Shown in pieces: positions 1 through 64,000 of a stretch of DNA of 64,000 nt. The position numbers and the translations under genes are program-made. How positions within the stretch are numbered: the stretch's first letter is position 1; every line of letters starts with the position of its first letter. Below the pieces are notes generated by a model. It saw only the letters and a list, made by a program, of their open reading frames with translations, was not told the origin of the DNA and searched no databases. Source of the DNA: Desulforamulus hydrothermalis Lam5 = DSM 18033 (GTDB lineage: Bacteria; Bacillota; Desulfotomaculia; Desulfotomaculales; Desulfotomaculaceae); assembly GCF_000315365.1 (NCBI RefSeq), contig NZ_CAOS01000011.1:124266-188265 (forward strand), in the 5' to 3' direction.

Positions 1-251
1 TGCTGGCTACCGGCTATACCTATACCGGCAACCACACTGCCACCGGCAGTATACCGGGGCCGGGCGTAGCAGCGGTAGATCCCAACGTTATCCCCCTGGG
101 CAGCAGTTTATATGTGGAAGGGTATGGCAGGGCCACTGCTCTGGATACCGGGGGCGATATTAAAGGAAACCGTATTGATTTATTTTATGATACTAAAGAA
201 GCGGCTCTCCGTTGGGGTGTCAGAAAAACCCGGGTATATGTACTGGAATAA
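1..251 (+). CDS. 3D-domain cell-wall protein, C-terminal fragment (YabE/RpfB-like)
   Basis: The gene runs in from the left edge, in frame from base 3, and stops with TAA at 249-251, so only the last 82 or so residues are present. The fragment reads ATGYTYTG, then GPGVAAVDP, IPLGSSLYVEG, ALDTGGDIKGNRIDLFYDT and ends WGVRKTRVYVLE. This is the 3D domain, named for its three conserved aspartates and related to the MltA lytic transglycosylase fold. In B. subtilis yabE, which encodes a G5/3D protein, lies just upstream of rnmV and ksgA, and ksgA follows here after the thiamine operon. The role is probably peptidoglycan turnover outside the membrane. The signal peptide and any G5 domain would lie outside the window. 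Confidence 0.85.
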   Translation, partial: LATGYTYTGNHTATGSIPGPGVAAVDPNVIPLGSSLYVEGYGRATALDTGGDIKGNRIDLFYDTKEAALRWGVRKTRVYVLE

Positions 252-348
252 CAGGGGGAAAAGCCTCCTTTTTGTTTGTGTAATTTTATGGAAAGAAAAA
301 CATGTTGCATTTTGGGAAAAATAATGTATGATAGGAATAACTTCATAA

Positions 349-436
349 CACGCCACAGGGGAGCGAAAGCTGAGAAAGGTTAAGACCTGACCCTCAATAC
401 CTGATCTGGGTAATACCAGCGAAGGGAGTGATGCAA
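349..436 (+). promoter_or_regulatory. TPP riboswitch (THI element)
   Basis: The leader carries the conserved THI-box blocks in order: ACAGGGGAGC, GCTGAGA, then CTGATCTGGGTAATACCAGC and GAAGGGAGTG. It lies about 140 bases upstream of thiD and is followed by an intrinsic terminator. Thiamine pyrophosphate binding would favour the terminator and switch off the six-gene thi operon. Identification rests on motif match and gene context. Confidence 0.96.
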
Positions 437-450
437 GACAGAGTTGTAAA

Positions 451-489
451 GGTGTGCTTTCCTATGGTTGTGAAAGCGCGCCTTTTTTG
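451..489 (+). terminator. Riboswitch expression-platform terminator
   Basis: GGTGTGCTTTC (451-461) pairs over 11 positions, including two G-U pairs, with GAAAGCGCGCC (472-482), followed by a run of T. It lies directly after the TPP aptamer and ahead of thiD, so it is the OFF-state attenuator. Confidence 0.85.
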
Positions 490-573
490 TTTGTGCAGCC
501 ACCCCGGCAGGCAGTTGTCAAAGCGCCCGGGGAGGTGGTGGCTGCTTAAAAATCATTTTCCAGGAGAGAAGCC

Positions 574-1380
574 ATGAAACATGTGTTAACTGTTGCCGGT
601 TCTGATTCCTGCGGCGGCGCGGGGATCCAGGCCGACCTGAAAACCTTCAGTGCCCTGGGTACTTACGGCATGAGCGCCGTTACGGCAGTTACGGCCCAAA
701 ATACCACCGGGGTTTTGATGGTGCAGGAAATGCCGGCAGATCTGGTGGCGGCCCAAATCAACTGTTTGTTTGACGATATAACGGTAGATGCGGTAAAAAT
801 CGGCATGGTATCCAGCAGCGAAATCATTGCCACCGTGGCCGGCTGCTTAGCGGCTAAAGGGGCACGCCATATTGTAGCAGACCCGGTGATGGTATCAAAA
901 AGCGGCCATCAATTGCTGCAGCCCGCCGCCTGTGCAACATTGATTGAGTTGCTGCTGCCCCTGGCGGATGTGGTTACCCCTAACATACCGGAGGCAGAGG
1001 TGCTTATTAACGGAAGCATTAACACCCTGGCCGATATGAAACAGGCGGCGCGGGAAATTTACCGGCTGGGGCCCAAGCATGTGGTGATTAAAGGGGGGCA
1101 CCTGGCAGGGGAGGCGGTGGATGTGCTGTATGACGGCCGGCAGGTGGAATTGTTTGCCGGGCCGCGCTTAGCCACCCGCCATACCCACGGTACAGGTTGT
1201 ACTTTTGCAGCCGCCATAGCGGCCTATTTGGCCCGTGGCTTTACGGTTAAGGAGGCGGTGAGGGCGGCCAAGGCATACGTTACCACAGCCATTGCCCACG
1301 GGCTGCCCCTGGGCCGGGGCCACGGACCGACGCACCATTTTTATGCCTTATATAAACAGGCCGGTGTTTTGCCCGAGTGA
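574..1380 (+). CDS. thiD: Hydroxymethylpyrimidine/phosphomethylpyrimidine kinase ThiD
   Basis: Cytosolic kinase that phosphorylates HMP and HMP-P to HMP-PP, the pyrimidine half of thiamine. The 268-residue product starts VLTVAGSDSCGGAGIQADLK, the ribokinase-fold N-terminus of ThiD with its substrate-binding glycine-rich stretch. It has the C-terminal THGTGCTFAAAIAAYLARG anion-hole motif with the catalytic aspartate position replaced by the usual Cys of this family. Length is typical. The ATG follows an AGGAGAG Shine-Dalgarno. It is the first gene of the operon under the TPP riboswitch. No thiC or thiM is present nearby, so the pyrimidine must come from genes elsewhere or from salvage. Confidence 0.96.
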   Translation: MKHVLTVAGSDSCGGAGIQADLKTFSALGTYGMSAVTAVTAQNTTGVLMVQEMPADLVAAQINCLFDDITVDAVKIGMVSSSEIIATVAGCLAAKGARHIVADPVMVSKSGHQLLQPAACATLIELLLPLADVVTPNIPEAEVLINGSINTLADMKQAAREIYRLGPKHVVIKGGHLAGEAVDVLYDGRQVELFAGPRLATRHTHGTGCTFAAAIAAYLARGFTVKEAVRAAKAYVTTAIAHGLPLGRGHGPTHHFYALYKQAGVLPE

Positions 1381-1421
1381 CCCGGCCGGGCGGGTTAAAT
1401 AACTGTACGGGGGTGAAGCAA

Positions 1422-1622
1422 ATGAAGATTTTTTTAAACGGAAAGGAACTGGCGGTAGAACCGGGCAGCACCGTTGCCTGCTTGCTAAACCGGCGGGGGC
1501 TGCGGCCGGACAGCATCATTGTGGAATACAATTACCGGCTGGTTAAGCAGGATGAGTGGGCAACCATCATCTTGCAGGAAGGCGACAATATCGAAGTCTT
1601 GCGCTTTGTGGGAGGAGGATAA
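1422..1622 (+). CDS. thiS: Sulfur carrier protein ThiS
   Basis: A 66-residue ubiquitin-like sulfur carrier ending in VGGG. Its C-terminal Gly is adenylated by ThiF and converted to thiocarboxylate, which donates sulfur to thiazole synthesis. The N-terminus [10 protein letters not shown] is the usual first beta strand. The ATG at 1422 is preferred over the in-frame upstream start at 1377, which would overlap thiD, because GGGGGTGAAG lies just before it and the resulting length matches the family. thiG starts two bases after its stop. Confidence 0.93.
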
Positions 1623-1624
1623 GC

Positions 1625-2392
1625 ATGGATCTTTTTCGCATTGGCGGTCGGGAGTTAAGCAGCCGCTTGTTCTTAGGCACCGGCAAGTATGCGTCCCGGC
1701 TGATTCCCGAGATTATGGAAGCGGCAGCGGCCCAGGTGCTGACGGTGGCCATGCGGCGGGTGGATACAGCAGGAGAGGAGGAAAATATTTTACGCTATGT
1801 ACCCGACGGTTGTATTATCATGCCCAATACTTCAGGGGCCAGAAACGCCCGGGAAGCGGTGCGCATAGCCCGGCTGGCCAAGGCGGCAGGCTGTGGCAAC
1901 TGGGTCAAGGTTGAAGTAATTGCCGACAACCGGTACCTGCTGCCGGACAACTACGAAACCATTAAGGCCACAGAAATCCTGGCTGCCGAGGGGTTTCAGG
2001 TATTCCCTTATATGAGCCCGGATTTGATGGTGGCCAAAGAATTGGCCCGGGCCGGGGCGGCGGCTGTCATGCCGCTGGGAGCCCCCATTGGCAGTAACCG
2101 GGGGCTGAAAACCAAAGAGCTGATCCGTATTCTCATCGAGGAAATTCCTTTGCCTATCATTGTGGATGCAGGCATCGGCAAACCGTCGGAAGCTGCCGCA
2201 GCCATGGAGATGGGCGCAGCGGCGGTACTTGTTAATACTGCGGTGGCCACCGCCGGGGATCCCGTTATGATGGCACGGGCTTTCGGCCTGGCTGTGCAGG
2301 GGGGACGGGCCGCATACCTGGCGGGCCCGGGGGAAAGCCGCCGGTTGGCCAGTCCTTCTTCGCCGTTGACAGGGTTTTTAAGAGAAAATTAA
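1625..2392 (+). CDS. thiG: Thiazole synthase ThiG
   Basis: TIM-barrel enzyme that joins 1-deoxyxylulose 5-phosphate, dehydroglycine and ThiS-thiocarboxylate into the thiazole phosphate. The 255-residue protein starts [21 protein letters not shown], contains [15 protein letters not shown] with the Schiff-base lysine region, and has the phosphate-binding [13 protein letters not shown] and [12 protein letters not shown] segments. ATG 1625 fits the GGAGGAGGATAAGC spacing. A longer in-frame start at 1556 would lie inside thiS and is rejected. It is usually found in complex with ThiS or ThiH. Confidence 0.96.
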
Positions 2393-2405
2393 GGGGTTGG
2401 GGGCA

Positions 2406-3512
2406 GTGAGTTTTTACCGGACCTATTTGTCTTACAGCAAACTTGATTTTGAGGCTTTTTTTCGCCGCGTAACACCTGACCGGGTTGCCGGCATTCTTCA
2501 TAAACAGCGGCTGTCACCGTTGGATTACCTGACTCTGCTGTCACCGGCGGCCGAGGATTTTTTAGAAGACATGGCGCAGCGGGCATACCGGCTGACAGTT
2601 CAGCATTTTGGCCGGACGGTTCTTTTATATACCCCCATGTACCTGGCTAATTACTGCACCAACCGCTGTGTCTACTGCGGCTTTGCCGCCCATAACCAAA
2701 TTAAGCGGGAAAAAATGACCCTGGCAGAAGTGGCGGCGGAAGCCCGGCTAATTGCTGCCGGCGGCCTCAGGCACATCTTAATCCTCACCGGGGAGTCCCG
2801 GCAACATACGCCGGTATCGTATATCCGGGATTGTGTGCAGCTGCTCAAAAAATTCTTTACCTCCATCAGTATTGAAATATATCCTCTGGCACAAGAAGAA
2901 TACCGGGAGCTAATTGCGGCCGGGGTGGATGGCTTAACTATCTACCAGGAAGTTTACAACCCGGAGGTATACCGGCAACTGCACCTGGCCGGCCCCAAGC
3001 GGGATTATCTTTGGCGCCTGGATGCCCCGGAGCGGGCCTGCCGGGCCGGCATGCGCAGTGTTAACGTGGGGGCCCTGCTGGGACTGCATGACTGGCGTTC
3101 GGAAGCCTTTTTCAGCGGCCTGCATGCCAATTACCTGCAGAGCTGTTTCCCGGCGGCGGAGGTCAGCATATCGCCGCCCCGCCTGCGTCCCCATGTGGGG
3201 GGAATGCTGCCCCGGGTGGAGGTCAGCGACCGCAATCTGGTGCAATATATCCTGGCCTTTCGTTTGTTCATGCCCCGGGGCGGCATTACCCTGTCTACCC
3301 GGGAACCGGCCCTGCTGCGGGATCGCTTGTTGCCCCTGGGGATAACCAGGATGTCTGCCGGCTCCTGCACAGCGGTGGGGGGACGGGTAAAAGAAACCGT
3401 TTCAGAAGGGCAGTTTGCCATTGCAGACCACCGGGATGTTCAATCCATTGTCAGCATGTTGTACCGGCAGGGCTACCAGCCGGTTTTTAAAGACTGGCAG
3501 TGGTTGGAATGA
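2406..3512 (+). CDS. thiH: 2-iminoacetate synthase ThiH (radical SAM)
   Basis: Radical-SAM tyrosine lyase that makes dehydroglycine for ThiG with p-cresol as by-product. It is the anaerobic counterpart of the oxygen-dependent glycine oxidase ThiO. The CX3CX2C cluster motif is visible as CTNRCVYC near residue 85, within the Elp3/biotin-synthase-like core, followed by a BATS-type C-terminal region. GTG 2406 (protein [10 protein letters not shown]) is chosen over TTG 2397 because AAGGGG at 2391-2396 then has normal spacing. Length of about 368 residues is typical. The use of ThiH rather than ThiO fits an anaerobe. Confidence 0.95.
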
Positions 3513-3522
3513 GGGGTGTGCC

Positions 3523-4152
3523 GTGAACAGGTTCGTTAAAGCGCTGGGCAACTTCTGGTCGCCGGCTCAGCTGGCCAGGCTTCAACAAATCAAGATAGGT
3601 ATTGCCGGGGCCGGGGGATTGGGCTCTAACGTTGCCCAGTTCCTGGCCCGCAGCGGCTGCCGGCACTTGAAAATAGTTGATTTTGACCGGGTGAGTTATA
3701 GCAACCTGAACCGGCAGTTTTTCTTTTACAGGCAGGTTGGCGAGGCTAAAGTAACGGCTCTGCAAAACAACCTGCGGCAAATTAACCCGGATATTAAAAC
3801 AGAAGTACTGCAGCTGGCCGTTAGCCAGGATAATGTGAAGACGCTGTTTGCAGATTGCCATGCGGTGGTGGAGGCACTGGATCAGCCGGCCTTTAAAAAG
3901 CTGGTGGTGGAAGCATATTTAGACACCGGTAAGCTGCTGGTGGCGGCTTCCGGGTTGGCCGGCTGGGGCAACACAGATGGCATCCGGGTGCACCGTATTA
4001 AAGATAACTTTTTCCTGGTGGGCGATTTGGTTTCCGAAGTGCAGCCCCACCGGCCGGCGCTGGCCCCGGGGGTGGTTATCACCGCTGCTAAACAGGCGGA
4101 TGTGGTCATAAGCTACTTTTTAGGGGAAGGCGGGGGCAAGCAAGATGATTAA
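3523..4152 (+). CDS. thiF: ThiS adenylyltransferase ThiF
   Basis: E1-like enzyme that adenylates the C-terminus of ThiS. The 209-residue protein has the nucleotide-binding GIAGAGGLGSNVAQFLARSG, VDFDRVSYSNLNRQFF and the QVGEAKVTAL segment. There are no CxxC zinc motifs, which is usual for the short clostridial ThiF (family 2) rather than the MoeB-like form. GTG 3523 lies after a GAGGGGTG Shine-Dalgarno. It overlaps the start of thiE by eight bases, so the two are [15 protein letters not shown] coupled. Confidence 0.92.
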   Translation: MNRFVKALGNFWSPAQLARLQQIKIGIAGAGGLGSNVAQFLARSGCRHLKIVDFDRVSYSNLNRQFFFYRQVGEAKVTALQNNLRQINPDIKTEVLQLAVSQDNVKTLFADCHAVVEALDQPAFKKLVVEAYLDTGKLLVAASGLAGWGNTDGIRVHRIKDNFFLVGDLVSEVQPHRPALAPGVVITAAKQADVVISYFLGEGGGKQDD

Positions 4153-4810
4153 ACGTGGGTTAGCCGAGTTTCTAAAACCGGGTCTTTATGGCATTACCGC
4201 CGAGGCCCATGCCCGGGGCAGGGATAATATCCGGGTGGTGCAGGATATGCTGGCGGCCGGCATTAAAATTATCCAGTACCGGGAAAAAGAAAAAAGTGCC
4301 CGGGAAAAATACCTGCAGTGCCTTCGCATCAGAGAACTGACCCGCCAGGCCGGGGCGGTTTTTATTGTCAATGATCACGTGGACCTGGCTTTACTGGTGG
4401 ATGCTGACGGAGTGCACATCGGGCAGGATGATCTGCCGCCCGACCAAGTGCGTAAATTGGTGGGGCAAGAGCGGCTGATCGGCTTGTCCACCCACTCGCC
4501 CGCCCAGGCCAGAGCCGCCCGGGGGGCCGGGGTGGATTATATCGGGGTAGGCCCTCTGTTTGCCACCCGCACCAAAAAAGATGTTTGTGACCCGGTGGGC
4601 CTCTCCTACCTGGATTATGTGGTGAAAAATATAGATTTGCCCTTTGTGGCCATCGGCGGTATTAAGGAGCATAATATCGGACAGGTAACCGCCCGGGGTG
4701 CCCGCTGCGTTGCCCTGGTTACAGAAATTGTGGCCGCACCGGACATTCCGGCTAAGGTGGCTGCCTTGCGCCAGGCCATGGCAATTAACAATGATCTAAC
4801 GACAATTTAA
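4145..4810 (+). CDS. thiE: Thiamine-phosphate synthase ThiE
   Basis: TIM-barrel enzyme that couples HMP-PP and thiazole phosphate to thiamine phosphate. The 221-residue protein shows the family landmarks IIQYREKEKSAREKY, FIVNDHVDLAL, DGVHIGQDDLPP, IGLSTHSPAQA and IGVGPLFATRTK followed by FVAIGGIKEHN. It is the last gene of the thi operon, and a sigma-A promoter for ksgA follows. Both branches except ThiC are encoded in this operon. Confidence 0.96.
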   Translation: MIKRGLAEFLKPGLYGITAEAHARGRDNIRVVQDMLAAGIKIIQYREKEKSAREKYLQCLRIRELTRQAGAVFIVNDHVDLALLVDADGVHIGQDDLPPDQVRKLVGQERLIGLSTHSPAQARAARGAGVDYIGVGPLFATRTKKDVCDPVGLSYLDYVVKNIDLPFVAIGGIKEHNIGQVTARGARCVALVTEIVAAPDIPAKVAALRQAMAINNDLTTI

Positions 4811-4822
4811 TTAGTAACGGGA

Positions 4823-4852
4823 TTGACATACAGGATATAATAAAAATATAGA
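4823..4852 (+). promoter_or_regulatory. Sigma-A promoter for ksgA
   Basis: TTGACA (4823-4828), 18-base spacer, TATAGA (4847-4852), about 30 bases before the ksgA start. A TATAAT at 4836 is too close to this -35 box to pair with it. Confidence 0.65.
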
Positions 4853-4882
4853 ATAAACTATCAGGAAGGATCGGAACCTACA

Positions 4883-5767
4883 TTGCGGGAATTAACTTCG
4901 CCCTCCGCCGTCAGGGAAATCATCCGGGCCCACGGTTTTAAGGTGCGCAAGGCCCTGGGGCAGAATTTTTTACTGGATGCCAACATTATTGAAAAAATTG
5001 TGCAGGCTGCAGAACTTTCCCGGGAAGACTTGGTGTTTGAAATCGGTCCCGGCCTGGGTACTTTAACCCGCCGGTTGGCCCGGTCAGCCGGACAGGTTAT
5101 TGCAGTGGAATTGGATACCAACCTGTTGCCCATTTTGGCAGAAACACTGGCCGATTTTCCCAACACCCGGGTGGTGCACGGGGATGCCTTGCAGGCGGAT
5201 TTTGACAAACTGGCCGGTGAATATGCGGGCGGCATTTTCGGGCAACCGGGCCGGGGTTACAAGCTGGTGGCCAATCTGCCCTATTATATTACCACGCCCC
5301 TGCTGATGCACCTGTTGACGGGCGGTTTTAACCTGCAGTGCCTGGTGGTAATGATGCAAAAGGAGGTAGCGGACCGCTTGCTGGCTCCCCCGGGTGGTAA
5401 GGACTATGGCAGCCTTAGCGTGGCAGTGCAGTATTATACTGTGCCGGAGGTAGTGGCCAGAGTGCCCAAAACCGTCTTTTTTCCGGCACCCGAGGTAGAC
5501 TCAGCGGTGGTTCGTTTAACCCGCCGGGCGGTGCCGCCGGTGCAGGTGACCAGCGAAGCGTTGTTTTTTAAAGTGGTGAGGGCCGCCTTTGGCCAACGGC
5601 GCAAGACCCTGCTTAACTCTTTAACGGGTTCCGGCCTGGCTGCCCGGGAGAACTGGCTGCAAGTGCTGGCAGCGGCGGGTATTGACCCGGCCCGGCGGGG
5701 CGAAACTTTGACCATGCAGGAATTTGCCGCATTGGCCAATGCCTTTCAGCAGCACCTAGGGGCTTAA
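4883..5767 (+). CDS. ksgA: 16S rRNA dimethyladenosine transferase KsgA (RsmA)
   Basis: Dimethylates two adjacent adenines in the 3'-terminal hairpin of 16S rRNA using SAM, a late step of 30S assembly. The 294-residue protein has KALGQNFLLD, the SAM-binding FEIGPGLGTLTRRL, EVDT-like IAVELDTNLLP and the catalytic NLPYYITTPLL, then an AFGQRRKTLLNSL C-terminal motif. The start is TTG at 4883, preceded by AGGAAGGA. In B. subtilis rnmV (RNase M5) lies just upstream, but here the thi operon occupies that position. Confidence 0.95.
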   Translation: MRELTSPSAVREIIRAHGFKVRKALGQNFLLDANIIEKIVQAAELSREDLVFEIGPGLGTLTRRLARSAGQVIAVELDTNLLPILAETLADFPNTRVVHGDALQADFDKLAGEYAGGIFGQPGRGYKLVANLPYYITTPLLMHLLTGGFNLQCLVVMMQKEVADRLLAPPGGKDYGSLSVAVQYYTVPEVVARVPKTVFFPAPEVDSAVVRLTRRAVPPVQVTSEALFFKVVRAAFGQRRKTLLNSLTGSGLAARENWLQVLAAAGIDPARRGETLTMQEFAALANAFQQHLGA

Positions 5768-5840
5768 GTTAGTGCCGGTTGGACGGGTAATACATATTTA
5801 ACCTTTATACCCAATAGCTTATATGCCGGAGGCAGTTATG

Positions 5841-6308
5841 ATGTTTATCAGCCCTTCCAAAGGTAAATTAAGTTTTGAAGAGATGATGGAGGATATTTTA
5901 ACCTATATTAAGGGCCTCCCGTGCTCTTCGTATAAAATTATTGTGGGCACCGATTCGCAGGTACGAGGTGAAACCTGTTTTGTCACGGCTGTAATTGTGC
6001 ATCGCAAAGGGAAGGGCGCCCGGTTTTATTACCGGAAAAACATCCAGCGCAAAATTAAAAGTCTCAGGCAAAAAATTTTTTACGAAACCAGCATGAGCCT
6101 GGAAATGGGCGCGAAAATTACTTCTTTTCTGGCCCGGGGCGGTGCGGCGGGCATCCATGTGGAAATTCATATTGATGTAGGCCATCATGGCGAAACTAAG
6201 GATTTAATCCGGGAAGTGGTGGGTATGGTAACCGGCAGCGGCTTTGAAGCTAAAATAAAGCCGGATTCCTTTGCCGCTTCCAGTGTAGCAGACCGGTACA
6301 CCAAATAA
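5841..6308 (+). CDS. YkuK-like (DUF458) RNase H-fold protein
   Basis: The product of about 155 residues begins MFISPSKGKLSFEEMMEDI and contains IIVGTDSQV, TAVIVHRKGKGARFYYRK, HVEIHIDVGHHGETKDLI and KPDSFAASSVADRYTK. These are the signatures of the YkuK/DUF458 family, predicted to have an RNase H-like fold with acidic residues. The biochemical role is unknown. ATG 5841 is preferred because GGAGG at 5828-5832 sits 8 bases upstream; ATG 5823 would lie before the Shine-Dalgarno. It is followed by a terminator hairpin and repeat copy 1. Confidence 0.8.
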   Translation: MFISPSKGKLSFEEMMEDILTYIKGLPCSSYKIIVGTDSQVRGETCFVTAVIVHRKGKGARFYYRKNIQRKIKSLRQKIFYETSMSLEMGAKITSFLARGGAAGIHVEIHIDVGHHGETKDLIREVVGMVTGSGFEAKIKPDSFAASSVADRYTK

Positions 6309-6332
6309 AGCGATGCTAAAACCCCTCAAAGC

Positions 6333-6638
6333 AAACCCCGTCCGACGGGGTTTGCAGAGTGGCGACAAATCTTATCGGTGGTTTATGATCCCCTTTGGCT
6401 CCGGTCTACACCGACAGCACTATGATTCGCTTCGGTGGCCCTTGGGGTCGCCTCAAACGGGCCCTCCTGGCCCGGTTCGACTGGCGCCCACGTCCTGTGG
6501 GCGCCACCCCAAGGGCTCCTTCGCTCATCAAGTGCTGTTGCCGGTGCTTCGACAAGCCGCCGGCAGGGGATCATAAAACCACCTTGACATTGTTTTGCAG
6601 CCTTTGTCTACAGTCTGAAACCCCGTCCGACGGGGTTT
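6333..6638 (+). repeat. Palindromic element copy 1 (full length) between duplicated terminator hairpins
   Basis: The element core is 6355-6617 (263 bp). It starts CAGAGTGGCGACAAA and ends CCTTTGTCTACAGTCTG. It is flanked by two identical 21-base copies of the hairpin AAACCCCG-TCCGA-CGGGGTTT, at 6333-6353 and 6618-6638. Only the right copy has a T-run and acts as the terminator. Inside, GGTGGTTTATGATCCCCT pairs with the rightmost AGGGGATCATAAAACCACC. A second stem (AGCACTATGATTCGCT with TTCGCTCATCAAGTGCT, and GCCCTTGGGGT with ACCCCAAGGGC) carries two tip hairpins. Open reading frames in it have no ribosome site or conserved protein character and are ignored. Confidence 0.9.
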
Positions 6639-6668
6639 TTCTTTTTCTGCCCGGTTTTGCCCGGATGC

Positions 6669-6696
6669 ACAAACCTTCCAGTGGTTACATAAGATG
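6669..6696 (+). promoter_or_regulatory. Possible sigma-K promoter of yabG
   Basis: AC (6669-6670), 17 bases, then CATAAGATG (6688-6696), close to the AC-N16/17-CATANNNTA pattern. In B. subtilis yabG is transcribed by sigma-K, so the match is plausible, though the -10 3' end deviates. Confidence 0.4.
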
Positions 6697-6720
6697 GAGC
6701 AAAAGAAAGGGGGGAACACA

Positions 6721-7635
6721 GTGTCCAAAATACAGGAGGGTGACATTGTAGCCCGTAAATCTTACGGCAATGATGTATTTTTTAAAGTCACCGGCATTTT
6801 CCGGGGGGATGACGGCAAGGACTATGCTGTTCTCAAAGGACTTGATATCAGGTTATTTGCCAGCTCGTTAGTTGATGATCTGATCAAGATAGATCCTAAA
6901 GATGTAGCCCAATATTGGACGAAAACCTTGAAAAATAATGCCGAAGTAATGGATCGGGTAATGAAAAGGCGCCTGGCCGAAAGAAAACATCGGCTGCAAA
7001 GATGTACCGACGGTTTATGCCTGGCGGGCCGGTCAAAGGACAGCGACCGGACCGGGGGGAGTGAAATCGAGGGTTTTGATGTGCCCGGTTCAGTACTGCA
7101 CCTGGACGGAGATAAAGATTACCTGGATTTATGCATGACCACTTACCGCAACCTGTCCATCCCGGCCTTTGGCTATGCGGTGGAAGAAAAGGAGCAGCCC
7201 AAAAAAGTACTGGCGCTGCTGGAGAAACACTACCCGGATATCCTGGTACTGACCGGGCACGACGGTATAAAAAAGGGAGCCAAAGATTATAAGGATGTTA
7301 ATAACTACCATAACAGCAAGTATTTTATTGAGGCAGTAAAAATTGCCCGCTCCTTTGAAAAAAGCAGGGATGACCTGGTGATTTTTGCCGGTGCCTGCCA
7401 ATCATGCTATGAGGCCATTTTGAGCGCCGGGGCCAATTTTGCCAGTTCGCCCAAAAGAGTTTTAATTCATGCTTTTGACCCGGTATTTGTGGTAGAAAAA
7501 ATTTCTTACACCTCCATCCACGACCCCATTGCCATCCGGGACATTATCAAAAGCACCATTACCGGCTTTGACGGCATTGGCGGCATTGAAACCCGGGGCA
7601 AGCACCGCCTGGGTGTGCCCCGAACAGAATTTTAA
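6721..7635 (+). CDS. yabG: Sporulation-specific cysteine protease YabG
   Basis: YabG processes spore coat proteins in the mother cell late in sporulation and is the founder of a peptidase family. The 304-residue product starts MSKIQEGDIVARKSYGNDVFFKV and contains LHLDGDKDYLDLC, ILVLTGHDGIK, VIFAGACQSCYEAI and SSPKRVLIHAFDPVFV, with conserved His and Cys residues in the last three stretches. GTG 6721 follows AAAGGGGGGAA. An insert around residues 95-120 is less conserved. B. subtilis has veg and sspF after yabG, but neither is seen here. Confidence 0.95.
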   Translation: MSKIQEGDIVARKSYGNDVFFKVTGIFRGDDGKDYAVLKGLDIRLFASSLVDDLIKIDPKDVAQYWTKTLKNNAEVMDRVMKRRLAERKHRLQRCTDGLCLAGRSKDSDRTGGSEIEGFDVPGSVLHLDGDKDYLDLCMTTYRNLSIPAFGYAVEEKEQPKKVLALLEKHYPDILVLTGHDGIKKGAKDYKDVNNYHNSKYFIEAVKIARSFEKSRDDLVIFAGACQSCYEAILSAGANFASSPKRVLIHAFDPVFVVEKISYTSIHDPIAIRDIIKSTITGFDGIGGIETRGKHRLGVPRTEF

Positions 7636-7643
7636 ACGGCAGT

Positions 7644-7671
7644 ACCCCTTCCTAAGAACCCGCATATGATG
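7644..7671 (+). promoter_or_regulatory. Possible sigma-K-like promoter of the trypsin-like protease gene
   Basis: AC (7644-7645), 17 bases, CATATGATG (7663-7671), the same layout as in front of yabG. The -10 3' end differs from the consensus TA. The gene starts 31 bases downstream. Confidence 0.3.
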
Positions 7672-7702
7672 ATTTAGGACATTTTAGGGAGGGGTTTCCT
7701 TT

Positions 7703-8710
7703 ATGGATAAGTTTTTTAAAACACTGGAAAAGGCCCGGTGGCGTTTGCTGGGTATGAAAAACGTGGTAGGGGTAGGTGTGGGCCATAAATATGTAGATAT
7801 GCAGCGCACCGAACAGCCGGCCATCATTATTTTTGTCAAAAAGAAAGAAGAGCCGCAAAACCTGAGCCGGGAACATCTGGTACCCTATCAGATTAACGGT
7901 TTGACCACTGATGTAATCGAGGTGGGCGAGGTACGCCTGCTGGATGAAGAAAGAACCAAACACGTCAGGCCGGCCCAGCCGGGTCTCAGCATTGGCCATT
8001 ACCGCGTAACAGCGGGAACCTTTGGGGCGGTGGTGCGGGATCGCCAAACCGGTGAGCGGCTCATTTTATCCAATAATCATATCCTGGCCAACGCTACCAA
8101 CGGTAAGGACGGCCGTGCCGCCATCGGCGACCCCATTCTGCAGCCGGGAGAGTATGACGGCGGTACCCGGGAAGACCGGATTGCGACCCTGTTACGCTAC
8201 ATTCCGCTACAAAAGGGAGAAGCCCCCGCCACCTGCCCGGTGGCCAACGGTGCAGCCCGGTTTTTAAATATTTTTGTGCATACCGTCCGGCCCAATTACG
8301 ACCTGAGATTTATCAAACGGGGCGGCACGCCTAACATAGTGGATTGCGCGGTGGCGCGCCCCGTCCGGCCCGAGTTGATAACGGATGATATTTTGGGCAT
8401 TGGCAAAGTGCAGGGAGTGGAGCGGGCCAAACCAGGCATGCAGGTGGTTAAAAGCGGCCGCACCACCGGGATTACCCGGGGAACCGTGACGGCGGTGGGA
8501 GCAACCATGGAAGTAAAGCTGGATGATGAGAACACCGCTTATTTTGCCGACCAGGTGGTTACAGATATGAAATCCCAGGGGGGCGACAGCGGTTCCCTGG
8601 TGCTTAATCAAGAAAACCGGGCGGTGGGGTTGCTGTTTGCCGGTTCGGATAAGGTGACGGTGTGCAACCATATTCAAAACGTGCTGGATCAATTAAATGT
8701 CGAGTTTTAA
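7703..8710 (+). CDS. Trypsin-like serine protease, no signal peptide
   Basis: A 335-residue protein with a chymotrypsin-fold triad: His in LILSNNHILAN, Asp in NIVDCAVARP, and Ser in SQGGDSGSLVL. The first 20-50 residues hold LGMKNVVGVGVGHKYVD, a motif found N-terminal to many prokaryotic proteases of this group. There is no signal peptide or membrane segment, so it should act in the cytosol, perhaps of the mother cell or forespore. It lies directly after yabG with a similar promoter-like sequence, which hints at a role in spore protein processing. The substrate is unknown. Confidence 0.82.
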   Translation: MDKFFKTLEKARWRLLGMKNVVGVGVGHKYVDMQRTEQPAIIIFVKKKEEPQNLSREHLVPYQINGLTTDVIEVGEVRLLDEERTKHVRPAQPGLSIGHYRVTAGTFGAVVRDRQTGERLILSNNHILANATNGKDGRAAIGDPILQPGEYDGGTREDRIATLLRYIPLQKGEAPATCPVANGAARFLNIFVHTVRPNYDLRFIKRGGTPNIVDCAVARPVRPELITDDILGIGKVQGVERAKPGMQVVKSGRTTGITRGTVTAVGATMEVKLDDENTAYFADQVVTDMKSQGGDSGSLVLNQENRAVGLLFAGSDKVTVCNHIQNVLDQLNVEF

Positions 8711-8733
8711 GGCAGTGCGGTTGATAATCCTGG

Positions 8734-8783
8734 GGTAATTGATGCACCCCCGCCAAGTGACCGGCAGGGGTGCATCAATTACC
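8734..8783 (+). terminator. Long perfect hairpin after the protease gene, no T-run
   Basis: GGTAATTGATGCACCCC (8734-8750) and its exact reverse complement at 8767-8783 form a 17-bp stem with a 16-base loop that itself contains GCC/GGC. There is no uridine run, so it may protect the 3' end of the mRNA rather than terminate. Confidence 0.5.
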
Positions 8784-8888
8784 GTTGGGCAACCACAACA
8801 AATTTCTGGCAATAGCTGGTATCCATAAAAAAATGTAAGACATTAGCCGGCAAAACCATTCTTCACTTAATCAGTTATTTTATTCAAT

Positions 8889-8931
8889 AAATGTCAGGTA
8901 TTACGGCTTTTGTAATAACAGACATTTTTTT
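8889..8931 (+). terminator. Hairpin with T-run upstream of the c-di-AMP riboswitch
   Basis: AAATGTC-x-G-x-TATTAC pairs with GTAATA-x-C-x-GACATTT, followed by seven T. It may be the true terminator for the protease gene. It overlaps the -35 box of the next promoter. Confidence 0.6.
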
Positions 8932-8938
8932 GTATATT
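8910..8938 (+). promoter_or_regulatory. Sigma-A-like promoter for the riboswitch transcript
   Basis: TTGTAA (8910-8915), 17 bases, TATATT (8933-8938), about 40 bases before the aptamer. Confidence 0.45.
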
Positions 8939-8977
8939 TAGGACAGGCATAGCCGGTTATGCCAGAAAACACAAAAA

Positions 8978-9079
8978 ATGCCGAATCCATACGGTACGGA
9001 GGAACCAATTTGGGGGTGAATCCTGCTTGCCAGGTAGGGATTTCCTTGCCCGAACCCGTCAGCTAACTCCGGAGGCAAC
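8978..9079 (+). promoter_or_regulatory. c-di-AMP riboswitch (ydaO/yuaA type)
   Basis: The conserved blocks appear in order: ACGGAGGAACCAA, TTGGGGGTGAATC, TAGGGATTTCC, CCCGAACCCGTCAGCTAAC and TCCGGAGGCA, with the TGCC...GGCA closing stem. This class senses cyclic di-AMP and usually turns genes off. Typical targets are potassium transport and cell-wall or germination hydrolases, which fits the CAP-domain secreted protein 20 bases downstream. Confidence 0.93.
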
Positions 9080-9097
9080 AAGGAAAGGAGACAACCA

Positions 9098-10069
9098 ATG
9101 CAGTACCGACTTAAAAAGATGTCCGTATTTTTAGTTTCTATGTTGTTATTGACCCTGTTGTTACCTTTTGCTGCTCCGCAGGCAGCTTTAGCAGCTGCCG
9201 GCGATGACCAGGATATGGTGGAACTGGTTAACCAGGCAAGGATTAAGGCCGGACTGGCGCCCCTTGTATATGATTACCAATTATCTGTGCAAGCTGCCAA
9301 TAACCTGGATTATTACCAGCAAACAGGGAAAATTCCCGGTTCCTCTATGTTGCTGCAGCAAGCTAAAAAAGGCGGCTACACCCTGCTGGGACAGACCGTT
9401 GTACGGGGCAGCAATGTTAAAGAAATGGTTGATAAGCAGTTAAAATACTATGGCAGCCGCTCTGTTTTAAATAACAAATATAACCGCATCGGTTTGGTAA
9501 TTGCCGACACCGAGGCCGGCCAGCTATGTGTGCAGCTGCTGGCCAAAGCACCGGAGGAGCAAAACCGGCAGCCGTCTATGCCTTCACCCACTCCGGCAGA
9601 AACACCGCAACAGCCTCAACAGCCGCAAGAGCAGCCCCGGCAGCAGCCTGCCGAACAGCCCCAAGCAAATGCCTCCTTTATGAATGAACTGCAGCAGCAG
9701 GTGGTGGAACTGGTAAACAGCGAACGGGCTAAGTACGGCTTGCAGCCCCTGCAGGCTAAACAGGACCTTACCGAAGTGGCTATGTTAAAGGCCCAGGATA
9801 TGTATAAAAACAAATACTTCTCCCATACATCTCCCACTTACGGATCTCCCTTTGACATGATGAAGAAGTACGGCATTCATTATACCGCTGCCGGCGAAAA
9901 CATTGCCATGGGCCAGAGAACGGCCGCCCAGGTGATGCAGGATTGGATGAACAGCCCCGGCCACCGGGCCAACATTCTGAACAGCAACTACAATGAGATT
10001 GGCGTAGGTGTCTACCAGAGTTATACCGGTTACGGTTATATCTGGGTGCAGGAATTTGCCCGGCGTTGA
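9098..10069 (+). CDS. Secreted CAP/SCP-domain protein (YkwD-like), two CAP-like regions
   Basis: Exported 323-residue protein. Residues 1-33 form a signal peptide (KKMSVFLVSMLLLTLLLPFAA, cleavage near ALAAA). A first CAP-like half (residues about 38-145, DMVELVNQARIKAGLAPL) lacks the usual HTSP and GEN motifs. A linker rich in Pro and Gln follows (about 150-190). The complete C-terminal CAP domain has VELVNSERAKYGLQPL, YFSHTSPTYGSPF, AGENIAMG and WMNSPGHRANIL. CAP proteins of Firmicutes are linked to cell wall and spore functions; the exact activity is unknown. Control is by the c-di-AMP riboswitch. Confidence 0.9.
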   Translation: MQYRLKKMSVFLVSMLLLTLLLPFAAPQAALAAAGDDQDMVELVNQARIKAGLAPLVYDYQLSVQAANNLDYYQQTGKIPGSSMLLQQAKKGGYTLLGQTVVRGSNVKEMVDKQLKYYGSRSVLNNKYNRIGLVIADTEAGQLCVQLLAKAPEEQNRQPSMPSPTPAETPQQPQQPQEQPRQQPAEQPQANASFMNELQQQVVELVNSERAKYGLQPLQAKQDLTEVAMLKAQDMYKNKYFSHTSPTYGSPFDMMKKYGIHYTAAGENIAMGQRTAAQVMQDWMNSPGHRANILNSNYNEIGVGVYQSYTGYGYIWVQEFARR

Positions 10070-10120
10070 TTACAGCCGGGACAAACCTGCAGCCTGTACA
10101 AACAAACAGCCATAAAAAGG

Positions 10121-10152
10121 AAACAGGAGGAAAAATTTCCTCCTGTTTTTTT
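10121..10152 (+). terminator. Rho-independent terminator of the CAP gene
   Basis: AAACAGGAGGAAA (10121-10133) pairs with TTTCCTCCTGTTT (10136-10148), followed by more T. Confidence 0.88.
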
Positions 10153-10246
10153 GCTTTTTCTTAAGGATTGACCACATTTTCAGCACATTTCTCCAGACAA
10201 TCCAATATATATATATAAGGAGATATCTTGAAAGGAGGCTCGATTA

Positions 10247-11899
10247 ATGGCCACGAAGAAAGGGCCCAAGCCAAAATTCCGCCGTTCCCTTGATAACGAT
10301 AACAATAATAACAACAATAACAACAACGCCGCACTGGAAACAGAAAGATTTAGTTTGGAAGAGGTAGTGGGTGAAAATACAGAGCAGACCATCGTTCGTG
10401 GCACAATTTCTGTGCCCCAGGCAAAGCCGGAAGTGGAAGAAATACTGTCCACAGACACCTCCACCAAGCTGCGCAAGGTAGAAATCATTCCCAACAAGGT
10501 CATTGTAGAAGGAACCCTGAAGCTGGAAGTTATGTATACTGCCTTTAAAGTGGATCAGGCGGTGCACACCTTCCATGCAGAGTTGGATTTTACCGACTTT
10601 ATCGAAGTTGAAGGAGCCCGGCCGGGCATGAATGTGGAAGTTGACATCGTGGTAGAGGATGTGAGCCTGACCAGAGATGCAAAGTGCGCCGAAGACTGGG
10701 ATGTGGCGGCAGTTTTAAAAGTAACCGCCAGGGTTACGGAAACCCGGGATGTCAATGTTCTCACCGAGTGTCCCCAGGGATATAATTGCGAAACCGAACG
10801 GATGAACCTGCAGCACACCGTTGGCACCGGTACCAAGCAAGTACTTATTGATGACGAGTTTGAGGTGCCCGACGGCAAACCGGATGTAGAAAAATTTATC
10901 AAATGCATGTGTGATGTGGAGATTACCGACACCAAAATTATTAAAAACAAGGTGCTGATCGAGGGCGAAGTTGATCTGGAATGCATTTACACAGCCATGA
11001 AGGAAGATCAATCGGTTCACACACTGCATGAAACTTTTAAGTTTAACACCTTTATTGAAGTGGTAGGCGCTGAGCAGGGAATGAATGTTCAGGTGGATGC
11101 CATGGTGGAATCCTGCGATGTGGAAGTGGCGGAAACCAATGCCTGCAAGCTGTCTCCCACCATCGTATTGCGCCTGCGGGCCAGGGTGACCGAAGACCGG
11201 GAAGTAGATGTGATTACTGATATTGAGGATGCTGATGTGGATACCGTCACCCTGGATATGAAGAGCCTGGTGGGCGAAGGCTGCAAGCAGGTGGTGGTGC
11301 GGGATGCCCAGGAGCCGCCGTCAGAAAAGCCTGCCATTGACAAAATAAAAGAAGTTACTGCCGGCGATGTAGTTATTAAAGATACCGATGTAATCCGGGA
11401 TAAGGTACTGGTAAAAGGGACCGTCGAGTTTCAGGTGCTGTATACGGCCATGAAAGCTGACCAGTCAGTTCATATGATCCATCGAAAAGTGGCCTTTAAG
11501 ACCTTTATCGATGTGCCCGGCGCCCGCCCGGACAACGATGTGGACATTGACGTGGAAGTGGAATGGGCCAATGCCAAGACGGATGGCTGCGACCTGGTGC
11601 TGGAAGCCGTGCTTAATGTGTGCGCCCGGGTTACCGAAACGGTGGAACGGGAAGTAGTTACCGGCTTTCGCCCCAGACCTACCCCCACACCCACACCGAC
11701 ACCCACTGCGGCGCCTGAAGTATGCGTACCCGGCACCACCTTCAACTATGTGGTGCAAAGGGGCGATACCTTAAGCAAACTGGCCCAGCGCTACGGCACC
11801 ACTGTGCAGGCCATCCTGGCAGTGAACCCGCAGATTACCAATCCCAACTTGATTACCGTCGGCCAGACCATCAAGATTCCTTGTGTTGCCAAGGGTTAA
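10247..11899 (+). CDS. SPOCS (DUF3794) x3 + LysM spore morphogenetic protein, SipL/SpoVID-like
   Basis: A 550-residue soluble protein. The basic N-terminus is followed by an Asn-rich run (residues 16-28, DNDNN...) encoded by an AAC/AAT/GAT microsatellite. Three SPOCS domains follow at about 30-180, 185-330 and 340-480, each with the pattern KVLIEG..LECIYTAMK.DQSVHTLH...F..FIEV.GA.PGMNV. A PT-repeat linker (PTPTPTPTPTAAP) leads to a C-terminal LysM domain (YVVQRGDTLSKLAQRYGTT...NPNLITVGQTIKIP). SPOCS plus LysM is the architecture of SipL, the clostridial partner of SpoIVA in coat assembly. It starts at ATG after AAAGGAGG. The next SPOCS gene is 28 bases away, so they form an operon. Confidence 0.88.
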   Translation: MATKKGPKPKFRRSLDNDNNNNNNNNNAALETERFSLEEVVGENTEQTIVRGTISVPQAKPEVEEILSTDTSTKLRKVEIIPNKVIVEGTLKLEVMYTAFKVDQAVHTFHAELDFTDFIEVEGARPGMNVEVDIVVEDVSLTRDAKCAEDWDVAAVLKVTARVTETRDVNVLTECPQGYNCETERMNLQHTVGTGTKQVLIDDEFEVPDGKPDVEKFIKCMCDVEITDTKIIKNKVLIEGEVDLECIYTAMKEDQSVHTLHETFKFNTFIEVVGAEQGMNVQVDAMVESCDVEVAETNACKLSPTIVLRLRARVTEDREVDVITDIEDADVDTVTLDMKSLVGEGCKQVVVRDAQEPPSEKPAIDKIKEVTAGDVVIKDTDVIRDKVLVKGTVEFQVLYTAMKADQSVHMIHRKVAFKTFIDVPGARPDNDVDIDVEVEWANAKTDGCDLVLEAVLNVCARVTETVEREVVTGFRPRPTPTPTPTPTAAPEVCVPGTTFNYVVQRGDTLSKLAQRYGTTVQAILAVNPQITNPNLITVGQTIKIPCVAKG

Positions 11900-11927
11900 G
11901 AATAATTAATTTTAAGGAGGTAAAACA

Positions 11928-13028
11928 ATGCCTAACGGTAACAACCAAAACGCCATCTTGCCAACCGCCAGGTGCGTACTGGTAAAACTGCCCATTGTAC
12001 TGGCGGATGTCCGGGACTCGGTAACCGTAGACAATGTCAGCTGCCCCCCGGAGCCGGCCAAAAAAATTGACCACATTGACGTGGTGGTGCGGGATCTGGA
12101 AGCCGACCCGGTATTCAGCGGCCCGGTCATGAGCGGCCATGCTCCTTGCAACAGCCCCAAGGCCACCGTACATTTTGGTGACCCGGTTTGCGGCCCCCGG
12201 GAACTCCGCAGCATAACGGTGCACGGTACCCTGCACAAACAGGTGTACTATGTTAATAAAGAGGACGATGTCAGGCATTTTGGCGAGGATGTGCCTTTTA
12301 CCAAAAGCATTAAATTAAGTCCCCCCCTGCCGGTCAGCAATCCCGGCAACATCGATATTGAATTCCGGGATGTAGACGTGGATGTAGACTTTGAACTGCC
12401 CCGTCCCACCCGGGTACAGCAAGTGGCAAACATTACCTTTACATTAAAAATAACCGAGGATCAGCAAATCTTTATCCAAACCTGCATACCGGATCAGGAT
12501 TTGGTCGGAAGCCAGGTGCTGGCCAATACCGGATTTGAAGCCTTCGCAGGATGTGTGCTGGCAGTCTGGCAGCAGTCCAACGCAGCCCCGGGGCAGCAGG
12601 GGCGCAACGGCGGCTTTGCCGTTGGCCTGGGCGGACCTCCCGCCGGTTTCCTGCCGCCCGGCAGCTGCACGGCCAACCCGTCCCAACCGGCTTCCATAAG
12701 TCAAACCATACCTGCCGATGTAATCCGCCCCGGTCTCAGGTATGAATTCTGCTTCTATATCTCTGAAGCAGTTCCGCCGGGATCAGTGGCAGACTATACC
12801 GTTGAAGCCCGGGTAGCCTTCTTTGACGCAGCAGGCAATACCATTAATTCTGCCGCTGTACAGACCTTCACCGAAGAACAGATTAACGGCACCTGGGTGC
12901 AAAAGTGTGTCACCGCCACCGCACCGGCCGGAGCGGTTTCCGGCCTGGTATCCCTGGTCTTTACGCCGGAAGCAGGCAACGGGGCTTATGTGCTGGTGGA
13001 TGACGCAACCTTAACCATTCGCGCTTAG
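11928..13028 (+). CDS. SPOCS-domain protein with C-terminal beta-sandwich domain
   Basis: A 366-residue protein without signal peptide. The N-terminal half (about 15-185) resembles one SPOCS domain: ITVHGTLHKQVYYVNKEDDVRHFGEDVPFTKSI and VDVDVDFELPRP. The C-terminal half (about 190-366) begins DLVGSQVLANTGFEAF and ends YVLVDDATLTIRA, which looks like a carbohydrate-binding-type jelly roll as found in exosporium or coat proteins. That part is inference from its pattern. It is co-transcribed with the SPOCS-LysM gene and followed by a terminator. It is likely a structural spore-surface protein. Confidence 0.72.
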   Translation: MPNGNNQNAILPTARCVLVKLPIVLADVRDSVTVDNVSCPPEPAKKIDHIDVVVRDLEADPVFSGPVMSGHAPCNSPKATVHFGDPVCGPRELRSITVHGTLHKQVYYVNKEDDVRHFGEDVPFTKSIKLSPPLPVSNPGNIDIEFRDVDVDVDFELPRPTRVQQVANITFTLKITEDQQIFIQTCIPDQDLVGSQVLANTGFEAFAGCVLAVWQQSNAAPGQQGRNGGFAVGLGGPPAGFLPPGSCTANPSQPASISQTIPADVIRPGLRYEFCFYISEAVPPGSVADYTVEARVAFFDAAGNTINSAAVQTFTEEQINGTWVQKCVTATAPAGAVSGLVSLVFTPEAGNGAYVLVDDATLTIRA

Positions 13029-13038
13029 CAAATACGGC

Positions 13039-13072
13039 AAAGCCGCCTGCCTTGGGGCGGCTTTCCTTTTTA
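13039..13072 (+). terminator. Terminator after the SPOCS operon
   Basis: AAAGCCGCC (13039-13047) pairs with GGCGGCTTT (13055-13063), followed by CCTTTTTAT. Confidence 0.88.
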
Positions 13073-13101
13073 TACCAGGCTACAGAGATTGTCTGATAAA
13101 C

Positions 13102-13129
13102 ACGAAGCAGGACTGCGCCACATATATTA
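13102..13129 (+). promoter_or_regulatory. Sigma-K-like promoter
   Basis: AC (13102-13103), 17 bases, CATATATTA (13121-13129), an exact fit to AC-N16/17-CATANNNTA, 37 bases before the next gene. Confidence 0.5.
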
Positions 13130-13165
13130 TAGTGTTAGTTTTTTTTGACATAAGGAGGGGAAAGA

Positions 13166-13864
13166 ATGGCTAACGATAGGGAAGAAAAACAGTTGCAGCA
13201 GGGCAGAGAACTGCCAACCCAGCCGTCCGACACCATTAGCCAGGGCCTGGACGAAGCCATGTTTAAGCTGCTGCATTTGCAAGCCCAGCATGGGGCAGAC
13301 CACCATACTACAATGATTATGCTGGCCTTAATGAATCTGCTGGGTATTGTCAACTGCCTGAACCGTATTTTGCCGGAAAAACAACAGGTATCAGGAACCC
13401 GGGAGATGGCCGCCCAGCTGGCCGGGCTGCTGGGCGGGGCCATGCCGCCTCAGGGGGCTGCGGCGGCCGCCGGCAGCCCGGGGGGAATTGACCCGTCGCT
13501 GTTGGCTTCTCTGGCCGGACTGCTGGGCCCGCCCAGGGGGGCAGAAGCAACCGGCGAGATGGGCGGCAAACCAGGCCTTGATCCGGCCATGCTGGCCGCG
13601 CTGGCCGGCATGCTGGGCGGCCCCGCTGCCGGCGCCGCTAACCCGGCTGCCTTAATGGCGCTGCTGGCCAACTTGTTGGGGCCTAAGCGGCCGCCGGAGG
13701 GCCAGCGGGTAAAGGAACGGGAAGAGAAAAAAGAGCAGCCAAAGGATACGCCGGCCGAAAAGCCCTCCCAAGGCCAGGATAATACCAGGAAGGAGCAGGC
13801 TTTACCTCACCGGGGTATTTTGAAGTGGGATCCTCGGCTGGGCGCTCCCACATCATCGTTTTAA
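13166..13864 (+). CDS. Uncharacterised Ala/Gly/Leu-rich protein
   Basis: A 232-residue protein I do not recognise. The N-terminal third (TISQGLDEAMFKLLHLQAQHGADHH, MIMLALMNLLGIVNCLNRILP) looks helical. The middle holds three imperfect repeats of the form DPxxLAxLAGLLG (around residues 110, 140 and 165), rich in Gly and Ala. The C-terminal 55 residues are charged (KEREEKKEQPKDTPAEK). There is no signal peptide. It has a strong AAGGAGGGG ribosome site and a sigma-K-like promoter, and the YbaB paralogues follow 15 bases on, so it probably heads a mother-cell-expressed operon. Function unknown. Confidence 0.75.
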   Translation: MANDREEKQLQQGRELPTQPSDTISQGLDEAMFKLLHLQAQHGADHHTTMIMLALMNLLGIVNCLNRILPEKQQVSGTREMAAQLAGLLGGAMPPQGAAAAAGSPGGIDPSLLASLAGLLGPPRGAEATGEMGGKPGLDPAMLAALAGMLGGPAAGAANPAALMALLANLLGPKRPPEGQRVKEREEKKEQPKDTPAEKPSQGQDNTRKEQALPHRGILKWDPRLGAPTSSF

Positions 13865-13879
13865 GGAGGTTGGTTAGGT

Positions 13880-14182
13880 TTGTTTGGTAATCTGGGCGGC
13901 ATGTTGTCGCAGGTACAAAATATGCAGGAGTCCTTAAAGGAAATACAGGTGGAAATAACCGTAGGTGACGGGGATGTTACGGTTTTAATGAACGGTGTGC
14001 AAAATTTATTAAAGGTACAAATTGCGCCCCGGCTTATGCAACAGGATGTCCAGGAGTTAGAAGATAAAGTGGCGGAAGCTATTAACCTGGCCCAGCAGGC
14101 AAGCAGAAGCAAGGTGCAGGAACAGGTAGCCAAAATGACAGGCATTAACCTGTCCAATTTTATGAATATGTTTAAAGTTTAA
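13880..14182 (+). CDS. YbaB/EbfC-family nucleoid-associated paralogue 1
   Basis: A 100-residue protein starting at TTG after AAGGAGG. MFGNLGGMLSQVQNMQESLKE, then VEITVGDGDVTVLMNGVQNLLKVQIAP and a C-terminal helix AINLAQQASRSKVQEQVAKMTG match the small dimeric DNA-binding YbaB/EbfC family. The canonical ybaB gene usually lies between dnaX and recR; this is an additional copy next to spore genes. It is diverged from the following paralogue and seems specialised. Confidence 0.82.
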   Translation: MFGNLGGMLSQVQNMQESLKEIQVEITVGDGDVTVLMNGVQNLLKVQIAPRLMQQDVQELEDKVAEAINLAQQASRSKVQEQVAKMTGINLSNFMNMFKV

Positions 14183-14195
14183 GGAGGATGAGTTT

Positions 14196-14495
14196 GTGTT
14201 CGGCAACATGTCGAAAATACTTGGCCAGTTGCAGGGGTTGCAACAACAATTAAAGGAGCTGACGGTGGAGGCAACAGCGGGAGACGGGCTGGTAAGGGTT
14301 ATCATGAACGGTCAGCAGCAGGTTTTAGCTGTCCGTTTTGATCCTGACCGCATTAATGCCACGGCTCCGGAAGAATTGGGCCAAATGCTGGCGGAAGCTT
14401 ACCGGCAGGCCCAACAGGCCAGCAAAACCAAAGCCCGGGACGAGTTCAGCAAAGCCACGGGGCTTAATATAGCTAATTTGCCAGGCATTTTTTAA
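14196..14495 (+). CDS. YbaB/EbfC-family nucleoid-associated paralogue 2
   Basis: A 99-residue protein starting at GTG after AAGGAGG, 13 bases after its neighbour. MFGNMSKILGQLQGLQQQLKELTVEATAGDGLVRVIMNGQQQVLAV and LAEAYRQAQQASKTKARDEF follow the YbaB pattern. The two tandem copies share the N-terminal and G-D-G-x-V cores but differ elsewhere, so they may form a heterodimer. This is inference. Confidence 0.84.
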   Translation: MFGNMSKILGQLQGLQQQLKELTVEATAGDGLVRVIMNGQQQVLAVRFDPDRINATAPEELGQMLAEAYRQAQQASKTKARDEFSKATGLNIANLPGIF

Positions 14496-14510
14496 AAAAC
14501 CATGATGTAA

Positions 14511-14830
14511 AAAAGGGCAGCCCGGGGGCAGTCCTTTTCAGAGTGTCGACAAACATTATCGGTGGTTTATGATCCCCTTTGGCTCCGGTCTACGCACCGA
14601 CAGCACTATGATTCGCTACGGTCGCCATTGGGGTCGCCTCAAACGGGCCATCCTGGCCCGGTTCGGCTGGCGCCCACGTCCTGTGGGCGCCACCCCAATG
14701 GCTCCTTCGCTCATCAAGTGCTGTTACCGGTGCTTCGACAAGTCGCCGACAGGGGATCATAAAACCACCTCACTTTGTTTCACAGCCTTTGTCTATAGTC
14801 CGAAAAGGGCAGCCTGATGGCTGCCCTTTT
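14511..14830 (+). repeat. Palindromic element copy 2 (full length) between duplicated terminator hairpins
   Basis: The core is 14539-14802 (264 bp), in the same orientation as copy 1. Flanks are 28-base hairpins at 14511-14538 (AAAAGGGCAGCC... CCTTTT) and 14803-14830 (AAAAGGGCAGCC...GGCTGCCCTTTT), which differ at 5 positions. The right one carries the T-run. The inner stem reads GCCATTGGGGT with ACCCCAATGGC, whereas copy 1 has GCCCTTGGGGT with ACCCCAAGGGC, a compensatory pair change. Confidence 0.9.
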
Positions 14831-14867
14831 TTACTTTGTCATGCAAAATTTGTCTGATTGGAATGTA

Positions 14868-14895
14868 ACACAAAGTCCCCTTTTCTCATAATTTA
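14868..14895 (+). promoter_or_regulatory. Sigma-K-like promoter
   Basis: AC (14868-14869), 17 bases, CATAATTTA (14887-14895), matching AC-N16/17-CATANNNTA, upstream of the Cys-rich membrane peptide gene. Confidence 0.45.
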
Positions 14896-14951
14896 ATGTA
14901 AGAACGGTCCCGGGATATCGTTCACAGATTTAAACATAAGGAGGAATTTAG

Positions 14952-15152
14952 ATGTCTAACGTACTGGAAGGCATTAAGGAAAAAGTTTCCGGAGGTTACG
15001 GCGGAAATCTTGGCCTTTGCTGCTGCTTGCTGCTGGCACTCTTTATCATCGGCATCGCTCTGGTATTCTGTGGTATTCTGCCTGTCCACCTGCTGGGTCT
15101 TTACCTGTTCCTGGCTTTGGCTATCTTCTGCTGCTGCTTTTGCTGGTGCTAA
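14952..15152 (+). CDS. Small Cys-rich double-membrane-span peptide
   Basis: A 66-residue peptide with a short hydrophilic N-terminus (SNVLEGIKEKVSGGYGGN) then two hydrophobic stretches. The cysteines are clustered (LCCCLLLALFIIGIALVFCG and FCCCFCWC at the very end), eight in all. It has a strong AAGGAGGAATTTAG ribosome site and a sigma-K-like promoter. Small Gly/Cys-rich membrane peptides are common among late sporulation genes, but I cannot name this one. The Cys clusters could bind metal or form crosslinks in the spore envelope. Confidence 0.78.
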   Translation: MSNVLEGIKEKVSGGYGGNLGLCCCLLLALFIIGIALVFCGILPVHLLGLYLFLALAIFCCCFCWC

Positions 15153-15186
15153 TGGCTTAAATCAAAAGTTTGCTATCCTTTATGAG

Positions 15187-15218
15187 GGAAGGGGCTACAC
15201 CCTCGTGTAGCCCCTTCC
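15187..15218 (+). terminator. Perfect 14-bp hairpin after the Cys-rich peptide gene
   Basis: GGAAGGGGCTACAC, loop CCTC, then GTGTAGCCCCTTCC. No T-run follows, so termination is uncertain. Confidence 0.55.
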
Positions 15219-15266
15219 AGCCAGGAGATGTGTCCTTAGAGGTCTTGTTAGAAGGGAGTGATCACA

Positions 15267-15812
15267 GTGGGTGAAAGATCCAGCAACCGGCTCGCCAGTA
15301 ACTTAGAGCAGCTGGTCACCAGATTGGAGAGCATCCACTCCCAAAAGAGCAGTGAACTGGATCAAGTTTCCGGTGTGCTGGCAAACATGGATAAACTGGT
15401 TGACATTGTTTCACGGGTTGAGCTGCAGCGCCAGGCAGAATACCAACTGAATGAACAACTGGATAAATTGAACGAGATCATAGAAAACCTTTCCGGCCAG
15501 CACAAAACTTCAAGCAAACGGGAGGTTTCGGTGGAGGAAACCTTACGCAAGGTCATTAAAGGGGTCAAGGTTACCGGCAAAGTGATGGATATTGTGGCGG
15601 GCAGCCTGGGTGTTATGTTTGACTCTATTGTAGCTACGGTAAAAGCCCAGGAGCGGCAGGGTGCTGCCCGGCACAATAAGGAAAAAGAGGTTGACTTAGC
15701 CAGTATTTTAACTCCCCTGGGCAATATCCTGCAGGGATTGTTGAGCAGCGACCAGGTGGATAACAACAGTGCCGGCAAACCGGTGAAGACGGAGGAAAAC
15801 AAAGATGAGTAG
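15267..15812 (+). CDS. Uncharacterised coiled-coil protein
   Basis: A 181-residue protein starting at GTG 15267 (GAAGGGAG eight bases upstream; the in-frame GTG at 15258 overlaps that site). Residues about 8-75 show heptad-like leucine spacing (LASNLEQLVTRLESIHSQKSSELDQ, LNEQLDKLNEIIENLSG). A more hydrophobic segment follows (VMDIVAGSLGVMFDSIVATV), then a charged tail. There is no signal peptide. It ends 29 bases before the subtilase gene and is probably in one operon with it. I recognise no family. Confidence 0.72.
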   Translation: MGERSSNRLASNLEQLVTRLESIHSQKSSELDQVSGVLANMDKLVDIVSRVELQRQAEYQLNEQLDKLNEIIENLSGQHKTSSKREVSVEETLRKVIKGVKVTGKVMDIVAGSLGVMFDSIVATVKAQERQGAARHNKEKEVDLASILTPLGNILQGLLSSDQVDNNSAGKPVKTEENKDE

Positions 15813-15841
15813 AGGACGTGCCGGCTAAAGGGGTTGAAGCT

Positions 15842-16957
15842 ATGGTCGGTAGAAAAAAACGGCAAAGAATAATCCTGTTCAAACATCGTCTTTATCGTGG
15901 TGAACTGACCCCGTCTCAAACAGAGTTCCTTTACCGAACAGGAGCACAGGAGATCAGTGTTCTGCCGCTTGTTAACGGCATTGCTTGCCTGTTGCCGGAG
16001 GAGGTAACGGATGAACAGCTGAGATCTGCCGGCATGGTGGCAGCGGTGGAAGAAAACTGTCAAATTCGTTTGGTGCCCTGGGCGCCGGCCAAGTTTAAAC
16101 CTTTTCATTATGAGCAAGACCAGTTAATTCCCTGGGGTGTACATTATATCGGGGCCCCTGCCTGTTGGCCGGAAACCCGGGGTCAGGGAGTAAAAGTGGC
16201 AGTGATTGACAGCGGCATTGATGGCAGCCATCCAAACCTGGGGGGCAATCTCAAGGGGGGGATAAACTTGGTTGTCCCCGGTGCTTCTTATCATGACGAC
16301 AACGGTCACGGCACCCATGTGGCGGGGATCATTGCCGCAGCCGACACTGGCAAAGGCATTGTAGGTGTAGCACCCGAGGCAAACCTGTATGCTGTCAAGG
16401 TGCTGGATCAAAAAGGCGAAGGGACTGTTTTGCATGCTATCCGGGCCATCCACTGGTGTTTAAACAACCGCATACAGGTGGCCAATATGAGTTTTGGCAC
16501 CGATAAGTACAGCCAGGCTCTCGAAGAAGCGGTCCGGTCAGCCCGCCGGCAGGGCCTGCTGCTTGTGGCGGCAGCCGGTAATGACGGGGCCCCGTATACG
16601 GTGGATTATCCGTCGGTGTTTGATGAAACCCTCAGTGTTGCCGCGGCGGACAGCCGGGGCAAGTTAGCGAGCTTTAGCAGCAGCGGTCCGGAGGTGGATC
16701 TGCTGGCACCCGGCAGCAATATTGTATCAACCTACCTCTGGGGCAGTTATGTGCGGCTGAACGGCAGTTCCATGGCTACCGCCCACATTACCGGCGCAGC
16801 AGCTTTATTAAAGGCCAAATACCCGGAGGAAGATATTGATTCCCTGCGCCGTCGTTTGTTAGCCGGGGCCCAAAAGGTAAAGGGGATGTACAAAAACTTT
16901 ACCGGCGCAGGAATGGTAAGGGTGGATGTGTCTTTGAAAATAGCCGGGGGTATTTAA
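15842..16957 (+). CDS. S8 family serine protease (subtilase), no signal peptide
   Basis: A 371-residue protease with the complete subtilisin triad: Asp in VAVIDSGIDG, His in DDNGHGTHVAGII, Ser in LNGSSMATAH, plus the oxyanion Asn in AAAGNDGAPY. Residues 1-85 form a short propeptide-like region (ISVLPLVNGIACLLPEE) as in intracellular or spore subtilases. There is no signal peptide. ATG 15842 follows AAAGGGG; the GTG at 15818 has its Shine-Dalgarno too close. Likely roles are processing of coat or germination proteins, as for CspB-like or ISP-type enzymes. Confidence 0.9.
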   Translation: MVGRKKRQRIILFKHRLYRGELTPSQTEFLYRTGAQEISVLPLVNGIACLLPEEVTDEQLRSAGMVAAVEENCQIRLVPWAPAKFKPFHYEQDQLIPWGVHYIGAPACWPETRGQGVKVAVIDSGIDGSHPNLGGNLKGGINLVVPGASYHDDNGHGTHVAGIIAAADTGKGIVGVAPEANLYAVKVLDQKGEGTVLHAIRAIHWCLNNRIQVANMSFGTDKYSQALEEAVRSARRQGLLLVAAAGNDGAPYTVDYPSVFDETLSVAAADSRGKLASFSSSGPEVDLLAPGSNIVSTYLWGSYVRLNGSSMATAHITGAAALLKAKYPEEDIDSLRRRLLAGAQKVKGMYKNFTGAGMVRVDVSLKIAGGI

Positions 16958-17079
16958 AAGTGCAAACCATCGCAGTTACGGCCCCGGTCGGACGGCAGCA
17001 ACCCGGCAGGGGTTGATTGTTGGTGTATAACGGCTCGGTTTACGGTAAAAAATAAGACATATCTCAGGAGGTGAACGTT

Positions 17080-17322
17080 TTGACCGAGCCTATGTCAGGG
17101 CATCAGCAAACTGTGACTGAAACATTCAAAATTGGCGGGTTGCAGGGTGGCAGGCATGATAAGCAGGAAATTGAAACTTATCTTTCGCAAATTGACGGAG
17201 TTGATAAGGTGATTGTGAATTTGCAGGATGCCACTGTGACGGTAGATTTTGACCCGGGGGTTATTCACACCGATTACCTGCGGGGGACATTGCGGTCCCT
17301 GGGCCATGACATTTTGGTTTAA
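17080..17322 (+). CDS. HMA-like ferredoxin-fold protein lacking the metal-binding cysteines
   Basis: An 80-residue protein starting at TTG 17080 after AGGAGGTG. ETFKIGGLQGGRHDKQEIETYLSQIDGVDKVIVNLQDATVTVDFDPGVIHTDYLRGTLRSLGHDI follows the heavy-metal-associated domain layout (beta-alpha-beta-beta-alpha-beta). The position of the usual MxCxxC is GGLQGGRH, with no cysteine at all, so it cannot bind copper in the standard way. It may be a structural or His-based variant. A terminator/repeat follows. Confidence 0.7.
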   Translation: MTEPMSGHQQTVTETFKIGGLQGGRHDKQEIETYLSQIDGVDKVIVNLQDATVTVDFDPGVIHTDYLRGTLRSLGHDILV

Positions 17323-17337
17323 CGCCCGGCATCGGTA

Positions 17338-17644
17338 AAGCAGGCGGCAGGAATGCTTCAGAGTGTCGACAAACATTATGGGTGGTTTATGATCCCCTTT
17401 GGCTCCGGTTTGCGCACCGACAGCCACGATGATTCGCTACGGTGGCCATTGGGGTCGCCTCAAACGGCCGCTCCTGGCCGGTTCGGCTGGCGCCCACGTC
17501 CTGTGGGCGCCACCCCAATGGGCTCCTTTCGCTCATCAAGTGCTGTTACCGGTGCTTCGACAAGTCGCCGACAGGGGATCATAAAACCACCTCACTTTGT
17601 TTTACACCTTTGTCTACAGTCTGAAGCAGGCTGCAGGCCTGCTT
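17338..17644 (+). repeat. Palindromic element copy 3 (full length) between duplicated terminator hairpins
   Basis: The core is 17359-17623 (265 bp), in the same orientation as copies 1 and 2. The left hairpin AAGCAGGCGGCAGGAATGCTT-like (17338-17358) and the right AAGCAGGCTGCAGG...TGCTT (17624-17644, followed by T-run) agree at 18 of 21 positions. The inner stem has GCCATTGGGGT with ACCCCAATGGG. Confidence 0.88.
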
Positions 17645-17661
17645 TTTCCTTGGAGGATGGC

Positions 17662-18108
17662 ATGGACAACAAGTTGTTAGCTCTTATTATCGCTGCTGCG
17701 TCCGGCTTAACCATGGCCCTGCAGGGGACCTTAAATGCCGCCTTGGGCAGGATTGCCGGTTTGTGGGAAGCGACCCTGATAGTGCATGTGGTGGGTACGA
17801 TGGCGGTTGGCATACTGGTTTTCATTTGCCGCTTGGGCACCTGCGAGTTGGCAAAGTGGGCGGCTGCCCCCTGGTATACTTATTTGGGGGGCATCTTAAG
17901 CGTCTTAATTGTTTATATGGTGGCCCGCAGTATTCCTGCGGTGGGTGTTGCACCGGCCACCACCGCCATTATTGTGGGACAAGTGTTAACCGCTGCGGCC
18001 ATCGATCACCTGGGTCTCTTTGGGGTAGCCCGCATGCCCTTTAATTGGTATCACCTGGCCGGCACTTTTCTTATGGCTGCCGGGGCATTTTTATTACTGA
18101 AGAAATAA
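17662..18108 (+). CDS. DMT-superfamily small membrane protein (YdcZ/DUF606)
   Basis: A 148-residue membrane protein with about five hydrophobic segments: LLALIIAAASGLTMALQGTLNA, ATLIVHVVGTMAVGILVFIC, WYTYLGGILSVLIVYMVA, VAPATTAIIVGQVLTAAAI and FLMAAGAFLLLKK. This is the half-size DMT exporter unit called YdcZ/DUF606, which usually works as a dimer. The substrate is unknown. ATG 17662 lies after GGAGG in the terminator of repeat copy 3, so its promoter would have to lie in or before the repeat. Confidence 0.83.
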   Translation: MDNKLLALIIAAASGLTMALQGTLNAALGRIAGLWEATLIVHVVGTMAVGILVFICRLGTCELAKWAAAPWYTYLGGILSVLIVYMVARSIPAVGVAPATTAIIVGQVLTAAAIDHLGLFGVARMPFNWYHLAGTFLMAAGAFLLLKK

Positions 18109-18115
18109 TCTTAAA

Positions 18116-18605
18116 TTAATCTGCCGGCTGCCGGCTGCCATCCCTAATAATCACACTGCCGGGGGACAGCCCGTCGATAATGGCTATCTGATCATTGTCC
18201 TGGGGGCCGGTTTGCACGGTCCGGTAGGTTGTTCGGCCGTTTACCACCTCCATAACCTGCTTACTGCCGTCCGGTCCGGTGCGTATCGCTGTTAAAGGGA
18301 TCAACGGCAAACCGACAAATTTCCCGAACGGCCAAATCAAGATTTTCCGTGATTGCCAGGGTTTGCCCTTGGCTAACTGACTGGCCGTTTTTTACCGGCA
18401 CCTGCACCACCCGGGCAGGTTGGCTGGCATACAGATCATGTTTAACCGCCGGCCGTACAATGCCAAATTCCTCCACGGTTTGCACAATCGTACCGGTTTT
18501 AACTGTTACAGTTTCCGGTGCCGGACTGTTGCCGGTAAGTTTAACCAGGCTAAATACCGCCAGCATCAACAGCCCGCCGGCCAGGTAAATATTTTTTTGG
18601 CGCAT
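18116..18605 (-). pseudogene. Efflux membrane-fusion (HlyD/MacA-like) protein, internally deleted and frameshifted
   Basis: The N-terminal part (from 18605) has a membrane anchor (NIYLAGGLLMLAVFSLVKLTG) and a biotinyl-lipoyl-like start (TIVQTVEEFGIVRPA, PVKNGQSVSQGQTLAITEN). Near 18340 the frame changes, and the C-terminal beta-barrel segment appears in another frame (GLPLIPLTAIRTGPDGSKQVMEVVNGRTTYRTVQTG). Together they cover about 165 residues, whereas the family has 300-400, so the middle helical hairpin is missing. It is the adaptor of the ABC efflux system upstream on this strand and is not expected to work. Confidence 0.8.
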
Positions 18606-18616
18606 CCGGAACCCCC

Positions 18617-21002
18617 CTAATCTTTATTTTTCAGCACCTCTGCGAAATCCAGTTGCCGCAGTTGCCGTACCGCAAGCAAATGCGCAGCAGCAATAAACAA
18701 AATACCTCCCAGTGCAGCGTAAAGATAAGTAGCCGGGTAAATAACCGCAGGCAGGCTAAAGAGATCGCTGCTGACAGCCTGCGCATAACCCCGGGCCATG
18801 AAATAACCCAAGGGCAGCCCTAACAATACGCCCGGCAAGGCTTGCAATATGGTGACCCGGTGCAGCAGCCCGGCAACCTCCCTGGCGGTGAAGCCCAGCA
18901 TCAGCAGGCTGGCCAGTTCCCGCTTGCGTTCATTAAAATTAATCACCGCGGTATTATAAACAATGGCAAACCCCAGCAGGGCAGCAAACAACACCATGAG
19001 GGAAACTGTGTAAAGCAAACTGTCCAGGTTTTGTTTAAAATAATCCAGCTCTTTTTGCTTACTTAGGATAAAGGACACGCCTGTCAGCCGGTTAAGTTGG
19101 TTTTCCGGCTCAACGCTTAGCCCAGGGTCAACCAACAGCATAGCACCCGATACCAGGTGACTTTCTCCCAGCAATTGGTTAGCCTGGGGCAGGCGGATAT
19201 AGGATGCCTGGCCGATAATCTGGTGGTGGATACCGGCTACTTTTAAGGCAGCCTTGCGTGATAACCCTTTTTCTCCCATGATTTCCGCTACCACCCAGTG
19301 GCCGGGCCGCAAGCCCAGTTTTTGGGCCGTTCTGGCATGAACCAAAAGCCCTGCCGGAGGTAGATGCATGGGTTGGCCGGCCGCTTCAGTCAATTTTTTC
19401 AAGGTAACTCCGGCGGGAAGCCCGACCAGGAGATTTTCTTCAGATTTTCCTTGGTGGTGCAGCCTGACAGGTAGTTCCAGCAACGGCTCCACCTTTTGCA
19501 CACCCGCCAGACGGCGGATAGCCAGCAGTTCGCTTTCTTTCACCGGGTGGGAAAAACGCAACAAATAGTTATAACGCTGCTGCTGTTGGAAATGTTCTCT
19601 CAGCATGTAGTCAACGGCATCCCGGGTAAAGAGAGCTGCCACCAGCATGCCCACTGCCAGCATGACGCCTGCCAGGGTAAAGGCAAAACGGCCCCGGTGG
19701 CGCAGGGTGGTGCGCCAGCTCATTTTCCGGCCGGCATCCAGTCGGCGCCAGAACCATTGCCACTTTTCCGGCAGGATGGGGCCGCCTTTCAGAGGCGGTG
19801 CCGGCCGCATAGCTGTGGCCGGCTGTATTTTGCTGATGTCTTGGGAAGCAGTAACGCCGGCCAAGCCACCGGTCGCCAGGCTGAGCCAAAAGCCGTACAA
19901 GATGGCCTGCTGGTTAACCCCGCCAAGGGCGGCAGGCAGGTTAAAGTATTTGGCAAAGGTTTGAGAAATTACCGAGGCCAGCAGTACACCCAGCAGGCAG
20001 CCCAGCAGCGCACCTGCCAGGGCCACTGCTAAGGCATATGCCGTATAGTGGGCAATAATTTGACCGTTGCGGCAGCCCAGGGCTTTCATAACCCCGATTT
20101 GCGTGCGCTGAGATTTGATCAGCCTTCTCAATACAATAAATTGAATGGCTGCTGCAATGCCCAGGAAGATGACCGGCAGAAAACGTGAGGAAGCCCGCAG
20201 GCCATCCAGTTTAGATTGCAAAACCGCGTGGCTTAACTGCTGTTGCCGGGGATAAGCGGCTAAATTGCCGTAAGGCTGCAAAATGTGTTCAACCTGCTGT
20301 CTAACCTTCTTTTCATCTGCGCCGGGCGCCAGTTTAATTACTACCTGGTTAATCTGGCCCGGCAGGTTTAAAATTTGCTGGGCCGAATGGTGAGACATCA
20401 TGATTATGCCGAAGTTTTGCGGATCGGTAACCAGACTGGCGGCGTCTTGCATCGGATATATTAGTTCCGGGCCGGTGGCGGTGCCCACTACGGTCAGGGG
20501 AACCACCCGGCCAGCCGCAATAATTTTAACAGTATCGTTAACAGACAGATGATTAACCCGGGCAAACCTGGGATCGGTTTAAAATTTCCATGCTGCCGCC
20601 TTGGGAGTATTTATTAAAAAGGCGACCGGTCAGCACTTGCACTTGGTTAACCTCACCCGTCATGGGGATGGGGTAGCTGATTAAACGCACAGTAGCCCGC
20701 CGGTTATTTTCTCTTAAAAGAGGCAGGTCTTTTTGCAAGCGGCCGGTGGCTTTAGCCACGCCGGGGAGAGCGGCAATTTGCTTAACCACTTGTTCAGGGG
20801 CTTGAACCACATGAAAGTAATAGTCGGCAAAAAGGTATGTCCGGTAAAAATCAGCCTGGGAACGGCTAAGATTGTAATATGAAGTGGCCATGGCAATGTA
20901 AAGGGAAATGCCGGCCATGACCACTGCCACCACCGCCAGAAAGGGCCCTCGGGTATGCCGGATGGTACGCAGCAGCTTTTTGGTTAGTACACTCACTACC
21001 AA
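18617..21002 (-). pseudogene. ABC transporter permease (FtsX/MacB type), one-base frameshift
   Basis: Reading from 21002, the first 149 codons encode an N-terminal TM segment (GPFLAVVAVVMAGISLYIAMA) and a periplasmic MacB-like start, ending at a premature TAA near 20553. The remaining 630 or so codons (to 18617) continue in the shifted frame with DPRFARVNHLSVNDTVK and the FtsX-type TM bundles. One extra base in the stretch 20572-20582 (TTTTAAACCGATCCC on the minus strand) explains the break. It could be a real mutation, or a sequencing error, or a slippery site. Intact, the protein would have two FtsX domains, about 790 residues. Confidence 0.85.
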
Positions 21003-21709
21003 TCAATCCTTTCCGGCGGGAGGGGTGAGGGGTTAACGGCAATTTCCAGGATGCTGCCGCTGCCCATGCGCACAGTGCGTTGGGCCAACCGGCCGATGAC
21101 GGTGTTGTGAGTAACAATAACAACCGTGCTGCCATACCGGCGGTTAATCCGGGACAGCAAATCCAGAATGCGCCGGCCGGTTTGTTGGTCCAGAGCACCG
21201 GTGGGTTCATCACATAGCAATAATTGAGGCTTTTTTACTGCTGCCCGGGCAATGGCCACCCGCTGCTGTTCGCCACCGCTCAATTGAGAAGGAAAATGAT
21301 GCTGCCGGTTGATTAAACCTACCTCTCTTAATACTTCATCCACCGGCAGCGGGTCAGTCACCAGGTGGGCGGCCAGTTCCACGTTTTCCCGGGCGGTTAA
21401 ATCAGAAATTAAATTATAAAACTGAAAGACAAAACCTACTTGCTCCCGTCGGTAGCGGGTCAGCCTTGCTTCATTGGCCCGGCTCAGGTTTTCACCGGCA
21501 AAAAACAAATCTCCCGTAGAAGGTGCATCCATGCCGCCGATGATATTTAATAAAGTACTTTTGCCTGAGCCGCTGGGGCCTAAAATTACCAGCAACTCAC
21601 CGGGATAAATTTCCAGGGAGGTTTCTTTTAAAGCTTGAACGGTTACTTCCCCCATGACAAACCGGCGGCTTACTTGCTGCAATCTTAACAGCGGCATCTT
21701 TGACATCAT
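20996..21709 (-). CDS. ABC transporter ATP-binding protein (MacB/LolD type)
   Basis: A 237-residue ATPase with Walker A GPSGSGKST, Q-loop FVFQFYNLIS, signature LSGGEQQR, Walker B LLLCDEPTGALD and switch His in VIVTHN. It belongs to the MacB/LolD group that pairs with FtsX-like permeases. It overlaps the permease start by 7 bases. Because permease and adaptor downstream are broken, the ATPase may be an orphan. The operon order on the minus strand is regulator, ATPase, permease, adaptor. Confidence 0.93.
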   Translation of the reverse strand: MMSKMPLLRLQQVSRRFVMGEVTVQALKETSLEIYPGELLVILGPSGSGKSTLLNIIGGMDAPSTGDLFFAGENLSRANEARLTRYRREQVGFVFQFYNLISDLTARENVELAAHLVTDPLPVDEVLREVGLINRQHHFPSQLSGGEQQRVAIARAAVKKPQLLLCDEPTGALDQQTGRRILDLLSRINRRYGSTVVIVTHNTVIGRLAQRTVRMGSGSILEIAVNPSPLPPERIDW

Positions 21710-21729
21710 TATGTCCCCCTTCGGACGGG

Positions 21730-22209
21730 TTATGTAGTACGAAACTCGCCCTTTTGCCAGCGCTCGTAATATTCATTGATGTCTGACAAATACCAGTTAA
21801 TAAAATCAAAATAATCCTTCATGGCCAGCAGGTTTTGGGCTGCTTGCTGATTTTCCGTCGACAAAATACCAAGGCCCCGGGCAATGATAGCCTCCCACTC
21901 ATGAAGTGCTTTCAGTTTAGCAGACATGGCCCTCACCCAGGCGGTGGTATTGACGCGGAAATAAGTTTTTCTCTCGCCCGGCAGGCTTACCTTTTCAATA
22001 AATTGAATCAGCAAACCCTGGCGGATGGTGAGGGAGGCGGTGGCTTTGCTAAACAACAGATCTTCGGCAATTTCATCCAACGTTTTTGGTTGTTCAGCCA
22101 GCAACAGATAGGCAAAAACCCGGCCCAAAGTCTTAGAGGCACCGGATTTTTCAAACAGCAGGCCCATATCTTCAATAAATGAATACATGGCATGTTCTAG
22201 TGTTCCCAT
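21730..22209 (-). CDS. GbsR/MarR-type transcriptional regulator
   Basis: A 159-residue winged-helix regulator. SKTLGRVFAYLLLAEQPKTLDEIAEDLLFSKATASLTIRQGLLIQFIEKV is the GbsR-like HTH, and the C-terminal half (WEAIIARGLGILSTENQQ, FINWYLSDINEYYERW) is the dimerisation region. It is the first gene of the efflux operon and probably represses it by binding the 28-base perfect palindrome over its own promoter. Confidence 0.88.
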   Translation of the reverse strand: MGTLEHAMYSFIEDMGLLFEKSGASKTLGRVFAYLLLAEQPKTLDEIAEDLLFSKATASLTIRQGLLIQFIEKVSLPGERKTYFRVNTTAWVRAMSAKLKALHEWEAIIARGLGILSTENQQAAQNLLAMKDYFDFINWYLSDINEYYERWQKGEFRTT

Positions 22210-22244
22210 AGTTTGTAATCCCCTTGCATAATAATGTTGCGGTT

Positions 22245-22284
22245 ATTATACAATATAGTTTGTTTAATTGCAATTAAACAAACT
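22245..22284 (-). promoter_or_regulatory. Promoter with overlapping perfect palindromic operator
   Basis: On the minus strand TTGCAA (22268-22273), 17-base spacer and TATAAT (22245-22250) form a good sigma-A promoter for the regulator. The -35 box lies in the centre of a perfect 28-base palindrome, AGTTTGTTTAATTG then its reverse complement (22257-22284). This is the layout of an autoregulated repressor operator. Confidence 0.85.
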
Positions 22285-22330
22285 AAAAAAGCCAAACCCC
22301 CTGCAATAAGGCAGGGGGGTTTGGCTTTTA
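22285..22330 (-). terminator. Terminator of the AGCS symporter gene
   Basis: AAAGCCAAACCCCC-type arms around GCAGG/CCTGC at 22287-22330 form a stem of about 17 bp. The minus-strand 3' side ends in a T-run. It separates the symporter gene from the divergent regulator promoter. Confidence 0.85.
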
Positions 22331-22356
22331 ATAAACTTTGCCAAGATAAATTAAAG

Positions 22357-23727
22357 TTATGCTCCTATGGAAGTACCGGAGCGTTCCGCTTGTTTCTCAC
22401 GCTTTCTGATTTCCATGAAAGACTTGGTTTCCGAAACAATAACACCCGACAGTCCCAGCAGGCCGATCAAGTTGGGGATAGCCATGGCGCCGTTTAAGGT
22501 GTCGGCAATATCCCAAACCAGATCCAGTTCCAGGGTGCAGCCAATAAAAGTGGCAATTACAAAGGCGTAACGGTAGTAAACAACCGCCTTGCGGCTAAAG
22601 ATGTACTGGAAGCACTTTTCACCGTAATAGGACCAGCCCAGTACAGTGGAATAAGCAAAAAAGATAAGACCGATTGTGACAATGTATTTACCCATGCCGG
22701 GCAGGAAAGCTTCAAAGGAAGCAATGGTCAGTTGAGCACCCGAAGCTTCACCGGTATAGAGACCGGCCATAGCTAAGACAATGCCGGTAATGGAACAAAC
22801 CACAATGGTGTCCAAAAAGGTACCGGTCATGGAAACCAGGGCCTGGCGACCGGGGTGGTCGGTTTTGGCAGCGGCTGCCGCAATGGGGGCAGAACCCAAA
22901 CCGGCTTCGTTGGAGAAAACCCCGCGGGCTACGCCGTAGCGAATAACCGTACCCAGGGCGCCGCCGGCAACCGCCTGGCCGGTAAAAGCATCGCTAAGAA
23001 TAAGGGCGAGGGCGGGACCTAATTTATCCAGGTTCAGGACAATAATAGCCAGGCCGCCCAATACATAAAAGATAGCCATAAAAGGCACCACAAAGCCGGT
23101 AACCCGGCCGATGCTTTGAATGCCGCCCAGGATGACGGCACCGGTTAAAATAGCAAGAATGATACCGGTAATGATGGGGCTGATGCCAAAGGTGCCGTTC
23201 ATGGCCATGGCCACCGAGTTGGTCTGAGTCATATTGCCGATACCAAAGGAAGCAAAGGCGCCAAAAAAGGCAAAGGCCCAGGCCAGCCATTTCAGTTTCA
23301 AGCCCCGGTCAATGTAATACATGGGGCCGCCGGCCATTTCCCCCTTTTCGTCCACAATACGGTATTTAACAGCCAGGATGGCCTCACCGTATTTGGTGGC
23401 CATACCGAAAAAGGCGGTTACCCACATCCAAAAAACAGCCCCCGGCCCGCCGGTAAATACCGCCGTAGCCACGCCGGCAATATTACCGGTGCCAATGGTA
23501 GCTGCCAGGGCGGTCATTAAGGCGTGGAAGTGAGAAATGTCACCCTCGGATTTTTTGTCTTGCTGGCGGGGTGAAAAAGCCAGCTTCAGGGCATAGGGCA
23601 GGGTTCTTACCTGCAGGAACCCCAGCCGCAGGGTGAGGAAGATGCCGGTGCCCACCAAAAACACCAGCATGTAAGGGCCCCACACAAATGAATTCAACTT
23701 GCTGACAAAAGCTGCAAAAGCATCCAA
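22357..23727 (-). CDS. Alanine/glycine:cation symporter (AGCS family, AlsT-like)
   Basis: A 456-residue integral membrane transporter of the APC superfamily that takes up alanine or glycine with Na+. Family landmarks are LGFLQVRTLPYALKLAF, ALAATIGTGNIAGVATAVFTGGPGAVFWMWVTAFFGMATKYGEA, VARGVFSNEAGLGSAPIAAAAAKTDHP and YSTVLGWSYYGEKC. The start is TTG at 23727, preceded by AAGGTAGGTGG. The gene ends at a strong terminator. Confidence 0.95.
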   Translation of the reverse strand: MDAFAAFVSKLNSFVWGPYMLVFLVGTGIFLTLRLGFLQVRTLPYALKLAFSPRQQDKKSEGDISHFHALMTALAATIGTGNIAGVATAVFTGGPGAVFWMWVTAFFGMATKYGEAILAVKYRIVDEKGEMAGGPMYYIDRGLKLKWLAWAFAFFGAFASFGIGNMTQTNSVAMAMNGTFGISPIITGIILAILTGAVILGGIQSIGRVTGFVVPFMAIFYVLGGLAIIVLNLDKLGPALALILSDAFTGQAVAGGALGTVIRYGVARGVFSNEAGLGSAPIAAAAAKTDHPGRQALVSMTGTFLDTIVVCSITGIVLAMAGLYTGEASGAQLTIASFEAFLPGMGKYIVTIGLIFFAYSTVLGWSYYGEKCFQYIFSRKAVVYYRYAFVIATFIGCTLELDLVWDIADTLNGAMAIPNLIGLLGLSGVIVSETKSFMEIRKREKQAERSGTSIGA

Positions 23728-23773
23728 AATAAAACCACCTACCTTAGTTAAAAATAATTATTTTAAAATTTAT

Positions 23774-23798
23774 ATTCAATGGCGACAATCTTTTTCCT
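23774..23798 (-). promoter_or_regulatory. Candidate sigma-H promoter for the AGCS symporter
   Basis: On the minus strand AGGAAAA (23792-23798), 14-base spacer, GAAT (23774-23777). The spacing equals that of the spoVG sigma-H promoter further on. It lies 47 bases from the start codon. Motif match only. Confidence 0.3.
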
Positions 23799-23941
23799 GC
23801 AAAATTCAAAAAATAATGTATGTATACAATGGACAAATGAATTATTGACAAAGACTCAAATCTTTGGTTAAGGCTTGTCCGCCGGTTAATCACGCACAGC
23901 GGCTTTGCCGGGTGCATGACCGGCTGATCATCCCGGTTTGT

Positions 23942-24523
23942 TTAGCCGGGAATATAAATAATTTGCCCCACCTGCAACAGATGCGGGTTTGCCAGGTGGC
24001 TGTTGGCGGCCAGGAGTACATCCAAAGCCACATTATATTGCCGGGCAATTTTCCACAGGGTATCGCCGGGACGCACCACATGCCTGCGGTGATCCAGCGG
24101 CAGGCCGCTGCCGGGGTCAGGGGCGACGGCGGGGTTCTCCCGCCGGTTATAACCGGGTACGGCGGCAATGCGAACCGGTGTCCCCAGCGGTACCTGGGGG
24201 AAAAGTTCTTCTACATGGTGATTATGCATACGAATACAACCAAGAGAAACCAGGTTGCCGATGGAGGCGGGGTTGTTGGTGCCATGGATGCCGTAATTGC
24301 CGCCGGGAATATTTAACCCCAGCCAGCGGCTGCCCAGGACACCGCCCGGGTTGGTTACTTTGTTAATCACCCTGAAATCGCCGGCAGGCGTCGGAGTGGC
24401 CGGTTTTCCCACCCCCACCGGGTAACTTTTGGTCAAGCGGTCACCGGTATAAACACTCAAGCGCCTGGTTTGGGGATCTATGAACAGGGTAAGTCCTGCC
24501 CGGTACATTTTGCTTTCATTCAT
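23942..24523 (-). CDS. L,D-transpeptidase (YkuD) with C-terminal LysM
   Basis: A 193-residue enzyme that crosslinks or anchors peptidoglycan peptides. The YkuD domain covers residues about 10-120 with the catalytic block YGIHGTNNPASIG and SLGCIRMHNHHVEELF (His and Cys). The C-terminal LysM domain is at about 147-192 (HVVRPGDTLWKIARQYNVALDVLLAAN...LLQVGQIIYIPG). No signal peptide is visible, as in B. subtilis YkuD, a spore-wall protein with a LysM at the other end. AAAGGAGGGG precedes the ATG. The 150 bases between its end and the symporter start hold only an AT-rich promoter region. Confidence 0.92.
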   Translation of the reverse strand: MNESKMYRAGLTLFIDPQTRRLSVYTGDRLTKSYPVGVGKPATPTPAGDFRVINKVTNPGGVLGSRWLGLNIPGGNYGIHGTNNPASIGNLVSLGCIRMHNHHVEELFPQVPLGTPVRIAAVPGYNRRENPAVAPDPGSGLPLDHRRHVVRPGDTLWKIARQYNVALDVLLAANSHLANPHLLQVGQIIYIPG

Positions 24524-24715
24524 AAAAGCCCCTCCTTTCGTATGTTTTATATTATGATGGACGGTGGTTGCGGCTGCTCGTATTTTTTTGGCAGTGATAG
24601 TAAATAATAGAAATTAAAGCGCTGCAATTTGGATGGGAGAATTGCCTGTGGCAAAAGAAGGTTTTTGCTTCCTGTGTGGGGAATAGCAGTTTTATTACTG
24701 CATAGGAGGGGAAAC

Positions 24716-25564
24716 ATGGGACTGCGACTGAATGCCCATGGCAAAATAAACTTAACGTTGGACGTACTGGGACGCCGACCGGACGGCTATCACCAGGTAG
24801 AAATGATCATGCAGAGCATCGGGCTGCATGATACCCTGGAGTTTGCCTACCGGCCGGGGGAAATAGTGCTTGATGTATCCGGTGTCCCCGTAACGGCAGG
24901 CGAAGACAACCTGGTCTTTAAGGCGGCCCGCTTACTGCGGCAGTACGCAGGCGAGCAGGCGGGAGCCCTGATCCGCCTGCATAAAGAAATACCGGTGGCC
25001 GCCGGTCTGGCCGGCGGTTCCAGCAACGCGGCCGCCGCCCTGCGGGGACTGAACAGGCTATGGCAGCTGGGATTGACGGATGAACAACTGAGCCGGCTGG
25101 CGGTGCGGCTGGGGGCGGATGTGCCCTTTTGTCTGTTGGGGGGCACCGCCATTGCCAGGGGAGTGGGCGAATTGCTGACACCGTTGCCGCCCGCCCCGCG
25201 TTTTGGTGTGGTATTGGTAAAGCCGCCCTTTGGAGTCAGCACAGCGGAGGTTTACAGAAATTTAAACCTGGCCGCCCTGGGTAGCCGGCCGGACACAGCA
25301 GCTATGGCAGAGAGCCTGCGCCAAGGAGACTTGAGCCGGGTGGCTGCTAACCTGTGCAACGTGCTGGAGAGTGTTACCATAAAATGGCATCCCCAATTGC
25401 AGCAGGTGAAAGAAGCGTTGCTGGCTGCGGGGTGCCTTGGTGTGTTAATGTCGGGCAGCGGCCCCACTGTTTTTGGGCTTACGGAAGATGAAGCTGCCGC
25501 TGCCTCTGTTGCCCGCCGGCTTGTGTTACCTGACTGTCAGATTTTGGCCTCGGTTATGATATAA
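24716..25564 (+). CDS. ispE: 4-diphosphocytidyl-2-C-methyl-D-erythritol kinase IspE
   Basis: GHMP kinase of the MEP isoprenoid pathway that phosphorylates CDP-methylerythritol. The 282-residue protein starts [32 protein letters not shown] and has the ATP-binding [22 protein letters not shown] and the C-terminal [16 protein letters not shown] 24716 follows AGGAGGGG, and the longer upstream ORF start is not needed. As in B. subtilis it lies between yabG and a regulator gene followed by spoVG and glmU. Confidence 0.96.
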
Positions 25565-25610
25565 TAATTTGATTGTAAAGGCAAAAAAATATTTTGAGGG
25601 GGCGGAGCAA

Positions 25611-26303
25611 GTGAGCGAACCGAGATTAGTGCCGATTAAATTAGATGCCTATAAACCTTTGCGGGAAATAGTTTTTGAAACCCTGCGGGAGGCTATTATA
25701 TCCGGCAAACTGGAACCCGGCGAACGGTTAATGGAAATTCAATTGGCGGAGGAGATGGGTGTCAGCCGCACCCCTGTCAGGGAAGCCATCCGTAAGCTGG
25801 AGTTGGAAGGTTTTGTGGTGATGATTCCCCGCAAGGGGGCCTATGTGGCCGGCATTTCCTTAAAAGATATCACGGATGTGTTTGAAGTGCGGGCGGCTCT
25901 GGAAGCCCTGGCAGCCGGCCTGGCTGCCGAACGGGCTACCGAGGAAGAGATTGAGCAGTTGGAAAGGTCCTTGCTGGCTTACTCTGAGCAAACCAATAAG
26001 CAGGATATCAACGGCATTGTGGAATCAGACACGGATTTTCACGATTTGCTGTACAAGGCCAGCCGCAATGAACGGTTACAGCAGATTATCACCCACCTGC
26101 GTGAAATAATTCAGCGGGTAAGAACGGTATCCCTTTCTCAACCGGGCCGCAGCAAGGATGCGGTGGAGGAGCACCGGCAGATTGTGGATGCCATTGCCGA
26201 CCGCAACATTGAACTGGCCCAGAACCTGGCCCGGGAGCATATTTACAATGCCGAAAACAGCATGTTGAATTCCCTTAAGGGGGCACAAAAAAAGGATGAT
26301 TGA
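25611..26303 (+). CDS. GntR-family regulator with FCD domain
   Basis: A 230-residue regulator. The winged-helix HTH is at residues about 18-80 (LREIVFETLREAIISGKLEPGERLMEIQLAEEMGVSRTPVREAIRKLELEGFV), followed by the all-helical FCD ligand domain (ADRNIELAQNLAREHIYNAE near its end). GTG 25611 is chosen because GGGGGCGGAG lies just upstream. It takes the place that purR has in Bacillus. It overlaps the next gene by 8 bases, so the two are coupled. The ligand is unknown. Confidence 0.9.
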   Translation: MSEPRLVPIKLDAYKPLREIVFETLREAIISGKLEPGERLMEIQLAEEMGVSRTPVREAIRKLELEGFVVMIPRKGAYVAGISLKDITDVFEVRAALEALAAGLAAERATEEEIEQLERSLLAYSEQTNKQDINGIVESDTDFHDLLYKASRNERLQQIITHLREIIQRVRTVSLSQPGRSKDAVEEHRQIVDAIADRNIELAQNLAREHIYNAENSMLNSLKGAQKKDD

Positions 26304-27072
26304 TGCCCTGGTGCTGGCCGGCAGTCCTAACACCGGTGCTTTGCACGGTGTCAGCCGGGAACCCTATGAAGCCCTGATCAAGATCGGGCCGCGCAGGATG
26401 ATTAATTATGTGCTTAACGCCCTGCAACAATCCGGCCAGGTGGGTCGCATTATGGTGGTGGGGCCTGCGGCGGTAAAAGAAGTTTTGCCGCCGCAGGTCC
26501 AATGGACGGCCGCCGGGCAAAGTTTGACAGAAAATATTCAGCGGGGCTGCAGCCAAATGAACCGGCCCTTTTTGCTGGTTACTTCGGATATCCCGCTGCT
26601 TACCGGTGAAGCGGTAACGGGTTTTGTATCCCTTTGCGGGGATCGCAGCCTGGATTTTTATTTTCCGCTGGTACCCAAGGAGATGATTACGGCCAGGTTT
26701 CCGGGTGCCAAGCGCACCTATATCCGGTTTCGGGAGGGTATTTTTACCGGCGGCAACCTGTTTTGGGTTAATCCCCGGGTGGTGGACGGGTGCCTGGGTC
26801 TGGCCCGGGAATTGGTGCAACTGCGCAAGCAGCCCCTGGCACTGGCCAGGCGGGTGGGCTTCAGCCTGCTTTGCAAGTTATTGCTGCGGCGGCTTACCCT
26901 GGCGGAAGCGGAGGCGAGAGCCGGCCGCTTGCTGGGGATTAAGGGCCGGGCCGTAATTTGCCCTTACCCGGAAGTAGGCATGGATGTAGATAAACCCTCC
27001 GATCTGCAGTTGGTTTGTCGGGTGTTAGGATACCGGCAGGCCGGGCCGGCAGGAACTTTGCCGGCGCCCTGA
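26296..27072 (+). CDS. MobA-like NTP-transferase domain protein
   Basis: A 258-residue protein with a nucleotidyltransferase fold. ALVLAGSPNTGALHGV...EALIKIGPRRMINYVLNAL matches the start of sugar-nucleotide and molybdopterin nucleotidyltransferases, and LLVTSDIPLL carries the metal-binding Asp. However, the N-terminal G-x-G-T-R-M-type loop is altered (SPNTGAL). PEVGMDVDKPSDL near the end is the second acidic motif. The product is unknown. Coupling to the GntR gene and ispE is conserved in related Clostridia as far as I recall. Confidence 0.75.
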   Translation: MIDALVLAGSPNTGALHGVSREPYEALIKIGPRRMINYVLNALQQSGQVGRIMVVGPAAVKEVLPPQVQWTAAGQSLTENIQRGCSQMNRPFLLVTSDIPLLTGEAVTGFVSLCGDRSLDFYFPLVPKEMITARFPGAKRTYIRFREGIFTGGNLFWVNPRVVDGCLGLARELVQLRKQPLALARRVGFSLLCKLLLRRLTLAEAEARAGRLLGIKGRAVICPYPEVGMDVDKPSDLQLVCRVLGYRQAGPAGTLPAP

Positions 27073-27136
27073 GGTTTGACAAAACTAAATCAAGTTGAGC
27101 ACCGTCCCCCCGACTTAAATGCAAGGAGCAGGTGTT

Positions 27137-28354
27137 ATGGGTTATCAGGATGTCACTTTACAGGATATTATGGCAGCCAGGGAAAGGTTGCAGGGAATCT
27201 GCCGGCATACGCCGTTGGAACCGGCTGAATACTTTGATCAAATGACCGGCACGCAGGTTTTTTTAAAACTGGAGAACTTGCAAAAGACCGGTTCCTTTAA
27301 ACTGAGGGGTGCCTGCAATAAGATTGCTGTGCTGGGCAAGGCGGCGGGCCGGGGCGTGGTGGCAGCCTCCGCCGGCAATCATGCCCAGGGAGTGGCCTTT
27401 GCCGCCAGGCAGGCATCAATACCTGCCACTATAGTTATGCCCGAGGGGGCACCCATTACCAAGGTGGAGCGCACCCGCTCTTTCGGGGCTCATGTGGTAT
27501 TGCAGGGTCAGGGATACGACGATGCTTTTTGCCGGGCCCAAGAGATCCGACAGGAAACCGGGGCCGCCTTTGTGCATGCCTTTGATGACCCCTGGGTAAT
27601 TGCCGGGCAAGGCACGGTTGGCTTAGAGCTGCTGGCAGACCTGCCGGAGGTGGAAACCGTTTTGGTGCCGGTGGGCGGCGGCGGGCTGATTTCAGGTGTT
27701 GCCTGCGCCATTAAAGAATTGCGGCCCGGCGTACAGATCATCGGGGTGGAGGCGGCAGACGCCCCTTGTATGCTGGAAGCCTGCCGCAAGGGCAAGGTAA
27801 CCGAATTGGCTGCCGCCCACACCATTGCCGACGGTATAGCGGTACGCCGGGCCGGCGATCTTACCTTTAAAATGGTGCAGCATTATGTGGATCAAATAGT
27901 TACGGTAACAGATGAAGAAATAGCCCGGGCCATTTTGCTGCTGCTGGAAAATGCCAAACTGGTGGTTGAGGGAGCCGGGGCGGTGGGAATTGCCGCCCTG
28001 CTGCATGGAAAATGCCGGACGGCGGGTAAAAAGGCGGCGGTTATCCTGAGCGGCGGCAACATCGATGTTAACGTCGTCTCCATCATTATTGAACGGGGTC
28101 TGGTGAAGGCGGGGCGGTACTTAAGACTGCGTACCGTTATTACAGACAAACCCGGTTCGTTGCAAAAACTGTTATCTGCTTTAGCCGCCGGCGGGGCTAA
28201 TGTAATTTCTGTTGCCCATGACCGGATTAAGCCCAGTGTGCCGCTGACCCAGGCCGAAGTGGAGCTTGCTTTGGAAACCAGGAATGCAGCACACCTGCAG
28301 GAAATTGTACAATCCTTGACCAATATGGGTTATGCTTTGGAGGTGTTAAAATAG
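27137..28354 (+). CDS. ilvA: Threonine ammonia-lyase with ACT domain
   Basis: PLP enzyme converting threonine to 2-oxobutyrate and ammonia, the first step of isoleucine synthesis. The 405-residue protein has the PLP lysine in KTGSFKLRGACNK, SAGNHAQGVAFAA, the phosphate-binding PVGGGGLISGVA, and a C-terminal ACT-like domain (LRTVITDKPGSLQKLLSALAAGGANVISV). The length matches the clostridial short form, which may be catabolic (tdcB-like) or biosynthetic. ATG 27137 is preceded by AAGGAG with 8-base spacing. Confidence 0.92.
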   Translation: MGYQDVTLQDIMAARERLQGICRHTPLEPAEYFDQMTGTQVFLKLENLQKTGSFKLRGACNKIAVLGKAAGRGVVAASAGNHAQGVAFAARQASIPATIVMPEGAPITKVERTRSFGAHVVLQGQGYDDAFCRAQEIRQETGAAFVHAFDDPWVIAGQGTVGLELLADLPEVETVLVPVGGGGLISGVACAIKELRPGVQIIGVEAADAPCMLEACRKGKVTELAAAHTIADGIAVRRAGDLTFKMVQHYVDQIVTVTDEEIARAILLLLENAKLVVEGAGAVGIAALLHGKCRTAGKKAAVILSGGNIDVNVVSIIIERGLVKAGRYLRLRTVITDKPGSLQKLLSALAAGGANVISVAHDRIKPSVPLTQAEVELALETRNAAHLQEIVQSLTNMGYALEVLK

Positions 28355-28400
28355 TCTATAAAAAAAGACAGAAAAATTATAAGAAAGTTTTGAAATAAGC

Positions 28401-28425
28401 AGGAATTTCCTTTTCGCTGCAGAAT
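28401..28425 (+). promoter_or_regulatory. Sigma-H promoter of spoVG
   Basis: AGGAATT (28401-28407), 14 bases, GAAT (28422-28425). The B. subtilis spoVG P1 promoter, the model sigma-H promoter, has the same AGGATTT-N14-GAAT arrangement. It lies 47 bases from the start codon. Confidence 0.8.
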
Positions 28426-28471
28426 TAACTAGCCCAACAGAAGTTGATGCAGCGGAAGGTGGTGAAAAATC

Positions 28472-28726
28472 TTGCATGTAACCGATGTGCGGGTACGGAA
28501 GGTACTCATGGAAGGCAAAATGAAAGCCATTGTGTCCGTCACACTGGATGATGCCTTTGTAATTCACGACGTTAAAGTGGTTGAGGGGCAAAACGGTTTG
28601 TTTGTAGCCATGCCAAGCAGAAAAACTCCGGACGGGGAATTCCGGGATATTGCTCATCCTATTAATTCTTCGGCCAGAGAAATTATCCAAAACGCTGTCC
28701 TGCAAGCATATAAAGAGGCCATCTAA
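28472..28726 (+). CDS. spoVG: Septation/sporulation regulator SpoVG
   Basis: An 84-residue nucleic-acid-binding regulator that affects asymmetric septation and many other genes. [35 protein letters not shown] and [38 protein letters not shown] are the family signature. The start is TTG after GGAAGGTGG, unusual but with correct spacing. A sigma-H promoter lies upstream and a terminator downstream. Confidence 0.97.
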
Positions 28727-28737
28727 ATCAAAAACAC

Positions 28738-28765
28738 AAAGGGAGCACAGGGCTCCCTTTTTATT
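28738..28765 (+). terminator. spoVG terminator
   Basis: AAAGGGAGC (28738-28746) pairs with GCTCCCTTT (28752-28760), then TTTATTTT. Confidence 0.9.
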
Positions 28766-28905
28766 TTCTAAATATTCTATTTTTTATCGTTTTTTGTCAA
28801 TTTAAAAAGGATATTGTGTTTTTTTGTGGAAACGTTACGGTTGGTAGTAAAACTTGGGCTTAATAAGGATATGATATATTTTAGAAAGAAAAAGGGGGGC
28901 ACCGA

Positions 28906-30270
28906 ATGGAACTTGCTGCGGTGATCCTGGCAGCCGGCAAAGGAACCAGAATGAAGTCTGATTTGCCCAAAGTATTGCACAGGGTTGGCGGCCGACCTAT
29001 GTTGGGACATGTGTTAAGGGCGGTGGTTGGCGCCGGTGCAACCAATACAGTGGTGGTGGCCGGCTTTGGTGTCCAACAGGTAAGGGAATTCCTGGGGGAT
29101 CAGGCCCGGGTGGTGCTGCAAGAGGAACAATTGGGAACGGCCCATGCTTTACTGCAGGCAGAACAGGCCTTGGCCGATTTTGCGGGTGACCTGCTGGTGG
29201 TTTGTGGTGATACGCCTCTGCTGCGGGCATCAACCCTGACCGGGCTGGTGCAGGCCCACCGGCAAACCGGTGCGGCAGCAACACTGTTAACGGCGGAAAT
29301 GCCTGACCCCGGCGGTTACGGACGGGTGATCAGGTCAGCTGACGGCGGTGTGTGCCGGATTGTGGAACAAAAGGACGCTTCGCCTGAGGAACTGCTGGTG
29401 CGGGAAATTAATACCGGTGTCTATTGTTTTAAAGGAGCCGGGTTGTTTGAGGCGCTGCGGGAAATTTCCCCGGCCAATGCTCAGGGGGAATATTACCTGA
29501 CGGATATTATCCAAATATTGGTGCAAAGAGGTTTGCCGGTGCAGGCAGTAAGCCTGGCAGACCCCCAGGAAGTACAGGGAATTAACGACCGCCTGCAGTT
29601 GTCCCGGGCTGAGCAAGTGCTGCGGCAGCGGGTGCTGGCGGATTTAATGCTGCAGGGTGTAACGGTAATGGACCCGGCCACCACCTATATTGAGCAGGAT
29701 GTAAAAATCGGCCGGGATACGGTGATTTTGCCTTTTACTTTTTTGCAGGGCCAAACCGAGGTCGGCAACTGTTGTGTCATCGGCCCGGGCAGCCGAATTA
29801 CCGATTGCCTGATCGGTGACGGGGTAGAGATTCAATATGCGGTGCTGGCCGGCAGCCGGATCGGCAGCCATACGGTGATCGGCCCTTATGCTTATATACG
29901 TCCGGGTACAGTAATCGGTGAACACGCCAAGGTGGGGGATTTTGTAGAAATTAAAAAATCCACCATCGGTAATGGCAGCAAAATTCCTCACTTAAGTTAT
30001 GTAGGCGATGCCGTCATCGGGGAAAAGGTTAATGTAGGGGCGGGTACCATTACCTGTAATTATGACGGCAAAAACAAATACCAAACCGTCCTGGAGGACG
30101 GTGCTTTTATCGGCAGCAACACCAATTTGGTGGCACCGGTAAAGGTGGGCCGGGATGCCGTTGTGGCTGCCGGCTCCACCATTACCAAAGATGTACCCGC
30201 CGAAGCCCTGGCGGTGGCCAGAGAGCGGCAAACCAATCTGGCGGATTGGGTTAAGAAAAAAAGAAAGTAA
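28906..30270 (+). CDS. glmU: Bifunctional UDP-GlcNAc pyrophosphorylase / GlcN-1-P acetyltransferase GlmU
   Basis: Makes UDP-GlcNAc for peptidoglycan and wall polymers. The 454-residue protein has the uridyltransferase loop [18 protein letters not shown] near residue 8, [13 protein letters not shown] and [11 protein letters not shown] left-handed beta helix follows from about residue 250 ([36 protein letters not shown]) with the acetyltransferase site. ATG follows AAAGGGGGG. The neighbours spoVG and prs are as in B. subtilis. Confidence 0.97.
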
Positions 30271-30334
30271 GTATGCAGGCACCCGCTTACAGGCATGCTT
30301 AACGCACAATTATTTATATGTTGGGGGTAAATAA

Positions 30335-31282
30335 ATGACTTCCGGAAGTAAACGCTTAAAGATATTCGCCGGTAACGCTAATCCGGAATTGGCCAAGGAA
30401 ATTTGTCAGTATCTAGGGGTGGCCATGGGGAAATCCCAGGTAACCCGTTTTAGCGACGGGGAAATACGGGTCAAGGTGGAGGAAAGCGTCAGAGGTTCGG
30501 ATGCCTTTATTATTCAGCCAACCTCCACACCGGTCAATGAACACCTGATGGAGCTGTTGATTATGGCAGATGCCTTGCGCCGGGCTTCTGCCCGCCGCAT
30601 CACAGCAGTAATACCCTATTACGGGTATGCCAGGCAGGACCGGAAAACCCGGGCCAGGGATCCCATTACCGCCAAGCTGGTGGCCAATATCCTGACGGCC
30701 AGCGGTTGCCGCCGGATTATTACTATGGATTTACATGCCGGACAGATCCAGGGTTTTTTTGACATTCCGGTGGATCACCTGCCGGCGGTGCCTATCTTGG
30801 CTGAATATTTCCAGCAAAACTTGCAGGAAGATGTGGTGGTGGTGTCGCCGGACATCGGTGGGGTTACCCGGGCCAGGGATCTGGCCGAACGCATCGGCTC
30901 GCCGTTAGCCATTATTGATAAACGGCGTCCGGAGCCCAACGTCGCTGAGGTTACTAATATTATCGGCAATATTAAAGGTAAAACGGTAATCATGATTGAC
31001 GATATTATTGATACTGCCGGCACCATTACGAAAGGTGCCGCCGCCCTGATGGAGCGGGGAGCCAAAGAGATATATGTTTGCTGCACTCACGCCGTATTGT
31101 CCGGTCCGGCCATACAACGGTTGGAAGAATCGGTGATTAAAGAAGTGGTAATTACCAACACCATACCGCTGCCGCCGGAAAAAATGATTGATAAAATCAA
31201 GGTCTTATCTGTAGCGCCCTTGCTGGGCGAAGCTATTATTCGTATTCATGAGGATCTTTCGGTCAGTAAATTGTTTTCATAA
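30335..31282 (+). CDS. prs: Ribose-phosphate pyrophosphokinase Prs
   Basis: Makes PRPP from ribose 5-phosphate and ATP for nucleotide, His and Trp synthesis. The 315-residue protein shows [65 protein letters not shown] and the PRPP loop [12 protein letters not shown]. It is a class I enzyme of standard length. A GC-rich terminator follows. Confidence 0.97.
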
Positions 31283-31303
31283 CCTTTCGCTGCCGTATAA
31301 AAT

Positions 31304-31350
31304 ACCCGGCGGCCAACAGTAGTATTGGCTGTTGGCCGCCGGGTTTGTGA
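31304..31350 (+). terminator. prs terminator
   Basis: ACCCGGCGGCCAACAG (31304-31319) and its perfect reverse complement (31329-31344) form a 16-bp stem. The following TTGTGATTT is only a weak T-run. Confidence 0.75.
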
Positions 31351-31475
31351 TTTGGGCAAATGCGGCAGCGGACAAACGGGACTTTAGTCCTAACGACATG
31401 CGACTAAAATACTAAAACCTTTTTCCTGCCTTGCCATGGGGCGCTAATTCGAGTATAAACATTTTAGGGTCGGTG

Positions 31476-31604
31476 CTAACTGTGAGTGTACCGGTCGTAC
31501 ATATAATCGGCATTTATATCCTCGGCAGGTTCCTCCGGCCGGTACGGCCAACTGCTGACTCCGGTTGCCAGCAGGTCCGGTCTGGTTTCGTTTTGCAAGG
31601 TCAT
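31476..31604 (-). CDS. Candidate 42-residue protein with a strong ribosome site
   Basis: On the minus strand AAGGAGGTGATATT precedes an ATG (31604-31602), giving a near-ideal Shine-Dalgarno at normal spacing. The reading frame encodes a 42-residue acidic peptide (MTLQNETRPDLLATGVSSW, ending YMYDRYTHS) rich in Tyr and Pro, and stops at TAG 31476-31478. It resembles no family I know. The strong ribosome site in otherwise empty sequence is the main support. A 64-residue reading frame on the plus strand across the same place has no ribosome site. Confidence 0.55.
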   Translation of the reverse strand: MTLQNETRPDLLATGVSSWPYRPEEPAEDINADYMYDRYTHS

Positions 31605-31733
31605 AATATCACCTCCTTGTCATGATTAGATTTTGAGAAAAAGTTTCCGGTTATACAGTAAGGTGGTGCAAAACACCGCCTTAATTATAGACAAAGGCCT
31701 TATTTAAGATTATATTTTCGGAGGTGCAGCAGC

Positions 31734-31946
31734 TTGTTAGTGCAGCAGCATGTGCAGTATTTGCAAAGCAACGGCCTGGAAGTAACCGATATGAAAAATC
31801 AAGAGGTTTTCTGGGTCAAATTTCCTACCGGCTACCGCATTATTATGGATCAGCAGGAGCTGGCAAAGCTGGCACAGTTTTTTAAACTTCACGAAGATAA
31901 AGGCCCCGGTGTTATTGAAATGTTATACCGGGTAGAAAAAAATTAG
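31734..31946 (+). CDS. Uncharacterised 70-residue protein
   Basis: Starts at TTG 31734 after CGGAGGTG. The product (LVQQHVQYLQSNGLEVTDM, VFWVKFPTGYRIIMDQQELAKLAQFFKLHED, VIEMLYRVEKN) looks like a small alpha/beta protein. No motif or family is recognised. It stands alone, 60 bases before the SAM riboswitch. Confidence 0.7.
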   Translation: MLVQQHVQYLQSNGLEVTDMKNQEVFWVKFPTGYRIIMDQQELAKLAQFFKLHEDKGPGVIEMLYRVEKN

Positions 31947-32005
31947 GTTGACAAATTTAAGGGTGGGTTGTTAAACTTAATAATCAAAAAATAAAATAAT
32001 TTTTG

Positions 32006-32116
32006 TGCTCTTATCCCGAGAGGTGGAGGGACTGGCCCAATGAAACCCGGCAACCATCCGGCATTCCGGACAGGTGCTAATTCCTGCAGAAGATTTTCTT
32101 CTGGCAGATAAGAGGT
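32006..32116 (+). promoter_or_regulatory. SAM-I riboswitch (S box)
   Basis: CTCTTATC...GATAAGAG closes the P1 helix. Conserved blocks are GAGAGGTGGAGGGACTGGCCC, GAAACCCGGCAACC and CAGGTGCTAATTCCTGCAG. S boxes repress methionine and homocysteine genes when SAM is abundant. It lies 90 bases before a gene for homocysteine synthesis. Confidence 0.96.
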
Positions 32117-32137
32117 GTGCTGCGATTAAGCAAGTAT

Positions 32138-32172
32138 CAAAACCTCTTCTGTTAAGAAGGGGTTTTGTTTAT
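32138..32172 (+). terminator. SAM riboswitch expression-platform terminator
   Basis: AAAACC-T-CTTCT pairs with AGAAG-GGGTTTT, then GTTT. The left arm GCAAGTATCAAAACCTCTTC can instead pair with the 3' side of P1 (AAGAGG), which gives the antiterminator. Confidence 0.8.
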
Positions 32173-32204
32173 GTCGGGGCAAAAGAGCACGGAAGGAGGA
32201 CCTC

Positions 32205-33404
32205 ATGGGCGTTGAACGCACCTACAAAGAAATTAACGAACGCATCAAAGCCGGTAAAGCAGTGGTACTGACGGCGGAAGAAGTTATTGGCCGCGTGCGG
32301 GAACAGGGTTTGGCCAAAACAGCCGCTCAAGTTGACGTGGTGACTACGGGAACCTTTGGTCCCATGTGTTCCTCGGGGGCTTTTTTAAACTTCGGGCATT
32401 CGTCGCCCCGTATTCGCATGAGCAAAGTTTGGCTGAACGGTGTGCCTGCCTATACCGGTATTGCGGCGGTGGATGCTTACATTGGGGCCACCGAGCTGCC
32501 TGAAGATGATCCGGCCAACAACAACTATCCCGGTACATTCCGTTATGGCGGGGGGCATGTGATTGAAGATCTGGTGGCCGGCAAGCCGATTAAACTGGAG
32601 GCTTTATCTTACGGCACAGATTGTTATCCCCGCCGGGAGATAGAAACCAGCATCACCATTAACGACATCAATGAAGCTATTTTATTTAATCCCCGTAATG
32701 CCTATCAAAATTACAACTGTGCCGTCAATTTAAGCGATAAGACCATTTATACCTACATGGGGACCTTGAAGCCCCGGCTGGGCAATGCCAACTACTCTAC
32801 CTCGGGGCAGTTGAGTCCGTTGATGAAGGATCCCAACTTTGCCACCATTGGTATCGGCACTCGGATTTTCCTGGGCGGCGGCATTGGTTATGTGGTTTGG
32901 AACGGAACCCAGCACTTCCCCGGCTGGCTTAAAGACGACAGCGGCAACATTGTCGGTTCTGCCGGCGGCACCCTGGCAGTGCTGGGAGATCTTAAGCAAA
33001 TGAAACCCCAGTGGCTCAGGGGTACCAGCTTCCAGGGTTATGGTGCCACTCTGACGGTGGGATTGGGTGTGCCGATTCCTATTCTCAATGAAGAAATTTT
33101 ACGGTTTGCAGCCCTGTCGGACGAAGAACTGCATGCTCCGGTGGTGGATTACAGCGAGGGTTATCCTAACCGGTTGGCGGGCAACCTGGGTCTGGTCAGC
33201 TATGCCCGGTTAAAATCGGGCAAAATTACCGTGCAGGGCAAAGAAGTGCCTACGGCGCCCCTTTCCAGTTATGCTAAAGCCCGGGAAATTGCCCATATTT
33301 TAAAACAGTGGATAGAAAAGGGTGACTTCTTGTTGGGTGAACCGGTGCAGTTGCTGCCCGGACCGGCTGCCGGATTAACGGGCAAAGTTTTGGCAAGTAA
33401 GTAA
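32205..33404 (+). CDS. Homocysteine biosynthesis protein (DUF39/COG1900)
   Basis: A 399-residue cytosolic protein of the DUF39 family, thought to convert aspartate semialdehyde to homocysteine with sulfur delivered as persulfide in anaerobes. Recognisable segments are VDVVTTGTFGPMCSSGAFLNFGHSSPRIRM with the conserved Cys, YGTDCYPRREIETSITINDIN with a second Cys, FLGGGIGYVVWNGTQH and SFQGYGATLTVGLGVPIPIL. ATG follows AAGGAGG. It is the first gene of a SAM-riboswitch operon with the NIL/ferredoxin and COG2122 genes, exactly the partners known from methanogens. Confidence 0.92.
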   Translation: MGVERTYKEINERIKAGKAVVLTAEEVIGRVREQGLAKTAAQVDVVTTGTFGPMCSSGAFLNFGHSSPRIRMSKVWLNGVPAYTGIAAVDAYIGATELPEDDPANNNYPGTFRYGGGHVIEDLVAGKPIKLEALSYGTDCYPRREIETSITINDINEAILFNPRNAYQNYNCAVNLSDKTIYTYMGTLKPRLGNANYSTSGQLSPLMKDPNFATIGIGTRIFLGGGIGYVVWNGTQHFPGWLKDDSGNIVGSAGGTLAVLGDLKQMKPQWLRGTSFQGYGATLTVGLGVPIPILNEEILRFAALSDEELHAPVVDYSEGYPNRLAGNLGLVSYARLKSGKITVQGKEVPTAPLSSYAKAREIAHILKQWIEKGDFLLGEPVQLLPGPAAGLTGKVLASK

Positions 33405-33428
33405 GTAATCAGGAAAGGAGCGGCTTGT

Positions 33429-33830
33429 ATGGCACCGCATAAAATTGTTTTAAGGTTTACTTCCACCACCTCTGACCAGCCGATAATTTATCATTTGGTT
33501 AAGGATTACGATTTGGTGGTTAATATTGTCAAGGCCCAGATTAACCCTCACCTGGAGGGAACCATGGTGTTAGATTTGGATGGGCCGAGGTACGAAGAAG
33601 GCATCCGGTATTTAAGGGATCAGGGCATCACGGTGCATCCTTTAACCCAGGAAGTGGTGCGTATCCATGACCGCTGTACCGCTTGCGGCGCCTGCACGGT
33701 ACACTGCCCGGCGGGTGCCCTGTATCTGGAGCGCCCGGCCATGGAGGTTCATTTTAACGGTGACAAATGTGTGGTTTGTCTGCAGTGTTTAAAGGTTTGC
33801 CCGGTACGGGCCATGGAGGTAAGGATTTAA
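33429..33830 (+). CDS. NIL-domain 4Fe-4S ferredoxin of the homocysteine system
   Basis: A 133-residue protein. The N-terminal NIL domain (residues 3-76, IVLRFTSTTSDQPIIYHLVKDYDLVVNIVKAQINPH) is also found in methionine ABC transporters. Two 4Fe-4S motifs follow: CTACGACTVHC..P and CVVCLQCLKVCP. In methanogens this type of protein works with the DUF39 enzyme, probably in sulfur reduction or transfer. ATG after AGGAAAGGAG, 24 bases behind the DUF39 gene. Confidence 0.93.
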   Translation: MAPHKIVLRFTSTTSDQPIIYHLVKDYDLVVNIVKAQINPHLEGTMVLDLDGPRYEEGIRYLRDQGITVHPLTQEVVRIHDRCTACGACTVHCPAGALYLERPAMEVHFNGDKCVVCLQCLKVCPVRAMEVRI

Positions 33831-33831
33831 C

Positions 33832-34572
33832 TTGACCTACACCGAACGTACTTACCGTTCCCTGCACCGCCAGCATGACCTGGTGCATTTTCAAGTGATG
33901 GTGCGAGAAACCGATTTGGATATCGGCGTACGGCGGGAACGCTTTTCACCTGAGCTGGTGCGCCGGACGGAGGAATTAATTTATCAAGAGCGCCGGCTGC
34001 TGGAGTTGTATATCCGCCAGGACCCGGTTTTTCAAACCAGCTTGCAGCCTCACCCAACCGTCGCCGGGGCACCGTCCCTGGCGGTGGAGATGGCTGAGGC
34101 GGCCCGCCTGGCCGGGGTTGGACCAATGGCGGCGGTGGCCGGCGCCTTTGCCCAACTGGCAGGGAAAGCTTTGACCCGGTATTCCCGGGATGTTATTGTG
34201 GAAAACGGCGGCGATATTTTTATAAAGACGACCCGGCCCAGAAAAGTAGGTATTTTTGCCGGGCAGTCACCGTTCAGTCACCGCATTGCTCTGGCTATCC
34301 AGCCGGGGCAAACCCCGCTTGGCATTTGCACCTCCTCCGGCACCGTAGGTCATTCATTAAGTTTCGGCAGGTCGGACGCCGTGGTTATTCTGGCACCCTC
34401 CGCCCCGCTGGCGGATGCTGTGGCCACGGCAGCCGGCAATCTGGTGCAAGAAGAGGCAGATGTACAAAAGGCGGTGGACTTTGCGGCGTCAGTGCCAGGG
34501 GTGACCGGGGCGGTGGCGATCAAAGGGGAAAAACTGGCAGCTTGGGGACAGGTAAAACTAGTACCCATGTAG
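33832..34572 (+). CDS. UPF0280 family protein (COG2122), homocysteine cluster
   Basis: A 246-residue protein, TTG start one base after the ferredoxin stop codon, so the three genes form one operon. It starts TYTERTYRSLHRQHDLVHFQVMVRETDL and contains GPMAAVAGAFAQLAGKAL, VIVENGGDIFIKT and GICTSSGTVGHSLSFGRSDAVVI, an ApbE-like arrangement. In methanogens COG2122 has been tied genetically to homocysteine or sulfide assimilation; the reaction is not settled. The SAM riboswitch would control it together with the first two genes. Confidence 0.9.
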   Translation: MTYTERTYRSLHRQHDLVHFQVMVRETDLDIGVRRERFSPELVRRTEELIYQERRLLELYIRQDPVFQTSLQPHPTVAGAPSLAVEMAEAARLAGVGPMAAVAGAFAQLAGKALTRYSRDVIVENGGDIFIKTTRPRKVGIFAGQSPFSHRIALAIQPGQTPLGICTSSGTVGHSLSFGRSDAVVILAPSAPLADAVATAAGNLVQEEADVQKAVDFAASVPGVTGAVAIKGEKLAAWGQVKLVPM

Positions 34573-34606
34573 TGGCATGATCTGTTTTAAAATAACAGGC
34601 AATATT

Positions 34607-34635
34607 CTGACATGGCGAATTTTTCGTAGTATAAT
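34607..34635 (+). promoter_or_regulatory. Sigma-A promoter
   Basis: CTGACA (34607-34612), 17 bases, TATAAT (34630-34635), 24 bases before the next gene. Confidence 0.65.
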
Positions 34636-34659
34636 GAATAAAAAACAGGTGGTGTAGTT

Positions 34660-34884
34660 ATGAAAAAACCAATCTGTCCCCTCTGCAATACAGAGATGGT
34701 AATGATTATGTCGGACGACAGCCAAAACAAAGAGCCGCAAATCTTTGCCCTTAATGAACTGGTGCGCCAGGCCGACGGCACTTACGGCATCAACCGGGAA
34801 CGAGGTTTGCCGGTGGTCATGGCATTGTGTGAAACCTGTGGTTATCTGATGCCTTTTTCTGCACACAAATTAAATCTGGAATAG
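34660..34884 (+). CDS. Small zinc-ribbon-like protein
   Basis: A 74-residue protein with two CxxC pairs (CPLC near the N-terminus and CETCGY near residue 58), the spacing of a zinc ribbon. The middle (IFALNELVRQADGTYGINRERGLPVVMALC) is not recognised. It has its own sigma-A promoter. Role unknown. Confidence 0.78.
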   Translation: MKKPICPLCNTEMVMIMSDDSQNKEPQIFALNELVRQADGTYGINRERGLPVVMALCETCGYLMPFSAHKLNLE

Positions 34885-34979
34885 AATAGCAAAGCAAGGC
34901 ATTAGTAAGACTTTTGTCATGGTCAACCCGGCGCCCGGCATCTTATAATAACCTTAAACATTCAGCAGGGGGGAAAAAG

Positions 34980-35402
34980 ATGCGCTTAACCATCAATGAT
35001 ATTTTAGACGTAGCCATAAAATCAGAAGAAAGCAGCTGCCAATTTTATAAAGAAATGGCAGGTCGGGCTAAAAACCCGGCTTCAGCCAACATCCTGGCGA
35101 AACTGGCCCAGGATGAGCAGGAACACCTGGATTATCTGCTCTGGTTAAAGTCCGGTGAGCCAATTAACGAGGAAGTTTACTTCGACGGGTTAGAGGAGGC
35201 CGGCAGCTTGGATCCGGCCATGACACCCAAAGAAGTCCTGGCGGTGGCGATCCAACGGGAAAATGCCGCTGCTCAAATGTACCGTCAAATGGCAGAAATA
35301 TTTAAGGCGCAAGCCGATAAACATTTTATTTTTGAGCGGATGGCCCGGGATGAAGAACATCACGCAGAAGCCATTGCCAAAATAGAAATACCCGGCGAAT
35401 AG
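34980..35402 (+). CDS. Rubrerythrin/ferritin-like domain protein
   Basis: A 140-residue four-helix protein with the di-iron ligand pattern: E in KSEESSCQFYKEMA, DEQEHLDYL, then QRENAAAQMYRQMA and ARDEEHHAEAI. This is the COG1633 ferritin-like group, without a rubredoxin domain. It probably handles peroxide or stores iron in an anaerobe. ATG 34980 after CAGGGGGG. A TATAAT box at 34944-34949 may be part of its promoter but has no good -35. Confidence 0.88.
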   Translation: MRLTINDILDVAIKSEESSCQFYKEMAGRAKNPASANILAKLAQDEQEHLDYLLWLKSGEPINEEVYFDGLEEAGSLDPAMTPKEVLAVAIQRENAAAQMYRQMAEIFKAQADKHFIFERMARDEEHHAEAIAKIEIPGE

Positions 35403-35410
35403 GAAAAATC

Positions 35411-35557
35411 AAGGCGGTTTGATGACCCCGCCCGTTTGAAACGAGCCCCATGGCCACCGGAGCGAATCATAGTGCTGTCGGTGCGTAGACCGGAGCTATA
35501 AGGGGATCACAAACCACCGTTAATGTTTGACACTCTGACTCCTTCCGGTTGGAAGGA
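35411..35557 (-). repeat. Palindromic element copy 4 (truncated) with one terminator hairpin
   Basis: The right half of the element is present in reverse orientation (35440-35537: GAGCCCCATGGCCACCGGAGC... to TTTGACACTCTG). The other half is reduced to about 30 bases. It abuts the hairpin ACTCCTTCC-GGTT-GGAAGGAGT plus T-run (35538-35557), which serves as terminator between two convergent genes. A second hairpin copy is not visible on the left. Confidence 0.82.
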
Positions 35558-35566
35558 GTTTTTATT

Positions 35567-36598
35567 TTAGCCCAGTATTTCCGCCATAACTTGCAACGTA
35601 TAGTCAATGTCCGCGGCGGACACATCCTTGTGGGTCACCAAGCGAATGGTGCCGGGCCCGAAAGCAGCACATTTTATACCCCGGCGGTGCAACTCGCTGA
35701 CCAAGTGAGCAGCTGTTCCGGGTGCCGGCACTTCTGCCACCACAATATTGGTTTGTACCCGGGCAAGATCAACCTTTAAGCCCGGCAGGCGGGCCATTCC
35801 TTCTGCCAGCCGGCGGGCATGGGAGTGATCCTCCGCCAGGCGATCTACCATTTTAAGGGCCACTAAACCGGCGGCGGCCAGCACACCGGCCTGCCGCATA
35901 CCGCCGCCCAGGGCTTTGCGGTACTTGCGGGCCCGCTGGATGAAATCACGGCTGCCCGCCAGCAATGACCCCACCGGTGCCGCTAAACCCTTGGAAAGAC
36001 AAAACATGAGGGAGTCACAGCAACAAGTAAATACTTTAACATCCACGTTCAGAGCCACTGCCGCGTTGAAAATGCGGGCCCCGTCCAGGTGCACCCGCAG
36101 TCCCTGCTGCCGGGCCAGGTCATAAATCTCAGCCATTACCCGGGGCGACAAAACGGTGCCGCCGCCACGGTTAAAAGTATTTTCCAGGCAAACCAGGGAG
36201 GTGCGAGGGAAATGAAGATCAGCGGGGCGCAGGGCTTGTCTGAGGACTGACGGCCCTTGCTCGGATAACAGACGGCTGACGGGCCGCAGCTGTACTCCCG
36301 CCAGCAGGGCCGGGGCACCCACTTCGTAGCAGTAAATGTGAGCCTCGCTGTCCAAAATTACTTCATCGCCCCGTTCGGTGTGGGTAAGCACCGCCAGTTG
36401 GTTACCCATGGTGCCGGAGGGTACAAACAATGCTGCTTCTTTGCCCACCAAGGAAGCGGCTGTCGCTTCTAATTCCTTTACGGTGGGATCCTCGCCGTAC
36501 ACATCATCCCCCACTTTTGCTCCGGCCATGGCGGTTCGCATTTCCTCGGTAGGTAAAGTTACAGTGTCACTGCGCAAATCGACAATTTTAATTTTCAT
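35567..36598 (-). CDS. ltaE: Low-specificity L-threonine aldolase
   Basis: PLP enzyme splitting threonine or allo-threonine to glycine and acetaldehyde. The 343-residue protein has DLRSDTVTLPTEEMRTAMAGAKVGDDVYGEDPT, FVPSGTMGNQLA, LENTFNRGGGTV, HLDGARIFNAAVAL and SLMFCLSKGLAAPVGSLL with the PLP lysine. This is full length for the family. It may supply glycine to the folate pathway whose formate-THF ligase lies at the window end. Convergent with the rubrerythrin-like gene. Confidence 0.95.
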   Translation of the reverse strand: MKIKIVDLRSDTVTLPTEEMRTAMAGAKVGDDVYGEDPTVKELEATAASLVGKEAALFVPSGTMGNQLAVLTHTERGDEVILDSEAHIYCYEVGAPALLAGVQLRPVSRLLSEQGPSVLRQALRPADLHFPRTSLVCLENTFNRGGGTVLSPRVMAEIYDLARQQGLRVHLDGARIFNAAVALNVDVKVFTCCCDSLMFCLSKGLAAPVGSLLAGSRDFIQRARKYRKALGGGMRQAGVLAAAGLVALKMVDRLAEDHSHARRLAEGMARLPGLKVDLARVQTNIVVAEVPAPGTAAHLVSELHRRGIKCAAFGPGTIRLVTHKDVSAADIDYTLQVMAEILG

Positions 36599-36816
36599 CA
36601 GCTCCTATCCGCTTCAGCAGGTGTTACTTAATTATCATAGCACTTGCTCAGGGTGATTATCTGCCGCCCGGCAGTTTTTTATATTGCAACTCTTTTCAAT
36701 ATATTATTAATTTGTTGCAAAGCACCAGACAATAAAAAGTCGGAATTATCATGCGCCGTCTTTTTGCTATAATCGACTAATGTAAGCATATTTTAAACAC
36801 ATGGAGGATAAAGGCA

Positions 36817-37443
36817 ATGGCGCATGCAGACAATGTTGTAACTGTCAAAAATGTTACCGCAGACCCATCCGCCCTGGGCTTATTTGGCCTGGCCATAGTA
36901 ACTCTGGTAGCTTCTTCCCAGAAATTAGGGTGGACCGAGGGGGTCGCTTTTGTTTTACCCTGGGCAATTTTTCTTGGTGCTTTTGCCCAATTGTTGGCCT
37001 GTATTTTAGACTTTAAAAAGAATAATGTGTTTGGTGCCACCGCCTTTGGCGGGTACGCTTTTTTCTGGTTTGCTGTGGGTATGTCCTGGATGATTAAACT
37101 GGGCATATTCGGTGAGACTGCCGCCGGCTCAGCAGACGTTCGCCAACTGGGTGTGGCCTTTATCGGTTACCTAATCTTTACCCTGTTTATGACCGTAGGC
37201 TCCATGGAAACTCATAAAGTATTATTTATTATTTTTATTTTAATTGATGTATTATTCCTTGGTTTGGCCTTAAGTGCTTTTGGGATTGCGGAACATTTTA
37301 CACACCGGCTGGCTGCCTGGGCAGAACTGTTGATTGCCGTAATGGCTTTTTACGGTTCCGCCGCTTCCGTATTAAACCTTCACTTTGGCCAAGTGCTGCT
37401 GCCGGTGGGCAAACCCTTTGGCATCTTTAAAAAACAGTTTTAA
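36817..37443 (+). CDS. GPR1/FUN34/YaaH-type acetate transporter
   Basis: A 208-residue membrane protein with six helices. VKNVTADPSALGLFGLAIVTLV replaces the family NPAPLGL motif by DPSALGL. FWFAVGMSWMI and FTLFMTVGSMETHKVLFIIF are further matches to SatP/YaaH. It transports acetate or succinate with protons. ATG 36817 after GGAGGATAA is preferred. It is a stand-alone gene followed by two hairpins. Confidence 0.9.
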   Translation: MAHADNVVTVKNVTADPSALGLFGLAIVTLVASSQKLGWTEGVAFVLPWAIFLGAFAQLLACILDFKKNNVFGATAFGGYAFFWFAVGMSWMIKLGIFGETAAGSADVRQLGVAFIGYLIFTLFMTVGSMETHKVLFIIFILIDVLFLGLALSAFGIAEHFTHRLAAWAELLIAVMAFYGSAASVLNLHFGQVLLPVGKPFGIFKKQF

Positions 37444-37458
37444 ATAACAGTTTTAAAT

Positions 37459-37482
37459 AACCTGCAGAGCAGGTTGTTTTTC
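37459..37482 (+). terminator. Terminator 1 of the acetate transporter
   Basis: AACCTGC-AGA-GCAGGTT followed by GTTTTT. Confidence 0.85.
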
Positions 37483-37504
37483 AAAAGGACACCCCTAAAT
37501 GAAA

Positions 37505-37551
37505 GAACATCCCGTTTCACTGTAAAAGTGGAACGGGATGCTTGTTTTATT
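37505..37551 (+). terminator. Terminator 2, tandem
   Basis: CATCCCGTT-T-CACT loops back on AGTG-G-AACGGGATG, then TTGTTTTATTTT. The stretch from here to the DUF1904 gene (37552-37672) holds GC-rich palindromic sequence that I cannot assign; a 63-residue frame over it lacks a ribosome site. Confidence 0.8.
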
Positions 37552-37672
37552 TTATGTCGCCATAAAAGCGTGGTTGCCAAGGGGCAGGTGATTTTTAAAG
37601 AAAATCCTTAACGTTAGCTTATGATCACCGTCGCCGGAAGAGCCGCCGGCTACCGGGGGTTTCGCTGATGCT

Positions 37673-37999
37673 CTAAAAATGTTCACCGTTTTCATAGTAC
37701 CTGTGTTTCTCAAAAACGGTAAACATAACATCCACACCGGCATAGCCGGTACGCCGGATTAAGTTGGTAATGGTTTCGGCCACCCGATCCTGGGTTTCCT
37801 GGCCCCGATCAAACCAGGCCACTTCCACAAAGGGATATCCTGCCGCCGGTTTCCCGTCTGAAATAAAGGTAGTGGGAATGTACTCCAAGGTCAGGTCTTC
37901 TTTGGGACAATTAATAACCTGCTGCAGCCGGTCGATTAATTCCTCACTGAGGGAACAAATTTTTTCGAGGGAGATACCTCTTATTTTGATTTGTGGCAC
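37673..37999 (-). CDS. DUF1904 family protein (tautomerase-like)
   Basis: A 108-residue protein. PQIKIRGISLEKICSLSEELIDRLQQVINCPKEDLTLEYIPTTFI is typical of DUF1904, which has a tautomerase/MIF-like fold. If the initiator is removed a catalytic-type N-terminal proline would be exposed. GTG at 37999 is preferred over the ORF start at 38008 because GGAGG then has 8-base spacing and the product starts with M-P. Function unknown. Confidence 0.82.
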   Translation of the reverse strand: MPQIKIRGISLEKICSLSEELIDRLQQVINCPKEDLTLEYIPTTFISDGKPAAGYPFVEVAWFDRGQETQDRVAETITNLIRRTGYAGVDVMFTVFEKHRYYENGEHF

Positions 38000-38088
38000 C
38001 AGACACACCTCCGCCTATAAAGTTCCTTGTCCGGTATTATTTTATACCGGCGGGAAGGTGAGGTGCAGCTGTAATTTGGGTTGCCCGG

Positions 38089-38586
38089 TTATATTTCTAA
38101 ATGTTTCTTAATTCGGTTAATCTCTTTTTTGTTTTGCAGGTTATCATGTTCCAATAACTCTACGTCAGCCATTAGGTGAGTGAGTTTGCCGCTAACCTCA
38201 TCAATGCCGGTTTTTATGAGGGTTCTTTCATTTTTGGCATTTTTCATTTCGGACTTGATGCCGGCTATTTCAGCCTTCATATCAGCCATTTCCGACTTGA
38301 TGCCGGCTATTTCAGCCTTCATATCAGCCATTTCCGACTTGATGCCGGCTATTTCAGCCTTCATATCAGCCATTTCGGACTTGATGCCGGCTATTTCGGC
38401 CTTCATATCAGCCATTTCCGACTTGATGTCAGCTATTTCAGCCTTCATATCAGCTATTTCAGCCTTCACATCAGCTATTTCAGCCTTCACGCCAGTCATT
38501 TCAATCCTTAATTCAGCCTGACCTTCCAATACTTTGCCGACCATTGTTATTAGCTGAGCTACCATTTGCTCAAGGCTTTCAGACAT
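38089..38586 (-). CDS. Coiled-coil protein with 14-residue tandem repeats
   Basis: A 165-residue protein made almost entirely of heptads. After the N-terminus (ESLEQMVAQLITMVGKVLEGQ) come repeats of 14 residues of the type EIAGIKSEMADMKA, from about residue 42 to 112, then a C-terminal helix (NLQNKKEINRIKKHLEI). It should form a long rod. The repeat DNA is nearly identical from unit to unit, with a recent expansion. No domain suggests function. Confidence 0.82.
   Translation of the reverse strand: MSESLEQMVAQLITMVGKVLEGQAELRIEMTGVKAEIADVKAEIADMKAEIADIKSEMADMKAEIAGIKSEMADMKAEIAGIKSEMADMKAEIAGIKSEMADMKAEIAGIKSEMKNAKNERTLIKTGIDEVSGKLTHLMADVELLEHDNLQNKKEINRIKKHLEI
38252..38461 (-). repeat. 42-bp tandem repeat, five units, inside the coiled-coil gene
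   Basis: Unit boundaries (GACTTGATG) fall exactly every 42 bases, at 38252, 38294, 38336, 38378 and 38420. The unit is two 21-base half-repeats, which continue more diverged to about 38500. The period equals 14 codons (two heptads), so unit gain or loss keeps the coiled coil in frame. Confidence 0.95.
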
Positions 38587-38788
38587 ATCCCCACCCCCTT
38601 GGCAGCAATTATATCAGACTGCCGGGGCAATTTAAACCAAATATTACTAAAATATCAGTTTGGGCGGCGGCATAAAAGAGGGTGAACGTTGTCATTGTTG
38701 ATGCAAAGCTGCTAATATTATTTATTATTAAATAAGATTTAATAATTCAGAGTATAAAATTTAATACTTACAAGAAAGAGGGTAGCCT

Positions 38789-39247
38789 GTGCACGCGCAA
38801 ATTTTATTTATTACGGATGGCTCAGCTTCTGCGGATGCGGCAGGAGAAACGGCTATCCGGTTAGCTGTGAATATGAAAATGCCGCTCAAAGCTGTCTTCA
38901 TTTTAGATGAGGGATGGAAATTCCTGCTGGGCGATGAGTGGTTAAGCACATCTGCCACCCGTATGAATTTTTTCCGCTGGTTTGAGGGTGGCTTACAAAC
39001 CCATGCTAAAAACCTTCTTGATCAATTTGCCGTAAAAGCAAGGGGGCGGGGAGTGGCAACGGAGGTTGACATCCGCATTGGCCAAACAGAAAAAGTAATA
39101 ACAGAATTAACCATGGAGCAACCAACGGCCTTTTTGGTGTTGCCCAACCCGCATGCCACTGCTCCTGCGGCTGCTGCGGGACTTAGAATTAACTTAAACA
39201 GTTTGACTAAAAAGGTTACCCCTCAGATAATTATTGGGCCAAGATAA
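38789..39247 (+). CDS. Universal-stress-protein-like protein
   Basis: A 152-residue protein starting at GTG after GAAAGAGGG. AQILFITDGSASADAAGETAIRLAVNMKMPLKAVFIL is the USP alpha/beta start with Asp at the nucleotide site. The C-terminal half (RGVATEVDIRIGQTEKVITELTMEQPTAFLVLP) fits USP, but the usual GxxGxxxxxxxxGS ATP loop is not clear (NPHATAPAAAAGLRIN). It may be a non-ATP-binding type. It converges on the PRC-barrel gene. Confidence 0.68.
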   Translation: MHAQILFITDGSASADAAGETAIRLAVNMKMPLKAVFILDEGWKFLLGDEWLSTSATRMNFFRWFEGGLQTHAKNLLDQFAVKARGRGVATEVDIRIGQTEKVITELTMEQPTAFLVLPNPHATAPAAAAGLRINLNSLTKKVTPQIIIGPR

Positions 39248-39248
39248 G

Positions 39249-39285
39249 CTGCCACCGGCAAGTGCTGTTGCCGGTGGCAGAAAAA
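39249..39285 (+). terminator. Convergent terminator
   Basis: CTGCCACCGGCAA (39249-39261) and TTGCCGGTGGCAG (39268-39280) form a 13-bp stem, with an A-run on the plus-strand 3' side. It can serve the minus-strand PRC gene and the USP gene. Confidence 0.65.
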
Positions 39286-39292
39286 GTTTGTA

Positions 39293-40252
39293 TTACTTGT
39301 TTGTATCTTCTGCCGCAGGCGGATCTTCTTTTGCGGCAGCGGCGGCCGGAGGAACTTCGGCCGGCTCTGCAGGTTCGTCAGCCGGTGGTTCTTCCCGTAC
39401 CAGGGCTTCCGGCGGCAAATCTACCACTGTCACCTGGTCTGCCACCGGGGCGGCGGAGCGGCAAATATCTTCCGGCGGTGCAGCTGCCGGGGGTGGTTGA
39501 GCCGCTTCGACCGTTTGATCGGTTGTGACCGGCACAGTTTCCTTTTGTTCAGCATCCTCTGTGTGTTTTCTCTTTACTTTTTCCAGTAAACTTTCTCCCA
39601 GGTCTTTTGTCAGGCCGGTAAATTCCTTAGTTTTGCTTTCCAGTTCATCCTTTGTCTTGCTGCCCAATTCCTTGGTTTTTTGCAGGGTACTTTCCCAAAG
39701 ATAGCTGGTGCTGTCTTTAATATGCTTGACGGTTTCTGACAGTCCCCCGTCAATTTTTACCATGTTTTCTAAAGCATGGTTAGATGTTACCACTAAATGC
39801 TTGCCAATGGTTTTAACAAAACTAATATCCAAGAACGACTTGCCCTTAATAATGCTGTTAAGCAAATTAGCGCTGATTTCTAAGCCAACGATACTGCCGC
39901 CGGTTTCTTCGACATAATATTCATCCACTTCGCCCAGTTGGCAGCCATTTTCTGCCACAACTTTACAACCAATAACAGCAACTTTATCCTTGTATAGTTT
40001 TAAAATTTCCGGCAGGCTGGTACCTTTTTCTATTGCTGCGCTCTGGTCGATGGTAATGGCATCAGCGCCCACGCTACGTACTTTTCCGTAAGGAGCAAAT
40101 TTCTGCTCACTAAACCAACCTTTTTGCTCTATGATCAGGGCGGCAACCTTTTGTTGCTGCGGGTCTACCACCAAGCCTTTGACAGTTCCCATTTGCTGGC
40201 CTTCGGCAAGGCTGATCACGGGCATACCGATAAACTTTTTGCTCTTGCGCAT
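39293..40252 (-). CDS. PRC-barrel protein with LEA-like and Pro/Ala-rich tail
   Basis: A 319-residue protein. Two PRC-barrel domains occur at about 5-80 (MPVISLAEGQQMGTVKGLVVDPQQQKVAALIIEQKG) and 85-165 (VIGCKVVAENGCQLGEVDEYYVEETGGSIVGLEIS). An amphipathic LEA-like helical stretch follows (TSYLWESTLQKTKELGSKTKDELESKTKEFTGLT), then a Pro/Ala/Glu-rich tail. PRC-barrel proteins bind membranes or nucleic-acid partners; LEA-like helices suggest desiccation or spore protection. Role inferred only. Confidence 0.8.
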   Translation of the reverse strand: MRKSKKFIGMPVISLAEGQQMGTVKGLVVDPQQQKVAALIIEQKGWFSEQKFAPYGKVRSVGADAITIDQSAAIEKGTSLPEILKLYKDKVAVIGCKVVAENGCQLGEVDEYYVEETGGSIVGLEISANLLNSIIKGKSFLDISFVKTIGKHLVVTSNHALENMVKIDGGLSETVKHIKDSTSYLWESTLQKTKELGSKTKDELESKTKEFTGLTKDLGESLLEKVKRKHTEDAEQKETVPVTTDQTVEAAQPPPAAAPPEDICRSAAPVADQVTVVDLPPEALVREEPPADEPAEPAEVPPAAAAAKEDPPAAEDTNK

Positions 40253-40356
40253 ACGAAAAGGCCCCCTTTAAACATACTTTTATCATCATGTTTATGCTTG
40301 GATACTGTTTGATATGACCATAAATAGGGAATAATAGAAACGGCAAAAGTGCTGTT

Positions 40357-40465
40357 AGACCGTAGACAAAGGTTGAAAACAAACTGAGGTGGTTTATGAT
40401 TCCCTGTCGGTGCGTAGGCCGGAGCCAAAGGGGATCATAAACCGCAGTTAACATTTGTCGACACT
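40357..40465 (-). repeat. Palindromic element copy 5 (internally deleted, about 109 bp)
   Basis: Only the outer stem remains: GACCGTAGACAAAGGTTGAAAACAAA-type left end, GGTGGTTTATGATTCCCTGTCGG, then GGGGATCATAAACC and TTTGTCGACACT. The inner arms and tip hairpins are missing. No clear duplicated hairpin flanks it, only short GCTGTT and AACAGC. It lies between the PRC-barrel gene and rplY. Confidence 0.85.
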
Positions 40466-40506
40466 AAACAGCCAAAAAATGTGTTAGGTTACAGGGGGTA
40501 AAAATT

Positions 40507-41139
40507 GTGGCAGAGCATGCTTTACATGCTAATATCAGGACAGAACGCACCAAGTCCAGCTTAAAGCGCATCAGGGACAAGGGCGAGATTCCGGGTGTGG
40601 TATACGGCAAGCATTTGGGAACCATGGCGGTTGCTGTAGATGCCGGGGCATTAAAAAAGATTCTTGGTTCGGTGAACGGACGTAATACCTTGATAAAGAT
40701 GGATTTAAACGGCGGCAAGCAGACCGTAATGGTTAAAAGCCTGCAAATGGACCCTTTGCACCAGCGGATTCAACATGTAGATTTTCAGCAGGTAAGCGAG
40801 GATACCAAAATTCGTACCGTAGTGCCGGTGCAGTTGGTGGGTACCCCCAGGGGAGTGGCTCTGGGCGGGGTGGTACAGCATGATTTGCGCAGCGCAGAAA
40901 TTGAATGTTTGCCCAGCCAAATTCCGGATGCCATCAAAGTGGATATCAGCCACCTGGAAATCGGAGATGCTTTATCAGTAAGCGATTTACAGGTGCCGCC
41001 AGGGGTTAAACTGCTTGATCACCCGCACACTACCGTGGTGGGTGTGGCAGTGATGAAGGCGCCCGAACCGGCCGGGCAACCGGAAGTGCCGCCGGAACCA
41101 ATGGCGGAGGCCAAGGCGAAGAGCTCTGAAAAAGAGTAA
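40507..41139 (+). CDS. rplY: 50S ribosomal protein L25/general stress protein Ctc
   Basis: A 210-residue L25 long form with an N-terminal 5S rRNA-binding domain (HANIRTERTKSSLKRIRDKGEIPGVVYGKHLG) and the C-terminal TL5 domain (VGTPRGVALGGVVQHDLRSAEIECLPSQIPDAIKVDISHLEIGDALSV). GTG start after ACAGGGGGT. As in B. subtilis it is followed by pth and mfd. Repeat elements 5 and 6 flank the gene on both sides. Confidence 0.95.
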   Translation: MAEHALHANIRTERTKSSLKRIRDKGEIPGVVYGKHLGTMAVAVDAGALKKILGSVNGRNTLIKMDLNGGKQTVMVKSLQMDPLHQRIQHVDFQQVSEDTKIRTVVPVQLVGTPRGVALGGVVQHDLRSAEIECLPSQIPDAIKVDISHLEIGDALSVSDLQVPPGVKLLDHPHTTVVGVAVMKAPEPAGQPEVPPEPMAEAKAKSSEKE

Positions 41140-41140
41140 C

Positions 41141-41368
41141 CGGCTGCAATGGCGGCCGACGGGAAGCAAGCAAGTTTTGCTGCGCCAAAGCCGGGGTGGT
41201 TTATTGATAAATAACAAGAGCCATTTGGGGTGGTGCCCCCTATGGCAACCGGAGCGGGAATTACAGTGCTGTCGGTGCAAAGACCGGGGCTAAGGGGAAT
41301 CTTAAATCACCGTCAAAGTTTGACGACACGCCGGGTCGGCCTGATGAGGCAGGCCGGTTAAGTTTTTT
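41141..41368 (-). repeat. Palindromic element copy 6 (degenerate) plus flanking hairpins
   Basis: Recognisable blocks in reverse orientation are GGTGGTTTATTGATAAATAAC, CCATTTGGGGTGG, GCAACCGGAGCGGGAATTACAGTGCTGTCGGTGC and GGGGAATCTTAAATCACCG. The right flank has CGGCCTG-ATGAGG-CAGGCCG plus T-run (41337-41368), the rplY terminator. A related GC hairpin, CGGCTGC-AAT-GGCGGCCG, is at 41141-41158. This is the most decayed copy. Confidence 0.72.
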
Positions 41369-41371
41369 GTA

Positions 41372-41400
41372 TTGCCTCCGACTGTTTACTGGGGTACAAT
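41372..41400 (+). promoter_or_regulatory. Sigma-A promoter of pth
   Basis: TTGCCT (41372-41377), 17 bases, TACAAT (41395-41400), 25 bases before the pth start. Confidence 0.65.
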
Positions 41401-41425
41401 ACCTTCGGTAAAGGAGGTATTTTTA

Positions 41426-42037
41426 ATGAAGTTAATCGTGGGTCTGGGCAATCCCGGACCGGCTTATGCGCATACCCGACATAATGTGGGGTTTATGGTG
41501 ATTGACAGCCTGGCCCGGCAACTGGGGGCGGAGGTTAGCAAAGAGCAGCACAAGGCCCTGGTAGGCCAAGCGGTCATAGGGGGAACCAGGGTAATTTTAG
41601 CCAAGCCCCAAACCTATATGAATTTGAGCGGCCAGGCAGTGGTTGCCCTGATGAACTGGTACAAGCTGACGCCCGAGGATCTCCTGGTGATTGCAGATGA
41701 TTTGGATCTGCCTCCGGGGCGTTTACGCATGCGCAAAAAGGGCAGTGACGGCGGGCAAAAGGGCTTGCGAAACATTATTGAACTTCTGGGCACCCAAGAA
41801 TTTACCCGGCTCAGACTGGGGATCGGCCGTCCTGTTCATGGGGCGGTAGAATATGTATTGGGAAAAATTGCCGGACCCGAGGCAGAGTTGCTGCAAGAGG
41901 CTGTTGCCCGGGCGGCGGAGGCTGCAAAAACCTGGGTGCTTGAAGGTACTGATAAAGCTATGAACCGGTTTAATCAAAAGCCGGACAACAGGAAAGCAGA
42001 GCCGGCCCAAGGTTTGTCTCAGACGGCCAGGGACTGA
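41426..42037 (+). CDS. pth: Peptidyl-tRNA hydrolase Pth
   Basis: Cleaves peptidyl-tRNA released from stalled ribosomes. The 203-residue enzyme has MKLIVGLGNPGPAYAHTRHNVGFMVID with the catalytic His, PQTYMNLSGQAV, DDLDLPPGRLRMRKKGSDGGQKGLRNI and FTRLRLGIGRPV. ATG 41426 follows AAGGAGG. The stop lies 97 bases before the next gene. Confidence 0.97.
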   Translation: MKLIVGLGNPGPAYAHTRHNVGFMVIDSLARQLGAEVSKEQHKALVGQAVIGGTRVILAKPQTYMNLSGQAVVALMNWYKLTPEDLLVIADDLDLPPGRLRMRKKGSDGGQKGLRNIIELLGTQEFTRLRLGIGRPVHGAVEYVLGKIAGPEAELLQEAVARAAEAAKTWVLEGTDKAMNRFNQKPDNRKAEPAQGLSQTARD

Positions 42038-42134
42038 CGGTTGCTGCCGCCCGGGGCAGGTCAGCCGGTACCTGCCGGTTTATTTTCGGCCGGCGGGCCA
42101 ATAGTTGCCGCCGGTCGGCTGGCGAGGATTTTTT

Positions 42135-42563
42135 ATGACAGATTTTAACATGTACCGAAACCTTCTGCCGGATGTTGCAACAGCCGCTGCGCTGGCCGCC
42201 GGCACAGCCTGGCTGTTTAACGGCCGGATACTGTACCATTTGGGCCATCGGGGGCTGGGTTGGGTAACCCCTCTGGTTGAAGAAGCGGCCAAAACGCTGT
42301 GGGCGGTTATACTGGAGGCGCCGATCCTGTGGACCCATATCGGGTTTGGTGTAATTGAGGCGCTGGTGGAAGTGCGGCGCCGCGGGGCCGGGGGGCTGTC
42401 GGCAGGCGGTGCGGCACTAACGGCTCACGGCCTGTTTGGTCTGGTGACTGTTCTGATCAGCAGCATTACCGGGCTGTGGCCGGCAGTGGCCCTGGCCTAC
42501 CTGGCTCATGCCGCCTGGAATCTGGCAATCATTTATGCCGCCAGACGCTTGACGGAACGGTAA
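42135..42563 (+). CDS. PrsW/CAAX-like putative intramembrane protease
   Basis: A 142-residue membrane protein with four or five helices. Motifs appear in the order of the glutamic-type PrsW/ABI group: EEAAKTL, HIGFGVIEAL, LTAHGLFGL and LAHAAWNL, with paired Glu and two His. ATG 42135 after CGAGG. It occupies the pth-mfd interval where B. subtilis has fin. Substrate unknown; it may act on a membrane regulator. Confidence 0.7.
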   Translation: MTDFNMYRNLLPDVATAAALAAGTAWLFNGRILYHLGHRGLGWVTPLVEEAAKTLWAVILEAPILWTHIGFGVIEALVEVRRRGAGGLSAGGAALTAHGLFGLVTVLISSITGLWPAVALAYLAHAAWNLAIIYAARRLTER

Positions 42564-42748
42564 TTACCGGATATAATTTGCCTGCCAATGGGCATATATA
42601 ACGTATATAATAATGGCATGCCGCCCGGTAGGAAGAAGAGGGTCAATCTCCCGCCCCGTCCTCAACCGGGCTGACGTCATTTGCACTGCTGTTTATCTGA
42701 CTTACAGTTAATCCGATATTTTCAGTACGGGTACAGACAGGAGAACAC

Positions 42749-45700
42749 ATGAAAGGATTATTGCGGCCGTTAGAGACAACAATTGAATATCAAAATCTGC
42801 TGCAGGGTTTACAAAAGGGTTTTACCCAGCAAATGGTGTTTGGTTTGGCCGGTTCCCAGCGCAGTTATTTGTTTGCCGGTTTAGCAGAGCAGCGCCGGAC
42901 GGTTTTGATTGTGATGCCGGGGGAAGCCGAAGCAAATGCCCTGGTGGACGACTTAACCTCTCTGCTGCCGGACAAACCGGTGCTGTTCTTTCCGGTATGG
43001 CAGCTGTTGCCCTATCAGATATATGCCCATAGCAATGATGTGCTGGCCCAGCGGTTGCGGGTATTAAACAAACTGGCGGCCGGTCAACCGGCAGTGGTTG
43101 TTACCTCGGTGGAAGCGTTGTTAAGGCGGCTGGCACCGCCGGCTGTGCTGCGTCAAAGCAGCCTGCAGCTTGTCCTGGGACAAAGAGTGGACCCGGAGAG
43201 TTTGCATCGTCAACTGGTTGACCTGGGCTACGAGAGAGTGGATCTGGTGGAAAGCAGGGGGCAATTTTCCAGCCGGGGCGGCATAACAGATATTTTTCCC
43301 ATGATTGCAGCGCATCCCGTTCGTATTGAATTCTTTGACGATGAGGTGGACTCTGTCCGCCATTTTGATGTGGCTACCCAGCGTTCGCTGGATAAATTAA
43401 AAGCCATAGACATAACCCCCTGCCGGGAACTGGTGGTAACTGCGGAAGGGTGGCAGCGTTGCCTGGATAATTATGAGCAGGAATACAAAAACCAGCTTAA
43501 AAAATTACAACGTTCCGGCTCGGTGGATGCAGTTCACCAGCTGGCGTCCCAGGGAGCCGTGCTGCTGGAGCAAATCCGCCGCCGGGTGCCCTTTGCGGGA
43601 ATGGAACAACTTCTTTCTTATTTTTACCCGCAGCCGGTTACCTTGCTGGACTATTTTGTGGACACGCCGCTGGTGCTGGTGGACGATCCCCTGCGTTGCA
43701 AAGAAGTGGCAGATACCATTCTTAAAGAAAGAAACGAAACCTATATTGACCTGCTGAATAAAGGCAAGGTACTGCCCGGCCACCTTCACAGTTATTTGGA
43801 ATGGCGCCAGCTGCTGGCACCGCTGGAACGGCTGCCTGGCATATACTGTTCGTTTTTGCCCCGGCACCCGCAATTTTTACGGCCGCAAAACGTCGTCAAC
43901 TTCCCCGCCAAAGCCATGCACAGTTTTTTGGGGCATACAGAAGTGTTGGCGGATGAAGTGCGTCACTGGCGACGCCGCAATTATGCGGTGGTTTTGCTGG
44001 TGTCGTCCGAAGAAAGGGCGGCCAACCTGCTGAACCTGCTAAGAGATGCTAAAATCGATGCCTTCTGGGTAAAACAACTAAATAACGAAGTAAAGGAAGG
44101 CAATGTGGTCATTACAGTAGGGCAGTTGGCCGGCGGGTTTGAGTTGATATCCGCCCGCCTGGTGGTAATAACTGATGCAGAGATTTTCGGGCAGCGCAAG
44201 AAGAGCCGGAAACACCGGGCCAGACGGGACAGGCCGGAGCCCCTGGCAGACTTGAAGCCGGGCGATTATGTGGTGCATGTCAACCACGGCATCGGACGCT
44301 ATCTGGGTATCATAACACTGGACATCGGAGGGCTGCAAAAAGATTACCTGCAGGTGCAGTATGCGGGTGAAGATAAGTTATATGTGCCTACCGATCAAGT
44401 GGGGATGCTGCAAAAATACCTGGGAGCGGAAGCAGACCACCCCAAACTGTCCCGCCTGGGCGGCAGCGAATGGGCAAAAGCCAAGGCCCGGGTTAAGGAA
44501 GCAGTGCGTGATATGGCCCGGGAGCTGTTGGAGCTTTATGCGGCTCGCCAAACCGTGCAGGGCTATGCTTTTTCTCCGGACACACCCTGGCAGGCGGAGT
44601 TTGAGGCACAGTTTCCCTATGAAGAAACACCTGATCAGTTAAGGGCTATCCAGGAAGTAAAAAGAGATATGGAAAAACCCCGGCCCATGGACCGCCTGCT
44701 TTGCGGTGATGTGGGCTACGGCAAAACCGAAGTGGCACTGCGGGCAGCCTTTAAGGCAGTGATGGATAATAAACAGGTGGCTGTACTGGTGCCTACCACC
44801 ATCCTGGCGCAGCAGCACTACAACACTTTCCGGGAACGGTTTGCCAATTACCCGGTGCGCATTGAAATGTTGTCCCGCTTCCGGACGCCCAAAGAACAGC
44901 GGCAGGTACTGGCGGGGCTGGCCACCGGTGAAGTGGACATTGTAATTGGCACCCATCGCTTGGTACAGGATGATATATATTTTAAAGACCTTGGTTTGCT
45001 GGTGGTGGATGAAGAGCAGCGCTTCGGTGTTATGCACAAGGAAAAACTTAAACAGCTGCGCCAAAATGTAGACGTCTTAACCCTGACAGCCACTCCCATA
45101 CCCCGTACGCTGCACATGTCGCTGGTGGGGGTACGGGATACCAGTGTGCTGGAGACCCCGCCGGAGGAACGCTTCCCGGTGCAAACCTATGTGCTGGAAG
45201 AAGACCCGGTGTTAATCAGGGAGGCGATCCGGCGGGAGCTTAACCGGGGCGGCCAGGTATATTTTGTACACAACCGGGTGGTTGACCTGGACCGGCTGGC
45301 CGGCTGGCTGCAGGGGCTGGTGCCCGAGGCGCGCCTGGGTGTGGCTCACGGCCAGATGAAGGAAGATGAATTGGAACAAATCATGCTGGAGTTTATGGAC
45401 GGGGCTTATGATGTTCTGGTGTGCACCACCATTGTCGAAACCGGCCTGGATATTGCCAATGTCAATACCTTAATTGTTAAAGATGCCGATCATTTCGGTT
45501 TGGCTCAATTGTACCAGTTGCGGGGGCGGGTGGGACGAACCAACCGGCTGGCATATGCCTATTTTTTATTCCGGCGGGACAAGGTATTAACCGAAGTCAG
45601 TGAGCGAAGACTGTCTGCCATTCGGGAGTTTACCGAGTTTGGTTCCGGTTACAAAATAGCCATGCGGGATTTGGAAATCCGGGGTGCCGGCAATATTCTG

Positions 45701-46255
45701 GGAGCCCAACAGCATGGCCACATTGCTGAAGTGGGTTTTGAAATGTATTGCCGGCTGTTGGAGGAAGCCATCCAGGAGGCCCGGGGCCATAAAACGGAGC
45801 AGGTGGTGGATACCGCTGTTGAACTGCCGGTGGAAGCCTACATCCCGGATACCTATGTGCCGGACGGCAACCAGAAGGTAGAGCTTTACCGCCGCCTGGC
45901 GGCCATGCAGGAAGTATCTGAGCTGGCTGACCTGGAGGACGAACTGGTGGATCGCTACGGCGATCTGCCCGACAGCGTTCGCTGCCTGTTGCTGGTGGCT
46001 CAATTAAAGATGGCCGGCAGGCAGTTGCACATTAAGAGCATCAGCCGCCCCCAGGGTTACTACCGGCTGTTGTTTGCGCCCGATGCGCCCCTGGACGGTG
46101 AAAAGCTGGTGGCCATCAGTGAAAAGTATAAAAACAATGTAAAGTTTCATAACTCGCCGGAAGGCTTTGAAATTAAGCTGATCAGCCGTGAAAAGGGTGA
46201 CCTCAGCCTTAGAAAACTGGAGCAATTATACTCTTTCCTGGGCCGCCTGAAATAA
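42749..46255 (+). CDS. mfd: Transcription-repair coupling factor Mfd
   Basis: An ATP-dependent translocase that displaces RNA polymerase stalled at lesions and recruits UvrA. The 1168-residue protein has UvrB-like N-terminal domains, the RNA polymerase-interacting CarD-like region near residue 500 (LKPGDYVVHVNHGIGRYLGI), then the RecG-like motor. The motor shows Walker A GDVGYGKTEVALRA, DEEQRFGV and the TRG-like REFTEFGSGYKIAMRDLEIRGAGNILG. Typical length. ATG after GACAGGAGAAC. Confidence 0.97.
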   Translation: MKGLLRPLETTIEYQNLLQGLQKGFTQQMVFGLAGSQRSYLFAGLAEQRRTVLIVMPGEAEANALVDDLTSLLPDKPVLFFPVWQLLPYQIYAHSNDVLAQRLRVLNKLAAGQPAVVVTSVEALLRRLAPPAVLRQSSLQLVLGQRVDPESLHRQLVDLGYERVDLVESRGQFSSRGGITDIFPMIAAHPVRIEFFDDEVDSVRHFDVATQRSLDKLKAIDITPCRELVVTAEGWQRCLDNYEQEYKNQLKKLQRSGSVDAVHQLASQGAVLLEQIRRRVPFAGMEQLLSYFYPQPVTLLDYFVDTPLVLVDDPLRCKEVADTILKERNETYIDLLNKGKVLPGHLHSYLEWRQLLAPLERLPGIYCSFLPRHPQFLRPQNVVNFPAKAMHSFLGHTEVLADEVRHWRRRNYAVVLLVSSEERAANLLNLLRDAKIDAFWVKQLNNEVKEGNVVITVGQLAGGFELISARLVVITDAEIFGQRKKSRKHRARRDRPEPLADLKPGDYVVHVNHGIGRYLGIITLDIGGLQKDYLQVQYAGEDKLYVPTDQVGMLQKYLGAEADHPKLSRLGGSEWAKAKARVKEAVRDMARELLELYAARQTVQGYAFSPDTPWQAEFEAQFPYEETPDQLRAIQEVKRDMEKPRPMDRLLCGDVGYGKTEVALRAAFKAVMDNKQVAVLVPTTILAQQHYNTFRERFANYPVRIEMLSRFRTPKEQRQVLAGLATGEVDIVIGTHRLVQDDIYFKDLGLLVVDEEQRFGVMHKEKLKQLRQNVDVLTLTATPIPRTLHMSLVGVRDTSVLETPPEERFPVQTYVLEEDPVLIREAIRRELNRGGQVYFVHNRVVDLDRLAGWLQGLVPEARLGVAHGQMKEDELEQIMLEFMDGAYDVLVCTTIVETGLDIANVNTLIVKDADHFGLAQLYQLRGRVGRTNRLAYAYFLFRRDKVLTEVSERRLSAIREFTEFGSGYKIAMRDLEIRGAGNILGAQQHGHIAEVGFEMYCRLLEEAIQEARGHKTEQVVDTAVELPVEAYIPDTYVPDGNQKVELYRRLAAMQEVSELADLEDELVDRYGDLPDSVRCLLLVAQLKMAGRQLHIKSISRPQGYYRLLFAPDAPLDGEKLVAISEKYKNNVKFHNSPEGFEIKLISREKGDLSLRKLEQLYSFLGRLK

Positions 46256-46256
46256 C

Positions 46257-46285
46257 TTGCCGGCCTGTGCCGATCGTTGTATAAT
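46257..46285 (+). promoter_or_regulatory. Sigma-A promoter for the PrsA-like gene
   Basis: TTGCCG (46257-46262), 17 bases, TATAAT (46280-46285), directly after the mfd stop. Confidence 0.6.
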
Positions 46286-46315
46286 GGCGGTATCATGCAG
46301 AAGGGGGACATTGTG

Positions 46316-47341
46316 GTGAAAAACAAATTATTTTACGGGGGACTGATGCTGCTGTTCAGCCTGGTTTTGTTTGTTGCCGGCTGTGCCAACAACAAAGCCA
46401 ATGTGGTAGCGGTGGTCAACGGGCAGGAAATTACCCGTCAGGAGCTGGACAAGCAGGTTAACGCAGCTGCCAAACAATTCGGCATAGACTTGCAGAACCA
46501 GGAATTCAAGGATATGAAGGAGCAAATAGAGCAAAACATATTGGAAGAAATGATTCAGCAAAAGTTAATCATACAGGAGGCCGAAAAGCAGAAGCTGCTG
46601 CCCGCCAAAGAAGAAGTTGACCAAGAATTAAAAAAGATAAAAGACAGCCTGGGTAAAGAGGAAGACTTTAAAAAAGCCCTGGCGGAAGCAAACATGACAG
46701 AGCAGAATGTAAGGGATAATATTGTGTTAAGGCAGGCCTATAGCAAGTTGTTTGAAAAAGTAACGGCGGATGTAAAAAAGCCCACCGAGGAAGATATAAT
46801 TAATTTTTATAACCAGCATAAAGATCAGGAGCCCATCGGTACCCCGGAGCGTCTGGAAGTAAAGCACATACTGTTTGCGGTTGACAGCCGGTTGCCCAAT
46901 GTACCCAAGCGCACCGATCAGGAAGCCCTGGCGGCGGCCAAGCTGGCGTTGGCCGAAGTAACCCAGAAGGGCCGCGACTTTGCGGCGGTGGCCAGGGAGG
47001 TTTCAGATGACCCGGGCACCAAGGAAAGCGGTGGCAGCTATACCATTGACAGGGGGGCCGGCACCACCGACCCGGCTTTTGAGAAGGCTGCGGCAGCCCT
47101 GAAACCCGGCGAAATTACCAAAGAACCGGTAAAGAGCGCCTATGGTTATCACCTTATTAAGCTGGAAAAAATACTGCCCGCCAGTCAAAAGCCCTTGGCT
47201 GAAGTTAAGGATGATATTGCCTACCAACTGGAAAGCAAGGCCAAACAAGACAAATTTTCTCAATTCATGGATGATTTAAGAAAAAATGCTGCCATTGAGA
47301 ATAAATTAGCGCCAAAAACCGGCGATTCGGCAAAAAAATAG
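46316..47341 (+). CDS. PrsA/SurA-like peptidyl-prolyl isomerase lipoprotein
   Basis: Extracellular folding chaperone. The product of about 341 residues has a lipoprotein signal with lipobox LFVAGC, then a SurA-type N-terminal helix region (VVAVVNGQEITRQELDKQVNAAAKQFGI). The parvulin domain is at about 180-290 (ERLEVKHILFAVDSR, DFAAVAREVSDDPGTKESGGSY, YGYHLIKLEKI), and the C-terminus is Lys-rich. GTG 46316 is preferred over upstream starts because of AAGGGGGAC. Its own promoter lies after mfd. Confidence 0.9.
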   Translation: MKNKLFYGGLMLLFSLVLFVAGCANNKANVVAVVNGQEITRQELDKQVNAAAKQFGIDLQNQEFKDMKEQIEQNILEEMIQQKLIIQEAEKQKLLPAKEEVDQELKKIKDSLGKEEDFKKALAEANMTEQNVRDNIVLRQAYSKLFEKVTADVKKPTEEDIINFYNQHKDQEPIGTPERLEVKHILFAVDSRLPNVPKRTDQEALAAAKLALAEVTQKGRDFAAVAREVSDDPGTKESGGSYTIDRGAGTTDPAFEKAAAALKPGEITKEPVKSAYGYHLIKLEKILPASQKPLAEVKDDIAYQLESKAKQDKFSQFMDDLRKNAAIENKLAPKTGDSAKK

Positions 47342-47387
47342 ATGATTAACCAAAAGCCGAAAATAAAGTTCTAACGATGGAAAAATA

Positions 47388-47418
47388 TGAATAACACCTT
47401 CCCTCCCGTTATATACTA
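47388..47418 (+). promoter_or_regulatory. Sigma-G promoter of spoVT
   Basis: TGAATA (47388-47393), 18 bases, TATACTA (47412-47418), close to TGNATA-N17/18-CATNNTA. In B. subtilis spoVT is made by sigma-G in the forespore, so this agrees. Confidence 0.7.
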
Positions 47419-47473
47419 TCAATGAAAGTTAATCCGCGTAAATTATGCAGAAAAAGGAGGGAAGGAAACTCAT

Positions 47474-48034
47474 ATGAAAGCAACGGGCATTGTTCGTCGT
47501 ATTGACGATTTAGGTCGAGTAGTAATACCGAAAGAAATCAGGAGAACCTTAAGGATTCGTGAAGGAGACCCCCTGGAGATTTTTGTGGATAGGGAAGGTG
47601 AAGTGATTCTTAAAAAGTATTCCCCTATCGGCGAATTAGGTGACTTTGCCAAGGAATATGCCGATTCGTTATACGAAGCCCTTGGCCATATTGCTTGTAT
47701 TGCTGACCGGGATACCATCATCGCCGTGGCCGGGGCTCCCAAAAAAGAATTTATCAACAAACCCATAGGCCCCAATATTGAAAAAGTTATGGAAGAACGG
47801 AAGGCTGTAATTATTAATAATCCGGGCAATGATCCTCATTGTAAGGAGTGCGGCATCACTGAGGACGGCGAATGCAAATATTCTTCAGAAGTTATCGCAC
47901 CGATTATTTCTGAAGGAGACCCAATCGGTGCAGTTATCCTGGCCTCCAAGGATCCGGACGTTAAAATGGGGGAAATGGAGCTGAAATTAGCTGAAACTGC
48001 CGCCGGTTTCCTGGCCAAACAAATGGAACAGTGA
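47474..48034 (+). CDS. spoVT: Stage V sporulation regulator SpoVT
   Basis: Forespore regulator of the AbrB type. The 186-residue protein has the N-terminal swapped-hairpin DNA-binding domain (MKATGIVRRIDDLGRVVIPKEIRRTLRIREGDPLEIFVD) and a C-terminal GAF domain (about 60-180). ATG after AAAGGAGGGAAGG. Preceded by a sigma-G promoter. Confidence 0.97.
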   Translation: MKATGIVRRIDDLGRVVIPKEIRRTLRIREGDPLEIFVDREGEVILKKYSPIGELGDFAKEYADSLYEALGHIACIADRDTIIAVAGAPKKEFINKPIGPNIEKVMEERKAVIINNPGNDPHCKECGITEDGECKYSSEVIAPIISEGDPIGAVILASKDPDVKMGEMELKLAETAAGFLAKQMEQ

Positions 48035-48044
48035 CCTTAAGATA

Positions 48045-48069
48045 ACGGGCCGAACAGGCCCCTTTTTTT
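48045..48069 (+). terminator. spoVT terminator
   Basis: Short stem ACGGGCC-GAACA-GGCCCCT with seven T after it. Confidence 0.7.
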
Positions 48070-48164
48070 GTTGTTGCATCAAATGCTAAATTTTTCCAAC
48101 CAGAATAAAGCCTGAACATGTCTGCCCATACCGGTTATCTTTTACAGAAAGGCAGGAAATAAAT

Positions 48165-49679
48165 ATGGACAAGTCTATCATAATTGTTGGGCTGGGGCCG
48201 GGCGATCCGGGCATGATACCTTTGCAGGTATGGCAGCTTCTGAACAGCGGCCTGCCGGTCTACCTGCGCACCGCCATACATCCCACCGTAACCTGGTTGA
48301 AACAACAGGGATTGGCCTACCGGGCCCTGGATGAGTGTTACGCCCGGGGCGAAACCTTTGAGCAGGTTTATGCCGACATTGCCCGGGAAATATTGGCGCA
48401 GGCCCGTAAAGGGCCGCTGGTCTATGCGGTACCCGGGCATCCGATGGTGGCAGAAGAAACGGTTCGCTTGATATTAGAGGAGGCTGACCGGCAGGGTACG
48501 CCTGCCAGGGTAGTTCCTGCCATGAGTTTTCTGGATGCATTGGCAGCCACGCTGGGTTTGGACCCCTGCCGGGGTTTGCATATTGTTGATGCCCTGCGGT
48601 TGGACGAACAGCAGCCGGATCCCCGGGTGGGGAATGTAGTAACCCAGGTTTACGACCGTATTACTGCCGGAGAAACTAAATTGAACCTGATGGAATTTTA
48701 CCCGGACGAGCATGAGATAACCGTAGTGCGGGCGGCGGGTATACCGGGTGAAGAAAAAGTGGTCCGGCTGCCTCTTTATGAACTGGATCGCCTGGACTGG
48801 ATTGATCACCTGACCAGCCTGTATATACCGCCCTTACAAGCCGGCAGGCCGGCTGCCGGTACACCGGCGGAAGATGAAGATGCTGTTGCTGGTTGCCGCT
48901 TTCCGCTGGACCCCCTGGTAGAAGTGATGGCTGCCCTGCGGGCTCCGGACGGCTGCCCCTGGGATAAAGAACAAACCCATCAAAGTTTAAAGCCGTACTT
49001 AATTGAAGAAACCTATGAGGTAATTGACGCTTTAGACCAAGGGCAAATGTATAAAATATGTGAAGAATTGGGAGACTTATTATTGCAAATTGTTTTTCAT
49101 GCCCAAATTGCCAGTGAAAATAAGCAATTTGACATGAATGACGTAGTAAATGCCATCACGGAAAAAATGTTGCGCCGCCACCCGCACGTTTTTGGTACCG
49201 CTCAGGTCAACAGCAGCCAGGAGGTATTGCTTAACTGGGATAAGATAAAGGCCCGGGAGCAGGCCGGACAAGCCAGCCGGCAGTCTTATCTGGGGCATGT
49301 GCCGCGGGCTTTACCAGCCTTGCTGCGGGCAAACAAGGTACAGGCCAAAGCGGCCCGGGTGGGCTTTGACTGGCCGGATTACACCGGAGCGGCAGCCAAG
49401 GTTAGCGAGGAATTAGAGGAAGTACGGCAAGCCCTGGCAGCCGGGCAGGAGCGGGCCGTCGCAGAGGAACTGGGGGATCTGCTGTTTGCTGTGGTGAACC
49501 TGGCCAGATTGCTGAATATCAACCCGGAGGAGGCGCTGGGAAAAACCACCGACAAGTTTATCAAGAGGTTTCAATATATTGAGCAGCAGGCCAGGCAGCG
49601 GGGACTGGAACTGGAACGGTTGACCCTGGAACAAATGGATCAATGGTGGGAGGAAGCAAAAAATAGTATTATGTGTTAA
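48165..49679 (+). CDS. mazG: MazG with N-terminal tetrapyrrole-methylase-like domain (YabN)
   Basis: A 504-residue fusion. Residues 1-210 resemble SAM-dependent tetrapyrrole methylases (IIVGLGPGDPGMIPLQVWQLL, VYAVPGHPMVAEETVRLI). Two MazG pyrophosphatase units follow, with DGCPWDKEQTHQSLKPYLIEETYEVIDALD, EELGDLLLQIVFHA and later SEELEEVRQAL, AEELGDLLFAVVNLAR. It hydrolyses non-canonical NTPs. Same composition and position as B. subtilis YabN. Confidence 0.95.
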   Translation: MDKSIIIVGLGPGDPGMIPLQVWQLLNSGLPVYLRTAIHPTVTWLKQQGLAYRALDECYARGETFEQVYADIAREILAQARKGPLVYAVPGHPMVAEETVRLILEEADRQGTPARVVPAMSFLDALAATLGLDPCRGLHIVDALRLDEQQPDPRVGNVVTQVYDRITAGETKLNLMEFYPDEHEITVVRAAGIPGEEKVVRLPLYELDRLDWIDHLTSLYIPPLQAGRPAAGTPAEDEDAVAGCRFPLDPLVEVMAALRAPDGCPWDKEQTHQSLKPYLIEETYEVIDALDQGQMYKICEELGDLLLQIVFHAQIASENKQFDMNDVVNAITEKMLRRHPHVFGTAQVNSSQEVLLNWDKIKAREQAGQASRQSYLGHVPRALPALLRANKVQAKAARVGFDWPDYTGAAAKVSEELEEVRQALAAGQERAVAEELGDLLFAVVNLARLLNINPEEALGKTTDKFIKRFQYIEQQARQRGLELERLTLEQMDQWWEEAKNSIMC

Positions 49680-49770
49680 AAAAACAGGAAAAAAATGTTT
49701 TCAGGGCAGGAAAACCCAATCAAATAGAGAATAAGCAAATAGTTATTCTGATATCGAGGAGGGTCCTTAT

Positions 49771-50058
49771 TTGAACAAGGCCGAATTAATTTCTGCTGTA
49801 GCAGAAAAAACCGAACTTAGCAAAAAAGATGCTGAAAAGGCTGTCTCCGCTGTACTGAGTGCCATTGAAGAAGCCCTGGCTAAAGGAGACAAAATCCAGC
49901 TGGTAGGCTTTGGTACTTTTGAATCCAAGCCCCGCAAAGCCCGTGAAGGCCGCAACCCTCAAACCGGGGAAACTATCCAAATTCCCGCTACCAGAGTGCC
50001 TGTATTTAAGGCCGGTAAAGTATTAAAGGATGCTGTAAGCAACCTGCCTGTTGAATAG
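49771..50058 (+). CDS. hup: DNA-binding protein HU
   Basis: A 95-residue histone-like dimer that bends [51 protein letters not shown] and [11 protein letters not shown] are standard HU. The start is TTG after CGAGGAGGG. It lies between mazG and yabO, as is common in Clostridia. Confidence 0.97.
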
Positions 50059-50081
50059 GCGAATTGTGGAGGGGCGGAATT

Positions 50082-50327
50082 TTGCGACTGGATAAGTTTC
50101 TTAAGGTTTCCAGAATTATTAAACGACGCACCCTAGCCAAAGAAGTTTGCGACAGCGGACAGGTACTGGTAAACAACCGGGTGGCCAAGGCCGGCCTGGA
50201 GGTTAAGCCGGGCGATCAGGTGGCCGTTAATTTTGGCACAAGGCGGCTGGTGGTGGAAATACTGGAAATTAAAGAAACTGTTCCTGCCAAAGAAGCGGCC
50301 GGTCTTTATAAAATAATTGAACAATAG
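50082..50327 (+). CDS. rqcP: S4-domain RNA-binding protein RqcP (YabO)
   Basis: An 81-residue S4 protein: MRLDKFLKVSRIIKRRTLAKEVCDSGQVLVNNRVAKAGLEVKPGDQVAVNF. B. subtilis RqcP (YabO) is a ribosome quality-control factor that assists RqcH in adding Ala tails. TTG 50082 after GGAGGGGCGG; an upstream in-frame codon at 50064 is less likely. Confidence 0.92.
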   Translation: MRLDKFLKVSRIIKRRTLAKEVCDSGQVLVNNRVAKAGLEVKPGDQVAVNFGTRRLVVEILEIKETVPAKEAAGLYKIIEQ

Positions 50328-50337
50328 CTATGCAGCC

Positions 50338-50370
50338 AAGGACACTTCCGGTTGGAGGTGTCTTTGTTAT
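50338..50370 (+). terminator. Terminator after rqcP
   Basis: GGACAC-TTCC-GGTT-GGA-GGTGTC, then TTTGTTATTTTT. Confidence 0.82.
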
Positions 50371-50433
50371 TTTTACATATTTTTGTTAAGGGTTGAAGAA
50401 ACTAAGACAAACCATCAAAACGGGGGGATTATC

Positions 50434-51384
50434 TTGAGAAAATATGGTTTGTTTGTGCCGGTGCTGATTTTGCTTCTGGCAACTGTTTGGCTGTCCTGGG
50501 GCTGCCAGCCCGCCAAGAAACCTGAAGGCGACAGGAAATATAAATCAGAGCCCACCATTAGCCTGTATGACAACCAGACGGGCCAGAAAAAACAAATTAA
50601 ATTGGAGGAATATGTTGCCGGTGTGGTGGCGGCAGAAATGGAGCCCAGCTGGCCGGTTAACGCCCTGGCAGCCCAGGCCATTTTAGCCCGTACCTTTACC
50701 ATGGAGAACATGGCCACCGGCCGGGTGAAAAAACTGCACGGGACAGATGTTTCCACCAGCGTCGAAGAATCCCAGGCTTACGACCCTTCGCGCATTACCG
50801 AACGGGTTCGGCAGGCGGTACAAAAAACCAGAGGGGAAGTTATCACTTACCAAGGCAAGTACATTAAAGCCTGGTTTTCCGCCAGCAACGGAGGCAAAAC
50901 CGCCGGTGCCGCCGAAGGACTGGCCTATTATAAGACTCCTACACCATATATTAAAGCCAATCTGGACGATCCGGATTCCCTGCAAAACACTTTGCCTGAA
51001 ATACAGCGCTGGACTGCCACTATCCCGGGTGATCAAGTACGGCAGGCGGTTAAAAGCATAGCCGGGCAAGACCCGGGCCCTCTGACCTCGGCGGCCATTG
51101 CCCAGCGGGGCCCTTCCGGACGCACAGTAAAATTGAAAATAAATAATACCACCGTAGGTGGGCCTGCTTTCCGCCTGGCAGCGGGGAGCACAGAAATTCG
51201 TTCCATGTTTTTAACAGAAGTGGCGGTACAGGGAGGCAACCTGATTCTCGCCGGTAAAGGTTACGGTCACGGTGTAGGCATGTCTCAGTGGGGTGCTAAG
51301 AACAAAGCTGAAAAAGGAGTTTCACCGGAAGATATTATAAGATTTTACTTTCAAGATATAGAAATTGAAAAACTATATCCATAG
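50434..51384 (+). CDS. SpoIID/LytB-domain lipoprotein-like protein
   Basis: A 316-residue exported protein with a lipobox-like end of the signal (LLLATVWLSWGC) and the SpoIID/LytB domain: IKLEEYVAGVVAAEMEPSWPVNALAAQAILARTFTMENM, WFSASNGGKTAGAAEG and the C-terminal GKGYGHGVGMSQWGAKN. SpoIID is a peptidoglycan lytic transglycosylase in engulfment. This gene is not the canonical spoIID and may be a paralogue for spore or vegetative wall. TTG start at 50434 after a CGGGGGG run. Clostridial relatives often keep it between yabO and yabP. Confidence 0.88.
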   Translation: MRKYGLFVPVLILLLATVWLSWGCQPAKKPEGDRKYKSEPTISLYDNQTGQKKQIKLEEYVAGVVAAEMEPSWPVNALAAQAILARTFTMENMATGRVKKLHGTDVSTSVEESQAYDPSRITERVRQAVQKTRGEVITYQGKYIKAWFSASNGGKTAGAAEGLAYYKTPTPYIKANLDDPDSLQNTLPEIQRWTATIPGDQVRQAVKSIAGQDPGPLTSAAIAQRGPSGRTVKLKINNTTVGGPAFRLAAGSTEIRSMFLTEVAVQGGNLILAGKGYGHGVGMSQWGAKNKAEKGVSPEDIIRFYFQDIEIEKLYP

Positions 51385-51405
51385 GAACGGTTGTATAGAT
51401 TCACA

Positions 51406-51432
51406 GGGGGCAAAAGCCGGGCTTTTGCCCCC
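51406..51432 (+). terminator. Hairpin after the SpoIID-like gene
   Basis: GGGGGCAAAAGC (51406-51417) and GCTTTTGCCCCC (51421-51432), no T-run. A second stem, GCCGGCCAAC...GTTGGCCGGC, follows at 51452-51491. Both may stabilise the mRNA end. Confidence 0.55.
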
Positions 51433-51546
51433 TTGGCTGTACTGCCGTGCAGGGCCGGCCAACCAGGCATATCCCGGTGTTGGCCGGCATATATTTTACC
51501 GTAGAATTTTACTGTAATCGTAGTCCGCTGGGAACGGAGGGGTACT

Positions 51547-51831
51547 GTGGAAGAATACGGCAAGCATGTTTTAAGCATTGAAGGACGCAAAATATTAAAA
51601 TTGGAAGGCGTCCAACATGTGGGCAGTTTTGACGAACATGAGATTACTTTAGATACCAATATGGGTTTTTTGCAGTTAAAGGGAGAAGGTATGCATATTA
51701 CTCATCTGAATCTGGATCAAGGCAGCCTGGTGGTGGAAGGCTTTATTCACGGTTTAGAGTATCTGGAAGGTCGTACGGCCAAGGGCAGCAAAGCCAGGAG
51801 CAAAGGGTTTATTCACCGGTTGCTTAAATAG
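51547..51831 (+). CDS. yabP: Sporulation protein YabP
   Basis: A 94-residue protein, GTG start after GGAACGGAGGGG. EEYGKHVLSIEGRKILKLEGVQHVGSFDEHEITLDTNMGFLQLKGEGMHITHLNLDQGSLVVEGFI is the YabP family. It is required for sporulation in B. subtilis, and is sigma-E controlled there. It lies next to yabQ as always. Confidence 0.95.
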   Translation: MEEYGKHVLSIEGRKILKLEGVQHVGSFDEHEITLDTNMGFLQLKGEGMHITHLNLDQGSLVVEGFIHGLEYLEGRTAKGSKARSKGFIHRLLK

Positions 51832-51871
51832 TTAGGGTGAATAGCATTCTTATTCAAAAGGCGGTGCAGCA

Positions 51872-52432
51872 ATGGTTCCCTTAATGGAGCAATTTTATTA
51901 TTTTGCATTAACCATTGCAATTGGGATGGTGGCAGGCTTTTGTTACGACCTTTACAGGGTAACCAGGGGGACTTTAAAGCTGCGTAGGTTTGGTACGGCT
52001 TTGGGGGACCTGCTTTTTTGGCTTGTGCTGACAGGCGTGGTTTTTGTGCTGCTGCTGCTGGGCAACTGGGGCGAGGTTCGCTTGTATGTATTGTTAGGCC
52101 TGGCTCTGGGTGCATCTGTTTATTTAAACTTATTCAGTCGTCGGACAGTTTCCGTTATCCGGTGGACTTTCAGGCAGATACTGCAAATTTGGCATGGCCT
52201 TATAAAGGGTTTTTGCTTTGTCCGGCGGCTGCTGTGCCTGCCCTTCAGGGGAATTTATTTGCTGATTGCCGTACCTCTCGGGTTGGCTGCGGGGTTAACA
52301 GGAAAAACAATACAGAAAAGCGGCCAAATACTTAACAAGTTATTGGGAGTGCCGTACAGACATTTTAAAAACGCCTGCCAAAGGCGGCTTTCTGCCATAT
52401 TTACAATTTTTGAGTATAAAGACCCGGAATAA
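51872..52432 (+). CDS. yabQ: Spore cortex protein YabQ
   Basis: A 186-residue membrane protein with an N-terminal pair of helices (QFYYFALTIAIGMVAGFCYDLYRVTRG, GDLLFWLVLTGVVFVLLLLGNWGEVRLYVLLGLALGASVYLN) and a basic tail with another hydrophobic segment. YabQ localises in the mother-cell membrane around the forespore and is needed for cortex synthesis. ATG is 40 bases after yabP. Confidence 0.95.
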   Translation: MVPLMEQFYYFALTIAIGMVAGFCYDLYRVTRGTLKLRRFGTALGDLLFWLVLTGVVFVLLLLGNWGEVRLYVLLGLALGASVYLNLFSRRTVSVIRWTFRQILQIWHGLIKGFCFVRRLLCLPFRGIYLLIAVPLGLAAGLTGKTIQKSGQILNKLLGVPYRHFKNACQRRLSAIFTIFEYKDPE

Positions 52433-52440
52433 CAAAGGGA

Positions 52441-52747
52441 GCAGGACAAATGTCCTGCCAGGCTGTAGAAAAAGGTTGTAAAACAAAGGGAGGTGGTTTT
52501 ATGATCCCCTGTCGGCGACTTGTCGAAGCACCGGAAACAGCACTTGATGAGCGAAAGGAGCCCTTGGGGTGGCGCCCACAGGACGTGGGCGCCAGCCGAA
52601 CCGGGCCAGGATGGCCCGTTTGAGGCGACCCCAAGGGCGACCGGAGCGAATCATAGTGCTGTCGGTGCGTAGACCGGAGCCAAAGGGGATCATAAACCAC
52701 CGATAATGTTTGGCGACACTCTGGCAGGACAAATGTCCTGTTTTCTC
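52441..52747 (-). repeat. Palindromic element copy 7 (full length) between duplicated terminator hairpins
   Basis: The core is 52459-52723 (265 bp), inverted relative to copies 1-3. Identical 17-base hairpins GCAGGAC-AAAT-GTCCTG flank it at 52441-52457 and 52724-52740; the right one has TTTTCTC and is the yabQ terminator. The inner stem is CCCTTGGGGT with ACCCCAAGGG, like copy 1. Confidence 0.92.
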
Positions 52748-52838
52748 ATTTTTTGGGGAAAACTAATTTCCTGTTTTTTGGCCGGGCGGCAGGAAAAAAA
52801 ACCTGCCTGTAGTAATTTTGTACTATAAATGTAATAAA

Positions 52839-52892
52839 TTTGTCCACAACCTGGGTATAAGCCGGGGATAACCTGTGGACAGTTTGTGGATG
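52839..52892 (+). promoter_or_regulatory. Cluster of three DnaA-box-like sites
   Basis: TTGTCCACA (52840-52848), TGTGGACAG (52874-52882) and TGTGGATGG (52885-52893). The first matches TTATCCACA at 8 of 9 positions; the others, on the minus strand, match at 7 of 9. They directly follow an AT-rich stretch (52812-52840). They lie just before the HTH-divIC operon. A role in DnaA-controlled expression is possible. Confidence 0.4.
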
Positions 52893-52911
52893 GGGGACGG
52901 GGGTAGGATAA

Positions 52912-53145
52912 GTGCAGGTGGAAATAAGGGGGGCAGAAAAACTCAGCTTTCGCGAGCGCCAGGTGGTGACCCTGAAGGAAATGGGCTATTCCACCGAAAA
53001 GATTGCCGCCAGGCTAAAGCTGAGTCCCAGTTCCGTAGCTACCTTGTATAACCGAGCCCGGGCCAAAGGATATCAGGTTGTAATAGTGATACCGGGACAA
53101 AACCTGGGTCTGTTTGACCCTGAGGAGGAGGAAACGGTTGAATGA
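52912..53145 (+). CDS. Small helix-turn-helix protein, sigma-70 region 4/LuxR type
   Basis: A 77-residue protein, GTG start. KLSFRERQVVTLKEMGYSTEKIAARLKLSPSSVATLYNRARAKG is a clear HTH of the sigma region 4/LuxR type. The rest is a short acidic tail (LFDPEEEETVE). It overlaps divIC by 4 bases (ATGA), so the two are translated together. Perhaps it controls the division gene or works alone as a small DNA-binding protein. Confidence 0.83.
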   Translation: MQVEIRGAEKLSFRERQVVTLKEMGYSTEKIAARLKLSPSSVATLYNRARAKGYQVVIVIPGQNLGLFDPEEEETVE

Positions 53146-53588
53146 TTTCCACCGGTAAAGGAAAAATAACCGAACTTAAACTGTACCGGGAACAACCGGC
53201 AACAAACGAGCCCATGCGGCGCCGCAGCAAAAGAGGCGGAGCAGCCCTGATGGTTTCGATATTGTTTGTGGCTTATATGATATTTTCCCTGGGCAGCCAG
53301 TTTAAAAAACTGCATGATATGCAAAACAGCATGGAGCTGTTGCAAAACCAAGTACAAGAACTGAAGACCCGGAATGCGGCCCTGCGGGAGGAAATTAAAT
53401 TAATTAAATCAGATTCTTATGTAGAGCAAGTGGCCAGAGAACAGTTGGGGTTGGTGAAGCCGGGGGAAACGCTGGTGGTTCAGGTTCAGTCGCCCCAGCC
53501 AGCCGACGCTAAAACATCCTCCCGGTCAACCGGTGAAAAACAGCAGGGCGAAGGGTTTAACATAAAATACAAGAACATCTATGACTGA
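53142..53588 (+). CDS. divIC: Septum formation initiator DivIC (FtsB-like)
   Basis: A 148-residue bitopic membrane protein: basic cytosolic N-terminus, TM helix (ALMVSILFVAYMIFSLGS, about 35-52), extracellular coiled coil (MQNSMELLQNQVQELKTRNAALREEIKLIKSDSYVEQVAREQLGLVKPGETLVV). DivIC forms the division complex with FtsL and DivIB. Same position as B. subtilis divIC, before yabR. Confidence 0.92.
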   Translation: MISTGKGKITELKLYREQPATNEPMRRRSKRGGAALMVSILFVAYMIFSLGSQFKKLHDMQNSMELLQNQVQELKTRNAALREEIKLIKSDSYVEQVAREQLGLVKPGETLVVQVQSPQPADAKTSSRSTGEKQQGEGFNIKYKNIYD

Positions 53589-53602
53589 TTGAATCATTCG
53601 TA

Positions 53603-53632
53603 TTGACACCTGTTGCGCCGTTGCCATATACT
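53603..53632 (+). promoter_or_regulatory. Sigma-A promoter of the S1-domain gene
   Basis: TTGACA (53603-53608), 18 bases, TATACT (53627-53632). Confidence 0.7.
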
Positions 53633-53681
53633 TTAAGATAAGAATGTTTGGCTTGCCAATTAAGGAGGCACTTGCAAGTAC

Positions 53682-54068
53682 ATGTCGTTGGAACAAGGGA
53701 ATATCGTAGAAGGTGTTGTAACCGGCATTACCAGCTTTGGGGCCTTTGTTGAACTGCCGGGAGGCCGTACCGGGTTGGTGCATATTTCTGAGGTTGCAGA
53801 GGTATATGTAAAGGATATTAATGATTTTCTGAAAGTAAACGATAAGGTTAAAGTCAAGATTATTTCTGTGGACCCCAAAGGAAAGATCGGTTTGTCTCTT
53901 AAGCAAGCCAATCCTTCAACCAACAACCGGGCACCGCGTAAAGCCAGATTTGAACCGTCCTTTGAAGACAAGCTGGCTAAGTTTATGAAAGAAAGTGACG
54001 AGCGTTTGTCTGATTTGAAAAGGCAAACTGAATCCAAACGGGGTGGCCGTGGCGGTTTCCGCTATTAA
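53682..54068 (+). CDS. yabR: S1 RNA-binding domain protein (YabR-like)
   Basis: A 128-residue protein with a single S1 domain (GNIVEGVVTGITSFGAFVELPGGRTGLVHISEVAEVYVKDINDFLKVNDKVKVKIISVDPKGKIGLSLKQ, residues 5-75) and a basic tail ending RGGRGGFRY. It is like YabR of B. subtilis and clostridial S1 proteins. Probably ribosome or RNA associated. Terminator follows. Confidence 0.93.
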   Translation: MSLEQGNIVEGVVTGITSFGAFVELPGGRTGLVHISEVAEVYVKDINDFLKVNDKVKVKIISVDPKGKIGLSLKQANPSTNNRAPRKARFEPSFEDKLAKFMKESDERLSDLKRQTESKRGGRGGFRY

Positions 54069-54087
54069 ATCTCATCACTGTAATTAT

Positions 54088-54118
54088 AAGCATTCTCGCT
54101 CAGGGGAATGCTTATTTG
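54088..54118 (+). terminator. Terminator of yabR
   Basis: TAAGCATTC and GAATGCTTA around a loop TCGCTCAGGG, then TTTGTATTT. Confidence 0.85.
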
Positions 54119-54148
54119 TATTTATAGACAAAAGTTGGGGGGAAATTT

Positions 54149-55051
54149 ATGCTTGTAGCCAGCATTGATATCGGTACTAATTCAACCAGGTTTTTACTGG
54201 CCAGGGTCAGCGACCAACAGGTAGATCATGTAAAAAGCGGCTTGCTTACCACCCGCCTGGGACAGGGGATCAACCGGGGCCGCCTGCTGCCGGAGGCGAT
54301 GGAACGAACGGTGGCAGCCATCCAGGAGTTTCTTAAAGAATTGGCACCTTATCAACCCGGCGGCATTATTGCTGCCGCCACCAGTGCTGTCAGGGATGCC
54401 GCCAACCGGGAGGAATTTATTCATCTGGTGCGACAAACAACCGGCTTGGAAGTGGTTGTTCTAAGCGGTGAGGAGGAAGCGGCCGCCGCTTACCGGGGGG
54501 TACTGGCCGGCTTGCCGGTGACGGCAGCCAATACCCTGGTGTTGGATGTGGGGGGTGGCAGCACCGAAATAATTTGGCCCGGTCATTCTGCACTGCGGTA
54601 TGCCAGCCTGCCTGTCGGGGCGGTACGCATGACCGAAGGGGGGCACAGCGAAAAACAAATCAAAGAAATAATGCAGCCCGTTCTGACAGAAATTAAAAAC
54701 AGCCAACCGGATGATCCGGTCCTGGTGGCGGTAGGGGGAACGGCCACTACTCTGGCGGCCGTATCACTGCAATTGAAAGACTACCGACCAGAATTGGTGC
54801 ATGGCTGCCGGTTGTCTGCCGCTGAGATTAACCGGCTGTTTTCCCTGCTGGAGACGGCAGGGCCCGCCGGCAGGCTGAAAATGATTGGTTTGCAGCCGGA
54901 ACGGGCCGACATTATTCTGGCAGGTGTCACCATTATCAAAATTGTCCTGGATACCCTGGCACTGCCTGGTTTAACCGTATCCGAAAGTGATATACTGTAC
55001 GGTTTGGCCTGGGAATTAGGGCAACAGTTGTCGAAACAAAAACTGGAATAA
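54149..55051 (+). CDS. ppx: Exopolyphosphatase/pppGpp phosphohydrolase (Ppx/GppA family)
   Basis: A 300-residue ASKHA-fold phosphatase with ASIDIGTNSTRFLLARV, AAATSAVRDAANREEFI, VLSGEEEAAAAYRGV and VLDVGGGSTEII and a second GGTATTLAAVSL motif. It hydrolyses polyphosphate or pppGpp. The short form lacks the C-terminal HD domain. ATG after GGGGGG. Confidence 0.93.
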   Translation: MLVASIDIGTNSTRFLLARVSDQQVDHVKSGLLTTRLGQGINRGRLLPEAMERTVAAIQEFLKELAPYQPGGIIAAATSAVRDAANREEFIHLVRQTTGLEVVVLSGEEEAAAAYRGVLAGLPVTAANTLVLDVGGGSTEIIWPGHSALRYASLPVGAVRMTEGGHSEKQIKEIMQPVLTEIKNSQPDDPVLVAVGGTATTLAAVSLQLKDYRPELVHGCRLSAAEINRLFSLLETAGPAGRLKMIGLQPERADIILAGVTIIKIVLDTLALPGLTVSESDILYGLAWELGQQLSKQKLE

Positions 55052-55094
55052 CCTACCAATAATGACAGATATTTTCCAATCCTTATACTATAAT
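55029..55094 (+). promoter_or_regulatory. Possible Spo0A-controlled promoter of spoIIE
   Basis: TGTCGAA (55029-55035), the core of the 0A box, overlaps the end of ppx. TATAAT (55089-55094) is a good -10, with no clear -35 at 17 bases. B. subtilis spoIIE is likewise transcribed by sigma-A with Spo0A-P. Confidence 0.4.
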
Positions 55095-55128
55095 GAGGCT
55101 AAAGCGACAAAGTAAGGGGTTGGAATGA

Positions 55129-57594
55129 TTGTTTGAACGCACGGACGTCTATACATATCAACGGGCGAAACAGGGATGGCAGGCCGGTAAGGAGCCGTAC
55201 GCCCGTCAAACTGCGCCGAGGCATACCGGTAGGGCCGGCCGGGCGGCTTTAGCCTGGCTGGGACGAGCGCTGGCCCGCGAGCAGCTGCTGCTTTGTTTGG
55301 CGGGATTTTTTCTGGGGCGGGTGGTGCTGCTGGGTGAGTTAAGCCCCTGCGGTATTAGTTTTCTGTGTGCCGTTACCTGGACCTGGGGAGCCATGCTGTT
55401 GCCGCTGCTGTCGGTGCTGCTTGGTTTATTAACGGTTGCCGGCGGGGCCGCTTTGTGGAGTACCGGTACTGCTGTATCGGTGGCATTTTTCATCCTGCTG
55501 TCAATACAAAGCCGTATCCGAAGACCGTGGCTGGCGGTGCCGGGTTTGGCGGCAGTTACTTTACTGACGGTAAAAAGCATTTTTATCTGTGTTCAGGGCC
55601 CGGCGCTGTACCCTTATATCACAGCCGGCTTGGAAGCAGTGATGGCCGGCGTATTAACGTTTTTATATTTGCAAGGGCTGGCGCCTTTTATGCGAGGCGG
55701 TTTTACCAGAACCCTGAGCGGGGAAACCCTTTTTTGCCTTTTGGTTCTGCTGGCGGGCATTATTGCCGGTACCGGCGGGCTGGCCTATGCAACCGTGAGT
55801 TTGCGGGGCGTGTTGAGCCGCTTTGTTATTTTGCTGGCTGCTTGCAGCGGCGGTGCGGGGGTGGGGGCGGCCGCCGGGGCGCTGACCGGGGTTATCCCCG
55901 GCCTGGCCTTTGCGGTGGCGCCGCTGATAGTGGGTGCTTACTCTTTTGCCGGCACGCTGGCGGGTGCCGTGCGGGGTTTTGGCAAGCCGGCAGTGGCCGG
56001 CGGATTTTTGCTGGGGAATATCCTGCTGACCATTTATGCAGCTGAGTACAGTGACTTAAAGAGTATACTGGCAGAAACAGCCGTGGCTACTTTGCTGTTT
56101 TTGTTGTTTCCTGCTGCCTGGCAGGCAAAATTGCAGGAATACTTGCCCGGGTTTAAGAAAGAGGCGGCGGCACCCCGGCCGGTACAGGGCAACCGGCTGA
56201 GGGAGCTGACAGTGGAACGCATCCGCAGTTGGGCTTCCGTATTTAATGAGTTAGCCAGGAGTTTTGCCCAGGTTTCCAGTACCGTACAGCAGAGCCAGGA
56301 GGATCACGGTTTGCAACAACTGTTTGGGGAGCTGAGCAAAAAAGTTTGTGATGGATGCGCCCTTTACCGCACATGCTGGGAGAGAGATCTTTATCGTACC
56401 TGCCAGAACATGCTGGACATGCTGTCGGTTGTAGAACTGCAGGGTAAAATTACCATTGACGACTTGTCCGATGACCTGAAAAAAAGGTGTGCCCGGCTGA
56501 AAGAAATGTCCATAACCCTTACTTGCCTGTACGACACCTATAAAGTAAACAATTATTGGCACCGGCGACTGTTGGAAAGCAGGGAATTAGTTTCAGAACA
56601 ATTAAAAGGGATTGCGCAAATTATGGAAAACATGTCCGGGGAATTGGAGTTTGATGCGGAGTTGAACGGGGAAATTGACGAAGCCCTGCGCAGCCGCTTT
56701 CATAAACTGGGCATACCGGTGGAAGATGTGTATACACTGCATAAAGAGGACGGCTTGATGGAGGTGGGCGTGGTAAAACAAGCTTGCCATGGTGAAATGG
56801 CATGCCGTTTTACGGTTGCCCCGGTGGTGTCAAAGGTGGTAGGCAGAAACTTTAATGTAGCCAGCACCAACTGCCAATTAAAGGAAGGGGAGGATAAATG
56901 CAGCTTTAAGCTATATCCCGCCCTGAAGTATATTTTGTCGGTCGGTGTGGCCAAAGTGGCTAAAGACGGCCAGGCTGTGTGCGGCGACAGTCATGCCGTC
57001 TTGCAACTGAAGGAGGGACGAATGGCCCTGTTGCTATCGGACGGGATGGGAACAGGCGTTAAGGCAGCCAAAGAAAGCGGTACCATTATTTCTTTGTTGG
57101 AGCATTTGTTGGAATCGGGTTTTGGCCAGGACCTGGCTGTTAAAACCGTCAACTCCATTATGATGCTGCGCTCGGCGGAAGAAACCTTTTCTACGGTTGA
57201 CCTGACGGTGGTGGATCTGTATACCGGACATGCTTCTTTCCTTAAAATTGGTGCAGTACCCAGTTATATTTTACGGGGACGCCGGGTAACCGTTGTCAAA
57301 GCCAATTCACTGCCGGTGGGCGTTGTAGAGAATTTGCAGTTTGCAGCCATTAACCGGACGCTGGCTGCAGGGGATCTGCTGGTGATGGTCAGTGACGGTG
57401 TGTTGGATGCTTACCGGGGCAGTGATGCGGATCAAGACCGGTGGATGAGCGGGATAGTGCAGGGGCTTGGCCAGGTTGGGGCACAAGAAGCTGCCGAGAG
57501 GATTTTGCAGGCAGCCTGCAGTGCTGCCGGGGGCGGCATACCGGACGACATGGCAGTTATCACCGCCCGCCTACAAGAGGGGGATAATTTTTAG
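55129..57594 (+). CDS. spoIIE: Stage II sporulation serine phosphatase SpoIIE
   Basis: An 821-residue phosphatase that dephosphorylates SpoIIAA and activates sigma-F in the forespore; it also acts at the polar septum. The N-terminal 320 residues hold many hydrophobic segments (about ten helices). The central region mediates FtsZ binding. The C-terminal PP2C domain (about 590-820) has LLLSDGMGTGVKA near 630, MVSDGVLDAYRG and PDDMAVI metal-ligand motifs. The start is TTG after AAGGGG. Length matches B. subtilis (827). Confidence 0.97.
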   Translation: MFERTDVYTYQRAKQGWQAGKEPYARQTAPRHTGRAGRAALAWLGRALAREQLLLCLAGFFLGRVVLLGELSPCGISFLCAVTWTWGAMLLPLLSVLLGLLTVAGGAALWSTGTAVSVAFFILLSIQSRIRRPWLAVPGLAAVTLLTVKSIFICVQGPALYPYITAGLEAVMAGVLTFLYLQGLAPFMRGGFTRTLSGETLFCLLVLLAGIIAGTGGLAYATVSLRGVLSRFVILLAACSGGAGVGAAAGALTGVIPGLAFAVAPLIVGAYSFAGTLAGAVRGFGKPAVAGGFLLGNILLTIYAAEYSDLKSILAETAVATLLFLLFPAAWQAKLQEYLPGFKKEAAAPRPVQGNRLRELTVERIRSWASVFNELARSFAQVSSTVQQSQEDHGLQQLFGELSKKVCDGCALYRTCWERDLYRTCQNMLDMLSVVELQGKITIDDLSDDLKKRCARLKEMSITLTCLYDTYKVNNYWHRRLLESRELVSEQLKGIAQIMENMSGELEFDAELNGEIDEALRSRFHKLGIPVEDVYTLHKEDGLMEVGVVKQACHGEMACRFTVAPVVSKVVGRNFNVASTNCQLKEGEDKCSFKLYPALKYILSVGVAKVAKDGQAVCGDSHAVLQLKEGRMALLLSDGMGTGVKAAKESGTIISLLEHLLESGFGQDLAVKTVNSIMMLRSAEETFSTVDLTVVDLYTGHASFLKIGAVPSYILRGRRVTVVKANSLPVGVVENLQFAAINRTLAAGDLLVMVSDGVLDAYRGSDADQDRWMSGIVQGLGQVGAQEAAERILQAACSAAGGGIPDDMAVITARLQEGDNF

Positions 57595-57634
57595 CCGGCA
57601 TGGCAGAGATAATAAACGAAAATATTGTTGATAC

Positions 57635-57945
57635 CGGGGTGACTTTTAGTCATCCCAGACTGTAGACAAAGGTTGTGAAACAAAGTGAGGTGGTTTTATG
57701 ATCCCCTGCCGGCGACTTGTCGAAGCACCGGTAACAGCACTTGATGAGCGAAAGGAGCCATTGGGGGGGGCGCCCACAGGATGTGGGCGCCAGCCGAACC
57801 GGGCCAGGATGGCCCGTTTGAGGCGACCCCAAGGGCGACCGGAGCGAATCATAGTGCTGTCGGTGCGTAGACCGGAGCCAAAGGGGATCATAAACCACCG
57901 ATAATGTTTGGCGACACTCCGGGGGGTGACTTTCAGTCACCCTTC
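57635..57945 (-). repeat. Palindromic element copy 8 (full length) between duplicated terminator hairpins
   Basis: The core is about 57657-57921, in the orientation of copy 7. The flanking hairpins GGGGTGACT-TTT-AGTCATCCC (57636-57656) and GGGTGACT-TTC-AGTCACCC (57924-57942) are near-identical. The inner stem has CCATTGGGG opposite CCCCAAGGG, so one pair is mismatched (A against G), an intermediate between the two pair types in copies 1/7 and 2/3. Confidence 0.9.
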
Positions 57946-58073
57946 ACAGCTTTGTACCTCCCTTAACCGGACGGTTGCAGACTAAACTTAGCGGCGGTTT
58001 ATGTTGCGGGGAAGGAAATTGTTGCACTGTGTTGAACTTACTAAACATACAGAAATGAGGTAGGAGATCGCCC

Positions 58074-59495
58074 ATGGAGGTGTTGGATAAGGTTCGCCAA
58101 GAAATTGCCCGGCATAACATGATTGAGCCGGGACAATTGATTGTTGTGGGAGTTTCCGGCGGGCCGGATTCAGTGGCGCTGTTGCATATCCTGCATACTT
58201 TGGCGGGGGAGTTGGGCATAAAACTGCACGCAGCTCACTTGAATCACCGGTTCCGGGGGGAAGAAGCCCGGCAGGATGCCCTGTTTGTCAGGCAATTATG
58301 CTCCAACTGGGGTATACCGTGCACCATCGAGGAACGCGATGTCCCGGGCTATGCCAGGCAAAAGCATTTATCTGCCCAGGTAGCAGCCAGAGAAGTACGC
58401 TACCGGTTTTTTTACGAAGTTCTGCAGGCCGCCGGGGGGCAAAAGATTGCCCTGGCTCACCAGGCTGACGACCAAGCAGAGTCGGTTTTGCTGAATCTGT
58501 TGCGCGGTGCGGGTGCCGGGGGGTTAGCAGGTATCCCGCCGGTACGGGACAATCTTATCATACGCCCCCTGCTAAGCCTGCGGCGGCAAGAGATTGAGCA
58601 GTATTGCCACAGGCAGCGAATCGGTTTCCGGACGGATAGTTCTAATTTAAAAACGGCCTACCGGAGAAATAAAATCAGGCATGTTTTGATACCTCTGCTG
58701 GAACGGGAGTATTCACCCGGGCTGGTAAATATTTTGGTGCGTACGGCTGAACAGCTGCGCACCGAGGATGAATTCATGGAACATTTGGCTGAACAGGCCT
58801 ACAGACAGGTTTTGCTTACCCGGAACAGCCGCCGTTTAGAACTGGCCCGGGGAGAACTGGCCCGGCAACCGGTTGCCCTGGCCCGGCGGATTATCAGGCT
58901 GGCCTGGCAGGAGATCCGGGGCTCTAAACAGGATCTAACCTATGACCATGTTGAACGGTTGTTGGCACAGTTGCCGGGAGGGGGGCCGCAGCGGCACTGG
59001 GAACTGCCCGCCGGCATTACTGTTCGCTTGACCTATGACAGGCTAACCTTGTTGAAGGAGTACGGCCGTAATTCCCTTAACCTGCCTGTTTATCCCCTGC
59101 CGGTTCCCGGCAGCGTGGCGACCGCATCCGGCAGCACCATAACCAGCCTGTTGCTCAGGCGGCAGGATTTTACAGGCAACCCCCGGGAGCTGCCCGCCCA
59201 CCAGGCGGTGCTGGACTATGCCCAAGTAACCCTGCCTCTGGCCGTCAGATTCAGGCAGGAGGGTGATGTGCTGGTGCCCTTTGGACTAGGCAAGCCGGTT
59301 AAACTAAAAAAAATACTTATTGACCTTAAGATACCCAGACACCGGCGGGACAGCATTCCGCTGGTGGTGGAGCAAAAAACGGGCAGGATTTTATGGGTGG
59401 CCGGTATTCGCCTGGCCGACGGCGTAGGAATCAGTGAGACAACTGAAAAAATAATTCTATTGCGATTGGAAAATGGGCATCATAGTAATACATAA
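58074..59495 (+). CDS. tilS: tRNA(Ile)-lysidine synthase TilS
   Basis: Converts the wobble C of tRNA-Ile(CAU) to lysidine. The 473-residue enzyme has the PP-loop motif VVGVSGGPDSVALLH at about 25-39, HLNHRFRGEEA, HQADDQAESVLLNLLRGAG and the C-terminal substrate-binding domain (VRFRQEGDVLVPFGLGKPVKLKKILIDLKIPRHRRDSIPLV). ATG after GAGGTAGGAG. In B. subtilis hprT lies between tilS and ftsH; here ftsH follows directly. Confidence 0.96.
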   Translation: MEVLDKVRQEIARHNMIEPGQLIVVGVSGGPDSVALLHILHTLAGELGIKLHAAHLNHRFRGEEARQDALFVRQLCSNWGIPCTIEERDVPGYARQKHLSAQVAAREVRYRFFYEVLQAAGGQKIALAHQADDQAESVLLNLLRGAGAGGLAGIPPVRDNLIIRPLLSLRRQEIEQYCHRQRIGFRTDSSNLKTAYRRNKIRHVLIPLLEREYSPGLVNILVRTAEQLRTEDEFMEHLAEQAYRQVLLTRNSRRLELARGELARQPVALARRIIRLAWQEIRGSKQDLTYDHVERLLAQLPGGGPQRHWELPAGITVRLTYDRLTLLKEYGRNSLNLPVYPLPVPGSVATASGSTITSLLLRRQDFTGNPRELPAHQAVLDYAQVTLPLAVRFRQEGDVLVPFGLGKPVKLKKILIDLKIPRHRRDSIPLVVEQKTGRILWVAGIRLADGVGISETTEKIILLRLENGHHSNT

Positions 59496-59570
59496 ATTGA
59501 TAACAACTAGCTCTTGTGGTAAAATATTGATTATGTTGGGACTGGGCTTGACAGGGAGGAGTGACATTTT

Positions 59571-61397
59571 TTGAATAAGGTTCTGAAAAACCTTAGCATC
59601 TATCTTTTAATTGTGCTGGTTATTATTTTTTTAATCCAGTTTACAGGGGAAAAGAAAAACGCGGTTGTGCCACTGCGGTATGACGAATTTATTACCGCAT
59701 TAGGACAAAATAAAATTCAATATGTTGAAATGACCACCGATAAATCAACCAACATGATTATCGGCAAGTTTAAAGACGGCCGGGATTTTCAAACCAACGG
59801 GCCTATTTTGGATCAGTCCTTAATTCCTTTGCTGATGGAAAAAAATGTCCAGTTTAAACAAGTTCCCCCGCCGGAGCCTTCCTGGTGGACCGGTCTGTTA
59901 ACAACTATGCTGCCCATTCTTATTTTTGTGGCGCTGTTCTTCTTTATGATGCAGCAGAGCCAGGGCGGCGGCAACCGGGTAATGTCCTTCGGCAAAAGCA
60001 AAGCCAAGCTGCATACGGACGAAAAGAGAAAAGTAACTTTTGAAGATGTGGCGGGAGCGGACGAAGTAAAGGAAGAACTGGCTGAAATTGTAGATTATTT
60101 GAAAAATCCTAAAAAATTTAACGAAATCGGTGCCAAAATACCTAAAGGAGTGCTGTTATTCGGGCCTCCCGGCACCGGTAAAACTCTGCTGGCCAGGGCG
60201 GTGGCAGGTGAAGCGGGAGTGCCTTTCTTTTCCATTTCCGGTTCTGATTTTGTGGAAATGTTCGTGGGTGTAGGTGCTTCCCGGGTGCGTGATTTGTTTG
60301 AACAAGCCAAAAAAAATGCTCCCTGTATTGTATTTATAGATGAAATCGACGCCGTTGGCCGTCAGCGGGGCGCCGGTCTGGGCGGCGGCCATGACGAGCG
60401 GGAACAAACCCTTAACCAACTGCTGGTAGAAATGGATGGGTTTAATCCTAACGAGGGCATTATTATTGTGGCGGCTACCAACCGTCCGGATATTCTGGAT
60501 CCGGCCTTGCTGCGACCCGGTCGCTTTGACCGGCAAGTTGTGGTGGACCAGCCGGATGTTAAGGGCAGAGAAGAAATTCTTAAGGTGCATGCCCGCGGCA
60601 AACCATTGGAGGAAGATGTAAATTTAGAAGTGCTGGCCCGCCGGACACCGGGTTTTACCGGTGCAGATCTGGCCAATTTAATGAACGAGGCGGCCCTGCT
60701 GGCTGCCCGTTCCGGCAAGAACAAAATTGGCATGCGGGAACTGGAAGACTCGATTGAAAGAGTTATTGCCGGTCCGGAGAAAAAATCTAAAGTAATTTCC
60801 GAAAAGGAAAAACGCTTGGTTTCATATCATGAAGCAGGCCATGCCCTGGTGGGCTACCTGTTGCCCAATACAGACCCGGTGCATAAGGTTTCTATTATTC
60901 CCCGGGGTCGGGCGGGCGGCTATACATTGTTGCTGCCCAAAGAAGACCGTTATTACATGACCAAATCCATGTTGCTGGATCAGGTAGTCATGCTGCTGGG
61001 CGGTCGGGTTGCGGAAGATGTGGTGCTGAAAGAAATCAGCACCGGCGCCCAAAATGACCTGGAGCGGGCCACCGGCATTGTCCGCCGCATGATTATGGAA
61101 TACGGCATGAGCGAGGAGCTGGGGCCCCTCACCCTGGGGCATAAGCAAGATACCCCGTTCCTGGGCCGGGATATTGCCCGTGACCGCAATTACTCCGAAG
61201 AAGTGGCCTACGCCATTGACCGGGAAGTGCGCAAGATGATTGACCAGGCCTACGGTAAAGCGAAAGATTTGTTGACGAAACACAGGGATACCTTGGACAA
61301 AATTGCCGGGGTATTGATGGAAAAAGAAACCATTGAAGCGGAAGAATTTGCTCAATTAATGCGGGAATCCGGTTTGGAAAAACCGGTTATGGCATAA
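59571..61397 (+). CDS. ftsH: ATP-dependent zinc metalloprotease FtsH
   Basis: A 608-residue membrane AAA+ protease. Two TM helices (about 8-22 and 108-126) flank an extracellular domain, then AAA with Walker [11 protein letters not shown] (residues 198-205), Walker [37 protein letters not shown] and the zinc site HEAGH at about 420-424. The start is TTG after GGGAGGAG. It degrades misfolded and regulatory proteins, including during sporulation. Confidence 0.97.
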
Positions 61398-61419
61398 CAG
61401 GCATGTATTATGCCAAACG

Positions 61420-61448
61420 TTGACAGCCGGGGATTGACAGAATAATTT
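61420..61448 (+). promoter_or_regulatory. Sigma-A promoter of ndk
   Basis: TTGACA (61420-61425), 17 bases, TAATTT (61443-61448). A second TTGACA at 61434 is too near for the same -10. Confidence 0.5.
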
Positions 61449-61460
61449 ATCGACTAAAGA

Positions 61461-61489
61461 GTGTGCCGCATAGCCGGCACACCTCTTTT
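61461..61489 (+). terminator. Hairpin in the ndk leader
   Basis: GTGTGCCG-CATAGC-CGGCACAC followed by CTCTTTTG. It may end ftsH transcripts or act in the ndk leader. Confidence 0.6.
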
Positions 61490-61508
61490 GTATCAGGAGG
61501 AGGATAAT

Positions 61509-61958
61509 ATGGAACGCACTTATTTAATGGTCAAACCCGACGGAGTTCAACGGGGACTGGTTGGTCAAATTATCAGCCGCTTTGAGCAAAGGGGCTACAA
61601 AATTGTCGGTTTGAAGATGATGCAAATTACCCGTGAGCTGGCAGAAAAGCATTACGGGGAACACGCAGGCAAGCCCTTTTTCCAGGGACTGGTTGACTTT
61701 ATTACGTCCGGCCCGGTGGTGGCGATGGCAGTGGAAGGCAAGGATGTGGTGGCAACCGCCCGTGAAATGATGGGAGCAACCAACCCTCTAAAAGCCGCAC
61801 CCGGCACCATTCGTGCAACCTACGGAGTGGATGTGGGGCGCAATGTTATTCACGGCTCAGATTCGCCGGCCAGTGCCGAGAGGGAAATTGCCTTGTTCTT
61901 CCGGCCGGAGGAACTGGTGGATTACGGGCGGGCCATTGATGCCTGGATTTACGAATAA
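61509..61958 (+). CDS. ndk: Nucleoside diphosphate kinase Ndk
   Basis: A 149-residue kinase that balances NTP pools. [29 protein letters not shown], the active-site His in [26 protein letters not shown] 61509 after GGAGGAGGATAAT. Standard length. Confidence 0.97.
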
Positions 61959-61976
61959 GCTATAGAGATTATTTCT

Positions 61977-62155
61977 CCGGTAAAAGCCGGCTGGCCAAAG
62001 TGGTTTTATGATCCCCTGTCAGCACTTGTCGAAGCACCGGCAGCCCCCCTGGCAAACGGGGCGAACCTCAGTGCTGTCGGTGCACAGACCGGAGCTAAAG
62101 GGGATGATAAACCACAGGCAATGTCCAAACCCTGGCCGGTTTAAATGTTGCCGGC
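61977..62155 (-). repeat. Palindromic element copy 9 (shortened, about 140 bp) between hairpins
   Basis: The core 61994-62133 keeps GTGGTTTTATGATCCCCTGTC, AGCACTTGTCGAAGCACCGG, AGTGCTGTCGGTGC and GGGGATGATAAACCAC, but lacks the inner tips. CCGG-TAAAAG-CCGG (61977-61990) lies left, and GCCGG-TTTAAATGTT-GCCGGC (62135-62155) plus TGTTTGTG lies right, again hairpins on both sides. Confidence 0.82.
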
Positions 62156-62247
62156 TGTTTGTGTTTCAAAGACAACCGGAGATTTTTGTTTTGGATATAA
62201 TAGTAAGGATGTATAGGCTTGCAAAAATACCACAGGAGGATGGATAG

Positions 62248-62640
62248 GTGGAACTGACAGTAGGCATGTGCCATGAAACAAGCACCACAGTAACAGAAAA
62301 TCAGACCGCCATAGCCTATGGCAGCGGCGGGGTACGCGTGTTTGCCACCCCGGCCATGATTGGCTTGATGGAGAAGGCGGCGCTGGAACTGGCCGACCAA
62401 TGCCTGCCGGCGGGACAAACCACCGTAGGTACCCTGGTAAACGTTAAACATACTGCTGCCACGCCGGTGGGTATGCGGGTGGTAGCTAGGGCAACCCTCA
62501 CGGAAATTGACGGCAAACGGCTGGTTTTCAGGGTGGAGGCAACGGATGAAACCGGTCCGGTTGGTGAAGGTACCCATGAACGTTTTATAATTAACCTGGA
62601 AAAATTCCTGCAAAAGGTAGAAAGCAAGCTCTCCCGATAA
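62248..62640 (+). CDS. Thioesterase-superfamily hotdog protein (FlK-like)
   Basis: A 130-residue hotdog-fold protein. VGMCHETSTTVTENQTAIAYGSGGVRVFATPAMIGLMEKAALEL, TVGTLVNVKHTAATPVGMRVVARATLTEIDGKRLVFRVEATDETGPVGEGTHERFII matches the fluoroacetyl-CoA thioesterase (FlK)-related group, with Thr/Glu/His positions. Substrate unknown; an acyl-CoA is likely. GTG start after AGGAGG. Confidence 0.87.
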   Translation: MELTVGMCHETSTTVTENQTAIAYGSGGVRVFATPAMIGLMEKAALELADQCLPAGQTTVGTLVNVKHTAATPVGMRVVARATLTEIDGKRLVFRVEATDETGPVGEGTHERFIINLEKFLQKVESKLSR

Positions 62641-62732
62641 GCCGTCAGCATAAAGACTGGCTCAATAGGCAGCCGGGCGGCCTTTCTTTTATTTTATAAG
62701 CAATCAAGGATGACGTGAGGGGGTTGGACAAG

Positions 62733-64000
62733 TTGAAGCATGTTCCCAGCGATTTAGAGATAGCTCAGGCCCATCAAATGCTGCCCATCAGCGAGGTGGC
62801 AGCCGGCATCGGTCTGGGGGAAGATGATATTGACCTGTACGGCAAGTATAAGGCCAAGATTAAACTGGATGTCTTGCACAAGTTTCAAGACAGGCCCCAG
62901 GGCAAATTAATTGATGTTACCGCCATCACGCCGACGCCCCTGGGAGAAGGCAAAACGGTAACCACCATAGGCTTAACTCAGGGCTTGGGTAAAATAGGCA
63001 AAAGAGTTATTACTACCCTGCGTCAGCCTTCCATGGGCCCGGTTTTTGGCATTAAGGGCGGGGCGGCCGGCGGCGGCTATGCCCAGGTGGTGCCGATGGA
63101 AGATATTAATATACACTTTACCGGCGATATTCATGCGGTACAGGCTGCCAACAACCTGCTGGCGGCCATGATTGACACTTCCATCCTGCTGGGCAATCCC
63201 CTTAATATCGACCCGATGACAGTTATGTGGAACCGGGTATTGGATACCAACGACCGGGCTCTGCGGGATATTGTCATCGGTCTGGGCGGCAAAGAGAACG
63301 GCTACCCCCGCCAGACCGGCTTTGACATGGCGGTGGCCTCAGAGGTAATGGCTATTTTGGCGCTGGCTGAAAACCTGCATGACTTGCGCCGGCGCCTGGG
63401 CCGCATTGTAGTTGCCTATACTTATGAGGGCAAACCGGTCACCGCCGAAGACCTCAAGGCGGCCGGGGCCATGACGGTCATCATGAAGGAAGCCCTGAAA
63501 CCCAACCTGGTGCAAACCCTGGAGGGACAAGCCTGCATCATGCATGCAGGGCCTTTTGCCAATATCGCCCATGGCAACAACTCGGTACTGGCGGACAAAA
63601 TTGCCCTTCGGCTGGCCGATTATGTAGTAACTGAAAGCGGTTTCGGTTCTGACCTGGGCATGGAAAAATTTATGAATATCAAATGCCGCCAATCCGGCCT
63701 GCGGCCCAGCTGCGTGGTGATTACCTGCACTATCCGGGCTTTAAAGATGCATGGCGGACTTGGCCATGTGGTGGCCGGCAAACCCCTGCCGGCAGAACTG
63801 ACCCGGGAGAACCTGCCGGCGCTGGCCCAGGGTTGTGCCAACCTGGCGCACCATATTAAAGTGGCCGGTTACTTCGGGGTACCGGTAGTGGTGTCCATTA
63901 ACCGCTTTTCCACTGACACGGATGCGGAGGTGGCGTTGGTGCGGCAAAAGGCTTTGGAGGCAGGGGCTCTGGGCGCTTATCCCATTACCGTTTGGGCGGA
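62733..64000 (+). CDS. fhs: Formate-tetrahydrofolate ligase Fhs, N-terminal part (runs off the window)
   Basis: ATP-dependent ligase making 10-formyl-THF, the entry of formate into the Wood-Ljungdahl methyl branch and into one-carbon metabolism. The first 422 residues are in the window: [26 protein letters not shown], the P-loop [53 protein letters not shown] and [23 protein letters not shown]. The TTG at 62733 is chosen because GAGGGGG at 62717-62723 lies 9 bases upstream. The stop lies past the right edge; the complete family length is about 555. Confidence 0.96.

Follow-up and report, generated by a model that had tools for sequence, protein, structure and literature searches.

The cluster of DnaA-box-like sites upstream of divIC in Desulforamulus hydrothermalis raises the question of what such sites are doing ahead of a small HTH gene and a division gene: whether DnaA links replication to septation there, whether the cluster titrates DnaA, or whether it is the operator of the HTH gene that it precedes. 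We addressed this in a 64-kb window (the whole stretch of 64,000 nucleotides that was analysed) and at the corresponding loci of relatives and of further genomes of the phylum. The features concerned are, in order:

52791..52815, + strand: SigH-like promoter, read from the sequence, with AGGA (-35 type) at 52791 and TGTAGTAA (-10 type) at 52808
52808..52840, + strand: array units 1 to 3, TGTAGTAATTT, TGTACTATAAA and TGTAATAAATT, starting at 52808, 52819 and 52830 with an 11-bp period
52840..52848, + strand, forward: DnaA-box-like site TTGTCCACA, 8/9, array unit 4 (TGT at 52841)
52852..52860, - strand, reverse: DnaA-box-like site TGGGTATAA (+ strand letters), 7/9, array unit 5, decayed
52863..52871, - strand, reverse: DnaA-box-like site CGGGGATAA (+ strand letters), 7/9, array unit 6, decayed
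52874..52882, - strand, reverse: DnaA-box-like site TGTGGACAG (+ strand letters), 7/9, array unit 7
52885..52893, - strand, reverse: DnaA-box-like site TGTGGATGG (+ strand letters), 7/9, array unit 8
52912..53145, + strand: small HTH gene, 77 aa, GTG start, sigma region 4 / LuxR-type HTH with an acidic tail
53142..53588, + strand: divIC, PF04977 at 65.0 bits (cut-off 28.9), overlapping the stop of the HTH gene by 4 bases

An 11-bp array ahead of the HTH gene

Three DnaA-box-like sites had been reported here by the initial annotation, and they are real and part of a larger set: a scan against TTATCCACA with up to 2 mismatches recovered five sites at 52840-52893, one of them matching at 8 of 9 positions and four at 7 of 9, none being perfect. 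These five sites are units 4 to 8 of an array of eight units in exact 11-bp register at 52808-52895, with unit starts at 52808 and every 11 bp thereafter up to the last at 52885, units 5 and 6 being without TGT. The AT-rich stretch described beside the boxes is present, but it consists of array units 1 to 3 in the same register. The four-unit TGT chain at 52808 is the sole such chain in the window when both strands are scanned, and is one of three matches to the four-unit TGT pattern in the window's own genome.

Just one place in the whole 64 kb has three or more such sites, one of them with no more than 1 mismatch, inside 55 nt. Because 4 of 60 first-order Markov sequences of window length also held such a cluster, the clustering is only moderately unusual for the window taken alone, and single DnaA boxes showed no enrichment in the window (56 observed vs. 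47.8 expected, sd 7.3); it is conservation that raises the cluster well above chance. The window copy of the array is among the weaker ones for DnaA, and with a best box of 8/9, DnaA binding may be weak in this organism.

The gene pair downstream, the small HTH gene and then divIC, stands as it had been described. Gene order in the window is yabP, yabQ, HTH gene, divIC, S1-domain gene, Ppx-type phosphatase gene, spoIIE, tilS and ftsH; yabP, yabQ, the HTH gene and divIC are the families that were tested against profiles, and the last five names are those we take the neighbours to bear. The HTH protein scored above the curated cut-offs of both PF08281 (35.7 bits, cut-off 25.7) and PF00196 (26.9 bits, cut-off 23.5), which places it among Sigma-70 region 4 / LuxR-type HTH domains. 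Its model (mean pLDDT 87, pTM 0.67) shows a three-helix HTH flanked by a short strand at either end, and the closest solved folds among the best 50 listed were mainly of LuxR/FixJ/GerE type and sigma region 4, with a best E of 0.063.

SigH promoters combine an AGGA-type -35 with a GAA-type -10 at SigH spacing. In the window the two elements lie 17 bp apart, start to start, and the -10 (GTAGTAA) deviates from the strict SigH-like pattern. Upstream of the HTH gene, AGGAW-N-RHRGAA was matched at 60 of 172 loci compared to 1.2 in shuffles (160 nt for the loci, 130 nt for the shuffles), and at divIC loci of relatives lacking the HTH gene it was matched at 7 of 11, the match at L087 falling inside the upstream coding frame. 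The -10 is in register with the array in some loci, not all.

No Rfam family at gathering score covers the array, and a reading of its upstream units as DnaA-trios (TTACTACA, bottom strand) was considered but not favoured, 3-nt trios not requiring an 11-bp register. Elsewhere in the window, TwoAYGGAY RNA (RF01731) occurs in four copies above gathering score, at 52521-52675 (+), 57718-57873 (+), 14587-14740 (-) and 6401-6554 (-); two of the copies are in repeats that flank divIC-spoIIE, 121 and 159 nt long and 92% and 98% identical, and one of these two stands directly upstream of the array. Riboswitches above gathering score were found for c-di-AMP at 8969-9092 (+), SAM at 32008-32114 (+) and TPP at 347-444 (+).

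Conservation of the array and its partner gene

Within the order, strong orthologues of the HTH protein were found in 48 of 60 relatives (a 49th reported match, in G019 at E 6.9e-4, is weak and was left out of the count), its profile matched 156 of 398 genomes drawn from the phylum, and the same profile matched 361 stretches of GTDB r220, of which the best 80 of 361 were taken. All sources pooled gave 214 HTH loci and, with at least 130 nt upstream and non-identical sequence, 172 distinct ones; these loci are akin to each other, and counts over the 172 overstate independence.

TGT-TGT distances at the 172 loci numbered 455 at 11 bp, as against 12.9 in shuffles, with 6 at 10 and 11 at 12; in 2722 control windows from the same loci the pairs numbered 60 at 11, 47 at 10 and 73 at 12, with no peak, and there were 13 perfect boxes and 1 head-to-head pair. 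The 48 relatives, examined up to 140 nt upstream of the HTH gene, gave 138 distances at 11 (4.1 expected), 0 at 10 and 1 at 12, with further peaks at 22 (96) and 33 (56). The boxes are likewise kept in relatives, mostly in a stronger form than in the window. Perfect DnaA boxes numbered 117 at the 172 loci versus 1.8 in shuffles, with 88 loci holding at least one and 139 holding a box with at most 1 mismatch; a DnaA-box cluster, in the sense of at least two boxes of at most 1 mismatch to the consensus TTATNCACA, is present at 115 of the 172 loci (5.0 in shuffles), and at least three such boxes at 86 (1.0 in shuffles). Taken together, these sequence comparisons indicate that the element is conserved across much of the phylum, upstream of orthologues of the HTH gene.

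Matches to the strict four-unit TGTA pattern numbered 24, in 15 of the 60 whole genomes, and each is just upstream of the HTH gene, so that no other target of the array was found in that set. A looser five-unit TGT pattern had matches in 50 of the 398 genomes; among the matches listed, 20 of these 50 genomes had one just upstream of the HTH gene and the other 30 had theirs elsewhere, many of these being simple tandem repeats by eye. Three species of f66, a family without the HTH gene, have in common a chain of five TGT units, spaced at 11 bp and with TGTGGAC ends (G282:C90:10179, G392:C139:4715 and G412:C70:3889), and one further site lies in G333.

As for the gene with which the array is associated, 161 of the 172 loci have divIC no more than 600 nt from the HTH gene; the 11 loci without a divIC call comprise 10 with no DivIC profile match, three of which (L166, L225 and L242) resemble divergent DivIC-type proteins by eye, and 1 with too little downstream sequence. 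FtsL and DivIC are partners. The main idea of the initial annotation, that DnaA controls divIC directly via the cluster and that the HTH gene is incidental, would fit both this linkage and the DnaA reported at the ftsL promoter of B. subtilis in the excerpted text of PMC8203912 (citing Goranov 2005). However, at divIC loci without the HTH gene, 41 of 41 have neither a box pair nor a chain of three units upstream with divIC still present, which makes direct control of divIC most improbable.

These 41 loci are from 11 relatives and 30 further genomes of the phylum. The HTH gene is absent from 12 relatives; divIC was examined in 11 of them, G013 having no match over cut-off, and the 700 nt upstream held no pair and no chain of three TGT units. 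The 30 further genomes, from 58 with a divIC-family match, held no perfect box, no pair and no chain of three in the spans read. Upstream spans were 130 nt for HTH loci and 550 or 700 nt for HTH-less loci (only 138 nt at L266), and the longer HTH-less spans contained isolated 1-mismatch boxes at 7 of 30 and 6 of 11 loci, none perfect. The longest TGT chain at HTH-less loci is 2 (L084, L272 and L291). At L084 the two units are kept 11 bp apart and could be a remnant. At L089 the last codons of the HTH gene (PGHNLGLFEPDEKEE plus stop) stand right behind a -10-like element, from which it follows that the array and the body of the HTH gene went together at this locus.

The converse case, an array without boxes, was found at loci that retain the HTH gene. 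A box of at most 1 mismatch is missing from 33 of the 172 HTH loci, and in 25 of these 33 a chain of three or more units is still kept at exactly 11 bp, versus 0.2% in shuffles; G024 and G051 have such box-less arrays and ordinary boxes at oriC. The array is therefore constrained independently of DnaA, and a pure DnaA site is insufficient to explain it. The other 8 box-less loci have chains under three, among them L099 (G181:C86, upstream of 11044), where an 11-bp tandem repeat, TTGGGGTAACC then TTGGGATAAGC, contains neither TGT nor a box of at most 1 mismatch and the HTH protein is of ordinary sequence. At 6 of the 139 box-bearing loci, no pair of TGTs shares the register. Upstream of the HTH gene at L106/L143 (G116:C20), three GTCGATAAC repeats 11 bp apart (TAGTCGATAAC, TTGTCGATAAC and CTGTCGATAAC) accompany ordinary units.

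These comparisons indicate that the conserved partner of the array is the HTH gene and not divIC. The suggestion that DnaA control ties replication to septation here thus holds in part: the boxes are conserved and share the geometry of oriC, but the array follows the HTH gene and is absent from all 41 HTH-less divIC loci.

Box geometry and the link to oriC

The likeness to oriC was assessed with the head-to-head pair TTNTNCACA-N3-TGTGNANAA, which replaced a doubled reverse-box pattern (14 sites in the 60 genomes, 9 at the HTH locus). The pair occurs at 44 places in 37 of the 60 genomes, 26 at oriC, 17 at the HTH locus and 1 elsewhere, and a control pattern gave none save 14 and 5 per strand in G029 and G047. 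Among the oriC pairs, 25 precede dnaA by no more than 200 bp (in G043 across contig ends, the contig being taken as circular), and the 26th, in G014, is at a contig end next to what we take to be yidC and rnpA, dnaA not having been found in that genome. Seventeen HTH loci among the 60 genomes thus have the oriC-type arrangement of head-to-head boxes 3 bp apart; the window's genome has its sole pair match at oriC, and the window copy of the array itself fails the pair pattern.

A perfect pair is also present in G019, which has no strong HTH orthologue, just downstream of a tsaD-like gene (L090 about 1536-1556, G019:C4:175535-175555); we take gcp to be the same gene as tsaD. Since the region downstream of gcp is described as a strong DnaA site in B. 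subtilis in excerpts of PMC4447404, the tsaD-side pair in G019 may be old.

In six single-contig genomes (G003, G004, G006, G008, G016 and G029) roughly 82 to 186 kb separate the HTH gene from dnaA, in the contig of G058 the distance is 21 kb, and in the window's genome the HTH gene is on C11 and dnaA on C10. A replication origin would lie beside dnaA/dnaN and hold an unwinding element; that the array is itself one was rejected on account of these distances in the six relatives and the separate contigs in its own genome. A DnaA-titrating or DnaA-controlling site, comparable to the B. subtilis box clusters or datA, would act on replication timing and not on the operon, with its promoter position a matter of chance; the dense boxes, the oriC-type pair, the distance from dnaA in the six genomes and the G019 pair beside tsaD, given the gcp site of B. 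subtilis (PMC4447404, in excerpt), all speak for it. Yet the array always lies between promoter and HTH gene and is absent without the HTH gene, a dependence that a titration site should not have, and we consider titration very unlikely.

The spacing of boxes at the 172 loci depends on their orientation. Forward-forward boxes are separated by 2 bp in 9 of 11 cases (2 at gap 3), reverse-reverse boxes by 2 bp in 41 of 47 (5 at gap 3, 1 at gap 5) and forward-reverse boxes by 3 bp in 71 of 72 (1 at gap 1), and no reverse-forward boxes were found at gaps 0 to 8. A single rule, TGT each 11 bp in one orientation, therefore predicts all four box-pair spacings. The position consensus of 72 aligned loci reads tTGTActaA, TTGT(A/C)CACA, TGTGGATAA and TGTGGAtAA, with atGTA.tAA and tTGTActaA as the two units ahead of the junction box; the forward junction unit (unit 4 in the window) is TTGTACACA or TTGTCCACA in 65 of the 72, and TGTGGATAA is the commonest form in relatives at the position of window unit 5 (34 of 72).

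A further bias concerns individual letters. Position 3 is G in 92 of 109 forward boxes; among 142 reverse boxes, 102 carry the DnaA-type A and 27 the G form, which is the palindromic partner; the G form is found at 1 of 26 oriC pairs, in G040 only. The position-3 G is needed in a forward box for TGT to stay in register, a need that the reverse box does not have. Such a bias is what joint selection by a TGT-reading protein and DnaA would give, and the HTH protein is the natural candidate for the TGT reader because its gene adjoins the array and, where the array is absent, so is the gene.

It might be argued that DnaA alone accounts for the array, with a DnaA-ATP row nucleated at the strong central boxes and extending in the direction of the promoter across weak sites at 2-bp spacing (TTGTACTAA and the like); the operon would thereby be repressed, with the HTH protein as a mere target. 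Forward units do grade from TTGTMCACA to TTGTActaA, and the head-to-head pair is common to array and oriC. Additionally, E. coli oriC is described in excerpts of PMC6727663 as having arrays of four low-affinity DnaA sites with 2 bp between them and a 3-bp gap at R4-C1, the same distances as in the array; this reading keeps weight because DnaA alone uses 2-bp-spaced sites there. Against it, the register is kept in 25 of the 33 loci without a box of at most 1 mismatch, two such genomes having normal oriC boxes, the array vanishes with the HTH gene although dnaA is present in the relatives (it was not found in G014), and the position-3 G of forward boxes is rare at oriC. We regard DnaA alone as unlikely, with a real minority chance.

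The opposite reading, in which the HTH protein alone reads the array and the likeness to DnaA boxes is fortuitous or a relic, would explain the linkage to the HTH gene, the box-less arrays and the weakness of the window's own boxes. It does not explain the 117 perfect boxes against 1.8 expected, nor why a single DnaA box, in its two orientations, supplies the two most frequent kinds of central unit, nor the preference of reverse boxes for the DnaA-type A over the palindromic partner (102 vs. 27 of 142). This reading is, in our judgement, distinctly unlikely. Because of the perfect boxes and a pair geometry like that of oriC, DnaA binding is likely in most relatives.

Two proposed overlapping codes and comparison with known systems

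We favour, at about an even chance of being right, the reading that the array serves the HTH-divIC operon as its operator and combines two overlapping codes, one for the HTH protein bound head-to-tail and one of DnaA boxes overlaid upon it in most lineages. The first code would be the direct repeats TGT-N4-A, exactly 11 bp apart and in a single orientation, on which a row of HTH protein would assemble head-to-tail along one face of the DNA, at and beyond the SigH-like promoter, and repress or tune its own operon. With its start at or downstream of the -10-like element, the array extends across the presumed leader, and protein bound there should therefore impede transcription initiation or early elongation. 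The second code would be read in the central units, which in most lineages double as a forward box (TTGTNCACA) and reverse boxes (TGTGGATAA) facing each other head-to-head across a 3-bp gap, as they do at oriC; DnaA bound at these boxes would compete or cooperate with the HTH protein, and the operon, divIC included, would respond to the state of replication initiation. The HTH protein would then limit its own operon, and DnaA would shift this limit with the state of replication. What the sequences show is the array with its exact period, its conservation, its tie to the HTH gene and a box geometry in common with oriC; the identity of the binding proteins and the sign of regulation we infer. 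Weighing against this reading are the change of unit sequence along the array, for which one HTH specificity without DnaA does not account, the loci that depart from the rule, the SigH-like pattern at only 60 of 172 loci with a -10 that is sometimes out of register, and the use by E. coli DnaA itself of weak sites at 2-bp spacing, which gives the same 11-bp period (PMC6727663, in excerpt).

A more far-reaching proposal, which we put forward tentatively and with considerable doubt, is that this is an origin-like DnaA array outside oriC, shared with a small HTH partner, in which the two proteins compete for 11-bp-phased sites and form a replication-to-division switch of a kind not described, lost together with the HTH gene. 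If true, the HTH-divIC operon would open or close with DnaA activity. The locus holds a conserved promoter element with oriC-type geometry, tied to an uncharacterised regulator ahead of a division gene. Desulforamulus, Moorella, Carboxydothermus and Thermincola are among the bacteria in which its sites are defined and a candidate partner protein is at hand. A search of the open-licence PMC literature found no title on the HTH gene before divIC or on DnaA at divIC.

The arrays of E. coli oriC, as far as excerpts of PMC6727663 describe them, are alike in their close-set sites, fixed orientation, 11-bp period and 3-bp gap at one junction of a strong and a weak site. The array described here differs in its promoter position, which in six single-contig genomes is 82-186 kb away from dnaA, in its tie to an HTH gene and in that some copies have no boxes at all. 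The oriC-proximal clusters of B. subtilis likewise place DnaA boxes at promoters or gene ends outside oriC, and some affect transcription (excerpts of PMC4447404 and PMC8203912); however, divIC is not among the regions which these excerpts list (dnaA, dnaA-dnaN, ywcI, gcp, trmE, ywlC, yqeG/sda, yydA and others), and PMC4447404 does not use the term in its main text. DnaA has likewise been reported at the B. subtilis ftsL promoter, before the gene of a divisome protein, but the gene is a different one, there is no HTH gene, and the excerpted text of PMC8203912 mentions no array.

The proposed behaviour of the HTH protein finds its closest counterpart in BldC of Streptomyces. Membership of the BldC family was rejected for the HTH protein, for which Pfam lists no MerR family and both Sigma70_r4_2 and GerE are over cut-off. 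BldC, according to excerpts of PMC5859096, is a MerR-like winged HTH protein on 9-bp repeats, whereas the window protein is LuxR/sigma region 4-like, with sites 11 bp apart and putative binding. Both are very small HTH proteins, and BldC binds head-to-tail on direct repeats about one helical turn apart and variable in number, so that head-to-tail binding of the kind proposed here does exist (PMC5859096, in excerpt).
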